DNA of 64,000 nt from Flavobacteriaceae bacterium (GTDB lineage Bacteria > Bacteroidota > Bacteroidia > Flavobacteriales > Flavobacteriaceae). Positions 1 through 64,000 of this stretch are shown piece by piece. A program made the translations under genes and the position numbers. Location of the stretch: NCBI GenBank assembly GCA_002862805.1, contig PKEA01000098.1:1-64000 (forward strand). The letters are read 5' to 3'. The notes under the pieces were generated by a model. It saw only the letters and a program-made list of their open reading frames with translations. It was not told the DNA's origin and ran no database searches. Within the stretch, counting starts at the first letter, position 1. Each line of letters opens with the position of its first letter.

Positions 1-1
1 G

Positions 2-382
2 AAAGATACAAGTCAATTAGGGCAAACAAATAGAATTGTACAAGGAACAGTAATTAAAGGAGATATTACTTCAAAAACTGATTTTAGATTAGATGGTATC
101 TTAATTGGTAATTATAATTCTGCTTCTAAATTAGTTATAGGTCCTACAGGAGAAGTTCAAGGAAATATTAAATGTGTAAATATTGATATTGAAGGAAAAT
201 TTTCTGGAAAACTTGAGGTTTCGGAACTTTTAGGGGTAAAATCAACGGCTAAAATTAAAGGAGAAGTGTTTGTAAGTAAACTTTCAGTCGAGCCTGGTGC
301 TATTTTTGAAGCAACTTGCGAAATGAAAAGTAATTTAAAGTCTATTCCTACAAGCAATGACCAATCAGAAAAAACCGCATAA
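2..382 (+). CDS. Bactofilin family protein (5' end outside window)
   Basis: The open frame enters from the left edge and ends at the TAA at 380-382; about 126 residues are visible. It shows the short, regularly spaced hydrophobic/glycine repeat of the bactofilin beta-helix (for example GDITSKTDFRLDG, VQGNIKC, GKLEVSELL, KGEVFVSKL). Bactofilins polymerise into membrane-associated filaments that help organise cell shape or wall synthesis. The 3' end overlaps atpZ by 26 bp, so the two are probably translationally coupled. The start lies outside the window. The family assignment rests on the repeat pattern. Confidence 0.85.
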   Translation, partial: KDTSQLGQTNRIVQGTVIKGDITSKTDFRLDGILIGNYNSASKLVIGPTGEVQGNIKCVNIDIEGKFSGKLEVSELLGVKSTAKIKGEVFVSKLSVEPGAIFEATCEMKSNLKSIPTSNDQSEKTA

Positions 383-575
383 TAAATGGATGCAATTAAT
401 TAATATTCCTTTTCAAATGGGAGTAATAATTGTTTTTTTTGCTTATTTAGGAAAATGGTTAGATGAAAAATGCTTGACAGATACTGTTTTTACAATAATT
501 TTTACTTTGCTAGGTGTTTTTTTGGCATTATATAATGTGATTAGTCAAGTAAATAAGATGAATAATGATGAATAA
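357..575 (+). CDS. atpZ: AtpZ/AtpI-family F0F1-ATPase-associated membrane protein
   Basis: This 72-residue protein has two predicted transmembrane helices (about 18-34 and 43-64) separated by a short polar turn with KWLDEK, the usual AtpZ/AtpI pattern. Family members help assemble the ATP synthase c-ring or rotor and may affect Mg2+ supply. The position upstream of atpB supports the call. It overlaps the bactofilin gene by 26 bp and the next gene by 11 bp. The family call is good; the exact role is inferred from homologues. Confidence 0.8.
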   Translation: MTNQKKPHNKWMQLINIPFQMGVIIVFFAYLGKWLDEKCLTDTVFTIIFTLLGVFLALYNVISQVNKMNNDE

Positions 576-957
576 AATATTTATTTTATTAAAAAAACTA
601 ACGTTAATTGTTTTGCCGCTTTTTTTGCTACATGTTTTAGTTTTTCAACAAGAATTACTAAGTAGTTATCAAGAAAAATTTCGGATTCAAGTTTGGCAAC
701 TTTATTTAGTTTCATTATTCTTCTCTGTTTTAAGTATTGTTTTAATGCAAAAAACTTCTGAAAAAAATTTTGAAAGCACTGGTTTTGTGTTTATTGTGGT
801 TTTAACTTTGAAGATGGTGGTTTACTACTTTCTATTCGACTTGATAAGGTTAGGTTCTTTGGAAAGTTCTGTAGAAAAAATAAATTTTGGATTAATAGTA
901 ATTTCTTTTTTAATAATTGACATCTTTTTGGCGAGTAAAATTTTAAATAAAAAGTAG
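565..957 (+). CDS. Four-helix membrane protein next to atpZ, function unknown
   Basis: The 130-residue protein has about four hydrophobic helices (roughly 12-28, 44-60, 71-90 and 107-124) and basic ends. It overlaps atpZ by 11 bp. The start could be either of two adjacent ATGs at 565 and 568. Its place between atpZ and atpB recalls the AtpI slot of other bacteria, but the sequence does not look like classical AtpI. It may belong to a Flavobacteriaceae-specific DUF family (DUF6168 is possible). A role in ATP synthase assembly is only a context-based guess. Confidence 0.6.
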   Translation: MMNKIFILLKKLTLIVLPLFLLHVLVFQQELLSSYQEKFRIQVWQLYLVSLFFSVLSIVLMQKTSEKNFESTGFVFIVVLTLKMVVYYFLFDLIRLGSLESSVEKINFGLIVISFLIIDIFLASKILNKK

Positions 958-1004
958 CTTTTAAAAGAAAACAAAAAAAATACGTTTTTTTTTATTTTTA
1001 AGAC

Positions 1005-1033
1005 TTGGTGTATTAATAAATATTGTACTTTTG
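1005..1033 (+). promoter_or_regulatory. Flavobacterial promoter of atpB
   Basis: TTG at 1005-1007 is followed after 18 nt by TACTTTTG at 1026-1033. This matches the Bacteroidetes sigma-A consensus TTG-N17-23-TAnnTTTG. The expected start is a few bases downstream, giving a leader of about 35 nt before the ATG at 1075. Confidence 0.8.
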
Positions 1034-1074
1034 CACCAAATTTAGAAACCTAAGAATTTAAGTTTATAATAATT

Positions 1075-2253
1075 ATGGTGATTTTAAGAAAACCACTTAA
1101 TGTGATAGTAGCCTTCGCTTTTGCGATGTTGCCTTTAGTAGGAATAGCTAATAATCCTTCAGATTCAACAGTTGTTGCTCACTCAGAAGAAGTTGTACAT
1201 GCAGAAGAAGGGCATCATGAAGCTGAGCCTTTAAGTAAGAAGGATAAAGTTGATGCTTATATTCAACATCACTTGCAGGATTCTCATGATTTTAATTTCT
1301 TTTCTGATGAAGCAGAAGGTAAGCATTACGGATTTTCTTTGCCAGTCATTTTATATGACAATGGTTTGCAAATATTTTCATCTTCAAAGTTACATCATGG
1401 TGAAGCTGTTGCTGAACATAATGGTAATTTTTATAAATTATACCACAGTAAAATTTATAAAACTGATGCTGAAGGTACAATAAGTTATGATGAGCATCAT
1501 CATCCTACAAATGTTAAACCGTTAGATTTTTCTATTACGAAAAATGTAGTTTCGATGTTGTTTACGTCTGCATTGTTGTTGTTAATGTTTGTTGGTTTGG
1601 CAAAATCTTATAAGAAAGGCGCGATTCCTACTGGTTTTGGAAGGGTTTTAGAGCCGCTAATTATTTTTATTAGAGACGAAATTGCAATTCCAAATATTGG
1701 AGAGAAAAAATATAGGAAATTTATGGGTTACTTATTAACTGTGTTTTTCTTTATTTGGTTGTTAAATTTATTAGGGATGACACCTCTTGGGATTAATGTA
1801 ACTGGAAATATAGCTGTAACGGTTTGTTTGGCTTTATTCACTTTTGTTATTACTCAGGTTAGTGCTAATAAAGATTATTGGAAACATATTTTTTGGATGC
1901 CAGGTGTTCCTGTTCCAATGAAAATAATATTAATGCCTATTGAATTGTTAGGTACATTAACAAAGCCATTTGCATTATTAATACGTTTATTTGCTAATAT
2001 TACTGCAGGTCACGTTGTAATTATGAGTTTAATTGCAATGATATTTGTGGGTAAAAATTTAGCAGCAGATTTGCCTATATCGCTTGGGTTAACATTGTTT
2101 ATTTCTGTTATTGAGGTTTTAGTAGCTTTCTTGCAGGCTTTTATTTTTACAATGTTGTCTTCGTTGTTTATTGGAATGGCGGTACAAGATCATCATCATG
2201 ATGAGCACCATAGTGAAGATATGCATGGTGATCATGATAATGCAATAGTTTAA
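1075..2253 (+). CDS. atpB: F0F1 ATP synthase subunit a
   Basis: Subunit a forms the half-channels that carry protons past the c-ring. The C-terminal 240 residues contain the expected helices and the conserved stretch LIRLFANITAGH, which holds the essential stator arginine. At 392 residues the protein is longer than the E. coli form (about 270). The extra part is an N-terminal signal-like helix plus an acidic, His-rich segment of about 140 residues that should face the periplasm. The C-terminus ends in another His/Asp cluster (DHHHDEHHSED). The long N-terminus is usual in Bacteroidetes. It heads the atp operon behind a strong promoter. Confidence 0.95.
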   Translation: MVILRKPLNVIVAFAFAMLPLVGIANNPSDSTVVAHSEEVVHAEEGHHEAEPLSKKDKVDAYIQHHLQDSHDFNFFSDEAEGKHYGFSLPVILYDNGLQIFSSSKLHHGEAVAEHNGNFYKLYHSKIYKTDAEGTISYDEHHHPTNVKPLDFSITKNVVSMLFTSALLLLMFVGLAKSYKKGAIPTGFGRVLEPLIIFIRDEIAIPNIGEKKYRKFMGYLLTVFFFIWLLNLLGMTPLGINVTGNIAVTVCLALFTFVITQVSANKDYWKHIFWMPGVPVPMKIILMPIELLGTLTKPFALLIRLFANITAGHVVIMSLIAMIFVGKNLAADLPISLGLTLFISVIEVLVAFLQAFIFTMLSSLFIGMAVQDHHHDEHHSEDMHGDHDNAIV

Positions 2254-2290
2254 TTTAGAATTTTTTGTTTAATTATATAAATCAATTATT

Positions 2291-2479
2291 ATGTACAATT
2301 TAATTGGAGCTGGATTAGTAGTAATCGGAGCGGGTTTAGGTTTAGGTAAAATCGGTGGATCTGCAATGGATGCTATCGCTCGTCAGCCAGAAGCTGCTGG
2401 TAAAATTCAAACTGCGATGATTATTATCGCTGCTTTATTAGAAGGATTAGCATTTGCTGCTTTAATCTTAGGAAAATAA
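2291..2479 (+). CDS. atpE: F0F1 ATP synthase subunit c
   Basis: This 62-residue hairpin protein builds the rotor ring. Helix 1 carries the glycine-rich GAGLGLGKIGG, the polar loop is ARQPEA, and helix 2 has the ion-binding acid Glu51 in ALLEGLAF. The residue after it is Gly rather than Ser/Thr, and the helix-1 position that is Gln in sodium-type rings is Leu18. This points to a proton-driven enzyme. It lies 37 bp after atpB and is followed by a hairpin that may attenuate downstream transcription. Confidence 0.97.
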   Translation: MYNLIGAGLVVIGAGLGLGKIGGSAMDAIARQPEAAGKIQTAMIIIAALLEGLAFAALILGK

Positions 2480-2496
2480 TAAAGAATGAAAAAAAC

Positions 2497-2536
2497 AAAT
2501 CCTGTAACGGTTGGTTGCAGGTTTTGTTTTATTTTT
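2497..2536 (+). terminator. Terminator-like hairpin between atpE and atpF
   Basis: Arms 2497-2508 and 2514-2525 pair over 12 positions with one mismatch and one G-U, around a 5-nt loop. A T-rich run follows (2521-2536). This looks like an intrinsic terminator or attenuator inside the operon. It could lower expression of atpF onward relative to atpE, which is needed in about ten copies per complex. That function is inferred. Confidence 0.6.
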
Positions 2537-2568
2537 GAAACAAAATTTAAAACGATATATTTTAGAAT

Positions 2569-3069
2569 ATGGAAAAGTTAATTAACGATTTTTCATTTGG
2601 TTTGTTTTTTTGGCAATTGACTATTTTAGTTGTGTTAATTGGTTTAATGGTTAAATTTGCATGGAAACCTATTATGGAGGCTATTACAGCTCGTGAAGAA
2701 GGTATTTCAAATGCATTGTTAGCTGCAGAAAATGCTAAAAAAGACATGCAAAATCTTAAAGCAGATAACGAAAAGTTATTGGCTGAAGCTAGAGCTGAAA
2801 GAGACACAATGATAAAAGAAGCTCGTGAGATTAAAGATAAAATGATTGCAGATGCTAAAGAAGAAGCACAAGTACAAGGAGAAAAAATGATTTCTCAAGC
2901 GAAAGCTTCTATCGAATCTGAAAAGAATGCTGCAATGGCTGAAATTAAGAATCAAGTGTCTTCTCTTTCAATAGAAATTGCAGAAAAAATATTAAAAGAA
3001 GAATTAACTAGCACAGAAGCTCAGTCAAAACTGGTTGAGAAAATGTTAGGTGAAGCAAAACTAAACTAA
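2569..3069 (+). CDS. atpF: F0F1 ATP synthase subunit b
   Basis: The peripheral stalk subunit has 166 residues, the usual length. One N-terminal membrane helix (about 9-28) is followed by a long, highly charged alanine-rich helix that dimerises as a coiled coil and contacts delta. The early motif FWQLTILVVL and KFAWKPI is typical. It lies 90 bp after atpE across a hairpin, and 6 bp before atpH. Confidence 0.96.
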   Translation: MEKLINDFSFGLFFWQLTILVVLIGLMVKFAWKPIMEAITAREEGISNALLAAENAKKDMQNLKADNEKLLAEARAERDTMIKEAREIKDKMIADAKEEAQVQGEKMISQAKASIESEKNAAMAEIKNQVSSLSIEIAEKILKEELTSTEAQSKLVEKMLGEAKLN

Positions 3070-3075
3070 AGCATT

Positions 3076-3609
3076 ATGGCAGGAACTAGAGCGGCTATTC
3101 GATATGCTAAGGCTATTCTTGATATTGCAAAAGCAAGTAATAACACAGTAAGTGTTAATAACGACATGTTGTCAATTGGAGCATCGGTAAAAGAAAGTAA
3201 AGAATTAAAAGATTTTTTGTTAAATCCTACTGTTGTTGCTAATGTTAAGCTTAATGCGTTATTGGAGGTTTTTGCTTCAGCTCAAAACGAAACAAAAAGC
3301 TTATTTCAATTGCTTTTAGAAAATAAAAGATTTGAAATTTTACATGCTATTGCTTCAGAATACAATAAATTGTTTGATGAATTGAATGGAGTTGAAACTG
3401 CAATAGTTACTACTGCATTTCCTATAACATCAGATTTAGAAAATAGAGTTTTAGCTAAAATTAAAGAGTTTTCTGATAAAAGTATTACTGTTCAAAATAT
3501 TGTTGATCCGTCAATTATAGGGGGATTTATATTGAGAATTGGAGATAAACAATTCAATGCATCTGTAGCTAGTAAATTACAGGCGTTAAAACAAGAATTT
3601 AGTAATTAG
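3076..3609 (+). CDS. atpH: F0F1 ATP synthase subunit delta
   Basis: The 177-residue protein begins with the typical AIRYAKAILDIA helix. It contains a six-helix N-terminal domain and a C-terminal segment ending in GGFILRIGDKQFNASV, close to the family signature. Delta joins the b stalk to the tip of the alpha3beta3 head. The gene follows atpF directly. The next atp gene, atpA, is displaced by about 530 bp because another ORF intervenes. Confidence 0.96.
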   Translation: MAGTRAAIRYAKAILDIAKASNNTVSVNNDMLSIGASVKESKELKDFLLNPTVVANVKLNALLEVFASAQNETKSLFQLLLENKRFEILHAIASEYNKLFDELNGVETAIVTTAFPITSDLENRVLAKIKEFSDKSITVQNIVDPSIIGGFILRIGDKQFNASVASKLQALKQEFSN

Positions 3610-3617
3610 TGTTAATT

Positions 3618-4127
3618 ATGAGACAGTTAGTATTAATAGTGTTTTTGTTTTTTAGTTTTTTGAGTTTTGCCCAAAAATTTAAATACAAAAATCAAGAGGT
3701 TTTAGTTGACGGTAATGTTTGGTTAAAATATGACGGTTGCGGAGGCTTTAATACTTTTTGTTCATTAACAAATACAACCAATGGAGATGAAATTTTATTT
3801 ATAAAAATTATCCGTGTTTCTGGTGCTGAACCAAGAACATCATCAAACACAAGTGGTGATTTAGTATATTGTGAAGTTTCTTTTCTAGGGTTGGGTAAAA
3901 AAATTGAGTTGCAAAAAACTTATAAATCTATAGTTGAATTACTTTACAAATCTAAAGTAGTAAATGATGATCAAACATTAAATGAGGATAAAGTTAATTT
4001 ACTTATTGAAAAGTATGGTACTGAGTTTTCAGATAGATTAAATAAATCTAATAATGGTCAAACCATTATAATAAATAATAATCAAGAGCCAAAAAGATCT
4101 GGCGTTAATATTAATATCGGAGGATAA
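3618..4127 (+). CDS. Hypothetical secreted protein inserted between atpH and atpA
   Basis: A signal peptide (LVLIVFLFFSFLSFAQ) starts this protein of about 169 residues, so the product should be exported. The ATG at 3618 fits the signal peptide best; an upstream GTG at 3609 overlaps the atpH stop. The mature part has three Cys (DGCGGFNTFC and VYCEV) and ends in an Asn-rich, Gly-rich tail. I recognise no domain. It lies only 8 bp after atpH and 15 bp before atpA on the same strand, so it is presumably co-transcribed with ATP synthase. Nothing suggests it is part of the enzyme. Confidence 0.7.
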   Translation: MRQLVLIVFLFFSFLSFAQKFKYKNQEVLVDGNVWLKYDGCGGFNTFCSLTNTTNGDEILFIKIIRVSGAEPRTSSNTSGDLVYCEVSFLGLGKKIELQKTYKSIVELLYKSKVVNDDQTLNEDKVNLLIEKYGTEFSDRLNKSNNGQTIIINNNQEPKRSGVNINIGG

Positions 4128-4142
4128 TAATTATATATAATT

Positions 4143-5717
4143 ATGGCGGAAATTAAACCTGCTGAAATTTCAGCAATATTAAAGAAACAATTATCAGGTT
4201 TTCAATCTGGTACATCATTAGAAGAAGTAGGAACAGTACTTCAAGTTGGAGATGGTATCGCACGTGTTTATGGTTTGTCTAACGCACAATATGGTGAGTT
4301 AGTGCAATTTGAAAATGGGTTAGAGGCTATCGTTCTTAACTTAGAAGAAGACAATGTTGGTGTTGTATTATTAGGTCCTTCTACAGGTATTAGAGAAGGT
4401 TCTACTGTAAAAAGAACACAACGTATTGCTTCCCTTAAAGTTGGTGAACAAGTTGTTGGTCGTGTTTTAGATACATTAGGTAATCCTATTGATGGTAAAG
4501 GACCAATTGGTGGTGATTTATATGAAATGCCATTAGAAAGAAAAGCTCCTGGAGTTATCTTCCGTCAACCAGTAACAGAACCATTACAAACAGGAATTAA
4601 AGCAATTGATGCTATGATTCCAGTTGGTAGAGGACAACGTGAGTTGGTAATTGGTGACCGTCAAACAGGTAAAACTACTGTTTGTATTGACACAATTTTG
4701 AATCAAAAAGAATTTTACGATGCTGGTAAACCAGTATTTTGTATATATGTTGCAGTAGGGCAAAAGGCATCAACAGTTGCTGCAATTGCTAAAACATTAG
4801 AAGAAAAAGGAGCAATGGCTTATACAGTTATTGTTGCTGCAAATGCATCTGATCCTGCGGCAATGCAAGTTTATGCTCCATTTGCTGGTGCTTCTATTGG
4901 GGAGTATTTCCGTGATACAGGTCGTCCTGCATTAATTATTTATGATGATTTATCTAAGCAAGCAGTTGCTTATCGTGAAGTGTCATTGTTGTTAAGAAGA
5001 CCACCAGGTCGTGAAGCATATCCAGGGGATGTTTTTTATCTTCACTCAAGATTATTAGAGAGAGCAGCAAAAGTTATTGCGGATGATGATATTGCTAAAG
5101 AAATGAATGATTTACCAGATTCTTTACGTCCAATCGTTAAAGGAGGAGGTTCATTAACAGCTTTACCAATTATTGAAACTCAGGCTGGTGACGTTTCTGC
5201 ATATATTCCAACAAACGTAATTTCGATTACTGATGGTCAAATATTCTTAGATGGTGATTTATTTAATTCAGGTGTACGTCCTGCAATTAACGTTGGTATT
5301 TCAGTATCTCGAGTTGGAGGTAATGCGCAAATTAAATCAATGAAAAAAGTAGCCGGTACTTTAAAATTAGACCAAGCTCAATACCGTGAATTAGAAGCGT
5401 TTGCTAAATTTGGTTCAGATTTAGATGCAGTTACTATGAACGTAATTGAAAAAGGAAAACGTAACGTTGAAATTTTAAAACAAGCTGTAAATGATCCTTA
5501 TACAGTAGAAGATCAGGTTGCAATTATCTATGCGGGTTCTAAAAACTTGTTAAGAAATGTTCCTGTAACTAGTGTTAAAGAATTTGAGAGAGATTTCATT
5601 GATTATTTAAATGCTAAACATAGAGATACTTTAGACGGATTAAAAGCAGGTAAATTCACAGACGAAATTACTGATGTTTTAGAAAAAGCAGCTAAAGAGG
5701 TTTCTGCAAAATATTAA
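4143..5717 (+). CDS. atpA: F0F1 ATP synthase subunit alpha
   Basis: This 524-residue protein is the non-catalytic nucleotide-binding subunit of F1. It has the N-terminal beta-barrel domain, the Walker A loop GDRQTGKT, the Walker B strand PALIIYDD and the signature [15 protein letters not shown]. Length and motifs are normal. It follows the intervening secreted-protein ORF by 15 bp and is separated from atpG by a 65-bp gap filled by a perfect inverted repeat. Confidence 0.98.
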
Positions 5718-5722
5718 TTCTA

Positions 5723-5767
5723 AGTAGCTAGTAATTAGTGAATGCTAATTGCTAATTACTAGCTACT
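5723..5767. repeat. Perfect 16-bp inverted repeat between atpA and atpG
   Basis: Arms 5723-5738 and 5752-5767 are perfect reverse complements around a 13-nt spacer. The hairpin is very AT-rich and has no T-tract directly after it, so it does not look like a normal terminator. It may be an intergenic palindromic repeat or an mRNA-stabilising structure within the atp transcript. Confidence 0.75.
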
Positions 5768-5782
5768 AATTACTCATATAAA

Positions 5783-6640
5783 ATGGCAAATTTAAAGGAA
5801 ATTAGAAATAGAATTGGTTCCGTTTCATCTACGATGCAAATTACATCGGCAATGAAAATGGTTTCTGCTGCTAAGCTTAAAAAAGCGCAAGACGCTATTA
5901 CAGCAATGCGACCTTATGCCGAAAAATTAACCGAACTTCTACAAAACTTAAGCGCTACCTTAGATGGTAATACTGGTGGTGCTTTCGCAGAACAAAGAGA
6001 GGTTAATAAAGTTTTGATTGTTGCTATTACTTCTAATAGAGGTTTATGTGGTGCTTTTAATACAAATGTAATCAAAGAAGTTAGAAGTTTATCTGGTTCT
6101 TATTCTGGAAAACAAGTTGATGTTTTTGCTATTGGTAAAAAAGGAAATGATGTTTTAAAGAAATCTAATACAGTTATAGATAATAAAAATTCAATTTTTG
6201 ATGATTTAACATTTGAAAATGTATCTGATATTGCTCAACTTTTAATGGATAAGTTTGTTGCAGGTGAATACGATAAAATTCATATTGTTTACAATCATTT
6301 TAAAAACGCAGCAACTCAAATTGTTAAAATAGAACAGTTTTTACCATTAGCTCCTATTACAGGAGGTGAAGTTGTTTCATCCGATTATATTTTCGAACCT
6401 TCGAAAGAAGAAATTGTGTTGACTTTAATACCAAAGTCTTTAAAAACACAATTGTATAAAGGAATTCGTGACTCTTTTGCTTCAGAACATGGTGCTCGTA
6501 TGACTGCTATGCACAAAGCAACTGATAATGCAACAGAATTAAGAAATCAATTGAAGTTAACATATAACAAAGCGCGTCAAGCTGCAATTACTGGAGAAAT
6601 CTTAGAAATTGTTGGTGGTGCTGAAGCATTGAACAATTAA
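5783..6640 (+). CDS. atpG: F0F1 ATP synthase subunit gamma
   Basis: The 285-residue central rotor shaft has the typical N-terminal helix (IRNRIGSVSSTMQITSAMKMV), the conserved GLCGAFN, and the C-terminal helix with ARQAAITGEILEIVGGAEAL. It is the last atp gene of this locus; beta and epsilon are at 61475-63341. The final codons lie inside the first unit of a 49-bp tandem repeat that continues past the stop. Confidence 0.97.
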   Translation: MANLKEIRNRIGSVSSTMQITSAMKMVSAAKLKKAQDAITAMRPYAEKLTELLQNLSATLDGNTGGAFAEQREVNKVLIVAITSNRGLCGAFNTNVIKEVRSLSGSYSGKQVDVFAIGKKGNDVLKKSNTVIDNKNSIFDDLTFENVSDIAQLLMDKFVAGEYDKIHIVYNHFKNAATQIVKIEQFLPLAPITGGEVVSSDYIFEPSKEEIVLTLIPKSLKTQLYKGIRDSFASEHGARMTAMHKATDNATELRNQLKLTYNKARQAAITGEILEIVGGAEALNN

Positions 6641-6745
6641 ACGTAGCGAAGCGGAGTTAAATTAATAATTCGAAGCATTGAACAATTAAACGTAGCGAAG
6701 CGGAGTTAAATTAATAATTCGAAGCATTGAACAATTAAACGTAGC
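6623..6745. repeat. 49-bp tandem repeat, 2.5 copies, overlapping the 3' end of atpG
   Basis: Unit 1 is 6623-6671, unit 2 is 6672-6720 and a partial unit 3 is 6721-6745 (25 bp). The copies are identical. Each unit begins with GAAGCATTGAACAATTAA, the last codons and stop of atpG, so the repeat duplicated the gene's end downstream. Each full unit also contains GTAGCGAAGCGGAG. Confidence 0.95.
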
Positions 6746-6762
6746 ATTTGCTTAGTCGTATT

Positions 6763-6800
6763 TACAAAAAAAGAGCCAAACTATGTTTGGCTCTTTTTTT
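6763..6800 (+). terminator. Intrinsic terminator of the atpB-atpG operon
   Basis: An 11-bp perfect stem (6771-6781 with 6785-6795) has a 3-nt loop and ends in a run of T (6794-6800). A matching A-run lies before it, so it could work in both directions. Confidence 0.9.
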
Positions 6801-6835
6801 GTTATATAATTTGTACATTTAACTAAAATATTTTT

Positions 6836-7321
6836 ATGATGATAGTTTCTAAATTAATTACATTTTTTCTTAGTATTGTTTTGCTTTCGTGTGGAATTTC
6901 AAAAACAAATATTCAAAAATTAGAAGGTCAAACTCAAATAAAAGAAGTTTATTCTCAATCATGGGTTGCAGGAGTAAGAGGTGGTGGAGCCGGAATTAAT
7001 GTTTTTATTAATCTTAATTCGCCATTTGAGCATGGTTTGGTTTTAGAAAAAATTCAATTTAAAAACTATGAAGCTTCTTTTGAAAAAGTAAACGAATTAA
7101 GTTATATAGCTAGAATAGATACAGGTCAAAATAAATTAAAAGATATAGAAGTAGAATCTACAAATGAAGAAGTCACTGTTGAAGATCCAAAAATTAATTT
7201 AAAAGAGAAGCAAGCTATTTTATTTTTTAAAAAAGAAGGTATAGAATATTATAAAATTGTTGAAAATGTAGAAGAAAGAGAAATGATTGCCTATCCTTCT
7301 GTGAGAAAACCTACAGAATAA
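6836..7321 (+). CDS. Hypothetical lipoprotein
   Basis: The 161-residue protein has a lipoprotein signal with lipobox VLLSCG near residue 20, so it should be acylated and anchored to a membrane. The mature part contains a Gly-rich stretch (GVRGGGAGINVFI) and then mainly beta-type sequence. I recognise no domain. It stands alone between the atp terminator and the envelope operon; the gap to the next gene is 28 bp, so it may be the first gene of that operon. Confidence 0.65.
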   Translation: MMIVSKLITFFLSIVLLSCGISKTNIQKLEGQTQIKEVYSQSWVAGVRGGGAGINVFINLNSPFEHGLVLEKIQFKNYEASFEKVNELSYIARIDTGQNKLKDIEVESTNEEVTVEDPKINLKEKQAILFFKKEGIEYYKIVENVEEREMIAYPSVRKPTE

Positions 7322-7349
7322 CTATTTTTGTTCCTTAAATAAAGAAACT

Positions 7350-8804
7350 TTGAGTTTATATAAATCTCTTTTTAAGCAAACGGCAATCTATGGTTTAGCA
7401 ACTGTCATTCCAAGATTAATTAGCTTCTTATTAAACCCGCTTTACGTTTATTATCTAACAGATATGAATAAAATGGGCGAGGTTTCTGTTATTTTCTCTT
7501 ATTTGGTTTTTTTCAACGTTGTACTTTCTTACGGAATGGAAACTGCTTTTTTTCGTTTCTATAATTCAGAAGATAAAAAAGAAAAAGTAATTAATACTTC
7601 GATGATTTCTTTATTGACTTCAACACTTCTTTTTTTCGGAATTTCAATATTTTTTAAAGACGATATTGCCAATTGGTCAAACAAAAATGTAGATTATATT
7701 TTCTACACTATTTTAATTTTGACTTTAGATGCTTTAGTAATCATTCCTTTTTCAAAATTAAGAGCCGAAGGAAGACCAATAAAATATGCAGTTATTAAAA
7801 TTGGTAACGTAGTAATTAATTTGTCGTTAAGTATTTTCTTTTTGGTTTTTTTGCCAAAATGGGCTCAAAACAGTTCTTTGTTAGAAGGTATTTACTTCGA
7901 AAATTTCCAAATTGGTTACATATTTGTTTCCAATGTAATAGCAAGTTTATTTACTTTATTAATGCTGCTTCCTGATTATTTTAAATTGAAGTGGCAATTT
8001 GATGTGGTGCTTTGGAAAAAAATGATGCATTACGGTTTCCCAATTTTAATTGCTGGAATCGCATTTGCAATCAATGAACATTTTGATAAAATTCTTTTAG
8101 AATGGATGCATGTCGATTTAGCACATATTGGCGCTTATTCTGCTTGTTATAAAATTGGAATGTTTATGGTTTTGTTTAGAACCGCTTATACTTTAGGAAT
8201 TGAACCTTTCTTTTTTAGTCATGCAAAAAATGAAAATGCACCACAAACGTATGCCGAAATCACAAAATACTTTGTCATATTTGGTTCGTTTATGTCACTC
8301 GGAATAATAGTTTTTGCTGATGTTTTAAAAGTTTTTTTAGTTCCTAGAGAAGAATATTGGATTGCAATGAATATTGTGCCTTTAATTGTAATTGCTAATT
8401 TTTTCTTAGGTATTTATACCAATCTTTCAGTTTGGTATAAATTAATAGATAAAACAAAAATCGGCGCATATATTTCAATTGTAGGCGCTTTAGTAACATT
8501 ATTATTCAACTTTGTTCTAATTCCCTATATAGGTTTTATGGGTTCTGCAATTGCAACTATTTTTGCATATGGAGCAATGATGTTGATTTCATATAAACTA
8601 GGACAAAAAAGCTATCCAATTCCTTATGATAAAAAGAAAATTGGTTTCTATTTGGGGCTTTCGGTTATATTAAGTCTGTTTTCTTTTTACATTCCTATTT
8701 TAAGAGAAACCTATGTTTTTGGAATAGCAAGTTTATTAATTTTTGTTTACTTTGTATATCGAAACGAGCAAGACCTTTTTTCAAAATTTTTAAATCGAAA
8801 ATAA
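7350..8804 (+). CDS. Polysaccharide/lipid-linked oligosaccharide flippase (Wzx/MATE-like)
   Basis: This 484-residue integral membrane protein has about 14 hydrophobic helices in the pattern of the polysaccharide biosynthesis (MVF/MATE) family. The N-terminus [24 protein letters not shown] is typical of Bacteroidetes homologues. Such proteins move undecaprenyl-linked sugars across the inner membrane. The start is a TTG at 7350. The stop overlaps the dut start (TAATG). The downstream sugar nucleotidyltransferase suggests a shared role in surface glycan assembly. The transported substrate cannot be told. Confidence 0.85.
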
Positions 8805-9238
8805 TGCAAATTAAAATCATAAATAAATCATCACACGAACTACCAAACTACGAAACAATCGCTTCAGCAGGAATGGATTTGCGTGCGAATATTATGGAAT
8901 CTATTGTATTAAAACCATTAGAAAGAGCCATTGTGAAAACCGGACTTTTCATTGAATTACCAATTGGCTTTGAAGCTCAAGTTCGCCCTAGAAGTGGTTT
9001 GGCCGCAAAAAATGGAATTACGGTTTTAAATTCTCCAGGAACAGTCGACGCTGATTATCGTGGTGAAATTGGTGTAATTTTAGTAAACCTTTCCAATGAA
9101 GATTTTACCATTGAAAACGGAGAAAGAATTGCTCAATTAGTAATTGCAAAACACGAACGCGCTGAATGGATTCATGTAGAGGAGTTGTCTGAAACTTCAC
9201 GTGGAGAAGGTGGTTTTGGAAGTACAGGGGTGAAGTAA
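8804..9238 (+). CDS. dut: Deoxyuridine 5'-triphosphate nucleotidohydrolase (dUTPase)
   Basis: The trimeric dUTPase cleaves dUTP to dUMP and pyrophosphate, keeping uracil out of DNA. All five family motifs are present in 144 residues: [39 protein letters not shown] and [10 protein letters not shown]. It overlaps the flippase gene by one base. A hairpin element begins right after the stop, ahead of a GIY-YIG gene. Confidence 0.97.
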
Positions 9239-9239
9239 A

Positions 9240-9259
9240 ATTCCTGCGAAGGCAGGAAT
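9240..9259. repeat. Short GAAG-loop palindrome, left of the GIY-YIG gene
   Basis: Arms ATTCCTGC (9240-9247) and GCAGGAAT (9252-9259) enclose the tetraloop GAAG. A part copy (AGGCAGGAAT) recurs at 9321-9330. Similar short palindromes (dRS3-like, also seen in Rickettsiales and Neisseria) occur as dispersed intergenic repeats in many bacteria. A related hairpin in the opposite orientation lies at 9679-9692 on the other side of the gene. Confidence 0.8.
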
Positions 9260-9260
9260 C

Positions 9261-9295
9261 AAGTGAATTGAAAACTAATCATTAGTTTTACACTT
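9261..9295. repeat. Imperfect inverted repeat between the GAAG palindrome and the GIY-YIG gene
   Basis: The segment AAAACTAATCATTAGTTTT folds into a tight stem, extended by AAGTG and CACTT at its ends with a small asymmetric bulge. It lies between the GAAG palindrome and its partial copy, so the left flank is a compound structure of about 90 bp. No T-tract follows. Confidence 0.65.
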
Positions 9296-9345
9296 GGGTT
9301 ACCTAAATCGATTATTACTAAGGCAGGAATATAAAACATAATAAA

Positions 9346-9660
9346 ATGAAATTATGGTATATTTATATAATGACAAACAAGTGTCAAGGCCTTATTTATA
9401 TTGGAGTTACCGATAATTTGCATGAACGTGTTAAAGAACATAAATTGAAAATTTATCCAAATTCATTTACGGCTAAATATAATTGTGATAAATTAATCTA
9501 TTTTGAAGAATGGCAAGATGGTTTTGAAGCTTCAAAACGCGAAAGGCAATTGAAAAAATGGAAAAGAGATTGGAAAATTAAATTAATTGAAGATATGAAC
9601 CCATCGTGGATGGATATTAGTATAAATTGGAATTTCAATTTCAATATAATAAGAAAATAA
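9346..9660 (+). CDS. GIY-YIG nuclease superfamily protein (small, single-domain)
   Basis: The 104-residue protein has the GIY-YIG core: YIYIM near the N-terminus, YIGVT about 12 residues later, the catalytic Arg region (NLHERVKEH) and the metal-binding Glu region (ASKRERQLKKWKR). This is the small UvrC-N/YhbQ-like type with no DNA-binding module. Similar free-standing genes occur in many copies in Flavobacteriaceae. It interrupts an otherwise tight envelope operon and is flanked by inverted palindromes, which suggests a mobile origin. Its natural substrate is unknown. Confidence 0.85.
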   Translation: MKLWYIYIMTNKCQGLIYIGVTDNLHERVKEHKLKIYPNSFTAKYNCDKLIYFEEWQDGFEASKRERQLKKWKRDWKIKLIEDMNPSWMDISINWNFNFNIIRK

Positions 9661-9678
9661 AGTTTAACTAAAAAGATA

Positions 9679-9692
9679 CCCGCCTTCGCGGG
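9679..9692. repeat. Short palindrome with CTTC loop, right of the GIY-YIG gene
   Basis: CCCGC (9679-9683) pairs with GCGGG (9688-9692) around CTTC, the complement of the GAAG loop of the left palindrome. The two hairpins are therefore in inverted orientation around the GIY-YIG gene. This one ends 7 bases before the likely ATG (9700) of the next gene and may affect its translation start. Confidence 0.75.
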
Positions 9693-9699
9693 CATGATT

Positions 9700-10713
9700 A
9701 TGAAAATAATAGTACCTATGGCAGGTCGTGGCTCACGTCTTCGTCCACATACATTAACAATACCCAAACCATTAATTCCGGTTGCGGGAAAACCAATTGT
9801 TCACAGATTAGTAGAGGATATAGCTGGAGTTCTAAATCAGGATATTGAAGAAGTAGCTTTTATCATTCACGAAAGTTTTGGTAAACAAGTAGAAGCTGAT
9901 TTAGTTGCTATTGCAGAAAAATTAGGGGCAAAAGGAACCATATATTATCAAAATGAAGCACTAGGAACAGGTCATGCTATTATGTGTGCAAAAGATTCTC
10001 TTTCTGGGCCTGCAGTAATAGCATACGCTGATACGTTAATTCGTGCTGATTTCGATTTAGATACTACTGCCGATAGTGTAATTTGGGTAAAACAAGTAGA
10101 TAAACCAGAAGCTTTTGGTGTGGTGAATTTAAATTCGAACGGAGAAATAATTGAATTGGTTGAGAAGCCTCAAGAGTTTGTTTCAGATTTAGCCGTTATT
10201 GGAATTTACTTTTTTAAAGATGTTGCGGTGTTGAAAAACGAATTACAATTAGTAATCGATAATAATATTATTCATGGTGGCGAATACCAAATTAACGATG
10301 GTATTAAGCAAATGATGGAAAAAGGCATGAAATTTGTTCCTGGTCAAGTAGACGAATGGATGGATTGCGGAAATAAAGATGTTACAGTGGATACCAATTC
10401 TAGAATGTTGCATTTTTTACATAATGATGCTGAAGAAACTATGATTGCTGATACAGTTAGAATTGAAAATTCAACAATTATTCCTCCATGTTATATTGGA
10501 GAAAATGTGGTTTTAATAAATTCTATTGTTGGACCAAATGTTTCATTAGGTAACTCAACACATTTAACAAATACTAAAATACACAACAGTTTAGTACAAA
10601 CACACGTGCACATTAGAAATGCAAAATTAGACAACGCAATGATTGGTAATCATGCCACTTTTGATGGCGATTTTAAAAGCATAAGTATTGGCGATTATTC
10701 CGTTTTAGAATAA
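9700..10713 (+). CDS. Sugar-phosphate nucleotidyltransferase with left-handed beta-helix tail
   Basis: The N-terminal 230 residues form the NTP-transferase fold with signature VPMAGRGSRLRPHTLTIPKP (G-x-G-x-R and the catalytic Lys) and the Asp of AYADTL. The C-terminal 90 residues have hexapeptide-like repeats (STIIPPCYIGENVVLINSIV). It should make a nucleotide sugar from a sugar-1-phosphate; glucose or mannose are likely substrates, but this cannot be decided here. ATG at 9700 is preferred over ATG at 9694, which lies at the edge of the palindrome. It belongs with the upstream flippase and downstream envelope genes. Confidence 0.85.
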   Translation: MKIIVPMAGRGSRLRPHTLTIPKPLIPVAGKPIVHRLVEDIAGVLNQDIEEVAFIIHESFGKQVEADLVAIAEKLGAKGTIYYQNEALGTGHAIMCAKDSLSGPAVIAYADTLIRADFDLDTTADSVIWVKQVDKPEAFGVVNLNSNGEIIELVEKPQEFVSDLAVIGIYFFKDVAVLKNELQLVIDNNIIHGGEYQINDGIKQMMEKGMKFVPGQVDEWMDCGNKDVTVDTNSRMLHFLHNDAEETMIADTVRIENSTIIPPCYIGENVVLINSIVGPNVSLGNSTHLTNTKIHNSLVQTHVHIRNAKLDNAMIGNHATFDGDFKSISIGDYSVLE

Positions 10714-10718
10714 ATAAT

Positions 10719-12071
10719 TTGAAAAACTATAAAGCAATAGCATTTTTATTCTTGTTGGTTACTTTTGGTAATCAACAAGTTTTTTATGGACAAATTAATC
10801 CAGACGATATTGCTCTTGTAGAAAATGAAGTTGAAAATAATTTTTATGAAGCATTAAAACAACGCGGAATTGAAAATTATGATAAAGCAATTATTGCCAT
10901 TCAAAAATGTATCGAAAAAGACAATTCAAATCCTGTTTTTTATCATGAATTAGGTAAAAATTATTTAGATTTAAAACAATATGTAGAAGCTGAAATGGCT
11001 TTTAAAAAAGCTGTTGAATTAAACCCAAATGAACGTTGGTACTTAAATGGTTTGTATGATGTGTATTACCAAACTAAAGATTTTCAAAAATCTATTCCGG
11101 TGGTTCAAAAATTAATTGTATTCGATCCAAATATGAATGAAGATTTGGTTTCGCTTTACATGTACACTAATCAGCATGATAAAGCGTTGAATTTATTAAA
11201 GGAAATGGAAAGCACTTCGGTTTTGAGTCAGTCTATGGAATATTATAAGTTAAAAATTCAAACTTCAAATGCTTATTCAAAACCTGAAGTAGGGGAATTA
11301 GAAAATTTAATTCGAAAAAATCCAAAAGTAGAACAACATTATATTGACTTAATGATGCTATATTCTACAAGTAATCAAGAAGAAAAAGCTTTTGAAGTTG
11401 CTAAAGAATTGGCAAAAGAAATTCCAAATTCCGATTGGGCACATGTAAGTTTGTTTAAATTTTATTTGGTTAATAATGAAATTGATAATGCTAAAAAATC
11501 AATGTTTAAGATTTTTAAGAATAATAGCATTGATAGAAGAATTAAACATCGTATTTTAAATGAATTTTTAATTATTACAGTTGGAACAAATGAATATGAT
11601 AAAGATTTAGAAACTGCAGTTGATTATTTTGCAAATGACAATGAAATTAATGTGTCAAAAGAAATTGGAAAGTTCTTTTACAACAAAAAAGAATATGCAA
11701 AAACCGAGTTTTATCTAAAAAAAGGAATCCAAAAAGAACCAAATGATATAGAAACGGTTTTACTTCTGTTAGATGTTGAAAGTGTTATAGAAAAATTTGA
11801 AGAAGTTAAAAAAATAGCAACAAATTATATCGATTTGTATCCTACATTTGCCAAATTGTATTTTTATGCCGGTTTAGCGAATTATAAATTAAAGAAATCT
11901 AAAGAAGCAATTGATCAATTGGAAACGGGTTTAGAGTTTATTGTAGAAGATTTGCCTTTAGAAAATCAATTTTACTTGCTTTTGTCAGAAACATATAAAC
12001 AGAATAACAATACAACAAAAGAAAAAATGTACCGTTCTAAGTCGGAACTTATTCAAAAGAAACTTAAATAA
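10719..12071 (+). CDS. Exported tetratricopeptide-repeat protein
   Basis: A signal sequence (AIAFLFLLVTFGNQQVFYGQ) precedes 450 residues of helical TPR repeats (for example NPVFYHELGKNYLDLKQYVEAEMAFKKA read in segments; ELNPNERW). Such periplasmic TPR proteins act as scaffolds. The start is a TTG at 10719, 5 bp after the nucleotidyltransferase stop, and the end overlaps the next gene's ATG. Its conserved company with the DUF4292 lipoprotein and EnvC-like protein suggests a role in envelope assembly. Confidence 0.8.
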   Translation: MKNYKAIAFLFLLVTFGNQQVFYGQINPDDIALVENEVENNFYEALKQRGIENYDKAIIAIQKCIEKDNSNPVFYHELGKNYLDLKQYVEAEMAFKKAVELNPNERWYLNGLYDVYYQTKDFQKSIPVVQKLIVFDPNMNEDLVSLYMYTNQHDKALNLLKEMESTSVLSQSMEYYKLKIQTSNAYSKPEVGELENLIRKNPKVEQHYIDLMMLYSTSNQEEKAFEVAKELAKEIPNSDWAHVSLFKFYLVNNEIDNAKKSMFKIFKNNSIDRRIKHRILNEFLIITVGTNEYDKDLETAVDYFANDNEINVSKEIGKFFYNKKEYAKTEFYLKKGIQKEPNDIETVLLLLDVESVIEKFEEVKKIATNYIDLYPTFAKLYFYAGLANYKLKKSKEAIDQLETGLEFIVEDLPLENQFYLLLSETYKQNNNTTKEKMYRSKSELIQKKLK

Positions 12072-12838
12072 TGAAAAAAATAATTATTGTTTTTATTGGG
12101 CTAACACTTTTAGTCTCTTGTAAAGCAAAAAAATCTGTTTTGGAATCAGCTGCAAACGAATCATTAGCTGCTGCAAAAATTATTGATGGTCATTACGAAA
12201 ATAAAAAGGAGTTTTCAACTTTAAATATTAGAGCAAACGCAAAATATAAAGATGATAAACAATCTCATTCTGTAACGGCTGATATTCGTATTAAGAAAAA
12301 TGAAATAATTTGGATTAATGTGAAACTATTAGGGTTTCCTGTAGCCAAAGCATTAATTACACCAAATAAAGTAAGTTATTATGAGAAAATAAATGGTACT
12401 TATTTTGAAGGAGATTTTAGTTTATTGAGCAATTGGTTAGGAACCGAACTCGATTTTGATAAAGTTCAAAACTTGTTAATTGGTAATGCAATTGACGACT
12501 TAACTAAAGCTAAATATGTTGCCAAAATTGAAGATGAACTGTATCAATTAACAGAGAAAAATAAAAGTAACACCTCTAAGGTTTTTGATTTTGAAGGCGG
12601 AAATTTTCTCTTAAAAAAAGAAACAATTTTTCAAGAGAAAGAAAATAGAAAATTAGAAATTTATTATCCTTCACATAAAAAACAAAATAATGTATTTTTG
12701 CCAAACGAAATTAAAATAAAGGCAGAACAAAAAGAAACAATTTTCATCGATTTGGAATATAAAAATATAATTTTTAATGAAAATTTAAGTTATCCTTTTT
12801 CAATACCAAGTAGTTACGATCAAGTTAAGGTTAACTAA
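12071..12838 (+). CDS. DUF4292 family lipoprotein
   Basis: The 255-residue protein has a lipobox (LTLLVSCK) and the features of the Bacteroidetes DUF4292 family: a beta-rich body with IRANAKYKDDKQSHSVTADI, IIWINVKLLGFPVAKALITP and YYEKINGTYFEGDF. The fold is thought to resemble the lipoprotein carriers LolA/LolB, which would fit an outer-membrane lipoprotein-handling role, but this is only a family-level inference. It overlaps the TPR gene by one base. Confidence 0.85.
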   Translation: MKKIIIVFIGLTLLVSCKAKKSVLESAANESLAAAKIIDGHYENKKEFSTLNIRANAKYKDDKQSHSVTADIRIKKNEIIWINVKLLGFPVAKALITPNKVSYYEKINGTYFEGDFSLLSNWLGTELDFDKVQNLLIGNAIDDLTKAKYVAKIEDELYQLTEKNKSNTSKVFDFEGGNFLLKKETIFQEKENRKLEIYYPSHKKQNNVFLPNEIKIKAEQKETIFIDLEYKNIIFNENLSYPFSIPSSYDQVKVN

Positions 12839-12855
12839 CAATTTCAAAACAATAG

Positions 12856-12863
12856 TATCTTTG
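12856..12863 (+). promoter_or_regulatory. -7 box TATCTTTG upstream of the EnvC-like gene
   Basis: This is a perfect TAnnTTTG element 15 bp before the ATG at 12878. No clear TTG lies at the right distance upstream. It suggests the EnvC-like gene has its own promoter besides operon read-through. Confidence 0.55.
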
Positions 12864-12877
12864 TAAAAAAAAATAAA

Positions 12878-14104
12878 ATGAAGCAATTTCAATTATACAT
12901 ACTTTTTTTCTTTTGTTTTTCTTTAGGGTTTTCTCAAACTCAACAAGAAAAATTAGAAGCGCGAAAAGAGCAAATTCAGAAAGAAATTTCTGCTTTTAAA
13001 AGTTTGTTGCAAACAGAAAAGAAGAAAGAACGTTCAGTGTTAAGTGAAATTGCAGCTCAAAAAGCCCGCATTAGATTAAGTGAGCGATTAATTAGTACAA
13101 CAGCTAAACAAAAACGTTTGTTAGACGACAATATCTATTTAAATCAATTGGAAATCAATAAATTGAATAGAGAGTTGAAAGTACTAAAAGAAGATTATGC
13201 TAAAATGATTGTAAAATCATATAAAAGTCGAAATGACCAAAGTAGAATTATGTTTATACTTTCTTCTCAGAATTTTCTTCAGGCTTACAAGCGTATTCAA
13301 TATATGAAACAATATGCAGGTTTTAGAAAAATGCAAGGAGATGAAATTCAAGAAAAACAAGATAAGCTTGCAGTTGCAGTTGTTAAACTTGAGAAAGACA
13401 AAAAGAATAAAGAAAAAGTTCTTGCTGAAAATGAAGCTGAAAAAAAAATATTAGAAGAAAAGAAAAAAGAACAAGAACAGTTAGCGAAAATTATTCAAAA
13501 GGATAAAAAAAAATATGCTGCGGATATTGATAAAAAACAAAAAGAAGCAAGAGATATTGATAAGCAGATTAAAAAAATAATTGCCGATGAAATTGCTGCA
13601 GCTAATAAAAGAAATGCTGCAAAATCGGGAACAAAAACTTCTACAGCATCAGTCTCTAAATTTGATTTAACTCCTGAAGGAAAAATTGTTTCAGATAACT
13701 TTAAACTAAATAAAGGGAAATTACCTTGGCCTGTTGATAATGGTTATGTGCAATTGCGTTATGGTGATCAACCACACCCAGTACATAAAAATCTTACTGT
13801 GCATAATAGTGGGGTAGAAATAGCTACAAAACCAGGCTCAAATGCTAGAGCTATTTTTGGTGGAGAAGTATTACAAGTTCAAGTTATTTCTGCTAACAAC
13901 AAAGCTGTTTATGTTCAGCATGGAGATTTTATTACAGTTTATTTAAACTTAAGTTCTGTAAACGTAAGTAAAGGGGATAAAGTTTCAGTAAAACAAATTT
14001 TAGGAAAAATTCATACTGATTCATCTGGTAATGCAGTAATTAAGTTTTTGGTTTTGCAAAACACAACTTATTTAAATCCAGAACAGTGGATGTCTAATAT
14101 GTAA
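12878..14104 (+). CDS. EnvC-like murein hydrolase activator (degenerate M23/LytM domain)
   Basis: After a signal peptide (FFFCFSLGFSQ) come about 220 residues of charged coiled coil, then a C-terminal LytM (M23 peptidase) fold of about 130 residues. The metal ligands of active LytM enzymes are missing: the H-x-G-x-D motif reads HNSGVEI, the HxH position reads YLNL, and the last His strand reads VIKFLVL. This is the pattern of EnvC and NlpD, which activate amidases during cell separation instead of cutting murein. The amidase partner is not in the window. Confidence 0.88.
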   Translation: MKQFQLYILFFFCFSLGFSQTQQEKLEARKEQIQKEISAFKSLLQTEKKKERSVLSEIAAQKARIRLSERLISTTAKQKRLLDDNIYLNQLEINKLNRELKVLKEDYAKMIVKSYKSRNDQSRIMFILSSQNFLQAYKRIQYMKQYAGFRKMQGDEIQEKQDKLAVAVVKLEKDKKNKEKVLAENEAEKKILEEKKKEQEQLAKIIQKDKKKYAADIDKKQKEARDIDKQIKKIIADEIAAANKRNAAKSGTKTSTASVSKFDLTPEGKIVSDNFKLNKGKLPWPVDNGYVQLRYGDQPHPVHKNLTVHNSGVEIATKPGSNARAIFGGEVLQVQVISANNKAVYVQHGDFITVYLNLSSVNVSKGDKVSVKQILGKIHTDSSGNAVIKFLVLQNTTYLNPEQWMSNM

Positions 14105-14153
14105 TTTAACAAAAAATACATATTTTCCATAAATACAAATTACTTACTTGGCT

Positions 14154-14161
14154 TATCTTTA
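14154..14161 (+). promoter_or_regulatory. -7 box of small-RNA module 1
   Basis: TATCTTTA lies 4 nt before the conserved GGTTAATAG. The same TAnnTTTA box with the same 4-nt spacing precedes modules 2 and 3, which is the main reason to read the modules as transcripts. Confidence 0.6.
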
Positions 14162-14165
14162 CGAT

Positions 14166-14236
14166 GGTTAATAGTAGTAATTTTTTCTAATCAAAAAATT
14201 TACACAAAAATCCGGAGTGGGGACTTCGGATTTTTT
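14166..14236 (+). ncRNA. Putative small RNA, module 1 (about 71 nt)
   Basis: A 26-nt block at 14166-14191 starts with GGTTAATAG and ends with TTTTTTCTAAT. It is shared with 14300-14325 and with the minus strand at 35715-35690, differing only at two central positions. A short AT-rich stretch and an intrinsic terminator follow (stem 14207-14214 with 14227-14234, then T-rich). The -7 box, constant spacing, conserved 5' end and terminator suggest an independent transcript. No ORF is present. The RNA call is inferred from sequence only. Confidence 0.6.
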
Positions 14237-14287
14237 ATTTTAACAAAAAATACATAAAAAATATAAACAGTAAATTTATTGTTTAAG

Positions 14288-14295
14288 TATTTTTA
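14288..14295 (+). promoter_or_regulatory. -7 box of small-RNA module 2
   Basis: TATTTTTA is placed 4 nt before GGTTAATAG, exactly as in modules 1 and 3. Confidence 0.55.
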
Positions 14296-14299
14296 TAAC

Positions 14300-14375
14300 G
14301 GTTAATAGTGGTAATTTTTTCTAATGAAATAGAAAATGTAAACATCCTAAGTACTTCACTTAGGATGTTTTTTAT
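14300..14375 (+). ncRNA. Putative small RNA, module 2 (about 75 nt)
   Basis: The conserved 26-nt block is at 14300-14325. It is followed by an AT-rich linker and a strong terminator with a 12-bp perfect stem (14341-14352 with 14358-14369). The terminator stem has a different sequence from that of module 1, so only the promoter region and the 5' block are conserved. The terminator also faces the end of mfd (stop at 14372) and probably serves both directions. Modules 1 and 2 are 134 bp apart and also share TTTAACAAAAAATACATA upstream, so they look like a tandem duplication. Confidence 0.6.
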
Positions 14376-17300
14376 ATTTTATTGAAAAGCTCTAAAGCTT
14401 TAGTAATACTTTTTACATTGTCAAATGTGATTAATAAACGTAATCCATTTTTGGTTTGCTTCTCTTTAATTTTGCAAAGATTTCCATTTTGTTGTGCAAA
14501 TTGCATTACTTTCATGAACTTGTTAGATTGATAATATTTGCTTTGTTGATCGCTTATGAAATAACCAATAAGTTTGCCTTGTTTCATTAATAATTTTTCA
14601 ATTCCTATAGAAGTTGCTTTCCATTTTATTCGTAAACTATTTAATAATGCAATTGCAGGTTTTGGAAGCGCACCAAATCGATCAATTAATTTTTGTTCGA
14701 AAAGCAATAAATCTTCCTCTTTTTTAATTAAGCCTAACTCGTTATATAAACTTAATCGTTCAGTAACACTGTTTATATATTCATCAGGAAACAATAATTC
14801 GAAGTCTGTGTCAATTAAAATATCTTTTACGTATTCTTTAGTCTCAATATTATTTTCTTCTTCGTAAAGGTCTTTAAATTCGTTTTCTTTCAATTCGTCA
14901 ATTGCCTCGTTCATTATTTTTTGGTAGGTATCAAAACCAATTTCATTAATGAAACCACTTTGTTCACCGCCTAATAAATCTCCAGCACCACGAATTTCTA
15001 AATCTTTCATGGCAATATTAAATCCGCTTCCCAATTCGCTAAATTGTTCCAATGCATTGATACGTTTTCGTGCATCTTCAGTCATTACAGAATCTGGTGG
15101 AGTAATAAAGTAACAAAATGCTTTTTTATTGCTTCGCCCTACACGACCACGCATTTGATGTAAATCAGATAATCCGAAATTATTGGCATTATTAATAAAA
15201 ATAGTATTCGCATTTGGAACATCTAATCCACTTTCAATAATCGTTGTTGCTACTAAAACATCAAATTCACCTTCAATAAAAGCAAGCATTAATTCTTCTA
15301 GTTTTTTACCGTCCATTTGTCCGTGACCAATTCCCACTTTTGCATCGGGAACTAATCGTTGAATCATTCCAGCAACTTCTTTGATGTTTTCAATGCGATT
15401 ATTAATAAAAAATACTTGTCCGCCACGTTCAATTTCATATGAAATAGCATCTCTAATTACTTCTTCGTTAAAACGCACCACATTTGTTTCAATAGGATGT
15501 CTATTAGGCGGTGGAGTAGTAATTACCGATAAATCTCTAGCTGCCATCAGCGAAAATTGTAACGTTCTTGGAATTGGAGTTGCAGTAAGTGTAAGCGTAT
15601 CTACATTTGCAGCAATAGTTTTTAATTTATCTTTTACGTTTACTCCAAATTTTTGCTCTTCATCAACAATCAACAACCCTAAATCTTTAAATTGTACATT
15701 TTTGTTTACCAATTGATGTGTTCCAATGATAATGTCAACTTTTCCTTCACCAAGTGCTTTTAAAGTTTCTGCTTTTTGCTTGGCTGTTCTAAATCTATTC
15801 AAATAATTTATGGTAACCGGCATGTCTTTTAAACGCTCGGAAAATGTTCTGTAATGTTGATAAGCAAGAATGGTGGTGGGAACTAAAACGGCAACTTGCT
15901 TTCCATTGTCAACCGCTTTAAATGCTGCACGAATGGCAATTTCTGTTTTTCCAAAACCAACATCTCCGCAAACCAATCGATCCATTGGCCTGTCGTTTTC
16001 CATATCCATTTTTACATCATTTGTCGATGTAATTTGATCTGGTGTATCTTCATAAATAAACGAACTTTCTAGTTCTTTTTGCAAATAACTATCGGGCGCG
16101 CAAGCAAAACCTTTGTTTAACCTTCTTTTTGCATACAATTGAATTAAATTGAAAGCTATATGCTTAACTCGTGCTTTTGTTTTTTGTTTTAACGCTTTCC
16201 AAGCGTTGCTTCCTAATTTGTATATTTTAGGAGGTGCACCATCTTTACCGTTGTATTTTGAAATTTTATGTAACGAATGAATACTTACATAAACAATGTC
16301 ATTATCAGCATAGGCCAACTTAATGGCTTCTTGTGTTTTTCCTTCGACCTGAATTTTTTGTAAACCTCCAAATTTTCCAATTCCGTGGTCAATATGCGTA
16401 ACATAATCCCCAACAGATAAAGAGGTAAGCTCTTTTAAGGTGATGGTTTGTTTTTTAGAAGAGCTGTTTTTAATGGTGAATTTATGATAGCGCTCAAAAA
16501 TTTGATGATCTGTATAACAAGCAATTTGATTTTCTATATCTATAAATCCTTGATATAATGGAAAAACTAATGTTTTGTATTGTTTGCGAATGCTTTCGTG
16601 GTTTTCTTCGTCTATGCTTTGAAAAATATCATGAAAACGTTTAGACTGACTTTCGTTTGAACATAAAATATAATTTGAAATACCATTGTCATGGTTCTCA
16701 CTTAAATTGGCTAGTAATAAATCAAATTGTTTATTGAAAGAAGGTTGAGGTTGAATATGAAATTCAAAACTTTTATCTACTTTAAAAATCGACTTGTTGT
16801 TTAATTCCACAATTGGAAAGTCGATTACTTTTTTTAAAAACGTTTTTTCGTTTACAAATAATTCTTCCGGATTGGCTTGTTTTATTTCGCCAGTTAATTT
16901 TGAGTAAGCTTCATCTGCTTTCCCAAATAAAGTGTTTAATTTTTGACCAACTTGCTCGGTATTTTGAATAAAAACAGCGGTTTTTTCGTTGATGTAGTTT
17001 AAAAAGCTTTCGCGATTTTCTTGAAGCATTTTATTTTCTACATTCGGAATAATTGAAATTTTCTTGAGCTTTTCTTTTGAAAGTTGGGTTTCAACATCAA
17101 AACTTCTAATGCTGTCTACTTCGTTGCCAAAAAACTCAATTCTATACGGTTCGTCATTTGAAAAAGAGAATACATCAATAATTCCACCACGAACAGAAAA
17201 TTCGCCGGGTTCAACAACAAAGTCAACACGTTTAAAATTGTATTCAAATAGTGTTTCGTTGATAAAATCAATTGATAAGTTATCGTTTACGGCAAGTTTT

Positions 17301-17725
17301 AAAGTGTTTTTATCTAATTCTTTTCGAGTAACTACTTTTTCAAATAAAGCTTCTGGATATGAAACAATAATAGCTGGTTTTTTACGAGAATTAATTCGGT
17401 TTAAAACTTCAGCTCTTAATAAAACATTTGCATTGTCTGTTTCTTCAATTTGATAAGGTCTTCTGTAAGAACCTGGATAAAATAAAACATCTTCACCGTT
17501 AAGAAGTTGCTCTAAGTCGTTTAAATAATAAGCAGCCTCTTCTTTATCATTTAAAATCAATAAAAAAGGGATTTCTGCTTTTTTAAAAAGCGATTGAATG
17601 ATAATTGATAATGATGATCCTATTAAACCAGAAACAGAAGCTTTTTTTCGTTCAATTAGTAATTGACTAATTTGCTCAATTTTAGGATTTTGTTCGTATT
17701 TTTTTAAAATATCTGAAACGTTCAA
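14372..17725 (-). CDS. mfd: Transcription-repair coupling factor Mfd
   Basis: Mfd removes RNA polymerase stalled at DNA lesions and recruits UvrA. The protein has the UvrB-like N-terminal region, the polymerase-interaction domain (DYVTHIDHGIGKFGGL), the RecG-like translocase (Walker A GDVGFGKTEIA, box DEEQKFGV, TATPIPRTL and QMRGRVGRS) and the C-terminal D7 domain. TTG at 17725 is preferred as start, giving about 1117 residues: it lies shortly after a -7-like box (TAATTTTA on the minus strand, 17754-17747), whereas the longer GTG start at 17764 would lie upstream of that box. Confidence 0.95.
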   Translation of the reverse strand: MNVSDILKKYEQNPKIEQISQLLIERKKASVSGLIGSSLSIIIQSLFKKAEIPFLLILNDKEEAAYYLNDLEQLLNGEDVLFYPGSYRRPYQIEETDNANVLLRAEVLNRINSRKKPAIIVSYPEALFEKVVTRKELDKNTLKLAVNDNLSIDFINETLFEYNFKRVDFVVEPGEFSVRGGIIDVFSFSNDEPYRIEFFGNEVDSIRSFDVETQLSKEKLKKISIIPNVENKMLQENRESFLNYINEKTAVFIQNTEQVGQKLNTLFGKADEAYSKLTGEIKQANPEELFVNEKTFLKKVIDFPIVELNNKSIFKVDKSFEFHIQPQPSFNKQFDLLLANLSENHDNGISNYILCSNESQSKRFHDIFQSIDEENHESIRKQYKTLVFPLYQGFIDIENQIACYTDHQIFERYHKFTIKNSSSKKQTITLKELTSLSVGDYVTHIDHGIGKFGGLQKIQVEGKTQEAIKLAYADNDIVYVSIHSLHKISKYNGKDGAPPKIYKLGSNAWKALKQKTKARVKHIAFNLIQLYAKRRLNKGFACAPDSYLQKELESSFIYEDTPDQITSTNDVKMDMENDRPMDRLVCGDVGFGKTEIAIRAAFKAVDNGKQVAVLVPTTILAYQHYRTFSERLKDMPVTINYLNRFRTAKQKAETLKALGEGKVDIIIGTHQLVNKNVQFKDLGLLIVDEEQKFGVNVKDKLKTIAANVDTLTLTATPIPRTLQFSLMAARDLSVITTPPPNRHPIETNVVRFNEEVIRDAISYEIERGGQVFFINNRIENIKEVAGMIQRLVPDAKVGIGHGQMDGKKLEELMLAFIEGEFDVLVATTIIESGLDVPNANTIFINNANNFGLSDLHQMRGRVGRSNKKAFCYFITPPDSVMTEDARKRINALEQFSELGSGFNIAMKDLEIRGAGDLLGGEQSGFINEIGFDTYQKIMNEAIDELKENEFKDLYEEENNIETKEYVKDILIDTDFELLFPDEYINSVTERLSLYNELGLIKKEEDLLLFEQKLIDRFGALPKPAIALLNSLRIKWKATSIGIEKLLMKQGKLIGYFISDQQSKYYQSNKFMKVMQFAQQNGNLCKIKEKQTKNGLRLLITFDNVKSITKALELFNKI

Positions 17726-17755
17726 GGTTGTAAATTTAATTTGTTGTAAAATTAA

Positions 17756-17796
17756 AAAAACCACTACAATTCCAATTGGTTTATAGTGGTTTTATT
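17756..17796 (-). terminator. Terminator after the 17813-19459 gene
   Basis: AAACCACTA (17758-17766) pairs with TAGTGGTTT (17784-17792). On the minus strand the hairpin is followed by a T-run (the A-run at 17754-17760). It separates the secreted-protein gene from mfd. Confidence 0.75.
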
Positions 17797-17812
17797 TTGT
17801 GTTTTCGTTAAA

Positions 17813-19459
17813 TTATAAAATAAGTTTTCTTCTTATTTTTTGAAAATTTTCAAGTGTAACTGTAATGAATATGGTTTGATTAGTTTGAAAAACATTTTTT
17901 TCAAAAGTTAAGCTATTAATGTTTTTTTCTTCAAAAAGTAATCTTCCTGAAATGTCAAACGCTTCAATAGATTTGATATTTAAATTATTCGAAACAAATT
18001 TAGTAGCTTCATCTGTAGAAAAAACTATTAAAGAAGAATCATTAACCAAATTATCATCAGTTGATAATGATAAATCTTGGTAATGTAATTTAAACCTATT
18101 ATTAAATGTTCCAGTTGTTGTTGTAAAAGTAAAAGTACTGGTTTTTAAATTATGAAATGTTCCGTTACTTGTATCTTCTAGGAAAATGCCCTTGTCATCA
18201 AAAAAAGTATCTGTATGATCAATTGCAATATCGTAACTTCCTGCTTGTGTTGTGTTTATTCCTAACGGAATCTGATCTGTTATTGTCCAAGGATATGCCC
18301 TTCCTTGTATTCCAAATCCAAGTGTAGATGGAGGAATTAATGAATAGAACTGTATAACTCCAGCTGTTGATGCTAGTGCGTCAGTTCCGAAATCATAGTT
18401 GTTTGTCGCATCTTCTTGATATCCTACAGCAATTTGTTTAAATGCTCCAAGTGAATTCGTTAGATTTAAGTGAATATAATAGTTTAGTGTTGTTGATTGG
18501 GTTTCTCTATAAAACTGATTATTATTTCCACTAACTCGCATTGCGTTTGTAAAGTTAATTGTTGTTGTTGTTCCAGCTGAAGCAAAAAATCCTTGACCAG
18601 CTGCTATGTATTGATCTGGAACTGCTCCACCCGAAATTGCTTGCGTACCTGTAGTTCTTGTTCTTACTGCGTAATCATCTGTAGTAAAAACATTTCCTGA
18701 AATGGCAGTATTATGTGTCCAGAAATATAAAGTACCAAGATTTGTATTGTCCATCATAGTTACAACATCAATAGCAGAAGGATAAGGGTTTGAAATGAAA
18801 TTGTAATTTAATAGCACAGGATTAAATGCTTCAACATTAACAGGGATATTTCCATTATTTGGCACGCCATTGAATTCTCCGTTAAAGACTTGTGGTGTCA
18901 TATTATAACTTGTTGGTGCTCCTATTGCATAGCCTACACCGTTTAACATTGTGCTTGAAGGAGAAATTTGCACCCAAGTATTTACTGCCGTGTTTGAGTT
19001 ATAATTGTAGTGATCATCAATATCAGAATTAGGGGATAAAATATTCATAATCTGACCATTTACAGGTGTTCCCCAGTATGTGTATTCATAAAGTCTCATT
19101 GGAGCAGTATCTCTCCTGTAAGTTATATTCCCAGTATTAACTGCAGCTGCATTAACTTGTAATAAGCTCGCATTATTTTCAAAAATTAAACTTGCAGTAG
19201 CATTAATTGTAATGTCATTTTCAACAGTTAATGTGTGAGAAGAATTAAATGTAACAATTGAAGTCCCATTTACCGTTATTGATTTAGTAGTTAAATTTCC
19301 TGAAGAAGAATAATTTCCAGTAAAAATTGCATCTGTTGAGCTATTTGGCGTACCGTTATCCCAAGCTGCTCCATCCCAAGTGGTTGTTTGTGAAAATGCT
19401 ATTTGTGCAAAAAAGCATAATACAATTAGTGTTGATTTGTAAAAGTAATTGTTTTTCAT
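17813..19459 (-). CDS. Secreted protein with T9SS-type C-terminal sorting region
   Basis: The 548-residue protein has a signal peptide (LIVLCFFAQIAFSQ), then a Thr/Asn-rich beta-repeat body starting TTTWDGAAWDNGTPN, and a C-terminus (SIEAFDISGRLLFEEKNIN, ending KIRRKLIL) like type IX sorting domains. The body is clearly similar to the C-terminal 500 residues of the endonuclease I protein at 47244-49592: both contain a WDNG-P-N start, LYFWTH, NPYP and GQGFY/GQGFF. Here no catalytic domain is attached. It is probably a surface or secreted protein of unknown function. Its start is 3 bp after the upstream lipoprotein gene. Confidence 0.8.
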   Translation of the reverse strand: MKNNYFYKSTLIVLCFFAQIAFSQTTTWDGAAWDNGTPNSSTDAIFTGNYSSSGNLTTKSITVNGTSIVTFNSSHTLTVENDITINATASLIFENNASLLQVNAAAVNTGNITYRRDTAPMRLYEYTYWGTPVNGQIMNILSPNSDIDDHYNYNSNTAVNTWVQISPSSTMLNGVGYAIGAPTSYNMTPQVFNGEFNGVPNNGNIPVNVEAFNPVLLNYNFISNPYPSAIDVVTMMDNTNLGTLYFWTHNTAISGNVFTTDDYAVRTRTTGTQAISGGAVPDQYIAAGQGFFASAGTTTTINFTNAMRVSGNNNQFYRETQSTTLNYYIHLNLTNSLGAFKQIAVGYQEDATNNYDFGTDALASTAGVIQFYSLIPPSTLGFGIQGRAYPWTITDQIPLGINTTQAGSYDIAIDHTDTFFDDKGIFLEDTSNGTFHNLKTSTFTFTTTTGTFNNRFKLHYQDLSLSTDDNLVNDSSLIVFSTDEATKFVSNNLNIKSIEAFDISGRLLFEEKNINSLTFEKNVFQTNQTIFITVTLENFQKIRRKLIL

Positions 19460-19462
19460 ATT

Positions 19463-20092
19463 CTATTTTTTTTGCATTTTCTCTTTTTCTTTAAGAGTGT
19501 TTGACTTTGTTACACTTTCTTCAAAAGCCTTTGAGTTAGCCATTCTTGAAGTGTCTAAGGCTTTAATCATATCATCTTCGCCAATTTCTTTCGGAATAGC
19601 TTGTTTAATTATAATTTCATCCATTTGGATGTAGACTCCTCTTATTTCAGAGTTGATTTCGTCAATTAATGTAAATACTTTTTTTTGTGGTATTTCCTGT
19701 AAATGTAAAAAAGTATCTAATGAATTTATTTTTGTATTTAAAGTCACTAATCTACTTCTAACTTGAGGATTGTTAAATTTATCAGGTACAGTTAAATTCA
19801 AACTATCAGATTTTTGAGCGACATTTTCAATTTTCATTTGAAAAGCAAGTAATGTTGCTTTAGGCTTTTGCTCTAATTCTTTTTTAAACTGAATCCAATC
19901 ATTCCATTCATTAAGAGTAGTTTGAATTTCTGTTCTAGCATTTGGGAAATTGAATGACCATTTTTTAGAAATTGCTAAAAAAACTTCTGTATTTTTTTGC
20001 TGTACTTTTGAAGAATTTGCATTTCGATTACTGTCGTCTGCGCAACTAATAAAAAGTACTGAACTTAAAAATAAAATTAAATATGTTTTCAT
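19463..20092 (-). CDS. Hypothetical lipoprotein
   Basis: From the ATG at 20092 the protein has about 209 residues and a lipobox (LFISCADD). The rest is mostly charged helix, with a possible coiled coil in the second half. I recognise no domain. A longer start upstream (20119) would overlap the promoter, so the shorter start is chosen. It is probably co-transcribed with the T9SS cargo gene 3 bp downstream. Confidence 0.65.
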   Translation of the reverse strand: MKTYLILFLSSVLFISCADDSNRNANSSKVQQKNTEVFLAISKKWSFNFPNARTEIQTTLNEWNDWIQFKKELEQKPKATLLAFQMKIENVAQKSDSLNLTVPDKFNNPQVRSRLVTLNTKINSLDTFLHLQEIPQKKVFTLIDEINSEIRGVYIQMDEIIIKQAIPKEIGEDDMIKALDTSRMANSKAFEESVTKSNTLKEKEKMQKK

Positions 20093-20108
20093 TAAGTATA
20101 AATATAAG

Positions 20109-20116
20109 CAAAAATA
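20109..20116 (-). promoter_or_regulatory. -7 box TATTTTTG for the lipoprotein operon
   Basis: CAAAAATA on the plus strand reads TATTTTTG on the minus strand, a perfect TAnnTTTG, 16 bp before the ATG at 20092. The -33 element is not clear. Confidence 0.55.
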
Positions 20117-20211
20117 CAATTGTTTACCAGATTTTAATATGATTTCTTTAAAGTTAACATATTATAAATTTTGTTTAGCTTTTTTTTAAAATAATAACCC
20201 ATACAAATTCT

Positions 20212-20219
20212 TATATTTG
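20212..20219 (+). promoter_or_regulatory. -7 box TATATTTG for threonine dehydrogenase
   Basis: This perfect TAnnTTTG element lies 22 bp before the ATG at 20242. No convincing TTG is found 17-23 nt upstream. Confidence 0.55.
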
Positions 20220-20241
20220 TACTTTAAATTTACTGAAAACA

Positions 20242-21195
20242 ATGAATACAAAAATATTAATTATTGGTGCTTGTGGTCAAATAGGGACCGAATTAACAGC
20301 AAAGCTTAGATCTACATATGGTGTTGAAAATGTTGTAGCTTCAGATATCCGTAAATTAGAAAATGATGTTGTTAATAATGGTATTTTTGAAGTTATTAAT
20401 GCGTTAGATTATAATCAAATTGAACATTTAATTGAACAATATGAAATTACGGATGTTTATTTAATGGCAGCACTACTTTCAGCAACTGCAGAGAAAAACC
20501 CTGCTTTTGCTTGGGATTTAAATATGAATTCTTTGTTTCATGTTTTAAATTTAGCTAAAGCGGGAAAAATTAAAAAGATTTTTTGGCCATCAAGTATTGC
20601 GGTTTTTGGGCCTACAACTCCTAGAGAAAATACTCCGCAATATACTGTTATGGAGCCTTCAACTGTTTATGGGATTTCTAAACAAGCCGGAGAGAGATGG
20701 TGCGAATATTATAATAAACAATACGGTGTTGATGTAAGAAGTATTCGTTACCCAGGTTTGATTAGTTGGGCAACAGAACCAGGAGGGGGAACTACAGATT
20801 ATGCCGTAGATATTTATCATAAAGCAATTACTGAAGGAAGTTTTACTAGTTTTCTTTCTGAAAAAACGGCTTTGCCTATGATGTACATGGATGATGCAAT
20901 TAAGGCAACTATTGGAATTATGAAAGCTTCTTCTGAGCAAATAAAAATACGCTCTTCATATAACTTGTCAGCAATGAGTTTTACTCCTGAGCAAATTACT
21001 GAAGAAATTAAAAAGTATTATCCTGATTTTACAATTGGTTATGCGCCAGACTTTCGTCAGAAAATTGCCGATAGTTGGCCTGCAAGTATTGATGATACTC
21101 TTGCAAGAGAAGATTGGAACTGGTCAAATGATTTTGATATTAAATCAATGACAGCAGAAATGTTTAAAAATTTAAAAAAACATATTTACAATTAA
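20242..21195 (+). CDS. tdh: L-threonine 3-dehydrogenase, SDR type
   Basis: The NAD-dependent enzyme oxidises L-threonine to 2-amino-3-ketobutyrate. The sequence is of the extended short-chain dehydrogenase/epimerase type: glycine motif GACGQIG, acidic Asp of ASDIRK for NAD, and catalytic Ser...YGISK. It closely resembles the epimerase-like threonine dehydrogenase known from Flavobacterium frigidimaris, including WPSSIAVFGPTTP and YPGLISWATEPGGGTTDYA. Length (317) fits. The gene converges on the SnoaL-like gene with a 2-bp gap and no separate terminator was seen. Confidence 0.9.
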   Translation: MNTKILIIGACGQIGTELTAKLRSTYGVENVVASDIRKLENDVVNNGIFEVINALDYNQIEHLIEQYEITDVYLMAALLSATAEKNPAFAWDLNMNSLFHVLNLAKAGKIKKIFWPSSIAVFGPTTPRENTPQYTVMEPSTVYGISKQAGERWCEYYNKQYGVDVRSIRYPGLISWATEPGGGTTDYAVDIYHKAITEGSFTSFLSEKTALPMMYMDDAIKATIGIMKASSEQIKIRSSYNLSAMSFTPEQITEEIKKYYPDFTIGYAPDFRQKIADSWPASIDDTLAREDWNWSNDFDIKSMTAEMFKNLKKHIYN

Positions 21196-21197
21196 AA

Positions 21198-21701
21198 TTA
21201 TTTTTTTTGTAATTGATTTATAAAAGCATCTTCTATAGGTGCTTTTATTTTTATAATTTCATTTGTGTTTTCATTTGGGATTGTCATTGAAAGAACATAA
21301 TGTTTTATTTTCCAAATTCCGTTTACTTGAACTAAAACTCCACTTCCTCTGCAAATTTTCATTTGTGTGTTTAATAGCTCGTCAAACCAGGCTGTTTTTT
21401 TGTCTTTTGAAAAATAGATATTTCTTTCAATTGCTTTGAAACTCCAAGCTTTTCCTTTATCGAAATATGGTTTAGCATAAATCATGAATTCTTGTTTGTT
21501 CCAATTTTCAGTTGCATCTGTTCCTATGAAGACTGATTCATCTGCCATTGCATTAAAGTAATTTTCAAAATTTGCTTCAGCAGCAGCTTTGTGCCAATTG
21601 TTTAATAGAATTTCAATTTTTTGATATGTATTGTTGTCTTTTTTTTGAGAAAAGCTATTGAATGATAATATTGTAATAAATAATAGAATTACTTTTTTCA
21701 T
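21198..21701 (-). CDS. Exported SnoaL/DUF4440-like protein
   Basis: From the ATG at 21701 this is a 167-residue protein with a signal peptide (VILLFITILSFNSFSQ). The body has the SnoaL-like/DUF4440 pattern: a helix with NNWHKAAAEANFENYFNAMADE, then VFIGTDATE, and strand motifs GVLVQVNGIWKIKHYVL. Members of this NTF2-like fold have varied or unknown functions. Its 5' end lies 35 bp from the left copy of the 74-bp direct repeat. Reading frames that extend further upstream run into that repeat and are not credible. Confidence 0.75.
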   Translation of the reverse strand: MKKVILLFITILSFNSFSQKKDNNTYQKIEILLNNWHKAAAEANFENYFNAMADESVFIGTDATENWNKQEFMIYAKPYFDKGKAWSFKAIERNIYFSKDKKTAWFDELLNTQMKICRGSGVLVQVNGIWKIKHYVLSMTIPNENTNEIIKIKAPIEDAFINQLQKK

Positions 21702-21735
21702 AAATTGATTTTTCATAAATGTAATAAAATGAGTT

Positions 21736-21809
21736 AAATAAAAAAAGACCTTACATTGCTGTAAAGTCTTTTTGTGTATTAGCTCCCTCTCTTGGGCTCG
21801 AACCAAGGA
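21736..21809. repeat. Left 74-bp direct repeat (tRNA-Asn 3' end + terminator), putative att site
   Basis: Bases 21736-21809 are identical to 26263-26336. The repeat contains the tRNA-Asn terminator hairpin and the last 27 nt of tRNA-Asn (21783-21809, minus strand). Beyond 21809 the sequence departs from the tRNA, so this copy is a 3' remnant. This is the usual scar of site-specific integration into a tRNA 3' end. Confidence 0.9.
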
Positions 21810-21944
21810 GGGTTTACTTCTTAAAATCAGACCTTTAAAATAATTTATCCTTTTAGGGAGTCGAATTGTATGCCTTTTTGTTGTTATTATAAATTTATTT
21901 ATAGTTGTTAAAGATAATTAAAAAATATTTTTATATATAGTTGT

Positions 21945-22058
21945 ATTGAATTATTTGGTGTTGCTCCACAATTACATGAAGAAGGATTATTTGAAGTTGA
22001 AGATGAAATGGATGACTTCGTGGATTATGGTTTATGTGATTTAAGTTTTTTTAAGTAA
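21945..22058 (+). pseudogene. C-terminal fragment of an unknown ORF
   Basis: A frame without a plausible start reads ELFGVAPQLHEEGLFEVEDE, then MDDFVDYGLCDLSFFK and a stop at 22056-22058. The acidic, protein-like composition and a following terminator suggest the end of a real gene whose 5' part is lost. The frame meets a stop upstream at 21915. The family is not recognised. It fits the remnant character of the island. Confidence 0.5.
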
Positions 22059-22074
22059 AAATTAATTAAATAGG

Positions 22075-22105
22075 AAAATCCTAACTGTTGAGGTTAGGAT
22101 TTTTT
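22075..22105. terminator. Bidirectional terminator between the ORF fragment and the GHKL gene
   Basis: AAAATCCTAAC (22075-22085) pairs with GTTAGGATTTT (22093-22103) around a 7-nt loop, with T-runs on the plus side. It lies just beyond the stops of genes on both strands. Confidence 0.85.
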
Positions 22106-22107
22106 GT

Positions 22108-24081
22108 TTATGTTAAATTTAATTTCTCAAATAAAACTCTATTCCTTTCCTTAGAATCATTTAAGATTTTGTCAAAACTTAAAATCTCTACGTACATATT
22201 GTAATTGTCATTGAAAAAGAAATAACCATCACCACTTGGCAAAAGTTTATAACCGCTATCTTGAGCATAGCCTTTTAATTTTTTGGTTAAGTCACAAATT
22301 ATATATGCATATACTGGAGTATTAGTTCTTATATCAAATTCTCTTTGGTCTTTGTCTTTTGCTTCACCTCCAATTATTTCTCTTGCATATCTTGTAACCT
22401 GCTGAATTGGATTCTCGTCATCTGAATAATCATCTCGCATTGGACGCTTAAATTCAATTAATACAATTGATTCATAGGGCTTATTGTCATTTGAGAATAC
22501 AAAAGGTTTATTAAAAACTATCAAATCTGGTCTTTCATTAGACTGAGATTCAATTGGAGAAATTTTTCTGAATTTTTTATCTGACGCTAGATATTTGTGA
22601 TAAGATAATTTTTCATCAATAATCCACAAATTATGGTCTTCGAATCCAATTTCATCTGATAATGTTTGTAAAGGAAAAATTAAACTATGAACTGCTTTCT
22701 CAGTTGCTCTTACCTTAAGGAATTTTTCTAACAATTCTAAAACCAACTTTCTATGTATAACATATTCAGATAATTTAGAATTACCTACTTCAATTATTTT
22801 TGCATAAGTTTCCTTATGCTTCTCGGTAAATTCCTCTTTGTCCTCTTCATTATCAATAAATTTTAATATTGTTCTAGCTTCTTTCTTTACATCTAATTCT
22901 AAAGATTGTTGAATTTTAAAAAGTTCTAATTCCATTTTTTCCTCACTAAGTGTTGATGGAATTTTCTTCAACTCATTTGATTTGTATTTTAATAATTGTT
23001 TATAACGTGGATGTTGAGACACAAAATCATAAACTTTCTCAAGTCTCGTTTTTGAAAGCTTACTTATTTGGTCTTCAAATTCTTTATAAATAAAATCTGT
23101 AATACTTTTTCTTAACTCTTCTTGAGTTAATTGGTCAGGGAATTGAATTTCTCCTTTTGTAAATGAAATTGTAGTTCTTTCATCATTCACATTTTCATCT
23201 AAATATTTTCCTTCAACATAAACAGCTATAGAAAAATATTTTCCTTCTTTATCTATTAAAAAATTATCCATTTCAGGAATGTCTATTGAAATTTTATCGA
23301 ATATAACCTCTCGTGTATTTGCACAATAATGAATCTTATTGTCAACCTTGCTACTATAAAGCTTAACAAAGTTTAATTTAAACTCATTATTTCTAATTTT
23401 TGTTGAGGTACTTTTTACTTGACCTTTTGTGAAAAGTTTAAATAAATCATTTACAACTATTTTTTCTTCTAAATCATTTAAAACAATTAATGGACATTCT
23501 TTATTTAAGAAATAAACAAACGCATGTTCTATAATTTTTAGAGCAATATCTTCCGCTTTATTATTACACCATTTTTTATATTCTCCTTTTAAACCTTTTA
23601 ATTTAACAATTGTATATCTTTCTTGAGTTCCATTTATATCTTCCAATATATGTTTCTCAATACCAAGCTTGGTTGGTTCAAAGTTAAACTTTCTTAATTT
23701 CCATTGTTCATTTTCAAAAAAACTACTTTCTATTTCAGCTTTATTAAAAGCTCTCAACCAAGTAAATCGACCAATTCCTTTACCGCCTTTTGAAAATTTA
23801 TAAGTTGAATGCGCAAAATTAAAAGAATCGTAATTAGCTTCATTAAAGCCAATCCCATTATCTTTTACAATAAAATCTACAATATTTGGCAAATTCTCAG
23901 ATTCTTCTAAATTTAATTTTTCTTGAGAGGAACGAACGATATCTATTTCGATTATTCCAGTTTTAATTTCTCTTTCTTCTATTGCATGAATTGAATTAAC
24001 AATAGCCTCATAAAGAGGCAATAAAGTATTACTATATGCTAATTTTTTTTCATTTATTTTTCCTTTGATATCAATTTGCAT
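22108..24081 (-). CDS. GHKL ATPase fused to PD-(D/E)XK nuclease, candidate defence effector
   Basis: The N-terminal 200 residues carry the GHKL (MutL/MORC/Hsp90-like) ATP site: the N-box E25...N29, the DNGIGF motif at 74-79 and GGKGIGRF at 99-106. The C-terminal 150 residues show a PD-(D/E)XK nuclease core: D519 in RPDLIVF, E543-x-K545 in LIEFKRP, and a conserved Gln (Q560/Q561) before VTRYAREI. A helical region lies between. No signal peptide or membrane helix is seen. GHKL ATPases of the MutL/MORC type coupled to nucleases are known from restriction and phage-defence contexts. As a solo gene in a tRNA-bounded island it may act as a one-gene defence system; this function is inferred. It has its own -7 box. 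Confidence 0.8.
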   Translation of the reverse strand: MQIDIKGKINEKKLAYSNTLLPLYEAIVNSIHAIEEREIKTGIIEIDIVRSSQEKLNLEESENLPNIVDFIVKDNGIGFNEANYDSFNFAHSTYKFSKGGKGIGRFTWLRAFNKAEIESSFFENEQWKLRKFNFEPTKLGIEKHILEDINGTQERYTIVKLKGLKGEYKKWCNNKAEDIALKIIEHAFVYFLNKECPLIVLNDLEEKIVVNDLFKLFTKGQVKSTSTKIRNNEFKLNFVKLYSSKVDNKIHYCANTREVIFDKISIDIPEMDNFLIDKEGKYFSIAVYVEGKYLDENVNDERTTISFTKGEIQFPDQLTQEELRKSITDFIYKEFEDQISKLSKTRLEKVYDFVSQHPRYKQLLKYKSNELKKIPSTLSEEKMELELFKIQQSLELDVKKEARTILKFIDNEEDKEEFTEKHKETYAKIIEVGNSKLSEYVIHRKLVLELLEKFLKVRATEKAVHSLIFPLQTLSDEIGFEDHNLWIIDEKLSYHKYLASDKKFRKISPIESQSNERPDLIVFNKPFVFSNDNKPYESIVLIEFKRPMRDDYSDDENPIQQVTRYAREIIGGEAKDKDQREFDIRTNTPVYAYIICDLTKKLKGYAQDSGYKLLPSGDGYFFFNDNYNMYVEILSFDKILNDSKERNRVLFEKLNLT

Positions 24082-24383
24082 ATTATCGATTTATTTATTG
24101 TTAATCAATTTCAAAAATACAATATTCATTTTATAAATCACATATATAAACTCATTATCCAACCACACCAGCAACTTATACCAAACGAAATAGATATTGC
24201 GTTCTAAGAGGCTTTAAATGTGTTGTGGTTTGGTGTTTATGATTTAAGAATTGGATTTAGTATTTGTTTTGTTGGATTAAAAAAGGCGAACCGTTTTAAT
24301 TGCTCGCCTGTGTTTCATTATTTTTTATTGGTTTTTAACTTGTTGATATTTTATTATAAATATATATTTAACATTCACTTATT
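24082..24383. other. 302-bp intergenic spacer of the island
   Basis: The right part near 24082-24119 is the leader and promoter of the GHKL gene. The middle (about 24160-24220) contains an imperfect inverted repeat, CCAACCACACCAGC against GTTGTGGTTTGGTG. A weak hairpin AGGCGA/TCGCCT lies near 24286-24309 and may terminate the lipoprotein gene on the minus strand. No convincing ORF was seen. Confidence 0.5.
24112..24119 (-). promoter_or_regulatory. -7 box TATTTTTG for the GHKL-nuclease gene
   Basis: CAAAAATA on the plus strand gives a perfect TAnnTTTG on the minus strand, 30 bp before the ATG at 24081. The -33 TTG is not obvious. It suggests the gene is expressed in its present host. Confidence 0.6.
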
Positions 24384-24884
24384 TTAGTCTTCTTCAAAAA
24401 GAATATTAAAATTATTGTTTAAATATTCTTCAGAGCTTAAAAATTTTTCAGATTCTCCAAATCTTTCTTTTATAGCTCCAAAAGCTCTTTTATATCCCAG
24501 CTCATACGATTTAAGAAGATAATAGTTGGCGTAAATATTATTAATTTTATTTTCTTTTGTAATAACATCAGACATTAATAAAGAATAATTAGTATAGAAT
24601 GCATAATTATATTTATAGGCATTTGCCATATACATTGAATAATATAAAAATTCTTTTTTATGCCCGCTATTATAATATATTTCTTTTAAACTGTCAAACG
24701 CAATAGAGTCACCTTCCTTTTCGATTTTTCGAATAAGTTTTTTTACTTTATTTTCATTCAAATAAAGTTTAGAATACATCTTATGTGTACTTGTTTCTGA
24801 CGAAGTAGGTATTTTCTTGTTACTATCTTTATTATTACAAGAACAAAAACTTATAATAAATAAACCAAAAATTATTTTTTTCAT
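24384..24884 (-). CDS. Putative immunity lipoprotein for the RHS toxin
   Basis: The 166-residue protein has a lipobox (FIISFCSCNN) and a helix-rich body (YYNSGHKKEFLYYSMYMANA; YYLLKSYELGYKRAFGAI) with a Sel1/TPR-like look. Its start overlaps the end of the RHS gene by 4 bp (ATGA), the typical toxin-immunity arrangement. Membrane anchoring would suit protection against a toxin arriving from outside. I recognise no known immunity family, so the role rests on position. Confidence 0.6.
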   Translation of the reverse strand: MKKIIFGLFIISFCSCNNKDSNKKIPTSSETSTHKMYSKLYLNENKVKKLIRKIEKEGDSIAFDSLKEIYYNSGHKKEFLYYSMYMANAYKYNYAFYTNYSLLMSDVITKENKINNIYANYYLLKSYELGYKRAFGAIKERFGESEKFLSSEEYLNNNFNILFEED

Positions 24885-26092
24885 TGTTTATTTTTTAAAT
24901 ATTCAGTATATAATTGTTTATTAATTATAACGCCATTTTTCATCGTTACAATATATCCTTTTCTATCATATGTAGCATTGTCTTTTTTATCATAACCCGT
25001 ACTAAAGCCTACCCCAACAATAGATGGAGTTTTGTCACTATTTTTCCCATATAAAACAAATCCTTCAAACCCTATTATAGTCGCATTTGGATGGGCTAAT
25101 GAAATTCTTTTAGCTAAAGAAAATGTGTTTTCACCATCTTCCGTTGCTGAATTACATGAATTAAGCGTTAATGTAAATGCTAATTTTTTATTTTTTGCAT
25201 ATTTTTTATATGCAGGACTTAATCTTGACATCATTTCGTCAAAATCACTTGCATTCTCTGCGCTAGGGCCGTCCCAGTTTTCGTTATGATTATTTATATA
25301 ACCAATCCCTCCATGACCAAAAATTGAAAAAATACCATCTCCCACAGAATAATTTTCAGGCTTGTTAGCCTCGTCAAAGACATCATTAAAAGGCTTTTGT
25401 TTCTTATCAACTTTTGTTGAAGTAAAAACATTTACTGGAGGTTCATCAGCATTGTTTTTAGAGCTTGATTCTTTATTCCTATACGAATCAGACCAATGCC
25501 CCCCATTTTCATTCATGAACTTGCTCTTAAAGAAAGATTCAGCCTCCATACCGTCTGGGTCAATAAAAATTACAGGATTATCCAGTGCATAAGTATAAGG
25601 AGAAAATCGTCTTGAAGATTCAGCAAGCGGGTCAATGTTCATCCATCTACCTAAAGCAGGGTCATAATTCCTTGCACCGTAATCGTACATGTTAAGCCCT
25701 AACTCATCTTGCAGTTCTTTACCGTTGTATTTATACTTGTAGCTAGGTTCAACAACTAATGGCGGCATAAATCTTAGTTTAGTGCCTCCTGAAGAATTTT
25801 TTGAATATAGTAATACATCTGAATTATAATTTGTATGCTTTAATCCAAATGGATAATAATGATTTTCTTCTATTATTTTTATTTCATTAGTTGAAGGGTC
25901 AATACCATAACTTAATCTTATATTACCTAAATGATCTGTGTAGTTAAATACATAATCATAAGATCTTGTATAGCTTACAGAAGCAGGTCTACAAGTTATG
26001 CAAGTTACTTCAACAAGTGCAGCATTTACATAACCTTCTGCATGTGGGAAGAATTGTAATTCAGAATCCTTGTATTGAAAACCTCCACTCAT
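24881..26092 (-). CDS. 5'-truncated RHS protein tip with caspase/CHAT-like C-terminal toxin domain
   Basis: Residues 40-182 hold the RHS-associated core, including YTDHLGNIRLSY, ENHYYPFGL, YNGKELQDELGLNMYDYGAR, YDPALGRW and the terminal NPVIFIDPDGM. Residues 183-403 are a variable tip. The tip contains IFGHGG (His260) and, about 50 residues later, the strand-ending LTLNSCNSA (Cys313). This resembles the His/Cys dyad of caspase-fold proteases such as CHAT. ATG 26092 is the first start in this frame, but RHS homology continues upstream without a start, so the real N-terminus is lost. It probably is a displaced toxin tip of a larger RHS protein; expression is uncertain. Confidence 0.75.
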   Translation of the reverse strand: MSGGFQYKDSELQFFPHAEGYVNAALVEVTCITCRPASVSYTRSYDYVFNYTDHLGNIRLSYGIDPSTNEIKIIEENHYYPFGLKHTNYNSDVLLYSKNSSGGTKLRFMPPLVVEPSYKYKYNGKELQDELGLNMYDYGARNYDPALGRWMNIDPLAESSRRFSPYTYALDNPVIFIDPDGMEAESFFKSKFMNENGGHWSDSYRNKESSSKNNADEPPVNVFTSTKVDKKQKPFNDVFDEANKPENYSVGDGIFSIFGHGGIGYINNHNENWDGPSAENASDFDEMMSRLSPAYKKYAKNKKLAFTLTLNSCNSATEDGENTFSLAKRISLAHPNATIIGFEGFVLYGKNSDKTPSIVGVGFSTGYDKKDNATYDRKGYIVTMKNGVIINKQLYTEYLKNKQ

Positions 26093-26242
26093 ATAAGTTG
26101 TAATATTATCATCGGCACTTATAAAATCTTCAACATGTTTGGTTATTTTTTGTCCTGCTGAATTATAAAGGTAAGTGATTTTTCCATTTGTTCCAAACAG
26201 TATTTCTACAGGTAAGTTTAAGTGATTTATGTGAAGTTTAAA
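26093..26242 (-). pseudogene. Remnant of upstream RHS coding sequence
   Basis: In frame with the RHS ORF, the minus strand reads HLNLPVEILFG, then KITYLYNSAGQKITKHVEDF, typical RHS text of Bacteroidetes. There is no start codon and RHS similarity ends about 20-30 bp before the right direct repeat (26263). The full gene was therefore cut at the island edge. Confidence 0.75.
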
Positions 26243-26262
26243 AGCGCTAATAAACAGTAGTA

Positions 26263-26336
26263 AAATAAAAAAAGACCTTACATTGCTGTAAAGTCTTTTT
26301 GTGTATTAGCTCCCTCTCTTGGGCTCGAACCAAGGA
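26263..26336. repeat. Right 74-bp direct repeat overlapping intact tRNA-Asn, putative att site
   Basis: This sequence is identical to 21736-21809. Bases 26310-26336 are the 3' end of the intact tRNA-Asn gene; 26263-26309 hold its terminator. The island of about 4.5 kb lies between the two copies, on the 3' side of the tRNA. Confidence 0.9.
26270..26305 (-). terminator. Terminator after tRNA-Asn copy 1
   Basis: On the minus strand AAGACTTTAC pairs with GTAAGGTCTT (one G-U pair) around AGCAAT and ends in a T-run. It also lies inside the 74-bp direct repeat, so a second copy exists at the left end of the island. Confidence 0.85.
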
Positions 26337-26383
26337 CCCTCTGATTAACAGTCAGATGCTCTAACCAACTGAGCTAAGAAGGA
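26310..26383 (-). tRNA. tRNA-Asn (GTT), copy 1
   Basis: The 74-nt gene folds as a cloverleaf. The acceptor stem pairs TCCTTCT with AGAGGGA (one G-U), the anticodon loop is CTGTTAA with anticodon GTT, and the T-arm is CTTGG-TTCGAGC-CCAAG. The discriminator is G and CCA is not encoded. It is the integration target of the island on its 3' side. Confidence 0.95.
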
Positions 26384-26411
26384 ATAACCAATATTTTGCA
26401 TTTTGAGATAT

Positions 26412-26440
26412 AAAAAGCCACTTGAAAAGCGGCTTTTTTT
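26412..26440 (-). terminator. Hairpin between the two tRNA-Asn genes
   Basis: On the minus strand AAGCCGCTT pairs with AAGTGGCTT (one G-U) around TTC. The stem is perfect only when read on the minus strand, which matches the direction of the tRNAs. It may be a terminator or processing site. Confidence 0.7.
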
Positions 26441-26442
26441 AG

Positions 26443-26516
26443 CTCCCTCTCTTGGGCTCGAACCAAGGACCCTCTGATTAACAGTCAGATGCTCTAACCA
26501 ACTGAGCTAAGAAGGA
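26443..26516 (-). tRNA. tRNA-Asn (GTT), copy 2
   Basis: This gene is identical in sequence to copy 1 and is the promoter-proximal one. Same cloverleaf, anticodon GTT, no encoded CCA. The spacer between the copies is 59 bp. Confidence 0.95.
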
Positions 26517-26540
26517 AGGTGTGTTACCTTTAATGCGGTG

Positions 26541-26570
26541 CAAATATAAGCTGATAATTTATTTTTACAA
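26541..26570 (-). promoter_or_regulatory. Promoter of the tRNA-Asn genes
   Basis: On the minus strand TTG (plus 26568-26570) and TATATTTG (plus 26541-26548) are 19 nt apart, a full match to the flavobacterial consensus. The transcript should start about 20 nt before tRNA copy 2. Confidence 0.8.
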
Positions 26571-26588
26571 ACAAAAAGTAAAAAAATA

Positions 26589-27914
26589 TTAGAAAAATTT
26601 ATCTGCAACTAGTTGATAGATGTCTTTTCCGAAGGTTAAGGCCATTAAAGTCAGTAAGATAATCATTCCAAAAGTCTGTACTCTTTCTGCTGCTTTTATG
26701 CTTAATGTTTTCCCTGTAATCATTTCTACAATAGTAAATAATGCATGTCCACCATCTAAACCAGGTATTGGTAAAAGATTCATGAACGCTAAACCTATTG
26801 AGAATAGTGCTGTAAAGTTCCAGATAAATTCCCAGTTCCATGTGTCTGGTAATCGTCTTGCGATTCCAACTGGACTTTGAACTTGCTTGTATGCTTCTGT
26901 TTTTGGACTTAAAATTAATTTAAACTGTTTTACGTTGTAAGCTAGTAATTGCCATGATTCTTTAACTGCAGCAGGAATTGCTTCGCCAATGCTTAATTTA
27001 TTAATAACTTGATAATCATCTTTATTTATGCTGTTTTGAAAGAATCCTAATTTTCCGTCTTTATCGACAAGTGTTTTGATTTCAACAATTGCATTATTTC
27101 TGTTTACGTCTAATGAAACAGAATCATTTTTATGCTTAGATAATTCAGCTCCTAATTCATCAAAATATGTAATTTTAGTTCCATTAATTCCTACGATGTT
27201 ATCTCCTTTTTGTAATCCAGCTTTTTCAGCTAAGCTGTTTTTTGTAATAGAATCTATAGAAACATTAGTTAACCTTGCATGAACGAAATCTTTTCCTTCG
27301 GTAGAGATTATTTTTCCTTTTTGTTCATCAGTCAACGAAATATTTATTTTTTCTCCGTTTCTTTCTAGCTCAATTTTTTCACTTAAAAGAATATCAATAA
27401 TCAACCAATTAAATTTCGGTTGAAATTTTCCGTCAACTGAAATGATTTTATCTCCGTCTTTAAAACCTACACTTTTTCCAACTTCCCCAAAAGCCAATCC
27501 GTTTTTTTGAACTACTTCTGATGAAATATATTTTTGCCCTACTGTTGCAAACATTGTGGTGTAAATAAACCAAGCTAGTAATATATTTACAATAATTCCA
27601 CCAAGCATAATAATTAAACGTTGCCATGCTGGTTTAGAACGAAATTCCCAAGGCTGAGGTTCTGTGTTCATTTGATCGGTATCCATGCTTTCATCAATCA
27701 TCCCTGAAAGTTTCACATAACCACCTAAAGGTAACCATCCAATTCCCCATTCTGTTTCTCCTATTTTTTTCTTTATTAATGAAAACCCAGCATCCATAAA
27801 AAGATAGAATTTTTCAACTCTAACTTTAAACATTTTTGCGGTAATGTAGTGGCCAAATTCATGAAGAATAACTAATACTGAAAGTATAAATAATATTTGT
27901 GCTAATTGAATCAT
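26589..27914 (-). CDS. rseP: RIP metalloprotease RseP (site-2 protease)
   Basis: The 441-residue membrane protease cuts transmembrane segments of regulators such as anti-sigma factors. Visible are the zinc motif HEFGH near residue 19, a G-rich membrane segment, two PDZ-like regions (GDKIISVDGK and GDNIVGINGTK) and the second metal motif LLPIPGLDGGH near the end. The architecture is that of RseP/YluC with tandem PDZ. It stands in a minus-strand group between the M1 peptidase and the tRNA promoter. Confidence 0.95.
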   Translation of the reverse strand: MIQLAQILFILSVLVILHEFGHYITAKMFKVRVEKFYLFMDAGFSLIKKKIGETEWGIGWLPLGGYVKLSGMIDESMDTDQMNTEPQPWEFRSKPAWQRLIIMLGGIIVNILLAWFIYTTMFATVGQKYISSEVVQKNGLAFGEVGKSVGFKDGDKIISVDGKFQPKFNWLIIDILLSEKIELERNGEKINISLTDEQKGKIISTEGKDFVHARLTNVSIDSITKNSLAEKAGLQKGDNIVGINGTKITYFDELGAELSKHKNDSVSLDVNRNNAIVEIKTLVDKDGKLGFFQNSINKDDYQVINKLSIGEAIPAAVKESWQLLAYNVKQFKLILSPKTEAYKQVQSPVGIARRLPDTWNWEFIWNFTALFSIGLAFMNLLPIPGLDGGHALFTIVEMITGKTLSIKAAERVQTFGMIILLTLMALTFGKDIYQLVADKFF

Positions 27915-27939
27915 TTTATATGTCTGCTTTTATTTAAAA

Positions 27940-27972
27940 AGCAAAAGTAAGGTTTTCACCTTACTTTTTACT
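27940..27972 (-). terminator. Terminator of the M1 peptidase gene
   Basis: AAAAGTAAGG (27943-27952) pairs perfectly with CCTTACTTTT (27959-27968). It lies between the peptidase stop and the rseP start, so it separates their transcripts. Confidence 0.85.
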
Positions 27973-27989
27973 ATTATTTTATATAGGAA

Positions 27990-29921
27990 CTATTTTTTTA
28001 TAAAATTTTTATGAATTACCCCTTGGTTGGTTGTGATTTTTACGAAATGTACTCCGTTATTTAGTTGGCTAACAGAAAAGTCAGTTGTGTTCTTTGTGAG
28101 CGTTAATTGGCCTATTGCGTTGTAGAATTCTACTTCTTTTAATTCAATAGAGTTTGGTAGTTTTATGTGTAATTCGTTATCGCTAGGGTTAGGATAAAGT
28201 ACTACTGAGTTTTCTAATTCAAATTGTTCGTTTGATAAAGTTGCTGTATTGTTTCTTGAAATAATATCCTTATTTGGGTCAAATTCTACGTTTGTAACTT
28301 GAAAAGGAACGTTAACGATAAATTCTTGATTATTTGTTGTGTTGTCTAATATGAAATCTTGTGTTTGACCGCCAGAGCCAGATAAACGAACTGTAATTGG
28401 CATTTCAAAATAACTTACAGATGCATGAGATTGTGTTTGATTTACTAAAATTCGTGCTTGGCCCGCACCCCAATTTTGGCCTGTAATTGTATAAGTTGGG
28501 TAACCTTCATTATATACCCAATCATTAAAAAATTCTGTAAAATCTAATCCAGAAGCCATTTCTAAATGGTTCTGAAATTGAGGTGTTACAGCATATTGAT
28601 AGGCTAAAGCGGGATCAGCTAAGTAATTTTTTAAAGCTTGGAAAAAATTAGTATCTCCCATTTTATATCGAATCATGTTTGTTACCATAGACCCTTTGTT
28701 GTATGTTATTCTACTGCTAAAAATAGTGTTAATGTTTTGTATTTGGGCATCTGTTAGATATAGATTTCCACCAGTTTGAGATGTAATACTGTTTATTTTA
28801 CTGTTTTTCCAATTTACAAAAGAAGTTGCTCCGTCTAGGTTTTCTACAACTATACCCGCCATGTACTCTGTAATTCCTTCATTTAGCCAAATGTCTTTCC
28901 ATGTGCCACATGTAATTTGGTCTCCAAACCATTGATGTGCTAGTTCATGAGCAATTAAACTTCTAGACCAGCCTCCCATAAAAGAAACCGTTGTATGTTC
29001 CATTCCTCCTCCCCAGCCAAACTGAGCATGGCCATATTTTTCATTTCTAAAAGGATAATCTCCAATTAAACTTTCAAATAGATTCATGATGGTTGGTGTT
29101 ACCGCTAAACTTGCTTGAGTTGATGTTGCGGTTTCTGGGTAAATATAATTTACAATTGGAAAAAATGGGCTTGCTACGGTTCCAAGGCCAGCTTGTTGAT
29201 TATATATTTGATAGTTTGTAGATGCAATTGCTATCAAGTAGGCAGGAATTGGATATCCATGATGAAAATGAGTTGTTTTTGTTCCGTCTCCATTATCTAC
29301 TATCGATTGTTCTATTCCATTTGAAACACTAACATATGCAGATGGAGAAGTAATATAAACATCAATGCTTGCTATTTTATCACTCAAGTCTTGTTTGCAA
29401 GGCCACCAATCTCTTGCTCCATAAGGTTCCGAAAGTGTCCACATAACGGGTACTCCATTGTGGTATTCGTTTGCAGCAAAAGCGCTAAACCCGCTTTGAG
29501 GAGGAGCTCCAGAATATATTATTTTAACTGTTTGACTACTATTGGTTGTTAACGTAGCTGGAAGAGTAATAATAATTTCATTATTAACGCTTCTTGAGTA
29601 ACTTACTGGGATTGAGTTTATAGTAACACTACTAGCTGTTAGTTCATTAGCCATGTCAAATGTAACAGTATTCATATCTGTTAAGGCAGTAAATGTAGTT
29701 GTAACTTCTCCATTTATAAAATATACAGCAGGGTCAACAGTGAATCTTAATTCATGATAAGTCACATCATAATCTTGAGTATTTGTATTTGCTCTAAAGT
29801 TAATTGTTGAAGAAGCAGATTTCATTTCGGCTTCAATCATTCTATTGAAATCTTCATTTTCAGTTTGTGAATAACTAAATAAAGTACTGATTAACAATAG
29901 GTTTAAGAGTAGGTTTTTCAT
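27990..29921 (-). CDS. Secreted M1 family aminopeptidase with T9SS sorting domain
   Basis: The 643-residue protein has a signal peptide (LLLISTLFSYS), an M1-type N-terminal beta domain, the zinc motif HELAHQWFGD with the third ligand in WLNEGITEY, and a GGMEH version of the GxMEN exopeptidase motif. The C-terminal 75 residues (LYPNPSDNELHIKLPN ... GVHFVKITTNQG) are a type IX sorting domain. It should be a secreted or cell-surface zinc aminopeptidase that helps use peptides. The change of Asn to His in GxMEN is worth noting but occurs in this subgroup. Confidence 0.93.
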   Translation of the reverse strand: MKNLLLNLLLISTLFSYSQTENEDFNRMIEAEMKSASSTINFRANTNTQDYDVTYHELRFTVDPAVYFINGEVTTTFTALTDMNTVTFDMANELTASSVTINSIPVSYSRSVNNEIIITLPATLTTNSSQTVKIIYSGAPPQSGFSAFAANEYHNGVPVMWTLSEPYGARDWWPCKQDLSDKIASIDVYITSPSAYVSVSNGIEQSIVDNGDGTKTTHFHHGYPIPAYLIAIASTNYQIYNQQAGLGTVASPFFPIVNYIYPETATSTQASLAVTPTIMNLFESLIGDYPFRNEKYGHAQFGWGGGMEHTTVSFMGGWSRSLIAHELAHQWFGDQITCGTWKDIWLNEGITEYMAGIVVENLDGATSFVNWKNSKINSITSQTGGNLYLTDAQIQNINTIFSSRITYNKGSMVTNMIRYKMGDTNFFQALKNYLADPALAYQYAVTPQFQNHLEMASGLDFTEFFNDWVYNEGYPTYTITGQNWGAGQARILVNQTQSHASVSYFEMPITVRLSGSGGQTQDFILDNTTNNQEFIVNVPFQVTNVEFDPNKDIISRNNTATLSNEQFELENSVVLYPNPSDNELHIKLPNSIELKEVEFYNAIGQLTLTKNTTDFSVSQLNNGVHFVKITTNQGVIHKNFIKK

Positions 29922-29988
29922 TGGGTAAATAAATTTTAGCTAATGTAATAAAAATAAATTTATTTTTAAATTTTAGTTTTTCTAATCG

Positions 29989-30022
29989 TTGGCTGTAATA
30001 TTATACAAATTGTTTAAATTTG
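29989..30022 (+). promoter_or_regulatory. Promoter of serS
   Basis: TTG at 29989-29991 and TAAATTTG at 30015-30022 are 23 nt apart. The likely start leaves a leader of about 12 nt before the ATG at 30041, which supports that ATG over the upstream TTG in frame at 30020. Confidence 0.75.
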
Positions 30023-30040
30023 TTCCTTAAATTTTATATC

Positions 30041-31312
30041 ATGTTACAAATAGCTTACATTAGAGAAAACAAGGAAGATGTAATTAAACGTTTAGAAAAA
30101 AGAAACATGAACGCTCAAGGACAAGTTGAGTTAGTAATAAACTTAGATGAAAAAAGACGTTCGCTTCAAGCAGAATTAGATAATACACTTGCAGAATCTA
30201 ATAAGCTGTCCAAAGATATTGGTGCTATAATGAAAAGTGGAGAGAAAGCTAAAGCTGAAATTTTAAAAGAAAAATCAACTCAATTTAGGGAGAAAGGAAG
30301 AGAGTTGACAGATGCTTTAAATGAAGTTGCAGCCGAATTACAAGAGGAGTTGTATAAATTACCAAACTTGCCAGCTGATATTGTTCCTGAAGGAAAAACT
30401 CCAGAAGAAAATTTAAATGTTTATGAAGAAGGTGAAGTGCCTAAGTTGCACGAAGGAGCTCTACCTCATTGGGATTTAATTAAAAAATACGACATCATTG
30501 ATTTTGAATTAGGGACAAAAATTACTGCGCCTGGTTTTCCAGTTTATAAAGGGAAGGGTGCTAAATTGCAACGTGCTTTAATTTCTTATTTTTTGGATAA
30601 AAACACAGATGCTGGTTATACAGAAATGCAAGTGCCTCATTTAGTTAATGAAGCTTCAGCATATGGAACAGGACAATTACCAGATAAAGAAGGGCAAATG
30701 TATCATGATGCTAAAGATGATTTGTATTTAATCCCAACAGCCGAAGTTCCGGTAACGAATATTTTTAGAGATGTTCTTTTGCAAGAAAATGAATTACCAA
30801 TAATTTATACAGGTTATACACCATGTTTTAGAAGAGAAGCGGGTTCTTGGGGAGCACATGTTCGTGGTTTAAATCGTTTACACCAATTTGATAAAGTTGA
30901 AATTGTACGTGTTGAACATCCAGATAAGTCTTATGATGCTCTAGATGGAATGGTAGAGCATGTAAAGAAAATTTTACAGGAATTAAAGTTGCCATTTAGA
31001 ATTTTGCGTTTATGTGGAGGAGATATGGGCTTTACGTCTTCATTAACGTATGATTTTGAAGTATATTCTACAGCGCAAGATCGTTGGTTGGAAATCAGTT
31101 CGGTTTCAAATTTTGAAACTTTTCAAGCTAATAGATTGAAATTGCGTTTCAAAGATAAAGATGGTAAAAACCAATTGGCTCATACATTAAACGGTAGTTC
31201 ATTGGCTTTACCAAGAGTTTTAGCTGGAATTTTAGAAAATTATCAAACACCAGATGGAATTGTTATTCCAGAGGTATTACGTAAGTACACTGGTTTTGAT
31301 ATCATAAATTAA
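30041..31312 (+). CDS. serS: Seryl-tRNA synthetase
   Basis: The class II enzyme charges tRNA-Ser. From ATG 30041 it has 423 residues, the normal length. It has the N-terminal tRNA-binding coiled coil (about 25-105) and the class II motifs: motif 2 TPCFRREAGSWG and motif 3 near the C-terminus, LNGSSLALPRVLAGILENYQ. TAEVP of the active site is present. It is transcribed alone and ends at a strong hairpin. Confidence 0.97.
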   Translation: MLQIAYIRENKEDVIKRLEKRNMNAQGQVELVINLDEKRRSLQAELDNTLAESNKLSKDIGAIMKSGEKAKAEILKEKSTQFREKGRELTDALNEVAAELQEELYKLPNLPADIVPEGKTPEENLNVYEEGEVPKLHEGALPHWDLIKKYDIIDFELGTKITAPGFPVYKGKGAKLQRALISYFLDKNTDAGYTEMQVPHLVNEASAYGTGQLPDKEGQMYHDAKDDLYLIPTAEVPVTNIFRDVLLQENELPIIYTGYTPCFRREAGSWGAHVRGLNRLHQFDKVEIVRVEHPDKSYDALDGMVEHVKKILQELKLPFRILRLCGGDMGFTSSLTYDFEVYSTAQDRWLEISSVSNFETFQANRLKLRFKDKDGKNQLAHTLNGSSLALPRVLAGILENYQTPDGIVIPEVLRKYTGFDIIN

Positions 31313-31330
31313 TCACGCGCAAATAGCAAT

Positions 31331-31382
31331 AATGTACTAAATTGACACAAAATGTGTTACTTTAGTACATTGTTTGTTTTTA
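31331..31382 (+). terminator. Long palindromic terminator after serS
   Basis: An 18-position inverted repeat (one mismatch, one G-U) spans 31331-31371, with ends AATGTACTAAA and TTTAGTACATT. It is followed by a T-rich run to about 31380. The long near-symmetric stem could also be a regulatory site for the next gene (ATG 31389). Confidence 0.7.
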
Positions 31383-31388
31383 ATAAGT

Positions 31389-33164
31389 ATGAAATTTAAT
31401 CTCATTAAAATATTTTTTTTGTTTTCGTTTTTTGCTTTTGCTCAAAACGAACAATTGGCATTAGATTATTTTGAGAAAGGTGAATTTGAAAAGGCGGTTA
31501 CAATGCTTGAAAGTATTTCTAGTAAGCAACCTGCAAATACCTATTATTTTGAGCGATTAATAACGTGTTACCAACAGTTGCAACAGTATGAAAAAGCTGA
31601 AAATGCAATTGAGGATAGAAATAAAAAATACCGTCAGCCGGTTTTATATGTCGAGCTAGGCTATAATTTTCAATTGCAAAAAAACACTTCAAAAGCAGAA
31701 AAACAATACAATCTAGCTTTAGACGAAGTTAAAAAAGAGCCTAACTACGCTTATCAAATTGGAAACTCTTTTGAAAAAAAAGTGCTATTAGACTGGGCTT
31801 TAAAAGTATATGAAATTGCTCAAAAAGGTAATCCAAACTTAAATTTTGATTACCAAATTGCCTTAATTGAAGGACAAAAAGGAAATGTAGAAGGAATGAC
31901 TGATAAGTTATTGCAATTTTCATTTGAAAAACCAGACAATACAAGTTTAGTTCAAAATTATTTATCTCGTTTTATATCAGAAGATGCAAACGGAACCTTT
32001 ACAGCTTATTTAAAAAAAGCATTACTCACAAAAACACAAAAAACTCCAGATAATTATTGGAATCAGTTTTTGAGTTGGTTGTATGTTCAGCAAAAAGAAT
32101 TTGGAAAAGCATTTATTCAAGAAAGAGCAATATATAAACGTAATCCAGAAAGTTTTTACAATATTGTTGCGCTTGCTCAATTGGCAATTGGTGATAAGCA
32201 AAATGAAGATGCAGCTATTATTTTGCAATTTGTTTTAGAAAATACTCAAAATGTTGGTTTGCAAATGCAAGCACATCATTTTTTAATGCAAATGAAAATT
32301 GAATCTGTAAATCCTGCTGAATATGAAGTTATTCAAAACGAGTTAAATTTATTACTAAAAAAATATGGCATAAGTCCTTATAGCTTAAACTTGCAAGTTT
32401 TAACAGCTCACTTTGATGCTTTTTATAGAAAGCAACCTAAAGAAGCAATTCAATTATTAAATAATGCTTTAAAGTTGCCTTTAAATGCTAGAGAAGAAGC
32501 TCTTGTTAAAATGGAATTGGCGGATATTATGGTTTTTGACGAGAAATTCAATCAAGCGATACTGTATTATGCTCAAGTAGAAGAAAACTTAAAAAATGAT
32601 GAGTTAGCGCACGAAGCAAGTATGAAAATGGCTAAAGCAAATTACTATAAAAATGATTTTGATTGGACATTTCAACAAGTTAAAGTCTTGAAACAATCGT
32701 CAAGTTTATTAATTGCAAATGATGCTATTGCTTTGTTTTTGCTTATTTCAGATAATTCTCAAGACAGTACTCGAACTGCACTTACAGCATATGCTAAAGC
32801 TGATTTTCTTTTGTATCAAAAGAAAAAAGACGAAGCTTTAAATGGTTTTTTAAGTATTTTAGAAAAATTTAAAGGCGATAATATTGAAGATGAAGCGTTG
32901 TTGAAAGTTGGACAAATTCTTGAAGAGAAAAAAGATTATCTAAAGGCTTTAAAATATTATAAAAACATTATTGAAAACCATAAAGAAAGTGTTTTCATGG
33001 ACGAAGCTTTGTTTTATTCTGCGGAAATTTTCAATAAAAATTTAAACGATGCTGTACAAGCAAAACCTTTGTATGAAAAGGTGATTTTTGAACATCCAGA
33101 TAGTATATTTTACACAGAAGCACAATTACAATATAGAAAACTAAGAGGAGATAATTCCTTGTAA
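31389..33164 (+). CDS. Exported tetratricopeptide-repeat protein
   Basis: From ATG 31389 the protein has about 591 residues: a signal peptide (IKIFFLFSFFAFAQ) followed by helical repeats of the TPR type, with the clearest repeats near both ends (EQLALDYFEKGEFEKAVTML; DYLKALKYYKNIIENHK). Similar periplasmic TPR proteins are common in Bacteroidetes; the specific role is unknown. It is the first gene of a probable operon with the DUF4286 gene, rsmA and mgtE. Confidence 0.82.
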   Translation: MKFNLIKIFFLFSFFAFAQNEQLALDYFEKGEFEKAVTMLESISSKQPANTYYFERLITCYQQLQQYEKAENAIEDRNKKYRQPVLYVELGYNFQLQKNTSKAEKQYNLALDEVKKEPNYAYQIGNSFEKKVLLDWALKVYEIAQKGNPNLNFDYQIALIEGQKGNVEGMTDKLLQFSFEKPDNTSLVQNYLSRFISEDANGTFTAYLKKALLTKTQKTPDNYWNQFLSWLYVQQKEFGKAFIQERAIYKRNPESFYNIVALAQLAIGDKQNEDAAIILQFVLENTQNVGLQMQAHHFLMQMKIESVNPAEYEVIQNELNLLLKKYGISPYSLNLQVLTAHFDAFYRKQPKEAIQLLNNALKLPLNAREEALVKMELADIMVFDEKFNQAILYYAQVEENLKNDELAHEASMKMAKANYYKNDFDWTFQQVKVLKQSSSLLIANDAIALFLLISDNSQDSTRTALTAYAKADFLLYQKKKDEALNGFLSILEKFKGDNIEDEALLKVGQILEEKKDYLKALKYYKNIIENHKESVFMDEALFYSAEIFNKNLNDAVQAKPLYEKVIFEHPDSIFYTEAQLQYRKLRGDNSL

Positions 33165-33183
33165 TCAATTTAAAATATAAATA

Positions 33184-33510
33184 ATGATAATATATAATGT
33201 TACTATAAACATCGACGAAAGTATACATGAGAAATGGTTAGTATGGATGCAAGAAAAGCACATTAACGATGTTTTAAAAACCGGATTATTTACAAAAGCA
33301 AAATTAGTTAAGGTTTTAGTAGAAGAAGAAATGGGAGGAACAACCTATGCGGTTCAGTACTTTACAGATTCTAAAGAAAACCTTGAAAATTATTATAAAA
33401 ATCATGCACCAAGACTTAGAGAAGAAGGACTATCTTTGTTTGGAGATAAAATGTTAGCTTTTAGAACAGAATTGGAAGTTTTTAGCGAACATTTTCATTC
33501 AGATAATTAA
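33184..33510 (+). CDS. DUF4286 family protein
   Basis: This small cytosolic protein of 108 residues matches the Bacteroidetes DUF4286 family: N-terminal [19 protein letters not shown], the central [17 protein letters not shown] and a C-terminal RTELEVF. The fold is probably ferredoxin-like. No function is known. It usually sits beside rsmA, as here (17 bp gap). Confidence 0.85.
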
Positions 33511-33527
33511 TTTCAAAAAGACAAACA

Positions 33528-34304
33528 ATGTCAGTAAAAGCAAAAAAACACTTAGGCCAACATTTTCTAACAGATGAAAGTATTGCCGAAAAAATTGCCG
33601 ATTCAATTTCACTAGATAATTATTCTAAAGTTTTAGAAATTGGACCTGGAATGGGTGTGCTTACTAAATATTTATTAGAAAAACCTACAGATACTTTTGT
33701 AATTGAAATTGATACCGAATCTGTTGAATATTTAGAACAAAATTATTCAAAATTAAAGGGTAAAATTATATCTAAAGATTTTTTAAAGTACAATTTAAAT
33801 GAAGTTTTTAATGGAGAATCATTTGCAATCATTGGAAACTTTCCATATAATATTTCTACACAAATTGTTTTTAAAGCTTTGGAAATGAGAAATCAAGTGC
33901 CAGAATTTGCTGGAATGTTTCAAAAAGAAGTAGCGCAACGTATTTGTGAGAAAAAAGGAAGTAAAGTCTACGGAATTTTATCTGTTTTGACACAAGCGTT
34001 TTACGAAGCAGAATATTTATTTACGGTTCCACCAGATGTTTTTGATCCACCACCAAAAGTAGATTCGGGAGTTTTACGATTAAAAAGAAAAGAAGATTTT
34101 AGTTTGCCTTGCGACGAAAAATTATTTTTTAGGGTGGTAAAAACAGCTTTTCAACAAAGACGAAAAACATTAAGAAATAGTTTAAAAACCTTTGATTTTT
34201 CGGATAGTTTAAAAGAAGACATTATCTTTGATCTTCGACCAGAGCAACTTTCTGTTGAAAGTTTTATTGAATTAACACAAAAAATAGAAGCCGATGGAGT
34301 TTAA
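33528..34304 (+). CDS. rsmA: 16S rRNA (adenine1518/1519-N6)-dimethyltransferase
   Basis: The enzyme (KsgA) dimethylates two adenosines in helix 45 of 16S rRNA late in small-subunit assembly. The 258-residue protein has the N-terminal [14 protein letters not shown] motif [12 protein letters not shown], acidic EIDTE, and the catalytic NFPYNIST (usually NLPYN). Phe in place of Leu is a conservative variant. It overlaps mgtE by 11 bp. Confidence 0.96.
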
Positions 34305-35646
34305 AATCAGCAAAGAATTTATTGCTCAAATAGAGCAACTTATTAGTGAAAATAAAGAACAAGAACTACAAAGTTTACTTCTTGACGTTCACTTTGCTGA
34401 TATTGCCGAAATTATGGACGAGCTTGATAGTCATGAAGCGAGTTATATTTTCAATGCGTTAGATTCTGAAATAACTGCTGAAATTCTATTAGAATTAGAC
34501 GAAGATGTTCGTGAAAAAATTCTTAAAAAACTTTCACCAAAAGAAATTGCTGAAGAGCTTGACGAATTAAGTACTGATGATGCTGCCGATATTATTGCCG
34601 AACTTCCCCAAGAAAGAAAGCAACAAGTAATTTCTGAATTAGAAGATGTAGAACATGCCAAAGATATTGTTGATCTTCTTCGTTATGATGAAGACTCTGC
34701 GGGTGGTTTAATGGCAAAAGAGTTAGTTAGAGTTAATGAAAACTGGAACGTGCTTACTTGTGTTAAAGAAATGCGCGCTCAAGCTGAAAATGTAACCAGA
34801 GTTCATTCTATTTATGTGGTTGATGATGAAAATAGACTAAAAGGAAGACTTTCTCTTAAAGATTTATTGACGACTTCTACAAAAACCATGATTAGTGATG
34901 TTTATATTCCTAAAGTAGATTATGTAAGAGTTGATACTGAAAATGTTGAAGTTGCCCGAATTATGCAAAAATATGATTTGGAAGCCATTCCTGTTGTAGA
35001 TGAATTAGGAAGATTAGTAGGTAGAATTACAATTGATGATATTGTTGATGTAATTAAAGAAGAAGCAGACAAAGATTATCAATTAGCCGCTGGTATTTCG
35101 CATGATGTTGAAGCAGATGATAGTATTCTCGAATTAACAAAAGCGCGTTTGCCATGGTTAGTTTTGGCTCTTTTTGGAGGCTTTATATCTGTAAAATTAC
35201 TTGGACTATTTGATGGAGCAATGAAAGAACATGCAGAACTATTCTTTTTTACGCCACTTATTGCTGCAATGGCAGGTAATGTTGGAGTGCAATCTTCTGC
35301 AATTATAGTTCAAGGTTTAGCTAATGATACACTTTCGGGTTCTTTATGGACTCGATTATTAAAAGAATTTTCATTAAGTTTGTTTAACGGATTAATATTA
35401 AGTTTCATTTTGTTTTTAGGATGTTACTTTTTGTTAGACGAAGCTCTTCCGTTAGCATTAACTGTTACAGCAGCATTATTGTCGGTAATTGTAACCGCAT
35501 CTTTTCTTGGAACTTTTATTCCAATAACTTTAAATAAATACGGTATCGACCCTGCACTTGCAACTGGGCCATTTATAACTACAAGTAACGATATTTGCGG
35601 AATTCTAATTTATTTTTCAATAGCTAAGGCTATTTTAGGATTTTAA
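34294..35646 (+). CDS. mgtE: Magnesium transporter MgtE
   Basis: This 450-residue channel protein imports Mg2+. It has the N-terminal superhelical MgtE-N domain, a tandem CBS pair (about residues 130-255, for example [15 protein letters not shown] and [17 protein letters not shown]), a connecting helix and five membrane helices with the selectivity segment GNVGVQSS. The C-terminus carries the conserved TSNDICG. The CBS and N domains close the pore when Mg2+ is plentiful. It is the last gene of its operon. Confidence 0.95.
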
Positions 35647-35649
35647 ATA

Positions 35650-35685
35650 AAAAAAACCGAAACATAAGTTCCGGTTTTATATTTT
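35650..35685. terminator. Bidirectional terminator, mgtE and small-RNA module 3
   Basis: AAAACCG near 35653-35659 pairs with CGGTTTT at 35672-35678, with four further inner pairs. A-run before and T-rich sequence after allow termination in both directions. Confidence 0.8.
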
Positions 35686-35715
35686 TTCGATTAGAAAAAA
35701 TTACTGCTATTAACC
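35650..35715 (-). ncRNA. Putative small RNA, module 3 (minus strand)
   Basis: On the minus strand a TATCTTTA box (plus 35720-35727) is followed after 4 nt by the same 26-nt block as modules 1 and 2 (plus 35690-35715), then an AT linker and a terminator hairpin (AAAACCG against CGGTTTT, extended by GAAC/GTTT) with a T-run. The hairpin also terminates mgtE from the other side. No ORF is present. The match in order and spacing to two distant modules is the evidence for a family. Confidence 0.6.
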
Positions 35716-35719
35716 TAGG

Positions 35720-35727
35720 TAAAGATA
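35720..35727 (-). promoter_or_regulatory. -7 box of small-RNA module 3
   Basis: TAAAGATA on the plus strand reads TATCTTTA on the minus strand, 4 nt before the conserved block, the same spacing as at 14154 and 14288. Confidence 0.55.
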
Positions 35728-35836
35728 CATTGAACAAGTAGTTTTTAGGTGTATTAAAAATGTAATTTTTGTTAATTTTTTTTTCGTTTAGTTAACTTAA
35801 ATTTATCAGTATATTTATATTATTAATAATAAAAGT

Positions 35837-37198
35837 ATGATTTCAAAATCAATTAAAATCCTTCACATAGACAGCAATAGTCCATTGTTGTTAGATCAAT
35901 TGCAAAAACTTGGCTTTCATAACGAAGAAGACTTTACTTCTTCAAAAGAAGAAATTGAAAATAAAATTCATAAGTATAACGGAATAGTTATTCGAAGTCG
36001 ATTTAAAATAGATAAAACGTTTATTGATAAAGCAATGAATCTTCAGTTTATTGCTAGAGTAGGAGCTGGTTTAGAAAGTATTGATTGTGAATATGCTGAA
36101 AGTAAAAATATTCAACTTATTGCTGCTCCAGAAGGAAACAGAAATGCTGTTGGTGAACATGCTTTAGGAATGATTTTGTCACTATTTAATAATCTAAACA
36201 AAGCAAATACCGAAGTTAAAAACGGGCAATGGAATCGAGAAACTAATCGTGGACATGAATTAGATGGTAAAACGGTTGGTATCATCGGTTACGGAAATAT
36301 GGGAAAAGCTTTTGCGAAAAAACTGCGCGGTTTTGATGTAAATGTTTTGTGTTATGATATTAAAAACGCTGTTGGTGATGCTAATGCAAAGCAAGTTTCT
36401 CTAGAAGAATTACAAGAAAAAACAGATGTTTTAAGTTTACATATTCCATGGACGCCTGAAACGGATAAATTAATCAATTCTAATTTTATTTCGGCTTTCA
36501 AAAAACCTATTTGGTTGATTAATACTGCAAGAGGTAAAAGTGTTGTCACTTCTGATTTAGTAAAAGCTTTAAAATCAGGTAAAATACTTGGAGCTGGATT
36601 AGATGTTTTGGAATATGAAAAACTTTCATTTGAAAATTTATTTGATGAAGAAAGTAAAAACGAAAGTTTTGAATATTTGCGTAAAGCGGAAAATGTTTTG
36701 TTAACACCACATATTGGCGGTTGGACATATGAAAGCCATGAAAAATTAGCGCAAACAATTGTAGATAAAATAAAAGCTTTTTATGTAAAAGAGGAAGTTT
36801 TAGATGTTGTTGAAAAACGCGTAACTGGCTTAGGAGGATTCTTCTTTAAAACCGAAAATCCAACAGAATTAAGAAATTGGTACAAAAAGCACTTGGGTTT
36901 AAATACCGATGATTATGGTTGTACTTTTTGGTGGAAAAATGAAAATGGAGACGATTGTTCTACGCAATGGAGTCCTTTTAAAGAGGATACGAATTACTTC
37001 GAACCATCAAAAAAAGAGTTTATGCAAAATTTTAGAGTCGCTGATTTAGAAGGGCTTTTAAAAAAATTATCTGAAGAAAATGTAACAATTATAGGTGAAA
37101 TGGAGACTTATGATTATGGTAAGTTTGGTTGGATTTTAGATGTAGAAGGAAATAAAATTGAACTTTGGGAACCAATAGACAGTATATTTAAAAACTAA
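35837..37198 (+). CDS. D-2-hydroxyacid dehydrogenase fused to a VOC (glyoxalase-like) domain
   Basis: Residues 1-315 are a D-2-hydroxyacid dehydrogenase like SerA: VGAGLESIDCEYAE, the NAD site GIIGYGNMGKAFAKKL, the catalytic Arg in NTARGK and the His in TPHIGG. Residues about 330-453 are a VOC domain: GLGGFFFKTENPTELRNWY ... GWILDVEGNKIELWEP. In relatives the VOC protein typically starts at an ATG before EKRVTG; here that position is a Val codon, so the two reading frames are joined directly. The oxidoreductase may act in serine synthesis, but the substrate is not certain; the VOC part has no assigned role. Confidence 0.85.
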   Translation: MISKSIKILHIDSNSPLLLDQLQKLGFHNEEDFTSSKEEIENKIHKYNGIVIRSRFKIDKTFIDKAMNLQFIARVGAGLESIDCEYAESKNIQLIAAPEGNRNAVGEHALGMILSLFNNLNKANTEVKNGQWNRETNRGHELDGKTVGIIGYGNMGKAFAKKLRGFDVNVLCYDIKNAVGDANAKQVSLEELQEKTDVLSLHIPWTPETDKLINSNFISAFKKPIWLINTARGKSVVTSDLVKALKSGKILGAGLDVLEYEKLSFENLFDEESKNESFEYLRKAENVLLTPHIGGWTYESHEKLAQTIVDKIKAFYVKEEVLDVVEKRVTGLGGFFFKTENPTELRNWYKKHLGLNTDDYGCTFWWKNENGDDCSTQWSPFKEDTNYFEPSKKEFMQNFRVADLEGLLKKLSEENVTIIGEMETYDYGKFGWILDVEGNKIELWEPIDSIFKN

Positions 37199-37210
37199 AA
37201 ATAATATAGT

Positions 37211-37594
37211 ATGGAAATGACAAAACCTAGTGAAGATTGGAACAGGCCTCAAAATAACATTCCTTATTTTAAAGTAGATCCGCTAGTTGTGTTAATACTT
37301 GGAATAATTACTTGTGGACTGTATTTAATTTATTGGAACCTTAAAATGGCTGAAGTTTTAAATGCGGTTAATGAGAAAGAAGTTATTTCACCAACTATTG
37401 CAATTGTAACAGGTTGTTGTGGTTTAAGTATGTTTTTTTATTGGCTTGTAGGTAGAGACGGACTTCCAAAAGTATATCAATTAACAGGTCAGCCAAATAA
37501 GGATGATTCTATGATGCTTTTAATTTTAGGATTCTTTTTTCCTATGATTACAGCTATGATTGTTCAATCGGAAGTTAATAAATTATACAATTAA
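37211..37594 (+). CDS. DUF4234-like membrane protein
   Basis: The 127-residue protein shows the DUF4234 pattern, with LGIITCGLYLIYWNLKMAE followed by more hydrophobic helices (three in all). Function unknown. It lies 12 bp after the dehydrogenase-VOC gene and overlaps the following DUF2752 gene, suggesting an operon of the three. Confidence 0.75.
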   Translation: MEMTKPSEDWNRPQNNIPYFKVDPLVVLILGIITCGLYLIYWNLKMAEVLNAVNEKEVISPTIAIVTGCCGLSMFFYWLVGRDGLPKVYQLTGQPNKDDSMMLLILGFFFPMITAMIVQSEVNKLYN

Positions 37595-38033
37595 TACGTT
37601 TCAAAAAAATAGAATTATAGGAATAATTAGTGCAATTTGCGTGCTGATTATTCCTTTTTTAATTTATTATAATGATTCAAGTAATTTAGAAAACGAACAG
37701 TCTTTTTGCCCTTTTAAAATGGCTACTGGCTTTCCTTGTCCTGGTTGTGGAATTACAAAATCTATGGTCTTTTTTTATGATGGTAATATTTATAAAAGTT
37801 TATATTATCATTTGTTTGGACCTTTTGTAGTTATAGTTTGTTTTTTTTTATTGGTAAAATTTTCAATCGAATTTTTCAAGAACAAAGAACTTTTTACTAT
37901 TTCTTATCAAAACAAAAAAAATATGGCTTACATTATTGCAGCCATACTTATTTTATATCATTTTGTTAGATTGATTTATTTTGTTTCAACAAATGAATAT
38001 GCTGATATTTTAAAAGAATCGATTTGGATGTAA
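37560..38033 (+). CDS. DUF2752 family membrane protein
   Basis: The protein of up to 157 residues has the DUF2752 signature FCPFKMATGFPCPGCGITKS (four Cys) followed by a helix with FFYDGNIYKSLYYH, plus three or four membrane helices. The start is uncertain: TTG at 37560 overlaps the upstream gene by 35 bp and no later ATG fits well. The family often occurs next to DUF4234 proteins. Function unknown. Confidence 0.8.
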   Translation: MFNRKLINYTINTFQKNRIIGIISAICVLIIPFLIYYNDSSNLENEQSFCPFKMATGFPCPGCGITKSMVFFYDGNIYKSLYYHLFGPFVVIVCFFLLVKFSIEFFKNKELFTISYQNKKNMAYIIAAILILYHFVRLIYFVSTNEYADILKESIWM

Positions 38034-39827
38034 CTATCCTTTATCTTTTTTCTCTAATTCAGCCTGAAATTCTTCCATAACAGGTTTCATGGTGCTTTCT
38101 GGGATGTCAGATATTTTAATATACATTAATCCATCTACGGCATTATTAAATAAAGGATCTACATTAAAAGCAACAACTCTTGCATTTTGCTTAATATACT
38201 TTTTAATTAAAACAGGAAGTCTTAGGTTTCCAGGTTCAACTTCATCAATTATTTTATCAAATTTATTTAAGTCAGATTCAGTTTCATTGAATACGAAATC
38301 TTTATCCGCATCTTTTAATTGAACTTTAAACTCTTTTTTAGGATGAACATATTGCGCTATATAAGGGTCGTAATAATGAGATTTCATAAATTCAATCATA
38401 AGTGATTTTGAAAACTCAGAAAACTGATTACTAATGCTTACACCGCCAATTAAAAATTTATGTTCTGGGTAACGCAATGTGGTATGAACAATACCTTTCC
38501 ATAAGAGGAATAATGGCATTGGTTTTTGTTGGTATTCACTAATGATAAAAGCTCTCCCCATTTCAATAGATTTGCTCATCATGTCAAAAAGTTCAGGCTC
38601 AAACCTAAACAATTCTTGTAAATAAAACCCGTTAATTCCATGAGATGCATATATATGAGAACCAAGTCCCATTCTATAAGCTCCAGCTATTTGCTGCGCA
38701 TCTTCATCCCATAAAAACATGTGATGGTAATATTTGTCAAATTTATCTAAGTCTAAAGATTCATTAGTACCTTCTCCAACTTCTCTAAACGTAATTTCGC
38801 GTAAACGCCCAATCTCGTGTAAAATATTTGGAATTTTATCTGCAGTAACTAAGTACACTTCATAGTTTTTACTTTGTAATAAGCGACAATCCGTTTCTTT
38901 AAGTAATGCAACTTCTTCTAAAATATTTTCATGATTAGCAGATTTTGCAATTTGCTTTGGAGTCTTAGTTGTTTTTAATAACGAAAAAGTTCTAAATTTT
39001 GACTCTTCTTCATATGCATTTGAAAGCATGTAGGTTTTTTTACGAAGAAAATCGCCATATTCAGTAATATTTTCTATTTCGTTTTGTTCATTTACCGATA
39101 TAGGCTTTCCTATTCGAACTTTAATTACTCTGTCTTTTTGTGTGAGTAATTCACTAGGTAATTTAGCTGTTCTTAAAGTTTCATTCAAATTGGATAAAAA
39201 GTAAAAAAGTTTACTGTTTTTTGCATGAAAATAAATTGGAACAACTGGTACTTTTGCTTTTTTAATGATTTTAATTGCGCCTTCTTCCCACGGTTTGTCA
39301 ACTACTAACTTTCCGTCTTTATAGGTAGAAACTTCTCCAGCAGGAAACATTCCTAATGGTTTTCCGTCGCTTAAATGTCTTAGTGTTTCTTTAATTCCTA
39401 CAACGCTAGATTTTGCGTCCTTATGATTTTCAAAAGGATTTACGGGCATAATGTAGGGCTTCATAGGCTCTATTCTATGTAATAAGAAATTGGCAATGAT
39501 TTTAAAATCAGGCTCTTGTTCTAACATTAATTTTAAAAGCAAAATACCATCAATACCACCTAGCGGATGATTTGAAACGGTAATGTATGCTCCGTCTTTA
39601 GGCAATCTTTTTAAATCCTCTTCTGGAATTTCAAATTTTATTTGAAACTCATCAAGTATAGCATTTAAAAACTCAATGTCTTTTAAATGCTTATTTCTAT
39701 TGTATATTTTATTAAGAGTAGAAATCTTTAAAACCTTCATCAGTAGCCAACCCGAAAAAGTTCCAAAAATCCCATATTTATCTGTATTTATAGCTTTTGC
39801 TACTTCTTTGGCAGTAACTAATCCCAT
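38034..39827 (-). CDS. olsF: Bifunctional acyltransferase OlsF-like (ornithine lipid synthesis)
   Basis: The N-terminal half is a PlsC-type lysophospholipid O-acyltransferase with VSNHPLGGIDG and FPAGEVSTY. The C-terminal half is a GNAT-like N-acyltransferase (OlsB type) with ITFREVGEGT, YRMGLG and FYLQELFRF. One protein of 597 residues with both activities matches OlsF, described in Serratia and in Flavobacterium johnsoniae, which makes ornithine or related aminolipids. These phosphorus-free lipids matter under phosphate limitation. It stands alone with its own -7 box. Confidence 0.85.
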   Translation of the reverse strand: MGLVTAKEVAKAINTDKYGIFGTFSGWLLMKVLKISTLNKIYNRNKHLKDIEFLNAILDEFQIKFEIPEEDLKRLPKDGAYITVSNHPLGGIDGILLLKLMLEQEPDFKIIANFLLHRIEPMKPYIMPVNPFENHKDAKSSVVGIKETLRHLSDGKPLGMFPAGEVSTYKDGKLVVDKPWEEGAIKIIKKAKVPVVPIYFHAKNSKLFYFLSNLNETLRTAKLPSELLTQKDRVIKVRIGKPISVNEQNEIENITEYGDFLRKKTYMLSNAYEEESKFRTFSLLKTTKTPKQIAKSANHENILEEVALLKETDCRLLQSKNYEVYLVTADKIPNILHEIGRLREITFREVGEGTNESLDLDKFDKYYHHMFLWDEDAQQIAGAYRMGLGSHIYASHGINGFYLQELFRFEPELFDMMSKSIEMGRAFIISEYQQKPMPLFLLWKGIVHTTLRYPEHKFLIGGVSISNQFSEFSKSLMIEFMKSHYYDPYIAQYVHPKKEFKVQLKDADKDFVFNETESDLNKFDKIIDEVEPGNLRLPVLIKKYIKQNARVVAFNVDPLFNNAVDGLMYIKISDIPESTMKPVMEEFQAELEKKDKG

Positions 39828-39847
39828 TTAATTTAGTTTAATCAAAA

Positions 39848-39855
39848 CAAAGATA
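39848..39855 (-). promoter_or_regulatory. -7 box TATCTTTG for the OlsF-like gene
   Basis: CAAAGATA on the plus strand gives a perfect TAnnTTTG on the minus strand, 20 bp before the ATG at 39827. Confidence 0.6.
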
Positions 39856-39878
39856 ATAATTAAAGTAAAAAAATAGTT

Positions 39879-42476
39879 TTAAAATTGATATTTAAGAGAT
39901 AAGAGATAATATTTTGGAACTAAATTTATTGTTTTTTGATAAAAAGTAAAGTTGTCTACAGTTTGAATGATAAAAACATTTTCATCATTTAAATTATTTG
40001 CTATAACTTTTAACGTTAAATTAGAATTATTTGGATTAAATGATGCAATTAAGTTTAAAAAGTGATATTTTTCGTTATTAATAACATATAAACTATTCTT
40101 TATTTCAAATACAAAATTTTTGATTTCATCATAATTTAAGTTAATAAAATATTCTTTAAAATTATTCTTATTTGAAGTGTTTTGAAATGAAGATTTATTC
40201 AACATATAACTAAACCCAAAGTCAAAATTTGGAAATTTTTCAAATATTGTCGAATTACTTATTTTAAAACTTGAAGAATAATTTTTGTAATTAATAGGCG
40301 ATTCATTGGAAAGTTGTAAAGGAACTGTAGACCAATTATTATAGTTTTCAATTTTTGAAACTAAATTTATTGGTTTGATATATTTAGTTAATATAAAAGA
40401 TAAATTATATGAATTGTATTTACCCAATATAATATTTTCATTAAATAACAAATCATTATTTATGGTTGTTTTGTAGCTATATAATTTGTTTGTTCTTTTT
40501 AGTTCAGTGTTAATGTCTATCGAAAAATTTCTTTTGTCAAGGTCTAAATGATAATTTAGTAAGAGAGTGTTACTTGTTATGGCTTCAATGTTTTTTGAAC
40601 CTTTGTTAAAACTTCTATAATCTATTAAATTATTTTGTTGATTTATTAAGTAGTTTTCGGGTAATTTTTTATTTATGATATAACTTAAATTAAAACTACC
40701 TTTTTTAGGTGTTTTATAATGTAAATTATTCTGAAAACTATACAGGAAAAAATTTGAAGAATTCAAATTTGTAAAATTTGAATTTAAAACTGAATTGAAT
40801 TTCAAGTTTTTTAATAATTTTATTTTAGTGACTTGATTAAAAGAGATGATTGTTTTATTAAATTCTGCTATATTACTTTGTAAACTTTCATTTTCTAAGG
40901 TATTTATTTTAGAATTACTAATTTCTTCTTCAAAATGAAATTGTATAGTAGATGAACTTTCAAATATGGTTTTTTTGTATAAATAGCTAGATTTTATTCC
41001 GCTATAAAATAAATTGTTTTTTACTCTTTGAATAATGGTTTTGTTACTATCTACTATGAAATATTCATTAAGTTTTTCTGAAAACACTTTATTTTTCTCA
41101 TTTAACGAATTTAGACCAATATAGATATAATTTTGAAGCAGTTTGTTAAAGCCAATTTTGTAAGTATTTTCTAAATGATTAACTATGAAATTATCAGTTT
41201 GATTAATATTCTCTATGTTTTCATTAGTGTTAAAAGTAACACTGTTTTTTAATTCAGTAGGAGAAAAATTAAATTTTAGATAATTTGTAAAATAACTATT
41301 ATCACTAGATAAATATTTTACTTCAATTTCTCCAAAGCTGTTTTTGTAATCCTTGTTAAATGAAGATTGCTCGGAGTTTTCAATAGTTTCATTAGGTAAA
41401 GTGTAATTTAAAATTTGATTCTGATTTTGCAATTGAGAATCATTAAAATAATTAATACTTGTTCTTATTATAGTTTTATTGCTAATTTTTGAAGTGAAAC
41501 TTAATGAATTTAATAAACCTTTATTAAAATTAATTTGTGAGGTTTGAAAAAATGAATTTTCAAACAAATTTGTATTCAATACTTTATTAGATTTTAATTC
41601 AATTTTTTCATTCATACTAAAATCCATTTGACCAAAATTACCATCTAATAAATCACTAGTATTTGAGCCTAAATTGCTGTAATCTAAAAAATAAAAACCT
41701 TTTATTTTCTTTCTTAACAAGCCTATATTGACATTTTCTTTAAATCTCTTTTCAGTTCCATAACCTGCATTGATATTTCCAAACCACACATTTTCCAAAC
41801 CTTTTTTAAGTTTTAAATTAATGGCTACTTTATTGCTGTTTGATAAAGATTTGAGAATTGGGTTGTCTTCAAAATTGTCTAAAATTTGAACTTCTTCAAG
41901 TGTGTTGGCGTCTAAATTTCGAGATAATATTTTATAATTCTGATTAAAAATATCTTCGCCTTCAACTAATAGTTTGTCAATTGTTTTTCCATGCGCTTTT
42001 ATGGTGCCATCTTTTTGTACTGTAATTCCAGGTAATTTTTTTAGAATATCTTCTACAGTTTGCTCTGTGTTATTAGAGAACGATTTTACTTTTATAAATG
42101 TTGTGTCTTGTTGTATTGTTACTTTTTGATGTTCTTCAACAAGTACTTCTTTTAGAGCTACGAAATCCTCTACCAAAGAATAATTTTTTATAAATGTACT
42201 CTTGTCAATTAAAATAGTTTCTTTTTCGGTTTTAAAACCTAAGAATGAAATTTCTAAAATGTATTTATTAGTAGCGTTATTTACTTTAATTAAATAATTT
42301 CCGTTTTCATCAGATAAAGAATAGTTTATGAAATTATCTTCTATATCTTTTAAAAGAACGGTAGCTCCAATTATGGGGTTGTTAATAGAATCAGTAATTA
42401 TTCCTTTAAGTTCTTTTTTTTGAGAAAAAACAATAGAAGAAAGCAGAAAACTTAAAATTATAAATTTATATTTCAT
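39879..42476 (-). CDS. Outer-membrane beta-barrel protein with carboxypeptidase-like N-domain (TonB-receptor type)
   Basis: The 865-residue protein has a signal peptide (FIILSFLLSSIVFSQ), a carboxypeptidase-regulatory-like domain (ELKGIITDSINNPIIGATVLL), a plug-like region (VEDILKKLPGITVQKDG; KLLVEGEDIFNQNYKI) and a long beta barrel rich in aromatic and Asn/Ser residues. The N-terminal pattern is like TonB-dependent receptors of Bacteroidetes, but the plug is short, so it may be an OMP-beta-barrel family relative. Its start lies 3 bp after the GLPGLI gene, so the pair should be co-transcribed. Confidence 0.8.
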   Translation of the reverse strand: MKYKFIILSFLLSSIVFSQKKELKGIITDSINNPIIGATVLLKDIEDNFINYSLSDENGNYLIKVNNATNKYILEISFLGFKTEKETILIDKSTFIKNYSLVEDFVALKEVLVEEHQKVTIQQDTTFIKVKSFSNNTEQTVEDILKKLPGITVQKDGTIKAHGKTIDKLLVEGEDIFNQNYKILSRNLDANTLEEVQILDNFEDNPILKSLSNSNKVAINLKLKKGLENVWFGNINAGYGTEKRFKENVNIGLLRKKIKGFYFLDYSNLGSNTSDLLDGNFGQMDFSMNEKIELKSNKVLNTNLFENSFFQTSQINFNKGLLNSLSFTSKISNKTIIRTSINYFNDSQLQNQNQILNYTLPNETIENSEQSSFNKDYKNSFGEIEVKYLSSDNSYFTNYLKFNFSPTELKNSVTFNTNENIENINQTDNFIVNHLENTYKIGFNKLLQNYIYIGLNSLNEKNKVFSEKLNEYFIVDSNKTIIQRVKNNLFYSGIKSSYLYKKTIFESSSTIQFHFEEEISNSKINTLENESLQSNIAEFNKTIISFNQVTKIKLLKNLKFNSVLNSNFTNLNSSNFFLYSFQNNLHYKTPKKGSFNLSYIINKKLPENYLINQQNNLIDYRSFNKGSKNIEAITSNTLLLNYHLDLDKRNFSIDINTELKRTNKLYSYKTTINNDLLFNENIILGKYNSYNLSFILTKYIKPINLVSKIENYNNWSTVPLQLSNESPINYKNYSSSFKISNSTIFEKFPNFDFGFSYMLNKSSFQNTSNKNNFKEYFINLNYDEIKNFVFEIKNSLYVINNEKYHFLNLIASFNPNNSNLTLKVIANNLNDENVFIIQTVDNFTFYQKTINLVPKYYLLSLKYQF

Positions 42477-42479
42477 GTA

Positions 42480-43280
42480 TTATTTTATTTCTTCCATAAA
42501 AAGTTCCAAAATTGTAGGCATTTCACTTCTTTTAGGTATATAAGTGTTGTGTTTTTTTGCAGTTAATACACTATCTTCATATACTTTGTCAATATATTTC
42601 ACCAATTTTTTTCCAAATTCTTCAATGGTTATAAAATGAGTGTATTTCTCTTTTAAAGGAACTCTTAAATTATTTACTTTCTGCTTATTGTTTGTAGGGT
42701 ATTCAATACTTTTAAAATACCAATATAAATTTTTATCTGTATCATAAGCTTCTAAAATTAAACCAGGTAAACCGTTTAGTTTCCATGGACCATAACTAAC
42801 AGGAATAGCAAAGGTAAACCAAACTGTATAATCTCTACCCCTAAAAAACATCGTAGCTTTTGTACAAGTGTATTTTCCAATTTTTTTCGTTTCTTTATGA
42901 ATTTTCCAATTATGTTTTGTGGCATTTTCTTTTACATAATATACCTCGTCATAATTAAAACTTGAGTAAATTACATTACTTTTTTTATAAAATACAACCT
43001 GATCACCTAAGGCGCTACTTTTTAAACCATTATTAATAATGTTTTTGCCATTTTTTTCAGTATTTTTTTGGGTATTTAGGTTTTCTGTTTTTTCTAAACT
43101 ATCTTTTGCAGTAACATAATACGATTGCTCTTTATTAAAAGTCATATAAGCATTGTAGTCTAATCCATTTCCATTACCGGTAGCCATGGCGTCTACAAAC
43201 CCATAATAAACAATTCCTTTATTTTCTTGTGAAAATAAATAAACAGGAACTAGTAAAAACAAAATAAAATATTTTTTCAT
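42480..43280 (-). CDS. GLPGLI family protein
   Basis: The exported protein (266 residues; signal YFILFLLVPVYLFSQ) carries the defining motif NGLPGLILEAYD after IPVSYGPWKL. GLPGLI proteins are common in Bacteroidetes, often beside outer-membrane receptors or small exported peptides, as here, and their function is not known. It has the usual beta-rich body with KIGKYTCTKA. Confidence 0.88.
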   Translation of the reverse strand: MKKYFILFLLVPVYLFSQENKGIVYYGFVDAMATGNGNGLDYNAYMTFNKEQSYYVTAKDSLEKTENLNTQKNTEKNGKNIINNGLKSSALGDQVVFYKKSNVIYSSFNYDEVYYVKENATKHNWKIHKETKKIGKYTCTKATMFFRGRDYTVWFTFAIPVSYGPWKLNGLPGLILEAYDTDKNLYWYFKSIEYPTNNKQKVNNLRVPLKEKYTHFITIEEFGKKLVKYIDKVYEDSVLTAKKHNTYIPKRSEMPTILELFMEEIK

Positions 43281-43323
43281 AATGATTATTTCTGGTGTTA
43301 AAACTTTTTGCTGATTGTTTTAT

Positions 43324-43554
43324 TTATCCGTTACAAACGTTATATGCTATTGAATCAGCAATTTCTTGTGAAGAGGCATAAATTCTTTTCTTCCATACGC
43401 CATTACAATATACATCATAAGGTTTCATCGTAAGAACTTCTTTTAATTCAGTTTTTTTATTTGTAAATAATTTGTTGTTGTTCATCGTGTTTGCGTTTAA
43501 ACTTAAACCAAACATAGTTACACTTAAGAAAGTGAATAAGATTTGTTTTTTCAT
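43324..43554 (-). CDS. Small exported peptide next to GLPGLI gene
   Basis: The 76-residue ORF encodes a signal peptide (LFTFLSVTMFGLSLNA) and a mature peptide of about 50 residues ending KPYDVYCNGVWKKRIY, then ASSQEIADSIAYNVCNG. The two Cys could form a disulphide. It is 43 bp upstream of the GLPGLI gene on the same strand. I recognise no family. Its role with GLPGLI and the barrel protein (substrate, ligand or partner) is open. Confidence 0.7.
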   Translation of the reverse strand: MKKQILFTFLSVTMFGLSLNANTMNNNKLFTNKKTELKEVLTMKPYDVYCNGVWKKRIYASSQEIADSIAYNVCNG

Positions 43555-43735
43555 ATGATTTTTTAATTAATTTTTTGTAAAATTTTTTTTAACCAGCAAA
43601 AAGTGCGCAAATGAAAAAAAAAAAAAATGAATTATAATGGAATTCTTTTACGTTTAACTTTAGCGATATTTTTTCTGTAATGATTAATAAATTATAATGT
43701 TTGTGTCGGCCATTTAAATTACTCATAAACTAGTT

Positions 43736-43764
43736 TTGTTTTCAATAGTATTTTATTACATTTG
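43736..43764 (+). promoter_or_regulatory. Promoter of xth
   Basis: TTG at 43736-43738 and TACATTTG at 43757-43764 are 18 nt apart, a full consensus match, 21 bp before the ATG at 43786. This supports ATG 43786 rather than the in-frame TTG at 43762. Confidence 0.8.
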
Positions 43765-43785
43765 AACGAAAACCAAATCTATAAA

Positions 43786-44547
43786 ATGAAGATTATTTCT
43801 TATAATGTAAATGGAATTAGAGCTGCAATTTCTAAAGACTTTATTTCATGGTTACAACACGCAAGTCCTGATGTAATTTGCCTTCAAGAAATTAAAGCAA
43901 TGGAAGAACAAGTCCCTAAACTTGAAATTGAAGCAGCAGGTTATCCTTATCAATATTATTTCTCAGCTCAAAAAAAAGGATACAGTGGTGTAGCTATTTT
44001 CTCTAAAATTGAACCAAAAAATGTTGTTTTTGGCACAGGAATTGAGCATATGGACTTTGAGGGACGAAATTTACGTATCAATTTTGATAAGTTTTCTATA
44101 ATGAGTTTGTATCTTCCTTCTGGAACTAATTCAGAGCGATTAAGTTACAAGTTTCAATACATGGATGAATTTCAGGAATATATTAATGATTTAAAGAAAT
44201 CGGTTCCAAACTTAGTTATTTGTGGCGATTATAACATTTGTCATGAAGCTATTGATATTCATAATCCTGTTGGAAATAAAAATACTTCTGGATTTTTGCC
44301 TGAAGAAAGAGCTTGGTTAGATGCGTTTATGAAAAGTGGATTCATTGATACTTTCAGGCATTTAAACAAAGAGCCACACCATTACAGTTGGTGGAGTTAT
44401 AGAGCAAATGCTCGAAATAATAATAAAGGTTGGAGAATTGATTATTGTTTAGTTGATAAAGCATTAGAAAGCAATATTGAGCGTGCTTATATTTTGCCCG
44501 AAGCCAAACATTCCGATCATTGCCCAGTTGTAGTAGAATTAAAATAA
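43786..44547 (+). CDS. xth: Exodeoxyribonuclease III (AP endonuclease)
   Basis: The enzyme cuts DNA at abasic sites and has 3'-5' exonuclease activity in base-excision repair. From ATG 43786 it has 253 residues and the Xth/EEP motifs: NVNGIRA, catalytic Glu in LQEIKA, GDYNICH, WWSYRANAR and SDHCPVVVEL. It is followed 22 bp later by the OmpA-like gene; the two may form an operon. Confidence 0.96.
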   Translation: MKIISYNVNGIRAAISKDFISWLQHASPDVICLQEIKAMEEQVPKLEIEAAGYPYQYYFSAQKKGYSGVAIFSKIEPKNVVFGTGIEHMDFEGRNLRINFDKFSIMSLYLPSGTNSERLSYKFQYMDEFQEYINDLKKSVPNLVICGDYNICHEAIDIHNPVGNKNTSGFLPEERAWLDAFMKSGFIDTFRHLNKEPHHYSWWSYRANARNNNKGWRIDYCLVDKALESNIERAYILPEAKHSDHCPVVVELK

Positions 44548-44569
44548 CCAATAAACTAAATAATAAAAG

Positions 44570-45535
44570 ATGATAAAAAAAGTTGCCCTTGCTGTTGTAG
44601 TTCTAGGATTAACTACTTCTTGTGTTTCTAAAAAAATATATAATGATTTAGAAAACAAATATGCCGATTTAAAGAAAGAGCGTAATGCTTTAGCAGATGA
44701 AAACGGAGCTTTGTCTAAAAGCAAAAATCAGTTAGAACAAGAAAAAACAAGTTTACAAACAGAATTAGATAAAGCAAAAGCGGAAAGAGATAAGTTAGCA
44801 AATGACTATGCAGCAACTAAAAAGAGTTTAGATAACTTAAAGGCTTCTTATGCGGCTTTAGAAAAAAACAGTAATGATGCTTTAGATAGCAACATGAAGA
44901 AAAACAGAGAATTATTAGCTGAATTAGAAGCAAAACAAAGCAAACTGACTGCTGAGCAAGAGCGTTTAGATAAATTAAAAGCCGATTTAGCATCGTCAAC
45001 TTCTCGATTAGCGGAATTAGAAAAAATGATGGCTGATAAAGAAGCTGGAATGAACAAATTAAAAGAAACGTTATCTAAAGCTTTAAATGCATTTGAAGGA
45101 AAAGGGTTAACAGTAGAGCACAGAAATGGAAAAGTTTATGTTTCTATGGAAAATAAATTACTTTTCGAATCAGGAAGTTGGACTGTTGGTTCAGAAGGGA
45201 AAAAAGCAGTTACTGCTGTTGGAAAAGTATTAGGTGATAATCCTGAAATTTCTGTACTAATTGAAGGACATACTGATAACGATAAAATCACAGGAACAAT
45301 TGGTGGTGGAGTAGAAAACAACTGGGATTTATCTACAAAACGTGCCACTGCAATTGTAAATATTTTATCTGAAAATAAAAAAGTAGATAAAAAGAATTTA
45401 ACAGCTGCGGGTAGAGGAGAATATGCGCCTTTAATGGCAAATGAAACGGCTGAAGGAAAAGCTAAAAATCGTAGAATTGAAATTATTTTAACGCCAAAAT
45501 TAGATGAGATTTCTAAATTAATGAGCGAATTATAA
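44570..45535 (+). CDS. OmpA-family lipoprotein with long coiled coil
   Basis: The 321-residue protein has a lipobox (LGLTTSCV), about 150 residues of heptad-rich coiled coil (for example LEQEKTSLQTELDKAKAERD) and a C-terminal OmpA/MotB peptidoglycan-binding domain (VLIEGHTDNDKI, then NWDLSTKRATAIVNIL and GRGEYAPL, KAKNRRIEI). It should link the outer membrane to the peptidoglycan. A strong terminator follows. Confidence 0.93.
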   Translation: MIKKVALAVVVLGLTTSCVSKKIYNDLENKYADLKKERNALADENGALSKSKNQLEQEKTSLQTELDKAKAERDKLANDYAATKKSLDNLKASYAALEKNSNDALDSNMKKNRELLAELEAKQSKLTAEQERLDKLKADLASSTSRLAELEKMMADKEAGMNKLKETLSKALNAFEGKGLTVEHRNGKVYVSMENKLLFESGSWTVGSEGKKAVTAVGKVLGDNPEISVLIEGHTDNDKITGTIGGGVENNWDLSTKRATAIVNILSENKKVDKKNLTAAGRGEYAPLMANETAEGKAKNRRIEIILTPKLDEISKLMSEL

Positions 45536-45554
45536 TATTAAGCATGAAAGATTC

Positions 45555-45595
45555 TAAAAAAGACTCAAAGTATTTACTTTGAGTCTTTTTTTTTG
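45555..45595 (+). terminator. Terminator after the OmpA-like gene
   Basis: AAGACTCAAAGT pairs perfectly with ACTTTGAGTCTT around a 4-nt loop, followed by nine or more T. Confidence 0.92.
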
Positions 45596-45679
45596 AATTT
45601 ATAAAAATATTTTTTTCAACATCTTACTTTTTAATATGAAAATAATTAACTTTAGTTCAACTATTAATTAAAAGTAAGC

Positions 45680-46105
45680 ATGGCAATTATAAACCCACAT
45701 ATTAATTTTAATGGAAATGCAGAAGAAGCATTTAATTTTTACAAATCTGTATTTGGCGGAGAATTTACAGTCCTTATGCGCTTCAAAGATATTTCTAATT
45801 CAGACTTTCAAGTTTCAGATGAAGAAGCGAATAAAATTATGCACATAGCTTTACCTATTGGCAATAATGTTTTAATGGCTAACGATGTTCCAGAAATTTT
45901 AGGTAAAGTAGATGAAAATGAGAATAGATCAAAAATTTCTATAAGTGCAGAAAGCCGAGAAGAAGCTGACAAATTGTTTAACAGACTTTCGTCTGGCGGC
46001 ATTGTGGAAATGCCAATTGGGGATAGTCCTTGGGGTTCTTATTTTGGAATGTTTAGAGATAAATATGGTATCGAATGGATGGTAGATTTTGATTCCAAAA
46101 GATAA
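45680..46105 (+). CDS. VOC family protein (PhnB-like)
   Basis: The 141-residue protein is of the PhnB/DUF1338-free VOC type: NPHINFNGNAEEAFNFYKSVFGGEF at the start (read as overlapping segments), LMANDVPEIL in the middle and SPWGSYFGMFRDKYGIEWMV at the end. Such glyoxalase-fold proteins act as metal-dependent dioxygenases, isomerases or resistance proteins; the ligand cannot be predicted. It is a single gene with its own terminator. Confidence 0.88.
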   Translation: MAIINPHINFNGNAEEAFNFYKSVFGGEFTVLMRFKDISNSDFQVSDEEANKIMHIALPIGNNVLMANDVPEILGKVDENENRSKISISAESREEADKLFNRLSSGGIVEMPIGDSPWGSYFGMFRDKYGIEWMVDFDSKR

Positions 46106-46119
46106 AAAAATAAGTCTAC

Positions 46120-46158
46120 AGAAACCTGTTAGTAGAAATACGATACAGGTTTTTCTTT
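46120..46158 (+). terminator. Terminator after the VOC gene
   Basis: AAACCTGT (46122-46129) pairs with ACAGGTTT (46145-46152) and a T-rich run follows. The loop is long (15 nt). Confidence 0.75.
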
Positions 46159-46178
46159 TATGTAAGGTTACAACTTTG

Positions 46179-46186
46179 TAACTTTG
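46179..46186 (+). promoter_or_regulatory. -7 box TAACTTTG for the aldo/keto reductase
   Basis: A perfect TAnnTTTG element lies 22 bp before the ATG at 46209; the -33 element is unclear. Confidence 0.5.
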
Positions 46187-46208
46187 CTGTTCAGCAACTT
46201 AAAAAAAA

Positions 46209-47243
46209 ATGAACTACACTACTTTACCCAATACTTCTTTAAAAATCAGTAAAATTTGCCTTGGTACCATGACTTTTGGAAATCAAAATTCAGAGGCAGA
46301 AGCGCATTCACAATTAGATTACGCTTTAGAAAGAGGAGTTAATTTTATTGATACAGCCGAAATGTATCCAATAGGCGGAAATGCTGAAATTTTCGGGAGT
46401 ACCGAAAGACATATTGGTTCTTGGATTAAAAAATCGGGGAAGCGAGATGAAATTGTTTTGGCAACAAAAATTGCCGGACCAAATCGTGGAATGACCTACA
46501 TAAGAAATCCGTTAGATTTTTCTAAAAAAAGCATTACGGAAGCGGTGGAGCTAAGTTTGAAAAACCTGCAAACCGATTATATTGATTTGTACCAAATGCA
46601 TTGGCCAGAACGTGTAATGAATATGTTTCAAAAGCGTGGTGTGCAAGAATTAGATCCTAATTGGCAAGACAATATTTTTGATGTTTTATCTGTTTATGAA
46701 GGTCTGATTAAAGAAGGTAAAATTAAACATATTGGTGTTTCTAATGAAAACCCTTATGGTGTAATGAAGTTTTTACAAGAAAGCGAAAAACATAATTTAC
46801 CAAGAATTGCTACGATACAAAATCCGTATTCTTTATTGAATAGATTGTATGAAGTAGGATTATCAGAAATGTGTATGCGTGAAAATGTTGGTTTATTGGC
46901 TTATTCGCCATTAGGTTTTGGTTTTTTATCAGGTAAATATTTAAATGGTTTTCCTGAAAATTCTAGAATGAAATTGTTTCCAAACTTTAAAAGATACATT
47001 AACGAAAATTGTTTTAAAGCAACTCAATTATATAAGGATTTGGCAGAAGCAAATAATCTTACGTTAACCCAAATGGCTTTAGCTTTTGTAAATCAGCAGC
47101 AATGTGTAACTTCAACCATAATTGGAGCTACAACTTTAGAGCAATTAAAAGAAAATATTGATGCTTTTGACGTTGTTTTATCAAAAGAGGTTTTAGCCGA
47201 AATTGAAATTATTCAAGAATTAATTCCAAATCCGGCTCCTTAA
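46209..47243 (+). CDS. Aldo/keto reductase (Tas-like)
   Basis: The 344-residue NADPH-dependent reductase has the family pattern of the Tas subgroup: ICLGTMTFGNQNSE, catalytic Asp/Tyr in FIDTAEMYPIGG, Lys in LATKIAG and His in YQMHWPE. The C-terminal NADPH segment STIIGATTLEQLKEN is present. The substrate cannot be predicted. It converges with the secreted endonuclease gene, with no gap between the stop codons. Confidence 0.93.
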   Translation: MNYTTLPNTSLKISKICLGTMTFGNQNSEAEAHSQLDYALERGVNFIDTAEMYPIGGNAEIFGSTERHIGSWIKKSGKRDEIVLATKIAGPNRGMTYIRNPLDFSKKSITEAVELSLKNLQTDYIDLYQMHWPERVMNMFQKRGVQELDPNWQDNIFDVLSVYEGLIKEGKIKHIGVSNENPYGVMKFLQESEKHNLPRIATIQNPYSLLNRLYEVGLSEMCMRENVGLLAYSPLGFGFLSGKYLNGFPENSRMKLFPNFKRYINENCFKATQLYKDLAEANNLTLTQMALAFVNQQQCVTSTIIGATTLEQLKENIDAFDVVLSKEVLAEIEIIQELIPNPAP

Positions 47244-49592
47244 TTAAAAAATAATTTTCTTAGTTACTTCATTACCGTTTTCAAGTTTTATTATTAGTAA
47301 TAAAGCTTGATTTTGTTTTATAAAAGAGTTAAACGTTATTAAAGAACTATTAAAGTCTCGTTCAGCTATTTTCTTTCCAGTAATATCGTATATAGTTACA
47401 CGATCAATTTTGTTTTCAAAAGCATTAATCTCTAATTGATTATTGCTTGTATAGACTACAACATCATTGTTTAATGAGTAATCATTAGTATTAACCTTAT
47501 ATAACACTTCAAATCTACTGTTGTAAACTCCTTCTTCTGAATGAAATGAATAAGGATTTTCTTTTATATCAGTAATGTTTCCGTTAAAATTATCTTTTAA
47601 ATAAATAGTTTGAGTGTTGAAAACTCCTTCCGTATTTTCTAACGATATGCTATAGTTACCACTTTGTAATGCTTTAAACCCTAATGCTACTTTTTCATTT
47701 TCATTAAATTCAGGCAAACCATTTATTGCATATTCTTCTTCGTCAATTACAGTATAAATCATTGATTTTGATGTGTCAAATATTTTTCCATCAATTCCAA
47801 TATCAAAACCATTTGTTGCTTTTGTATCATGACCAATTAATATTTGGTTGTAACTGTTTTCAGAGTCTGTTAAATTTAATCTGTAAATGTCTTTTTCAAC
47901 AATAGAATTAGAATCTCTAAAAAACTGTGAGTTTTTAACATCATAGCGAAGTGCATTGTGAAATAAAATAGTTTCGTCTTCAATCGAATTGACATAAAAG
48001 CCTTGTCCTGGTTTAATCGTTCCATCTGGAATTTGTCCACCAGCTGCCGATGCAACTCCTCCTAAAGTAGTATAAGAAGCAAAGTTATTTTGTGGGTATA
48101 GTCCACCTGAAGCCGCAACAGTATGTGTCCAAAAATAAAGCGTTTCAATTGTTCTATTCGTTGCAATAAAATGACTTGCTTCAATTGTTGCAGGATATGG
48201 ATTTCCTATCATATTGAATCCTGTTACCACAGGAATATAATATTCTCCGTTATTTGGTGTACCGATAAATTGACCCGAATATGCTGAGGCTGTAGATGAA
48301 GACCAATTGTTTGGTGCTCTAATAATGTAAGCTTTCGTTGGTAAAAAGTCATTTACAGTTGGGTCAATACTAGCGTAAGCTGTTGTTGGTGTATTTCCCG
48401 AAGGAACATATTCATAAAAACGATTACTTTGCGTAGATGGTGAAAAAGCCAATAAATTTTGACCGCTTACTGGAGAAGACCATGATGTGTAATCTAATCT
48501 AATTATTGGAGCGCTTTCTTTTAATACGGTAATGTTGCCTGTATTTGCTATATTATTTATTTGAACCAAATTGGCATTGTTTTGCACCGTAAAATTAGCT
48601 GTTGGGGCAACATTTACATCTCTAACTACTGTGAAAGTATGATTGCTTTGTAATGTAACTTGAGCAGTTCCTGTAATTTCTAACGAACAAAATTCTAAAT
48701 TACCAGTTGAGGTATAGTTGCCATTGATTGTAGCTCTTGTTGTTTTATTAGGTGCTCCATTGTCCCAGGCCAATCCGTTCCAAGTTGTTGTAGTTGGGCA
48801 TGATAATAAATTCCATGAGTCAGGAGCTTGTGGTCCACCCCAAATTTGGGTTGCTAAATAAGGGTTGTCAATAAAAGGATTTCTATTTCCTTGAATATTG
48901 TAAATTTCATTATTTCTATTGATTTCAAATATACTTACCGGATCTTCTTCATTCCATTCAATAAATATGTCGGGCATATCCGCATTGTAAGTAGTGGGTC
49001 CGCTTCCTACATTGGTTGCTAAACATTGTGTAGGATAACGTAAATACATATACATCATCATTCTTGCTACATCACCTTTCCACTCATCTCCCGGATACCA
49101 AAATGCACCAACAGTTCCAGCGTCTCCTTCGCCGTCAGCATAGAGTCTGTTTCCTCTTGAACCATTCCATTGCACATCTGAAGCTCTAATGTGGTGTGCG
49201 TCTTCACCGGCATCACTAGCTCCTCCATCATTAAGAGCTGGCGTTCCTAATGATTTTGCATAACAATGTTCTCTGTTCCAGTCTCCAACCGCTCCGCCAT
49301 TGCTGTTTTTGTCTCTATTTCTATCGTCTATAACCGATGCATTAAAATCGTTATAACCATAAATTAAAAAAACATTATTAGAATTATTAGGATTTAGATC
49401 GCTCACTTTTAAAGCGTTCCAAACACCCGGTGTATAACTTATTTTATTTGTATGAGTGGTTGTGATTAAACTCGATAATTGATTTTTTAATAAATTACCC
49501 GTTTGTGTAAAATCTATAGAACTATAGTATGCTGGAATTTGTGCCTGTAAAAATCCGCATACAAGTAAAGTAAAAAGTAATTTTATTTTCAT
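47244..49592 (-). CDS. Secreted endonuclease I with T9SS cargo module
   Basis: After a signal peptide (LLFTLLVCGFLQAQ) residues about 25-245 form an endonuclease I (NucM/EndA-like) domain with NREHCYAKSL, DAHHIRASDVQWNGSRGN and WYPGDEWKGDVARMM. This is a non-specific extracellular nuclease. The following 500 residues (from TTTTWNGLAWDNG) match the body of the protein at 17813-19459. The C-terminus (VTIYDITGKKIAERDFN, ending EVTKKIIF) is a type IX sorting region. It probably degrades extracellular DNA for nutrients or biofilm turnover. Confidence 0.9.
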   Translation of the reverse strand: MKIKLLFTLLVCGFLQAQIPAYYSSIDFTQTGNLLKNQLSSLITTTHTNKISYTPGVWNALKVSDLNPNNSNNVFLIYGYNDFNASVIDDRNRDKNSNGGAVGDWNREHCYAKSLGTPALNDGGASDAGEDAHHIRASDVQWNGSRGNRLYADGEGDAGTVGAFWYPGDEWKGDVARMMMYMYLRYPTQCLATNVGSGPTTYNADMPDIFIEWNEEDPVSIFEINRNNEIYNIQGNRNPFIDNPYLATQIWGGPQAPDSWNLLSCPTTTTWNGLAWDNGAPNKTTRATINGNYTSTGNLEFCSLEITGTAQVTLQSNHTFTVVRDVNVAPTANFTVQNNANLVQINNIANTGNITVLKESAPIIRLDYTSWSSPVSGQNLLAFSPSTQSNRFYEYVPSGNTPTTAYASIDPTVNDFLPTKAYIIRAPNNWSSSTASAYSGQFIGTPNNGEYYIPVVTGFNMIGNPYPATIEASHFIATNRTIETLYFWTHTVAASGGLYPQNNFASYTTLGGVASAAGGQIPDGTIKPGQGFYVNSIEDETILFHNALRYDVKNSQFFRDSNSIVEKDIYRLNLTDSENSYNQILIGHDTKATNGFDIGIDGKIFDTSKSMIYTVIDEEEYAINGLPEFNENEKVALGFKALQSGNYSISLENTEGVFNTQTIYLKDNFNGNITDIKENPYSFHSEEGVYNSRFEVLYKVNTNDYSLNNDVVVYTSNNQLEINAFENKIDRVTIYDITGKKIAERDFNSSLITFNSFIKQNQALLLIIKLENGNEVTKKIIF

Positions 49593-49629
49593 GTTTAAAA
49601 AATTTGGGACTTCAATTTAATAATTTTTT

Positions 49630-49672
49630 AAAAAAAAGAGTTCGAAAATTTTTTAAATTTTCGAACTCTTAA
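49630..49672 (-). terminator. Terminator of the DUF4139 gene
   Basis: AAGAGTTCGAAAAT pairs with ATTTTCGAACTCTT (14 bp, perfect). On the minus strand the T-run follows (plus A-run 49630-49638), so it ends the 49699-51315 transcript. Confidence 0.88.
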
Positions 49673-49698
49673 GGCTTAAGCTAATTTTAACATATGTT

Positions 49699-51315
49699 TT
49701 ACAGGTTGTCAATCACTTTATCTTTTGGATAACGAACCTTATAACTGATTCTTATTTTCTTGGTTTCGTTTGCACCCAATTTTAAATCCCAAGTTAAAAT
49801 TCCGGTTTCTTCATTTACTTTCGCTCTGTCTTTTTCTAAAAGCTCAACTGTAATTTCTTTGTCGGTACTTATAGGATATTGATCTTTCAGCAACAGTTCA
49901 ACACTTTCTTTTTTGTTGTTACGAATGGTAATATCATAAGTAAACGTTTGCTCTTTATAAGCTGATAAGAATTTAGTTCCCGATTTATCTGCAATTTTTT
50001 CACGTTTAATAGAGATTTTCTTATCTCTTCCCATACTTAAATTCAACGTGTCTGCCGTTTGATTTGGATTAATCATTGTTTTACCAACATACATTCCTTC
50101 AAAAATAATATTTGCTTCTCCAGGTAATAAATTAAATTTTGAATAATCTGATATTTCAGCCAATAAGAATGCTTCTTTTTCAATTCTTGGAACTGCATAA
50201 TATCTATAAGTAGCGGGTAATTTTATTTCTTTTAAAGCTACGCTATGCGCTTTTCCATTCGATAAAATATCATAAGGAATATCAATGTCAAATGAAACGT
50301 TTAATTGATTTTCATTGATGCTTGTGTAATTTGAAATTGATGATTTGTCAGCATTTTCATTTTTTCTTTTTATTCCCATAGAACTTGAAACAACTACTTC
50401 ATTCATAACAGCATTAGAATTATCGTATTGTACAAATCCTCTATTGTAACCAAAACGTAAAAACCAAGCTTGTAAAATAGGAGCATTGTTGTTTTGTGTT
50501 GGGTTTCCGCTAGACAAGGTAAGCTTCACTTTTTTCCAATCAACACCAGTGTTTTGAGTTACTTGGCCTTTGTACATCATGTTAATTGGTGTGCTGATGC
50601 TTTCTGCTCTTAAATCATAGAAAGGTTTCCAAGTTGCTCCACCTGTAAGGTAATTGATGTCTAAATTAACTATTCCTGCAGATTCGTTCATCACTTGTAA
50701 AATCAGTTTTCCTTTCGAAGATTTTTCTTCATTTTTAGTATTGATTTCCAGTTTAGAATTTAGTTTTTTCAACTTCTCATTCAATTTATTTTCTTTTTCT
50801 TGAAAAGAAGTAATTGCATTGCTTAGTTGAGTTCGTTTCGAATTATAATAATCAACTAATTTCATTAATTCGGCTACATTTAAACCTGTATTAGTTCCAG
50901 AAACTTGTTGGTTTTTATCCAATAACTCAATAGTTTTAGCATGCGAATTTTTCTCCGTTTGCACTTTTATTATTTCTTTTTGAACCCAATTGATGCTGTC
51001 TCTTACTTTTTTAATTGCAGGATTACTTTCGTCAATTTCATATTCTGAAATGTAATTTTGGGTAAACTGAACCGATAAAACCGTTAAGGAGTTTGGCGCG
51101 CCAATTTGAACCGTATTTTCGTTTAAATAATCGGCAACGTTTTTAATGACAATTTCGCTTGTTCCTTTTGGTAAGTTAACCGAAGTGGTTTGAATAAGTT
51201 CAGCACTGTTGCTGTAAACGGTTGCTCCTTTTACTGTTGCGGTTGTAAAGATTGGCTTTTGTGCAAACAGTGTTGCCGAAACCAATAACGTGAATAAGAA
51301 AAGTATTTTTTTCAT
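49699..51315 (-). CDS. DUF4139 (mucoidy inhibitor MuiA-like) protein
   Basis: The 538-residue exported protein (signal FLFTLLVSATLFAQ) has the N-terminal VKGATVYSNSAELIQTTSVNL strand domain, a coiled-coil middle (about 100-200) and the C-terminal DUF4139 beta domain with YLTGGATWKPFYDLRAES and FTYDITIRNNKKESVELLL. The family is linked by name to mucoid growth in some species; here the function is unknown, perhaps a surface protein. Confidence 0.85.
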   Translation of the reverse strand: MKKILFLFTLLVSATLFAQKPIFTTATVKGATVYSNSAELIQTTSVNLPKGTSEIVIKNVADYLNENTVQIGAPNSLTVLSVQFTQNYISEYEIDESNPAIKKVRDSINWVQKEIIKVQTEKNSHAKTIELLDKNQQVSGTNTGLNVAELMKLVDYYNSKRTQLSNAITSFQEKENKLNEKLKKLNSKLEINTKNEEKSSKGKLILQVMNESAGIVNLDINYLTGGATWKPFYDLRAESISTPINMMYKGQVTQNTGVDWKKVKLTLSSGNPTQNNNAPILQAWFLRFGYNRGFVQYDNSNAVMNEVVVSSSMGIKRKNENADKSSISNYTSINENQLNVSFDIDIPYDILSNGKAHSVALKEIKLPATYRYYAVPRIEKEAFLLAEISDYSKFNLLPGEANIIFEGMYVGKTMINPNQTADTLNLSMGRDKKISIKREKIADKSGTKFLSAYKEQTFTYDITIRNNKKESVELLLKDQYPISTDKEITVELLEKDRAKVNEETGILTWDLKLGANETKKIRISYKVRYPKDKVIDNL

Positions 51316-51378
51316 CGATTTAAATTTTAGTCTTTCTATTATAGAGTGACATTTTTAGGAAAAGGTTGGGAAGGGGAT

Positions 51379-51957
51379 TTAGTTTTTTTCTTTAAAAGTT
51401 TTTAGACACTGAATCAAAATAGCCATGTTTTTATTTAATTCTTCTGTTCTTGGCGTAGATGCATTTAAATAATAAAAATCATTGTCTGAGTCGCTTTTTA
51501 TTATGAATGATATCATTTCAATTTCTCCATAAGTTCCAGAGTTAGATTTTGTGTGCACAAAATAAGCCCCGTCTTTTATGAAATTTGTTTTGCCAAATTC
51601 AATTATTTTTAATTTGGAATCTTGTTTCAATTTTTCAAGAATAAAATTATATTCAGAACTTAAATTCTTTTTAGATGTATAGCCTTTACCTTTTTGTATT
51701 GAGATAACATTAATGAAATTTTTTGTATCAGGTTTTGAAATAGCATCAATACCAATATTGATTTCTTCAACTTCTTCGAAATTTTCAACTTTCCATTCCC
51801 AATCTAATGGTAAGGATAAACTAAAAGTTTCATCAGGATATACAACAATTTTTTTAGCAAATTTTACGGGATATTTATGATATTGATTTAGCTTTAATTG
51901 TTCGCTTGAACAAGAAGTAATTAGCGTTAATATGAAAAAGTTTAAAATTAATTTCAT
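51379..51957 (-). CDS. Hypothetical lipoprotein
   Basis: The 192-residue protein has a lipobox (LTLITSCS) and an alpha/beta body with YPDETFSLSLPLDWEWKVE and NFIKDGAYFVHTKSN; this resembles PsbP/DUF1795-like lipoproteins found in Bacteroidetes, though the match is loose. It lies between radA and the DUF4139 gene. Function unknown. Confidence 0.65.
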   Translation of the reverse strand: MKLILNFFILTLITSCSSEQLKLNQYHKYPVKFAKKIVVYPDETFSLSLPLDWEWKVENFEEVEEINIGIDAISKPDTKNFINVISIQKGKGYTSKKNLSSEYNFILEKLKQDSKLKIIEFGKTNFIKDGAYFVHTKSNSGTYGEIEMISFIIKSDSDNDFYYLNASTPRTEELNKNMAILIQCLKTFKEKN

Positions 51958-51993
51958 AAATAAATATGCAATTTATACTTAATAATGATTATT

Positions 51994-53355
51994 TTACCCA
52001 AACAATTCCCCAACCACATCTTCAATTTTCGAAACCAAAACCACTTTTATTTTCGTGTTTTTTAAGGAAATTTTATTGTGTTTTGAAACCAAAATAGAAG
52101 TAAATCCAAGTTTTTCAGCTTCTTGTATGCGTTGGTCAATTCTGTTAACTGGGCGTATTTCGCCCGAAAGTCCAACTTCACCTGCAAAACAAAATCCGTC
52201 TTCAATGGCAATGTCTTCATTAGACGATAAAATAGCAGCTACAACGGCTAAATCAATTGCTGTGTCTTCCACAGAAATTCCACCAGTAATGTTTAAAAAT
52301 ACATCTTTTGTACCTAAACGAAAACCAGCTCTTTTTTCTAAAACGGCCAATATCATGTTTAACCGTTTGGCATTATAACCTGTTGTGCTTCGTTGAGGTG
52401 TTCCATAAACTGCAGAGCTTACTAATGCTTGAATTTCGATCATTAACGGACGCATTCCTTCCAATGTACAAGCAATTGCGGTTCCTGATAAAGCTTCTTC
52501 TTTGTGGGAAATTAAAATTTCAGAAGGGTTTTCAACTTCGCGTAAACCACTTCCTAGCATTTCATAAATTCCTAGTTCTGCAGTTGATCCAAATCTGTTT
52601 TTTAATGAACGTAAAATTCGATATACATGATTTCTATCGCCTTCAAATTGTAAAACGGTATCTACCATGTGTTCCAAAATTTTTGGGCCAGCAATGGTTC
52701 CGTCTTTGGTAATGTGACCAATAAGTAATACTGGCGTATTCGTTTCTTTGGCAAATTTTATCAGCTCTGCCGTACATTCTCTAATTTGAGAAATGCTTCC
52801 GGCTGAAGATTCAATATAATCGGTATGTAAGGTTTGTATAGAGTCAATAATGACAATTTCAGGTTGCATTTCCTGAATTTGTTTAAATATATTTTGCGTT
52901 TTGGTTTCGGTAAGAATGTAACAATTGTCGCCATTTGGCGTAATTCTTTCCGCACGCATTTTTATTTGTTTCTGACTTTCTTCGCCCGAAACATATAAAG
53001 TTTTATAAGGTAATTTTAGAGAAATTTGAAGTAATAAGGTGCTTTTTCCAATTCCCGGTTCTCCGCCTAATAATATAAGAGAACCAGGCACAATTCCGCC
53101 ACCAAGAACTCTGTTTAATTCGTTATCATTAGTGTTTAAACGTATTTCTTGAGACGAATCTATTTCTTTAACTAAAAGCGGTTTTGAAGCTCTAGTTGTT
53201 GAATTAGAATCACTTTTCCATGCTTTTTTTTCTTCTTTTTGAATAATTTCTTCTACAATGGTATTCCATTCTTTACAATTGTGACATTGTCCTTGCCATT
53301 TTGAAAACGGTGTACCACAATTTTGACAAAAAAACGAAGTTTTAACTTTAGCCAT
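51994..53355 (-). CDS. radA: DNA repair protein RadA
   Basis: RadA is a hexameric RecA-like helicase that extends branches during recombination. The 453-residue protein has the zinc finger (CQNCGTPFSKWQGQCHNC), Walker A GGEPGIGKSTLLLQ, the RadA signature LKNRFGSTAELGIYEM and a Lon-like C-terminal domain (SVEDTAIDLAVVAAILSS). It is the last gene of the panC operon, 5 bp after the pseudo-esterase. Confidence 0.96.
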   Translation of the reverse strand: MAKVKTSFFCQNCGTPFSKWQGQCHNCKEWNTIVEEIIQKEEKKAWKSDSNSTTRASKPLLVKEIDSSQEIRLNTNDNELNRVLGGGIVPGSLILLGGEPGIGKSTLLLQISLKLPYKTLYVSGEESQKQIKMRAERITPNGDNCYILTETKTQNIFKQIQEMQPEIVIIDSIQTLHTDYIESSAGSISQIRECTAELIKFAKETNTPVLLIGHITKDGTIAGPKILEHMVDTVLQFEGDRNHVYRILRSLKNRFGSTAELGIYEMLGSGLREVENPSEILISHKEEALSGTAIACTLEGMRPLMIEIQALVSSAVYGTPQRSTTGYNAKRLNMILAVLEKRAGFRLGTKDVFLNITGGISVEDTAIDLAVVAAILSSNEDIAIEDGFCFAGEVGLSGEIRPVNRIDQRIQEAEKLGFTSILVSKHNKISLKNTKIKVVLVSKIEDVVGELFG

Positions 53356-53360
53356 AATTA

Positions 53361-54572
53361 TTATTCGCCTTCTTTTTTCTCGCCTTCTTCAACAGGTGCT
53401 GGTTCTGCATATTCTTCAACTTTAGATTTGTCTTGCTTGTTTTTTAAATCTTCAGAACGAGAAATCATAAAGTCCTTTGTTAATTCGCGTATTTCTTCTT
53501 TAGTAAATGCACTTTTATATTCTTTTGTAGCTTTTTTGTATTCACCCATTTTTTCATAGTACAATGCTTGGTGATAAACACTTAATGTTGTTTTTGGGTA
53601 ATTTTTTTCAGCATATTTTGATAATTCTTGTAATTCTGGGTACGCTTTGTTTTTTAAGATAGCGGCTTCAATTGCTTTAAAGTCAGTTAATCTTGGTTTA
53701 ATATCAATTCCTAGTTTTTCTTGTAAAGTTGTGTATTTGTCAATTAAATACTGCGCATAACCTTTGTCTAATGTTACAATTTTAGTTTGAAATTCGGTCA
53801 TAGAAATTGGTGCATAACCATCGAACATAAAATATAGAGCACTAGGAATAGCATTTGCAACTACTGAATAGTGAGTTGTTCCAATAATTTCTTCAGAGGC
53901 AAACTTGAATTTTGCATTAGGAATTGCTTTTACATTTTGGGTTAAAGTTAATGCTCTTTCCTTTAATTCGTCTTTATCTCCTTCAGCCATTGCTTGGTAA
54001 TAAAAAATTGGTTTTGAAATTAAAGCCAATCTTTCTGGAACTCTTTTTTCCATATCGAAAGCAAATTCTGGAGAAAGTGAAATATAACCATTAAAAACAG
54101 GATTGTCTTTGTATAGATATGAATTCATAAAACCTGCAGTAGTATCGTGACCTGCGATTACTCTAAAAGGTTGTGTTCTGTATTTTTTTTCAACGTAAGG
54201 CAATAATTCAATACCAATAAATTCAAAAAAACTAGCTCCAGTAGCAGTAGGAAAACCTGCTTCATCAAATTCACTATCTAAATATCTTGTTTCTCCATAA
54301 TTTTGAGGAATTGAAACGATAATCATTTCAGGTAAATCATCCCAATAATTACCGTATTTAAGAATTCCTTCAAACGGACTTAATAAATATTCACCATCTA
54401 ATAATACTAATACCGGATATTTTTTATCGGGAGAACTTTCATAAGTTGAAGGTAAAACAATAGTAAACTCTCTTGTTCCATTTAATTTTTTAGAGTCAAT
54501 TGATTCTGGAATACGTTGAGCAAAAGTGGTAATAGCACTTAAGAAAAGGATTAAAAACAATTTTGATTTCAT
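53361..54572 (-). CDS. Esterase-fold protein with changed nucleophile, plus helical tail
   Basis: The exported protein (signal LFLILFLSAITTFAQ) has an alpha/beta-hydrolase fold like enterochelin esterase/esterase D: YPVLVLLDGEYLL, IIVSIPQ and a nucleophile elbow. The elbow reads IAGHDTTAG, with Asp143 where Ser is expected (G-x-S-x-G). The catalytic His may lie in GTTHYSVV. It therefore is probably not a serine esterase. The last 130 residues are helical and TPR-like, with a Glu/Lys-rich end. It is in the panC-panD-UPF0104-radA operon. Confidence 0.8.
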   Translation of the reverse strand: MKSKLFLILFLSAITTFAQRIPESIDSKKLNGTREFTIVLPSTYESSPDKKYPVLVLLDGEYLLSPFEGILKYGNYWDDLPEMIIVSIPQNYGETRYLDSEFDEAGFPTATGASFFEFIGIELLPYVEKKYRTQPFRVIAGHDTTAGFMNSYLYKDNPVFNGYISLSPEFAFDMEKRVPERLALISKPIFYYQAMAEGDKDELKERALTLTQNVKAIPNAKFKFASEEIIGTTHYSVVANAIPSALYFMFDGYAPISMTEFQTKIVTLDKGYAQYLIDKYTTLQEKLGIDIKPRLTDFKAIEAAILKNKAYPELQELSKYAEKNYPKTTLSVYHQALYYEKMGEYKKATKEYKSAFTKEEIRELTKDFMISRSEDLKNKQDKSKVEEYAEPAPVEEGEKKEGE

Positions 54573-54613
54573 AAAAAAGATATATTGAATTATTAGAAGA
54601 CCAATATACTAAT

Positions 54614-55576
54614 TTATTTCTTTTTTGTTAGTGATGGAAGTATTAAAAAAGCAATTCCGCCTAAAAGAATAGTAATTATTAATTGTGAAGTCCAAACGAT
54701 CCATCCAAAAGCATTTCCCGCTTCTATTGGAATGTTGTATAAAAACAATATTTTAGCAATTAAAACAGGGAAAAAACCAAATCCACCATTGGTAAAGGCT
54801 ATTGTTAAACTTCCAATTACAAATGCGACTAATACTGCTCCAAATGAAATTACTTGAGTCTCTTCTAATGCAAAAATAATGGAGTAGAACATTAATACAT
54901 AAGTAAGCCAAATTAATAATGTTATTACAATGAAAGGTAGTTTATTTGGCATTTTAAAAACACTTAACGCACCGTCTGTAAGTCCAGAGATTTTCTGTTT
55001 TATGCATAAAACCCATTTCAATTTAGAGTAAATCATTAAATAAATTCCAATTAATGTAGAGATGACTCCGAGAATTAATAAAATGATTAATTTTTTTAAT
55101 GGAATGTATTCTAATAAAAAACTTTTAAGGGTGTTGAATTCTAAAACTACAGCTGTAAGTATAAAAATAATTAAAACAATGAAATCTATAATTCGTTCAG
55201 AAATAATAGTTCCAAAAGCTTTGTCGAAAGGAACTCCATCATATTTTGTTAGTAATGCGGCTCTAGAAAATTCACCAGACCTAGGAATGGTTAAATTTAA
55301 AAAATAACCTATACTTACAGCAATTAGGTTTAATTTGAAATTAGATTTATATCCTACGTATTCAAGAGTGTACTTCCATCGATAAGCTCTTAAAACATAT
55401 CCAGAGAAAGCTAAAAACCCAGAAATTATTACATATTTATAATTTGCACCTAATATTGAGTTTTTAAGTTTTTCTATTTGATCAGGTGTAAACGATTTAT
55501 AAGTATATATAATTAAAAAAACTCCCAATAACAATGGGAGCGCTATACTCAGAGTATTGTTTATTTTTTTTTTCAA
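54614..55576 (-). CDS. UPF0104 flippase-like membrane protein (LPG synthase TM-like)
   Basis: The 320-residue protein has about eight membrane helices and the LPG-synthase-TM-domain pattern: AFSGYVLRAYRWKYTLEY, LTIPRSGEFSRAALLTKYDGVPFDKAF and FTNGGFGFFPVLIAKIL. These are the marks of the UPF0104/flippase-like family. It starts 1 bp after panD. The natural substrate is not known; a lipid is likely. Confidence 0.87.
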   Translation of the reverse strand: MKKKINNTLSIALPLLLGVFLIIYTYKSFTPDQIEKLKNSILGANYKYVIISGFLAFSGYVLRAYRWKYTLEYVGYKSNFKLNLIAVSIGYFLNLTIPRSGEFSRAALLTKYDGVPFDKAFGTIISERIIDFIVLIIFILTAVVLEFNTLKSFLLEYIPLKKLIILLILGVISTLIGIYLMIYSKLKWVLCIKQKISGLTDGALSVFKMPNKLPFIVITLLIWLTYVLMFYSIIFALEETQVISFGAVLVAFVIGSLTIAFTNGGFGFFPVLIAKILFLYNIPIEAGNAFGWIVWTSQLIITILLGGIAFLILPSLTKKK

Positions 55577-55577
55577 A

Positions 55578-55928
55578 CTAGGTTAAAGAATTGTCTTTCT
55601 CGTTAGGAAAAACTAAACAAGGTTTGAATTTTTTTGCTTCTTCAAACTCTAAAGTTGCGTAAGAAATGATAATTATGATATCACCTCTATGAACTTTTCT
55701 TGCGGCCGGACCATTAAGTGTTATTTCTCCTGTGTTTCGAGGTCCTTTTATTGCGTAAGTTTCTAATCGTTCACCATTATTTATGTTTACGATTTGTACT
55801 TTTTCTCCTTCAATAATGTTGGATGCTTCCAATAACGCTTCGTCAATTGTAATGCTTCCGATGTAATTCAAATCAGCACCGGTAACGGTTACTCTATGAA
55901 TTTTTGATTTTACTACTTGAATATGCAT
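55578..55928 (-). CDS. panD: Aspartate 1-decarboxylase
   Basis: The enzyme makes beta-alanine for pantothenate. The 116-residue proenzyme cleaves itself before the Ser of YIGSITID to give the pyruvoyl group. The sequence starts [22 protein letters not shown] and contains [16 protein letters not shown], both typical. It is downstream of panC, so one operon makes both halves needed for pantothenate condensation. Confidence 0.96.
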
Positions 55929-56001
55929 GGTGCAAAGTTAATTATTTCGAATAAATTAATTATTAATTTTTAATTAAATATAATTTTTTTAAATTGAACT
56001 G

Positions 56002-56853
56002 TTATTCTGTTAGAGATATGTTGTCGATTAGTCTTATTCCTTCAACATAAACTGCTATAAATGCTCTGTATTTTTTTGATTTATTTTTCCTTAAACAAGG
56101 TAGTAATTTTTCTTCGTCACTTATTTCAAAGTATTCAAGCTCAAAATAAGGATTTGTTTGGAAAGTTTTCTTAGCTAAGTTTAAAATCTCTTGTGCCGAT
56201 TTTGTTTTAAATAAAACTTTAGCTTTCTGTAAAAAGCTATAAATTATTGCTGCGTTTTGTCTTGTTTCTTTTGAAAGTCTTTCGTTTCTAGAACTCATTG
56301 CTAATCCGTTTGGTTCTCTTAGAATTTCACAACCTATAATTTTCACAGGTAGTTTTTCTTTAGAAACCATTTTTTTAACTATTTGAAGCTGCTGAAAGTC
56401 TTTTTCTCCAAAATAAGCCCTTGTTGGTTGTATGATTTCGAATAATTTTTTTACTATTGTTCCAACTCCATCAAAATGTCCTGGTCTATGTTTGCCTTCC
56501 ATTTGATTTTCTATTCCATCAAAGTTAAAGGCTGTAGATTCAATTTTTTTTTCGTAAATATCTTCTACCGAAGGTGCATATAAAATTATTTTATCGCTTA
56601 ATGTATTTATTTTTTCAATATCTTTTTCTAAGGTTCTTGGGTATTTCTTTAAGTCTTCACTATTGTTAAATTGTGTTGGGTTTACAAAAATACTTACAAC
56701 AGTTAATGCGTTGTTTTTTAAGGAGTTTTGTATTAAAGACAGGTGTCCAGAATGCAAAGCTCCCATTGTAGGAACAAAGCCAATTGTTTCAAAATCAGTA
56801 ATTTGCGAGTTTAAAAAATTTGTTAATTCTGATTTTCTATAGAAAACTTGCAT
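56002..56853 (-). CDS. panC: Pantothenate synthetase
   Basis: The enzyme joins pantoate and beta-alanine using ATP. The 283-residue protein has the nucleotidylyl-transferase motif PTMGALHSGHLSL, GEKDFQQLQIVKKM and the SSRNERLS motif. It is the first gene of the panC-panD-UPF0104-esterase-like-radA operon, with a -7 box just upstream, divergent from the glycogen synthase-like gene. Confidence 0.97.
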   Translation of the reverse strand: MQVFYRKSELTNFLNSQITDFETIGFVPTMGALHSGHLSLIQNSLKNNALTVVSIFVNPTQFNNSEDLKKYPRTLEKDIEKINTLSDKIILYAPSVEDIYEKKIESTAFNFDGIENQMEGKHRPGHFDGVGTIVKKLFEIIQPTRAYFGEKDFQQLQIVKKMVSKEKLPVKIIGCEILREPNGLAMSSRNERLSKETRQNAAIIYSFLQKAKVLFKTKSAQEILNLAKKTFQTNPYFELEYFEISDEEKLLPCLRKNKSKKYRAFIAVYVEGIRLIDNISLTE

Positions 56854-56877
56854 GAAAATTTGAGTTTATTTAAAGTG

Positions 56878-56885
56878 CAAACTTA
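56878..56885 (-). promoter_or_regulatory. -7 box TAAGTTTG for panC
   Basis: CAAACTTA on the plus strand gives a perfect TAnnTTTG on the minus strand, 24 bp before the panC ATG (56853). The -33 TTG is not evident. Confidence 0.6.
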
Positions 56886-56916
56886 CTATTTTAGTGGATA
56901 AATCCATAAATTTTTG

Positions 56917-56924
56917 TAATTTTG
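56917..56924 (+). promoter_or_regulatory. -7 box TAATTTTG for the glycogen synthase-like gene
   Basis: A perfect TAnnTTTG lies 37 bp before the ATG at 56962. With the panC box it forms a divergent promoter pair 31 bp apart; the upstream elements of the two would overlap, so the promoters could compete. Confidence 0.6.
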
Positions 56925-56961
56925 CGTGTTTTTTGAACTTAATACACAATTCAATATAATT

Positions 56962-57768
56962 ATGGAAGATAAGAGGATATTGTATGTATCATCTGAGGTG
57001 GTGCCTTATTTAGCGGAAAATGAAGTTTCTCTACAATCGTATGAATTTCCAAAAATGATTAACGATTTAGGAGGTCAAATTAGAATTTTTATGCCTAGAT
57101 ATGGGAATATTAATGAAAGAAGACATCAATTACATGAAGTAATCCGTTTATCAGGTATGAATCTTGTGGTTAATGATATGGATATGCCTTTAATTATTAA
57201 AGTTGCTTCTATACCTAAAGAAAGAATTCAAGTTTACTTTATTGATAATGACGAATATTTTAAACGAAAAGCAACTTTTACAGATGAGGAAGGGAATTTA
57301 TTTTCTGATAATGACGAAAGAGCAATATTTTTTGCAAAGGGAGTTGTTGAAACAGTGAAAAAATTAAATTGGGTTCCAGATGTAATTCATGTTCACGGAT
57401 GGATGGCGTCTTTATTACCTTTGTATCTAAAGCATTTCTATAAAAACGAAGGTATATTTGCTGAAACAAAAATTGTTACTTCGGTTTATGGTACTGGTTT
57501 TGAGGGGGAGTTAGATGGTGATTTAATAGATAAGGTTTGTTTTGATAATGTGTCAAAAGAAGATGCTAAATTGTTGGAAAGGCCGTCTTACAATAACTTA
57601 ATGAAGTTAACGGTTGATTATTCAGATGCTGTTATTGTTGGTTCAGAGGAGCTTTCTTCAGATTTAACAAAATATATAGAAAGTTCAGGTAAACCTTTTT
57701 TACCTTTCGCCAATAAAGAAGAAGTTCAAGAAAAATATACTAGTTTTTTAAAAAATCAAGTACTATAA
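56962..57768 (+). CDS. Glycogen/starch synthase-like protein, N-terminal domain only
   Basis: From ATG 56962 the protein has about 268 residues. It matches the N-terminal Rossmann domain of GT5 glycogen synthases: ILYVSSEVVPYLAENEVS, MPRYGNINERRHQLHEVIR, and PDVIHVHGWMASLLPLYLKH. The C-terminal ADP-glucose domain is absent; the protein ends after SDAVIVGSEELSSDL. This short form is common in Flavobacteriia, so it is probably not a broken gene, but its activity as a synthase is doubtful. Confidence 0.85.
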   Translation: MEDKRILYVSSEVVPYLAENEVSLQSYEFPKMINDLGGQIRIFMPRYGNINERRHQLHEVIRLSGMNLVVNDMDMPLIIKVASIPKERIQVYFIDNDEYFKRKATFTDEEGNLFSDNDERAIFFAKGVVETVKKLNWVPDVIHVHGWMASLLPLYLKHFYKNEGIFAETKIVTSVYGTGFEGELDGDLIDKVCFDNVSKEDAKLLERPSYNNLMKLTVDYSDAVIVGSEELSSDLTKYIESSGKPFLPFANKEEVQEKYTSFLKNQVL

Positions 57769-57783
57769 TTATTTAGTTACGTT

Positions 57784-59463
57784 ATGAAAAAGATTATTTT
57801 AGGTTTAACTGTTTTGCTATCAGTTACTTCATTAACATCATGTGATAAGGATTTTAATACAATTGGGTCTGATATTGTTGGTGGAAATCATTTTGATTTA
57901 GATAAAATTGATGTGCAGGTTTCTGTAGAAACAAAAATAACCGGCCCTGTCCAGTCAAATAATTTGCCAATTAATCATTTGGGTATTTATAGTGATCCAG
58001 CCTTCGGAATTACAAAAGCTCATTTTGTTAGTCAGTTAGAGTTAACTAGTGAAAATCCTATTATTGGAAATGCAGGTACTCAGGTTATTGATTCCGTTTA
58101 CATTTATATACCTTATTTTGTTGATTCAGATGAAACTGTTACCGACACTGATGGATCAAGTACCTTTGTTTTAGATTCTGTATACGGGTACAATGAAGAC
58201 GCTAAGTTTAAATTACATGTTTATGAAAACGGTTATTTTATAAGAAATTTTGATCCTACAGACAATTTTTTATCTGCTCAAAAATATTATACAAACGATA
58301 AAAATTCTAAAATTGATCCATTTAAAGGGTCTGTTCTTTTAAATAATAGTTCTGATTTGTCTCAAAACGAAGAATTTTTTGTTAGTAATAAAGAAATTGT
58401 TATTTATGAAACTGATGGGAATGGTAATTATGTTGATGAAGATGGAGTGTTGGTTGGTCAAAATGATAGAGTTGTAAAAGAAAGAAAGGATCCTGGTATT
58501 TGGTTGGATTTGAATAAGAGTTTTTTTGAACAAAAATTGTTTGGAACATCTGCCTCTGGTAAGTTATATAGCAATACAGTATTTAAGGACTTTTTTAGAG
58601 GATTACTTTTTGAGGTTGAAGAAATAACTCCTGGCGTTGGAACCCTTGCTACACTTGATTTTTCTAAAGCAGAGTTGAAGGTGTTGTATAAATCTGAGAA
58701 TACAATTACTAATACAGATGGTTCAACTAGTACTACAACTACAAGTAAAAATTTAACTTTGGGGCTTGGTTATAATGGAACTACTAGAACTGCTAATTGT
58801 ATTAACTTAATTGATTATGAATTTAGTAGTACGTATAATGCCGGATTAGCCGATACTAGCGGTGAAAATTTATACATAAAAGGTGGTAGTGGATCTGTGG
58901 TTTATATTGATATTCCCTTGTCGGATATTAATGCCTTAAGGGACAGAGATTTGTTGATAAATGAAGCTAACTTGGTTTTTTATATTAATACAACACAAAT
59001 GGGCGCCGCAACTCAATTTGAGCCTGAAAGAATTTATCTTTTTGATGCAACAAATAATACTCCTCTATTGGATTATTATTCAGATACCTCTACAAATTCA
59101 GATACTAAAAGAAATAAAAGTTCTTTTGGCGGTATTATAGAGAAAGATGATCAAGTCAATCCAAAAGGAATTAAATATAAAGTAAAAATAACAAATCATG
59201 TAAATAGAGTTTTAAATGGAGACTCTGATGAAAATGAAAACATAAGAATAGGTCTTGTTGTTACTGAGAATATAAATTTATATTCTAATGCTTTTGTAGC
59301 GGCTAATACCACTGATAGGGTGCCTTTTGGGCAAGTTATGAGTCCATTAGGAACTGTTTTATATGGTCCAAATAGTCCTGTTATATATACTGATCCTGAT
59401 ACTGGAGTCGATACTCCTTTAAAATTAAAACTTGAAATTTATTATACAGAACCTACAAACTAA
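57784..59463 (+). CDS. DUF4270 family lipoprotein
   Basis: The 559-residue protein has a lipobox (VTSLTSCD) and the DUF4270 features: FNTIGSDIVGGNHFDLDK, GIYSDPAFGITKAHFVSQLEL and VIDSVYIYIPYF. It is a beta-rich, Asp/Thr-rich surface lipoprotein. Function unknown. The gene lies 15 bp after the glycogen synthase-like gene and 11 bp before glmS, so the three are likely an operon; this neighbourhood suggests a cell-envelope polysaccharide connection, but that is a guess. Confidence 0.87.
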   Translation: MKKIILGLTVLLSVTSLTSCDKDFNTIGSDIVGGNHFDLDKIDVQVSVETKITGPVQSNNLPINHLGIYSDPAFGITKAHFVSQLELTSENPIIGNAGTQVIDSVYIYIPYFVDSDETVTDTDGSSTFVLDSVYGYNEDAKFKLHVYENGYFIRNFDPTDNFLSAQKYYTNDKNSKIDPFKGSVLLNNSSDLSQNEEFFVSNKEIVIYETDGNGNYVDEDGVLVGQNDRVVKERKDPGIWLDLNKSFFEQKLFGTSASGKLYSNTVFKDFFRGLLFEVEEITPGVGTLATLDFSKAELKVLYKSENTITNTDGSTSTTTTSKNLTLGLGYNGTTRTANCINLIDYEFSSTYNAGLADTSGENLYIKGGSGSVVYIDIPLSDINALRDRDLLINEANLVFYINTTQMGAATQFEPERIYLFDATNNTPLLDYYSDTSTNSDTKRNKSSFGGIIEKDDQVNPKGIKYKVKITNHVNRVLNGDSDENENIRIGLVVTENINLYSNAFVAANTTDRVPFGQVMSPLGTVLYGPNSPVIYTDPDTGVDTPLKLKLEIYYTEPTN

Positions 59464-59474
59464 ATTTATTATTT

Positions 59475-61322
59475 ATGTGTGGAATTGTTGGATATATTGG
59501 ACATAGGGATGCTTACCCTGTAATTATTAAAGGGTTGCATAGACTAGAGTATAGGGGTTATGATAGTGCAGGACTCGTTTTGTTTGATGGTGAAAAATTA
59601 AAACTATCTAAAACAAAAGGTAAAGTCTCTGACCTGGAGTTGATATGTGAAAAAGAAAACACTAAAATAGGTAAAGTAGGAATGGGGCATACACGTTGGG
59701 CTACTCATGGTGTTCCAAATGATGTAAATTCTCACCCTCATTTTTCAAATTCAGGTAAATTGGTAATTATTCATAATGGAATTATTGAAAATTATGAGCC
59801 AATAAAAAAGGAATTAATAAAAAGAGGTTATACTTTTAAATCTGATACTGATACTGAAGTCTTAATTAATCTTATTGAAGATGTTAAGAAAAAAGATAAT
59901 ATCGGTCTAGGTAAGGCTGTTCAGATAGCTCTTAATCAGGTAGTTGGCGCTTATGCGATTGCTGTTATAGATGTAGAAAAACCAAATGAAATTATCGCAG
60001 CTCGATTAGGTAGTCCATTAGCTATTGGTGTTGGTGAAGATGAATTTTTTGTTGCTTCAGACGCTTCTCCATTTATTGAATATACTTCAAATGCTATTTA
60101 TTTAGAAGATGAAGAAATGGCAATTATTAGACTTCATAAACCTATGAAGGTTCGAAAAATAAAAGATGATACTTTGGTTGATCCTTATATTCAAGAGCTG
60201 CAAATGAATTTGGAGCAAATTGAAAAAGGAGGTTACGACCATTTCATGATGAAAGAAATTTATGAACAACCGAGTGTAATTAAAGATACATATAGAGGTA
60301 GGCTTCTTGCAAATAAAGGAATTATTCGTATGGCTGGAGTTGAAGATAATCTTGAAAAATTCCTAAATGCCGATAGAATTATAATAATAGCTTGTGGTAC
60401 TTCATGGCACGCAGGTTTAGTTGCGGAATATGTAATTGAAGAGTTTGCTAGAATACCTGTTGAAGTTGAATATGCTTCAGAATTTAGGTATAGAAATCCT
60501 ATTATAAACAAAAATGATGTTGTAATTGCAATTTCTCAATCAGGGGAAACGGCAGATACTTTAGCTGCAATTAAGTTGGCTAAACAAAACGGAGCCTTTG
60601 TTTTTGGGGTTTGTAATGTAGTTGGTTCGTCAATTTCAAGAGAAACTCATGCAGGTGCTTATACACATGCTGGTCCTGAAATTGGTGTAGCGTCAACAAA
60701 AGCGTTTACAACTCAAATTACAGTATTAACTTTAATAGCATTACGATTAGCAAAAGCAAATGGTAAAATGTCTAATTCAAATTATCAAAGATATTTGTTA
60801 GAATTAGAAATGATGCCAGAAAAAGTTACTGAAGCGTTAAAATCAAATGATGTAGCTAAAGAAATTGCGTCTATTTATAAAGATTCGTCGAATTGTTTAT
60901 ATTTAGGAAGAGGATATAACTTTCCTGTTGCATTAGAAGGAGCTTTAAAATTAAAAGAAATTTCTTACATTCATGCTGAAGGTTATCCTGCTGCTGAAAT
61001 GAAACATGGTCCAATTGCTTTAATTGATGAGTCAATGCCTGTAGTTGTAATTGCTCCTAATCAAGGGCATTATGATAAGGTGGTTAGTAATATTCAGGAA
61101 ATTAAATCAAGAAGCGGAAAAATTATTGCTGTTGTTACCAAAGGTGATACACAAGTTAGAGCGTTAGCAGATCATGTAATAGAAATTCCTGAAGCAACAG
61201 AAGCTTTAACACCGTTGCTTACAACAATTCCATTACAATTATTATCATATCATATAGCAGTAATGCGAGAATGTAATGTAGATCAACCTCGTAATTTAGC
61301 TAAATCTGTTACAGTAGAATAA
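59475..61322 (+). CDS. glmS: Glutamine-fructose-6-phosphate aminotransferase (isomerizing)
   Basis: GlmS makes glucosamine-6-phosphate, the first step to UDP-GlcNAc for peptidoglycan and lipid A. The 615-residue protein begins MCGIVGYIGHRDAYPV with Cys2 as the glutaminase nucleophile, continues with GHTRWATHG and has two SIS domains (CGTSWHAGL; SQSGETADT; EGALKLKEISYIHAEGYPA). The C-terminal end is PRNLAKSVTVE. Length and motifs are complete. A terminator follows. Confidence 0.98.
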   Translation: MCGIVGYIGHRDAYPVIIKGLHRLEYRGYDSAGLVLFDGEKLKLSKTKGKVSDLELICEKENTKIGKVGMGHTRWATHGVPNDVNSHPHFSNSGKLVIIHNGIIENYEPIKKELIKRGYTFKSDTDTEVLINLIEDVKKKDNIGLGKAVQIALNQVVGAYAIAVIDVEKPNEIIAARLGSPLAIGVGEDEFFVASDASPFIEYTSNAIYLEDEEMAIIRLHKPMKVRKIKDDTLVDPYIQELQMNLEQIEKGGYDHFMMKEIYEQPSVIKDTYRGRLLANKGIIRMAGVEDNLEKFLNADRIIIIACGTSWHAGLVAEYVIEEFARIPVEVEYASEFRYRNPIINKNDVVIAISQSGETADTLAAIKLAKQNGAFVFGVCNVVGSSISRETHAGAYTHAGPEIGVASTKAFTTQITVLTLIALRLAKANGKMSNSNYQRYLLELEMMPEKVTEALKSNDVAKEIASIYKDSSNCLYLGRGYNFPVALEGALKLKEISYIHAEGYPAAEMKHGPIALIDESMPVVVIAPNQGHYDKVVSNIQEIKSRSGKIIAVVTKGDTQVRALADHVIEIPEATEALTPLLTTIPLQLLSYHIAVMRECNVDQPRNLAKSVTVE

Positions 61323-61324
61323 GA

Positions 61325-61359
61325 ATAAAAAAGCGAAATTTAAACATTTCGCTTTTTTA
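61325..61359 (+). terminator. Terminator after glmS
   Basis: AAAAAGCGAAAT pairs with ATTTCGCTTTTT around TTAAAC, then T-run. Confidence 0.92.
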
Positions 61360-61382
61360 TTAGAAAAAATTCAAAGAAATTA

Positions 61383-61414
61383 TTGCAAAATTGTTTTATA
61401 AAAAACTATCTTTG
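61383..61414 (+). promoter_or_regulatory. Promoter of atpD-atpC
   Basis: TTG at 61383-61385 and TATCTTTG at 61407-61414 are 21 nt apart, a full consensus match, 60 bp before the atpD ATG. The leader is about 53 nt. It fits independent transcription of the beta-epsilon locus. Confidence 0.85.
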
Positions 61415-61471
61415 CACACGGAAAAATATATGTTTTTTCCAACACTAAATAGCTATTAAATAAATACATAA

Positions 61472-62986
<1,515 letters not shown>

Positions 62987-63010
62987 TAAATTTGCAATTA
63001 ACAGTTGATG

Positions 63011-63036
63011 ATTGACAATTAATTATGATTGTCAAT
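63011..63036. repeat. Inverted repeat between atpD and atpC
   Basis: ATTGACAAT (63011-63019) pairs with ATTGTCAAT (63028-63036). The surrounding 60 bp are full of CAATTA/TAATTG variants that can fold in other ways. As with the atpA-atpG palindrome, an AT-rich repeat fills a gap between cotranscribed atp genes. Confidence 0.7.
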
Positions 63037-63059
63037 TATTAATTATCAATTATATTAAT

Positions 63060-63341
63060 ATGATTTTAGAAATAGTATCACCAGAAGCTACATTATTTAA
63101 AGGAGAAGTTACTTCGGTAGCGGTTCCTGGAGTAAACGGTGAATTCCAAATGTTAAATAATCACGCATCTATTGTGTCGTTATTGATTAAAGGGAATGTT
63201 AAAATAAACGCTCAGAATATTAAAATTCAAAAAGAATTTGTTTCTAAATTCACTAAAATTAACGAGCAAACATTTTGGTTGCCTATTAATTCAGGTACTA
63301 TTGAAATGAATGAGAATAAAGTAATTGTTTTAGCTGACTAA
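63060..63341 (+). CDS. atpC: F0F1 ATP synthase subunit epsilon, short form
   Basis: From ATG 63060 the protein has 93 residues: MILEIVSPEATLFKGEV, the VAVPGVNGEFQMLNNHASIVSLL segment and a terminal strand. Only the beta-sandwich domain that binds gamma and the c-ring is present; the two C-terminal helices (usually to about 135 residues) are missing. The short form is typical of Bacteroidetes and means that inhibition by the epsilon C-terminal arm is not possible. A longer in-frame start at 63012 would run through the repeat and is rejected. Confidence 0.93.
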   Translation: MILEIVSPEATLFKGEVTSVAVPGVNGEFQMLNNHASIVSLLIKGNVKINAQNIKIQKEFVSKFTKINEQTFWLPINSGTIEMNENKVIVLAD

Positions 63342-63361
63342 AATAATGCTTATTTAAATAT

Positions 63362-63393
63362 AAAAAAAGTCCTGCAACTGCAGGACTTTTTTT
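63362..63393 (+). terminator. Terminator after atpC
   Basis: AGTCCTGC pairs with GCAGGACT around AACT, with A-run before and T-run after; bidirectional in form. Its T-run leads into the next -7 box. Confidence 0.92.
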
Positions 63394-63400
63394 ATATTTG
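63393..63400 (+). promoter_or_regulatory. -7 box TATATTTG of the last gene
   Basis: A perfect TAnnTTTG begins at the end of the terminator T-run, 29 bp before the ATG at 63430. If this is the promoter, its -33 region overlaps the atpC terminator hairpin. Confidence 0.6.
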
Positions 63401-63429
63401 AACATTAACATATTGTAATAAAGAGTTTT

Positions 63430-64000
63430 ATGAAAAAAAGTTTACTAGTAATTGTGGTTTTTTTTATGTCGCTTCTTGGTTTTTCACAAAACCAATGGCA
63501 AAATAAAATGTCAGATAGAAATGAAAATTTTTATTCAATTGAAAGAGATTTTGAAATATATAAAAGTATAAATATTGGGGAATCAAAAGTAATCCCAAAA
63601 GGCTTAGGTATTAAGCAGTTTGAAAGATGGCGTTATTATTGGAAAAATCGTGTTGATGTTAATGGGAATTTTCCTGTTGATGGTAATACATTAAATGAGA
63701 TTGAGAACTATAAAAGCCGTCAATTGAATGCTAGATATGCTTCTGGAACAGGTAATTGGACTATTTTAGGGCCTACACCAGTCCCTTCAAATGGTACTGG
63801 GCAATTAAATGGTAGTGGAAGACTTAATTGTATAGCTTTTCATCCTACCGACCCTAATGTAATTTATGTTGGTGCTCCAGCCGGTGGTTTTTGGAAGTCT
63901 TCAGATAATGGAGTAACATGGACTGAATATTCAAATGGTTTAGTTCGTTTGGGAGTTTCAAGTATTGTTGTTAATCCGTCAAACCCTGATATTATTTATA
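63430..64000 (+). CDS. Secreted beta-propeller (sortilin/BNR-type) protein, 3' end outside window
   Basis: The open frame from ATG 63430 runs off the right edge; 190 residues are visible. It starts with a signal peptide (LLVIVVFFMSLLGFSQ). From about residue 110 it reads NWTILGPTPVPSNGTGQLNG, RLNCIAFHPTDPNVIYVGAP and GGFWKSSDNGVTWTEYSNGL, the blade pattern of VPS10/BNR propellers. In Flavobacteriaceae such proteins are large and usually end in a T9SS sorting domain, which would lie outside the window. Confidence 0.85.
   Translation, partial: MKKSLLVIVVFFMSLLGFSQNQWQNKMSDRNENFYSIERDFEIYKSINIGESKVIPKGLGIKQFERWRYYWKNRVDVNGNFPVDGNTLNEIENYKSRQLNARYASGTGNWTILGPTPVPSNGTGQLNGSGRLNCIAFHPTDPNVIYVGAPAGGFWKSSDNGVTWTEYSNGLVRLGVSSIVVNPSNPDIIY

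Follow-up and report, generated by a model that had tools for sequence, protein, structure and literature searches.

A narrowly distributed family of probable small RNA genes with a conserved 5′ end in Flavobacterium

A 64,000-nucleotide stretch of a Flavobacteriaceae contig (PKEA01000098.1; here called the window) contains three short units in which a promoter-like box is followed by a constant block and a terminator, and these units raised the question of whether they are small RNA (sRNA) genes of one family and, if so, what their constant 5′ end would do. Searching with the 26-nt block GGTTAATAGNNGTAATTTTTTCTAAT gave three 0-mismatch matches in the window, at 14166-14191 (+), 14300-14325 (+) and 35690-35715 (-), against a chance expectation of 0.00 in 100 dinucleotide shuffles of the window. 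No further copy was detected in the window's own genome (G000) at up to 3 mismatches. Two plus-strand units with starts 134 bp apart, each consisting of a box, a 4-nt spacer, the block and a terminator, were present as described in the original prediction, and the third unit of the same design, on the minus strand, matched the block exactly. The absence of a reading frame was also upheld among frames of 80 aa or more, the size class listed, none of which covers a unit on its own strand. Unit 3 has mgtE on one side and a 2-hydroxyacid dehydrogenase gene on the other; mfd (-), downstream of unit 2, and mgtE (+), facing unit 3, are both convergent with the units. The peptidase gene on the left flank of the array is envC-like by our reading. 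The features are collected in Table 1.

Table 1. Coordinates of the three units and of the genes flanking the tandem pair, in window positions
Feature	Position	Strand	Basis
Unit 1 upstream element TTAACAAAAAATACAT	14106..14121	+	Exact match, 60 nt before predicted start
Unit 1 -7 promoter-like box TATCTTTA	14154..14161	+	Sequence; family form TAnnTTTG
Unit 1 conserved 5′ end GGTTAATAGTAGTAA	14166..14180	+	Predicted start 14166
Unit 1 weak hairpin (U-rich arm, loop, A-rich arm)	14181..14198	+	Single-sequence fold, without alignment-level support
Unit 1 intrinsic terminator hairpin and T-run	14206..14236	+	Sequence, fold
Unit 2 upstream element TTAACAAAAAATACAT	14240..14255	+	Exact match
Unit 2 -7 promoter-like box TATTTTTA	14288..14295	+	Sequence
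Unit 2 conserved 5′ end GGTTAATAGTGGTAA	14300..14314	+	Predicted start 14300
Unit 2 weak hairpin TTTTCTA/TAGAAAA	14317..14336	+	Predicted fold
Unit 2 intrinsic terminator CATCCTAAGT..ACTTAGGATG and T-run, convergent with mfd 3′ end	14340..14373	+	Sequence, fold
Unit 3 upstream element TTAACAAAAATTACAT	35760..35775	-	Exact match
Unit 3 -7 promoter-like box TATCTTTA	35720..35727	-	Sequence
Unit 3 conserved 5′ end GGTTAATAGCAGTAA	35701..35715	-	Predicted start 35715
Unit 3 A/U hairpin, then intrinsic terminator with T-run, convergent with mgtE	35650..35700	-	Sequence, fold
envC-like M23 peptidase gene, left flank of array	12878..14104	+	Pfam Peptidase_M23; synteny
mfd (transcription-repair coupling factor), right flank of array	14372..17764	-	Pfam TRCF, UvrB_inter, CarD_TRCF_RID; synteny

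The distribution of the units was examined with several searches. BLAST of unit 1 over 299 Flavobacterium genomes detected multicopy relatives in four other genomes. Matches with E values up to 0.1 occurred in 295 of the 299, of which G000, G084, G193, G255 and G301 were kept; nearly all of the other matches, among those listed and inspected, were A/T-rich or terminator sequence. Seven units with a spacing of 158 to 169 bp form an array in G301 (F. profundi). A promoter-plus-tag pattern identified, by our reading, nine hosts including the window's own among 398 Flavobacterium genomes. At up to 2 mismatches this pattern matched 39 of the 398 genomes versus 38 for a reversed control, which never matched more than twice per genome; because of this near-equality, single 2-mismatch matches were dropped and only 0- to 1-mismatch matches in unit context were taken as real. 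Rejected candidates were 1-mismatch matches without unit context in G294, G304 and G418 and, after inspection, 2-mismatch matches in G299 and G146. A broader pattern run over the genomes of 84,980 species matched 9 stretches in seven genomes, all of them Flavobacterium. Two were new hosts (F. jejuense EC11 and Flavobacterium sp. J27) and the others were already known: sp. NRK F7 (G084), an F. haoranii metagenome-assembled genome (MAG; G281), MAG RU_4_13 (G172), sp. 9AF (G338) and F. profundi TP390 (G301).

Other searches did not extend this range. An exact 25-nt pattern had no match in genome contigs, from which the window's own or near records may be absent. A covariance model of 49 transcripts and 6 base pairs, run over 299 genomes from 236 genera of Flavobacteriaceae with 16 candidates scored per genome under strict filters, by which weak relatives can be missed, detected a tagged match in the window's own genome only. 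Two weak matches to this model elsewhere lacked the tag on inspection. A single match in viral contigs, antisense within an open frame of a phage contig, was judged to be due to chance, and plasmids and phages contained no match to one F. profundi unit.

Overall, the family consisted of 55 complete units, corresponding to 49 distinct transcripts, in 11 Flavobacterium genomes (10, 7, 6, 6, 6, 5, 4, 3, 3, 3 and 2 units). One NRK F7 unit, N-masked behind the hairpin, was left out of the 55. Two F. jejuense units (L254:78 and L257:2090) with 77 nt of common upstream sequence and different downstream sequence were both counted; the assembly breaks inside this array. The search for block and box in Flavobacteriaceae genomes, proposed as a check, thus led to a multicopy family in several Flavobacterium species, often in tandem. 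At the level of sequence comparison, the units, their conservation profile, synteny and paralogy establish a family that is real but narrowly distributed, being present in a few Flavobacterium species.

The part of the unit that is conserved was then defined. The 15 nt from the predicted start (the tag) were RGTTAATAGCAGTAA in 50 of the 55 units, with one or two base differences in the remaining five, and the RNA form is RGUUAAUAGCAGUAA. A purine was present as the first base in all 55 units, though this base was outside the selection pattern. Ungapped identity of units between genomes was 0.96 over +1 to +15, compared with 0.62 over -14 to -1, 0.47 over -40 to -15, 0.50 over -80 to -41 and 0.56 over +16 to +40. 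Hence the constant block of 26 nt is a property of the three window copies, but the family-wide constant part is 15 nt long; beyond these, one sub-type has TTTTTTCTAAT, which in the predicted fold is the 5′ arm of an A/U-rich hairpin.

Conservation was also found upstream of the start. TTAACAA was located 60 to 62 nt upstream in 52 of the 55 units, a second TTAACA at 28 to 30 nt in 40 and TGTA at 38 to 40 nt in 39. The -7 box, which was partly used to select the units, had the form TAnnTTTG in 52 of the 55 and TAnnTTTR in all of them. The window units retain the first TTAACAA box, lack the second and have TTTA in place of TTTG. The element TTAACAAAAANTACAT lies exactly 60 nt before all three window starts (14106, 14240 and 35775 on the minus strand), and these are its only exact copies in the window; at up to 2 mismatches, 6 were found versus 3.2 expected, which is not significant by pattern alone. 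As the units had been sought by the tag block, a check was run in 9 genomes with an upstream-element pattern taken from the units, with the tag block left out. This gave 32 matches in 8 of the 9 genomes and none for the reversed control; 28 of the 32 led into the tag block and the other 4 preceded open protein frames. There was no match in G000 at that stringency, and the window units are therefore outside this check.

The arrangement TTAACAA..TGTA..TTAACA was also observed before non-unit genes (L201, L216, L228 and L229). In G193 and G281 the gene behind it encodes a secreted-looking protein; in G255 and G084 it stands before genes for short peptides that are double-glycine-leader-like by our reading. 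The G193 fragment of the secreted-looking gene that was tested had no Pfam match.

The 3′ ends of units 2 and 3 face mfd and mgtE, as would be expected if the units were merely bidirectional terminators or spacers between convergent genes. We regard this as very unlikely, since a tandem arrangement, promoter boxes belonging to each unit, the tag and the upstream element would all be superfluous for termination.

Three sub-types were distinguished by their sequence behind the start. Type A (29 units) starts with GG and has TTTTTTCTACTC or a similar sequence and an A-rich arm. Type B (14 units) starts with AG, has GGAAAGGGTAAAA exactly in 9 of the 14 and CTCAT in the terminator region in all 14. 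Type C (12 units) was confined to G193 and the F. haoranii MAG and has its own body and terminator. In all 7 genomes having type B, its units occurred as a pair, either adjacent or alternating with type A units. The fold of the unit RNAs was predicted computationally. The first 13 nt were predicted to be unpaired with a mean probability of 0.87 over the 49 distinct transcripts. Compared with shuffles, the segment after the tag folded better in type A (mean z, -2.35) and type B (-1.29) and no better in type C (0.07), and in type C the first A/U hairpin was locally absent from the predicted fold. Alignment folding gave no support for this first hairpin. The type A terminator covaries, with at least one double change in 8 of 11 predicted pairs (28 sequences).

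These results modify the picture drawn from the window. Short independent units with a constant 5′ end, often in tandem, were found in several species, but the predicted transcript length is about 65 to 83 nt rather than 65 to 75 nt, and the single-stranded 5′ region extends over the first 13 nt only, the following U-rich stretch being mostly paired in types A and B. The terminator stems had been considered unrelated in sequence; across the family they are not, most stems in the 28 type A sequences being CGAAG..CTTCG variants with compensatory changes. The proposals of changing 3′ hairpins and of selection on promoter and 5′ end only are not supported as they stand: an upstream promoter element is conserved as well, and the type B RNAs have constant 3′ parts.

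The genomic position of the units was compared between hosts. The envC-like gene was identified in 10 hosts, and in each of these the first unit starts 61 to 72 nt behind the stop codon of that gene; the gene was not found in G281, a genome that is 74% complete. The array is closed by mfd, recognised by its C-terminal sequence, directly or after two genes in eight hosts, and in NRK F7 some units are at an envC site and the others at an mfd site. No mfd was present in the stretches fetched from G193 and RU_4_13. In 8 of the 11 genomes no unit was found away from the envC and/or mfd site, and two single copies 22 kb apart, with matching surroundings, are present in G193 and in the F. haoranii MAG. 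Among the 30 best envC loci, 24 were without a unit, as were 28 of the 30 best mfd loci within about 1.5 kb behind mfd (exceptions, G000 and G084). An EnvC tree of 34 loci grouped the 10 hosts, with weak support (0.65 to 0.89), with three non-hosts; the non-hosts may have lost their units, and transfer is also conceivable. These data are best explained by descent within a clade, accompanied by some loss.

Other sequences were found between units in some arrays. The envC-mfd array of G255 contains an rRNA operon with two tRNAs (L036:1873-6973), J27 has an M48-type peptidase gene between units, and in F. jejuense a gene start similar to that of the J27 peptidase is followed by a second frame.

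Dispersal of the units was most evident in G193, which has ten. Many pairs of these copies share a near-identical stretch that begins about 67 nt upstream, where the TTAACAA box lies, and runs to about 72 nt downstream, past the terminator; beyond it on either side the copies diverge. Exceptions were one group with more common downstream sequence, one pair with more common upstream sequence and one copy without the upstream element. The boundaries of identity indicated that promoter to terminator is the common duplicated piece, though not the only one. Three cassettes in G193 are bracketed by units in direct orientation (loci L094, L095, L096 and L224), and this bracketing is the part of the analysis most likely to surprise. 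The cassettes contain a lipoprotein-like gene, whose L095 copy had no Pfam match, and small genes, one of which is weakly DUF6705-like (E = 0.00062, below the cut-off of that family). A further copy of the upstream element, belonging to the lipoprotein-like gene, is situated after the terminator of the unit.

A bracketing of this kind, the boundaries of identity in G193 and the genes or rRNA operon between units of G255, J27 and F. jejuense would also be seen if the unit were in the first place a DNA element, a short cassette end that duplicates or recombines and in which promoter and terminator are incidental. This is rather unlikely. The printed flanks of the ten G193 copies showed no obvious transposase, terminal inverted repeat or target duplication, the F. 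profundi unit searched had no plasmid or phage counterpart, and units are restricted to the envC and/or mfd site in most hosts. Furthermore, the tag is kept between genomes while the rest diverges, which a mere patch of homology does not need. A combined role, in which the unit is both a regulator and an exchange point, with an array of fixed seed and cargo genes swapped by recombination between units, is somewhat less doubtful but still unlikely. As the same upstream element is found at the cargo promoter, sRNA and cargo would switch on together, and the sRNA would on this reading set or silence the output.

The G193 cassettes also bear on whether a unit might serve a downstream gene as its leader or attenuator, or might itself encode a small peptide. 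The original prediction had set an attenuator aside as no gene follows in the same direction; this is correct for the window, where the next genes are convergent, but some G193 units precede the lipoprotein-like gene in the same direction. This gene has its own upstream element behind the unit's terminator, and ATG occurs in just 4 of the 55 transcripts, though GTG or TTG occurs in 14. Both a leader and a small peptide are therefore highly improbable.

The units are probably a new family of paralogous trans-acting sRNAs that share a 5′ seed and belong to a Flavobacterium clade. Each unit would be a transcription unit of its own, with the TTAACAA element at 60 to 62 nt, a Bacteroidota-type -7 box and an intrinsic terminator, and would produce a transcript of about 65 to 83 nt beginning with the tag. 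We infer, along with transcription itself, a seed role for the near-invariant unpaired 5′ end, which would base pair close to the start codons of target mRNAs and alter the translation of these; the identity of targets and the direction of regulation are part of the same inferred scheme. With a shared seed, the copies would act on one target set, and copy number or differing promoters would tune the dose. The tag is taken as a seed by analogy with the architecture of FopS, in which a conserved unpaired 5′ end and a terminator occur in many paralogues.

Potential targets were sought as complements of the tag. Outside the units, 41 near-complements at up to 1 mismatch were detected in 9 hosts, versus 15 for a reversed control that contains the rare CG and is not a fair one. 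Of these 41, 20 were analysed; three start no more than 45 nt behind a possible start codon, two of the three being orthologues, and a consistent tag complement near start codons was not found among the 20. Complement sites in leucine-rich, signal-peptide-like codons at L238 and L239 (orthologues) and L234 are only a lead to a target. Pairing of the tag with 40 window start regions (duplex, -6.3) was no better than that of shuffled tags (-6.1; standard deviation, 0.5), and four G193 cargo leaders gave no clear signal, with 16 to 28% of shuffled tags pairing as well.

The lack of an outstanding target complement would suit the main rival to a seed, in which a protein, such as one with an RNA recognition motif (RRM), binds the constant 5′ end and the RNAs are sponges or protein cofactors. 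RRM is the fold class of RbpB, a partner of Bacteroides sRNAs, and RRM proteins are widespread in the phylum Bacteroidota. One RRM_1 protein was detected in each of the 7 hosts tested; a control Bacteroides genome also matches RRM_1. A tag that is short, near-invariant and predicted to be unpaired would serve such a protein too. Against this, the tag was detected in no more than a few Flavobacterium species despite the wide occurrence of RRM proteins, and we consider a protein site unlikely.

In Bacteroidota other than Bacteroides, base-pairing sRNAs have to our knowledge been poorly mapped so far. With the seed as the preferred reading, a single near-invariant 15-nt 5′ end, natural variation between 2 and 10 copies and sub-types kept across species would offer a direct route to the targets. 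The family would also make it possible to ask if flavobacterial sRNAs are served by RRM proteins in the way that Bacteroides sRNAs are served by RbpB, and how sibling sRNAs multiply. The upstream element common to units and a few exported-protein or peptide genes points to a regulon.

The units were compared with known RNAs. No Rfam family matched them at its cut-off in the window and eight loci. Matches on or over units to anti-hemB, MicC, MIR7991, suhB, EF3314_EF3315 and others were below the gathering scores and were judged to be due to chance, including four anti-hemB (RF02837) matches of 26.6 to 29.4 bits (cut-off, 49.5) over type A units of F. profundi (L039:1217-1778). Flavo-1 (RF01705), suggested as a possible identity, did not match the units in the window or these loci; like them, it is flavobacterial and of unknown function. 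In NRK F7, a Flavo-1 RNA (74.4 bits; L038:1669-1749) is located near the array on the mfd side. The tag family was not found described in the open-licence literature, in which a literal 14-mer had no match.

Sibling sRNAs with several copies and a common seed and promoter element are known as LhrC in Listeria and the csRNAs in Streptococcus; these belong to other phyla and are likened to the units by description only. In its available text, PMC13370916 concerns another regulatory RNA. Rfp18 of Flavobacterium psychrophilum is strongly structured, pairs via its third stem-loop and affects protease mRNAs, according to the portion of the paper available (PMC9723704). The predicted units resemble the Rfp sRNAs in being independent and intergenic in the same genus, and differ, by description only, in their repeated 5′ tag, which that portion does not mention for Rfp18. 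GibS of Bacteroides thetaiotaomicron, of about 145 nt, has two seeds and PM2 promoter boxes at -10 and -30 and base pairs near start codons, as the available sections describe (PMC7366714). A conserved unpaired 5′ stretch, a non-canonical promoter motif of its own and pairing near start codons, the first two predicted and the third proposed for the units, would be points in common with GibS.

The closest likeness in architecture was to FopS (RF04319) of B. thetaiotaomicron, which represses susC-like mRNAs by pairing of its 5′ end with their start regions, binds RbpB and is present in 12 to 15 copies per Bacteroides genome, in the part of the report available (PMC11697453). The FopS model had no match in the window at the gathering threshold (56 bits), exceeded its cut-off in none of 40 genomes (G000 being the one host) and matched no tagged unit in 8 loci up to an E value of 5; in G000, none of the 4 matches listed from 8 weak ones fell on a unit. 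The best of these (G000:C40:17689-17752; L084:1501-1564), with GTGTTTTT..TAAGGTAAATAAAA and a terminator, is FopS-like at 35.6 bits, below the cut-off, and lies away from the units. Among the tagged units of the G255 array, an extra unit at L036:7751 (+) has the box TATTTTTG and the 5′ end GGTTAATAAAGGTG, and L036:7762-7831 has a weak resemblance to FopS (26.4 bits; E = 3.8; cut-off, 56). The FopS consensus also contains GGUUAAUA of the units, and the presence of a FopS-resembling RNA inside this array makes the common string a lead worth following, not evidence of descent from FopS. Unlike FopS, as far as it is described in that part, the units are often in tandem at one locus, have a different 5′ sequence and have an added A/U hairpin. 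Like FopS, these candidate sRNAs are encoded by multicopy paralogous genes (2 to 10 units per host), are of similar length (the FopS model is 71 nt long) and have a conserved 5′ stretch, predicted to be single stranded, followed by an intrinsic terminator. Overall, the units are probably a narrowly distributed family of sRNA genes that is built like FopS but is not recognised by the FopS model.
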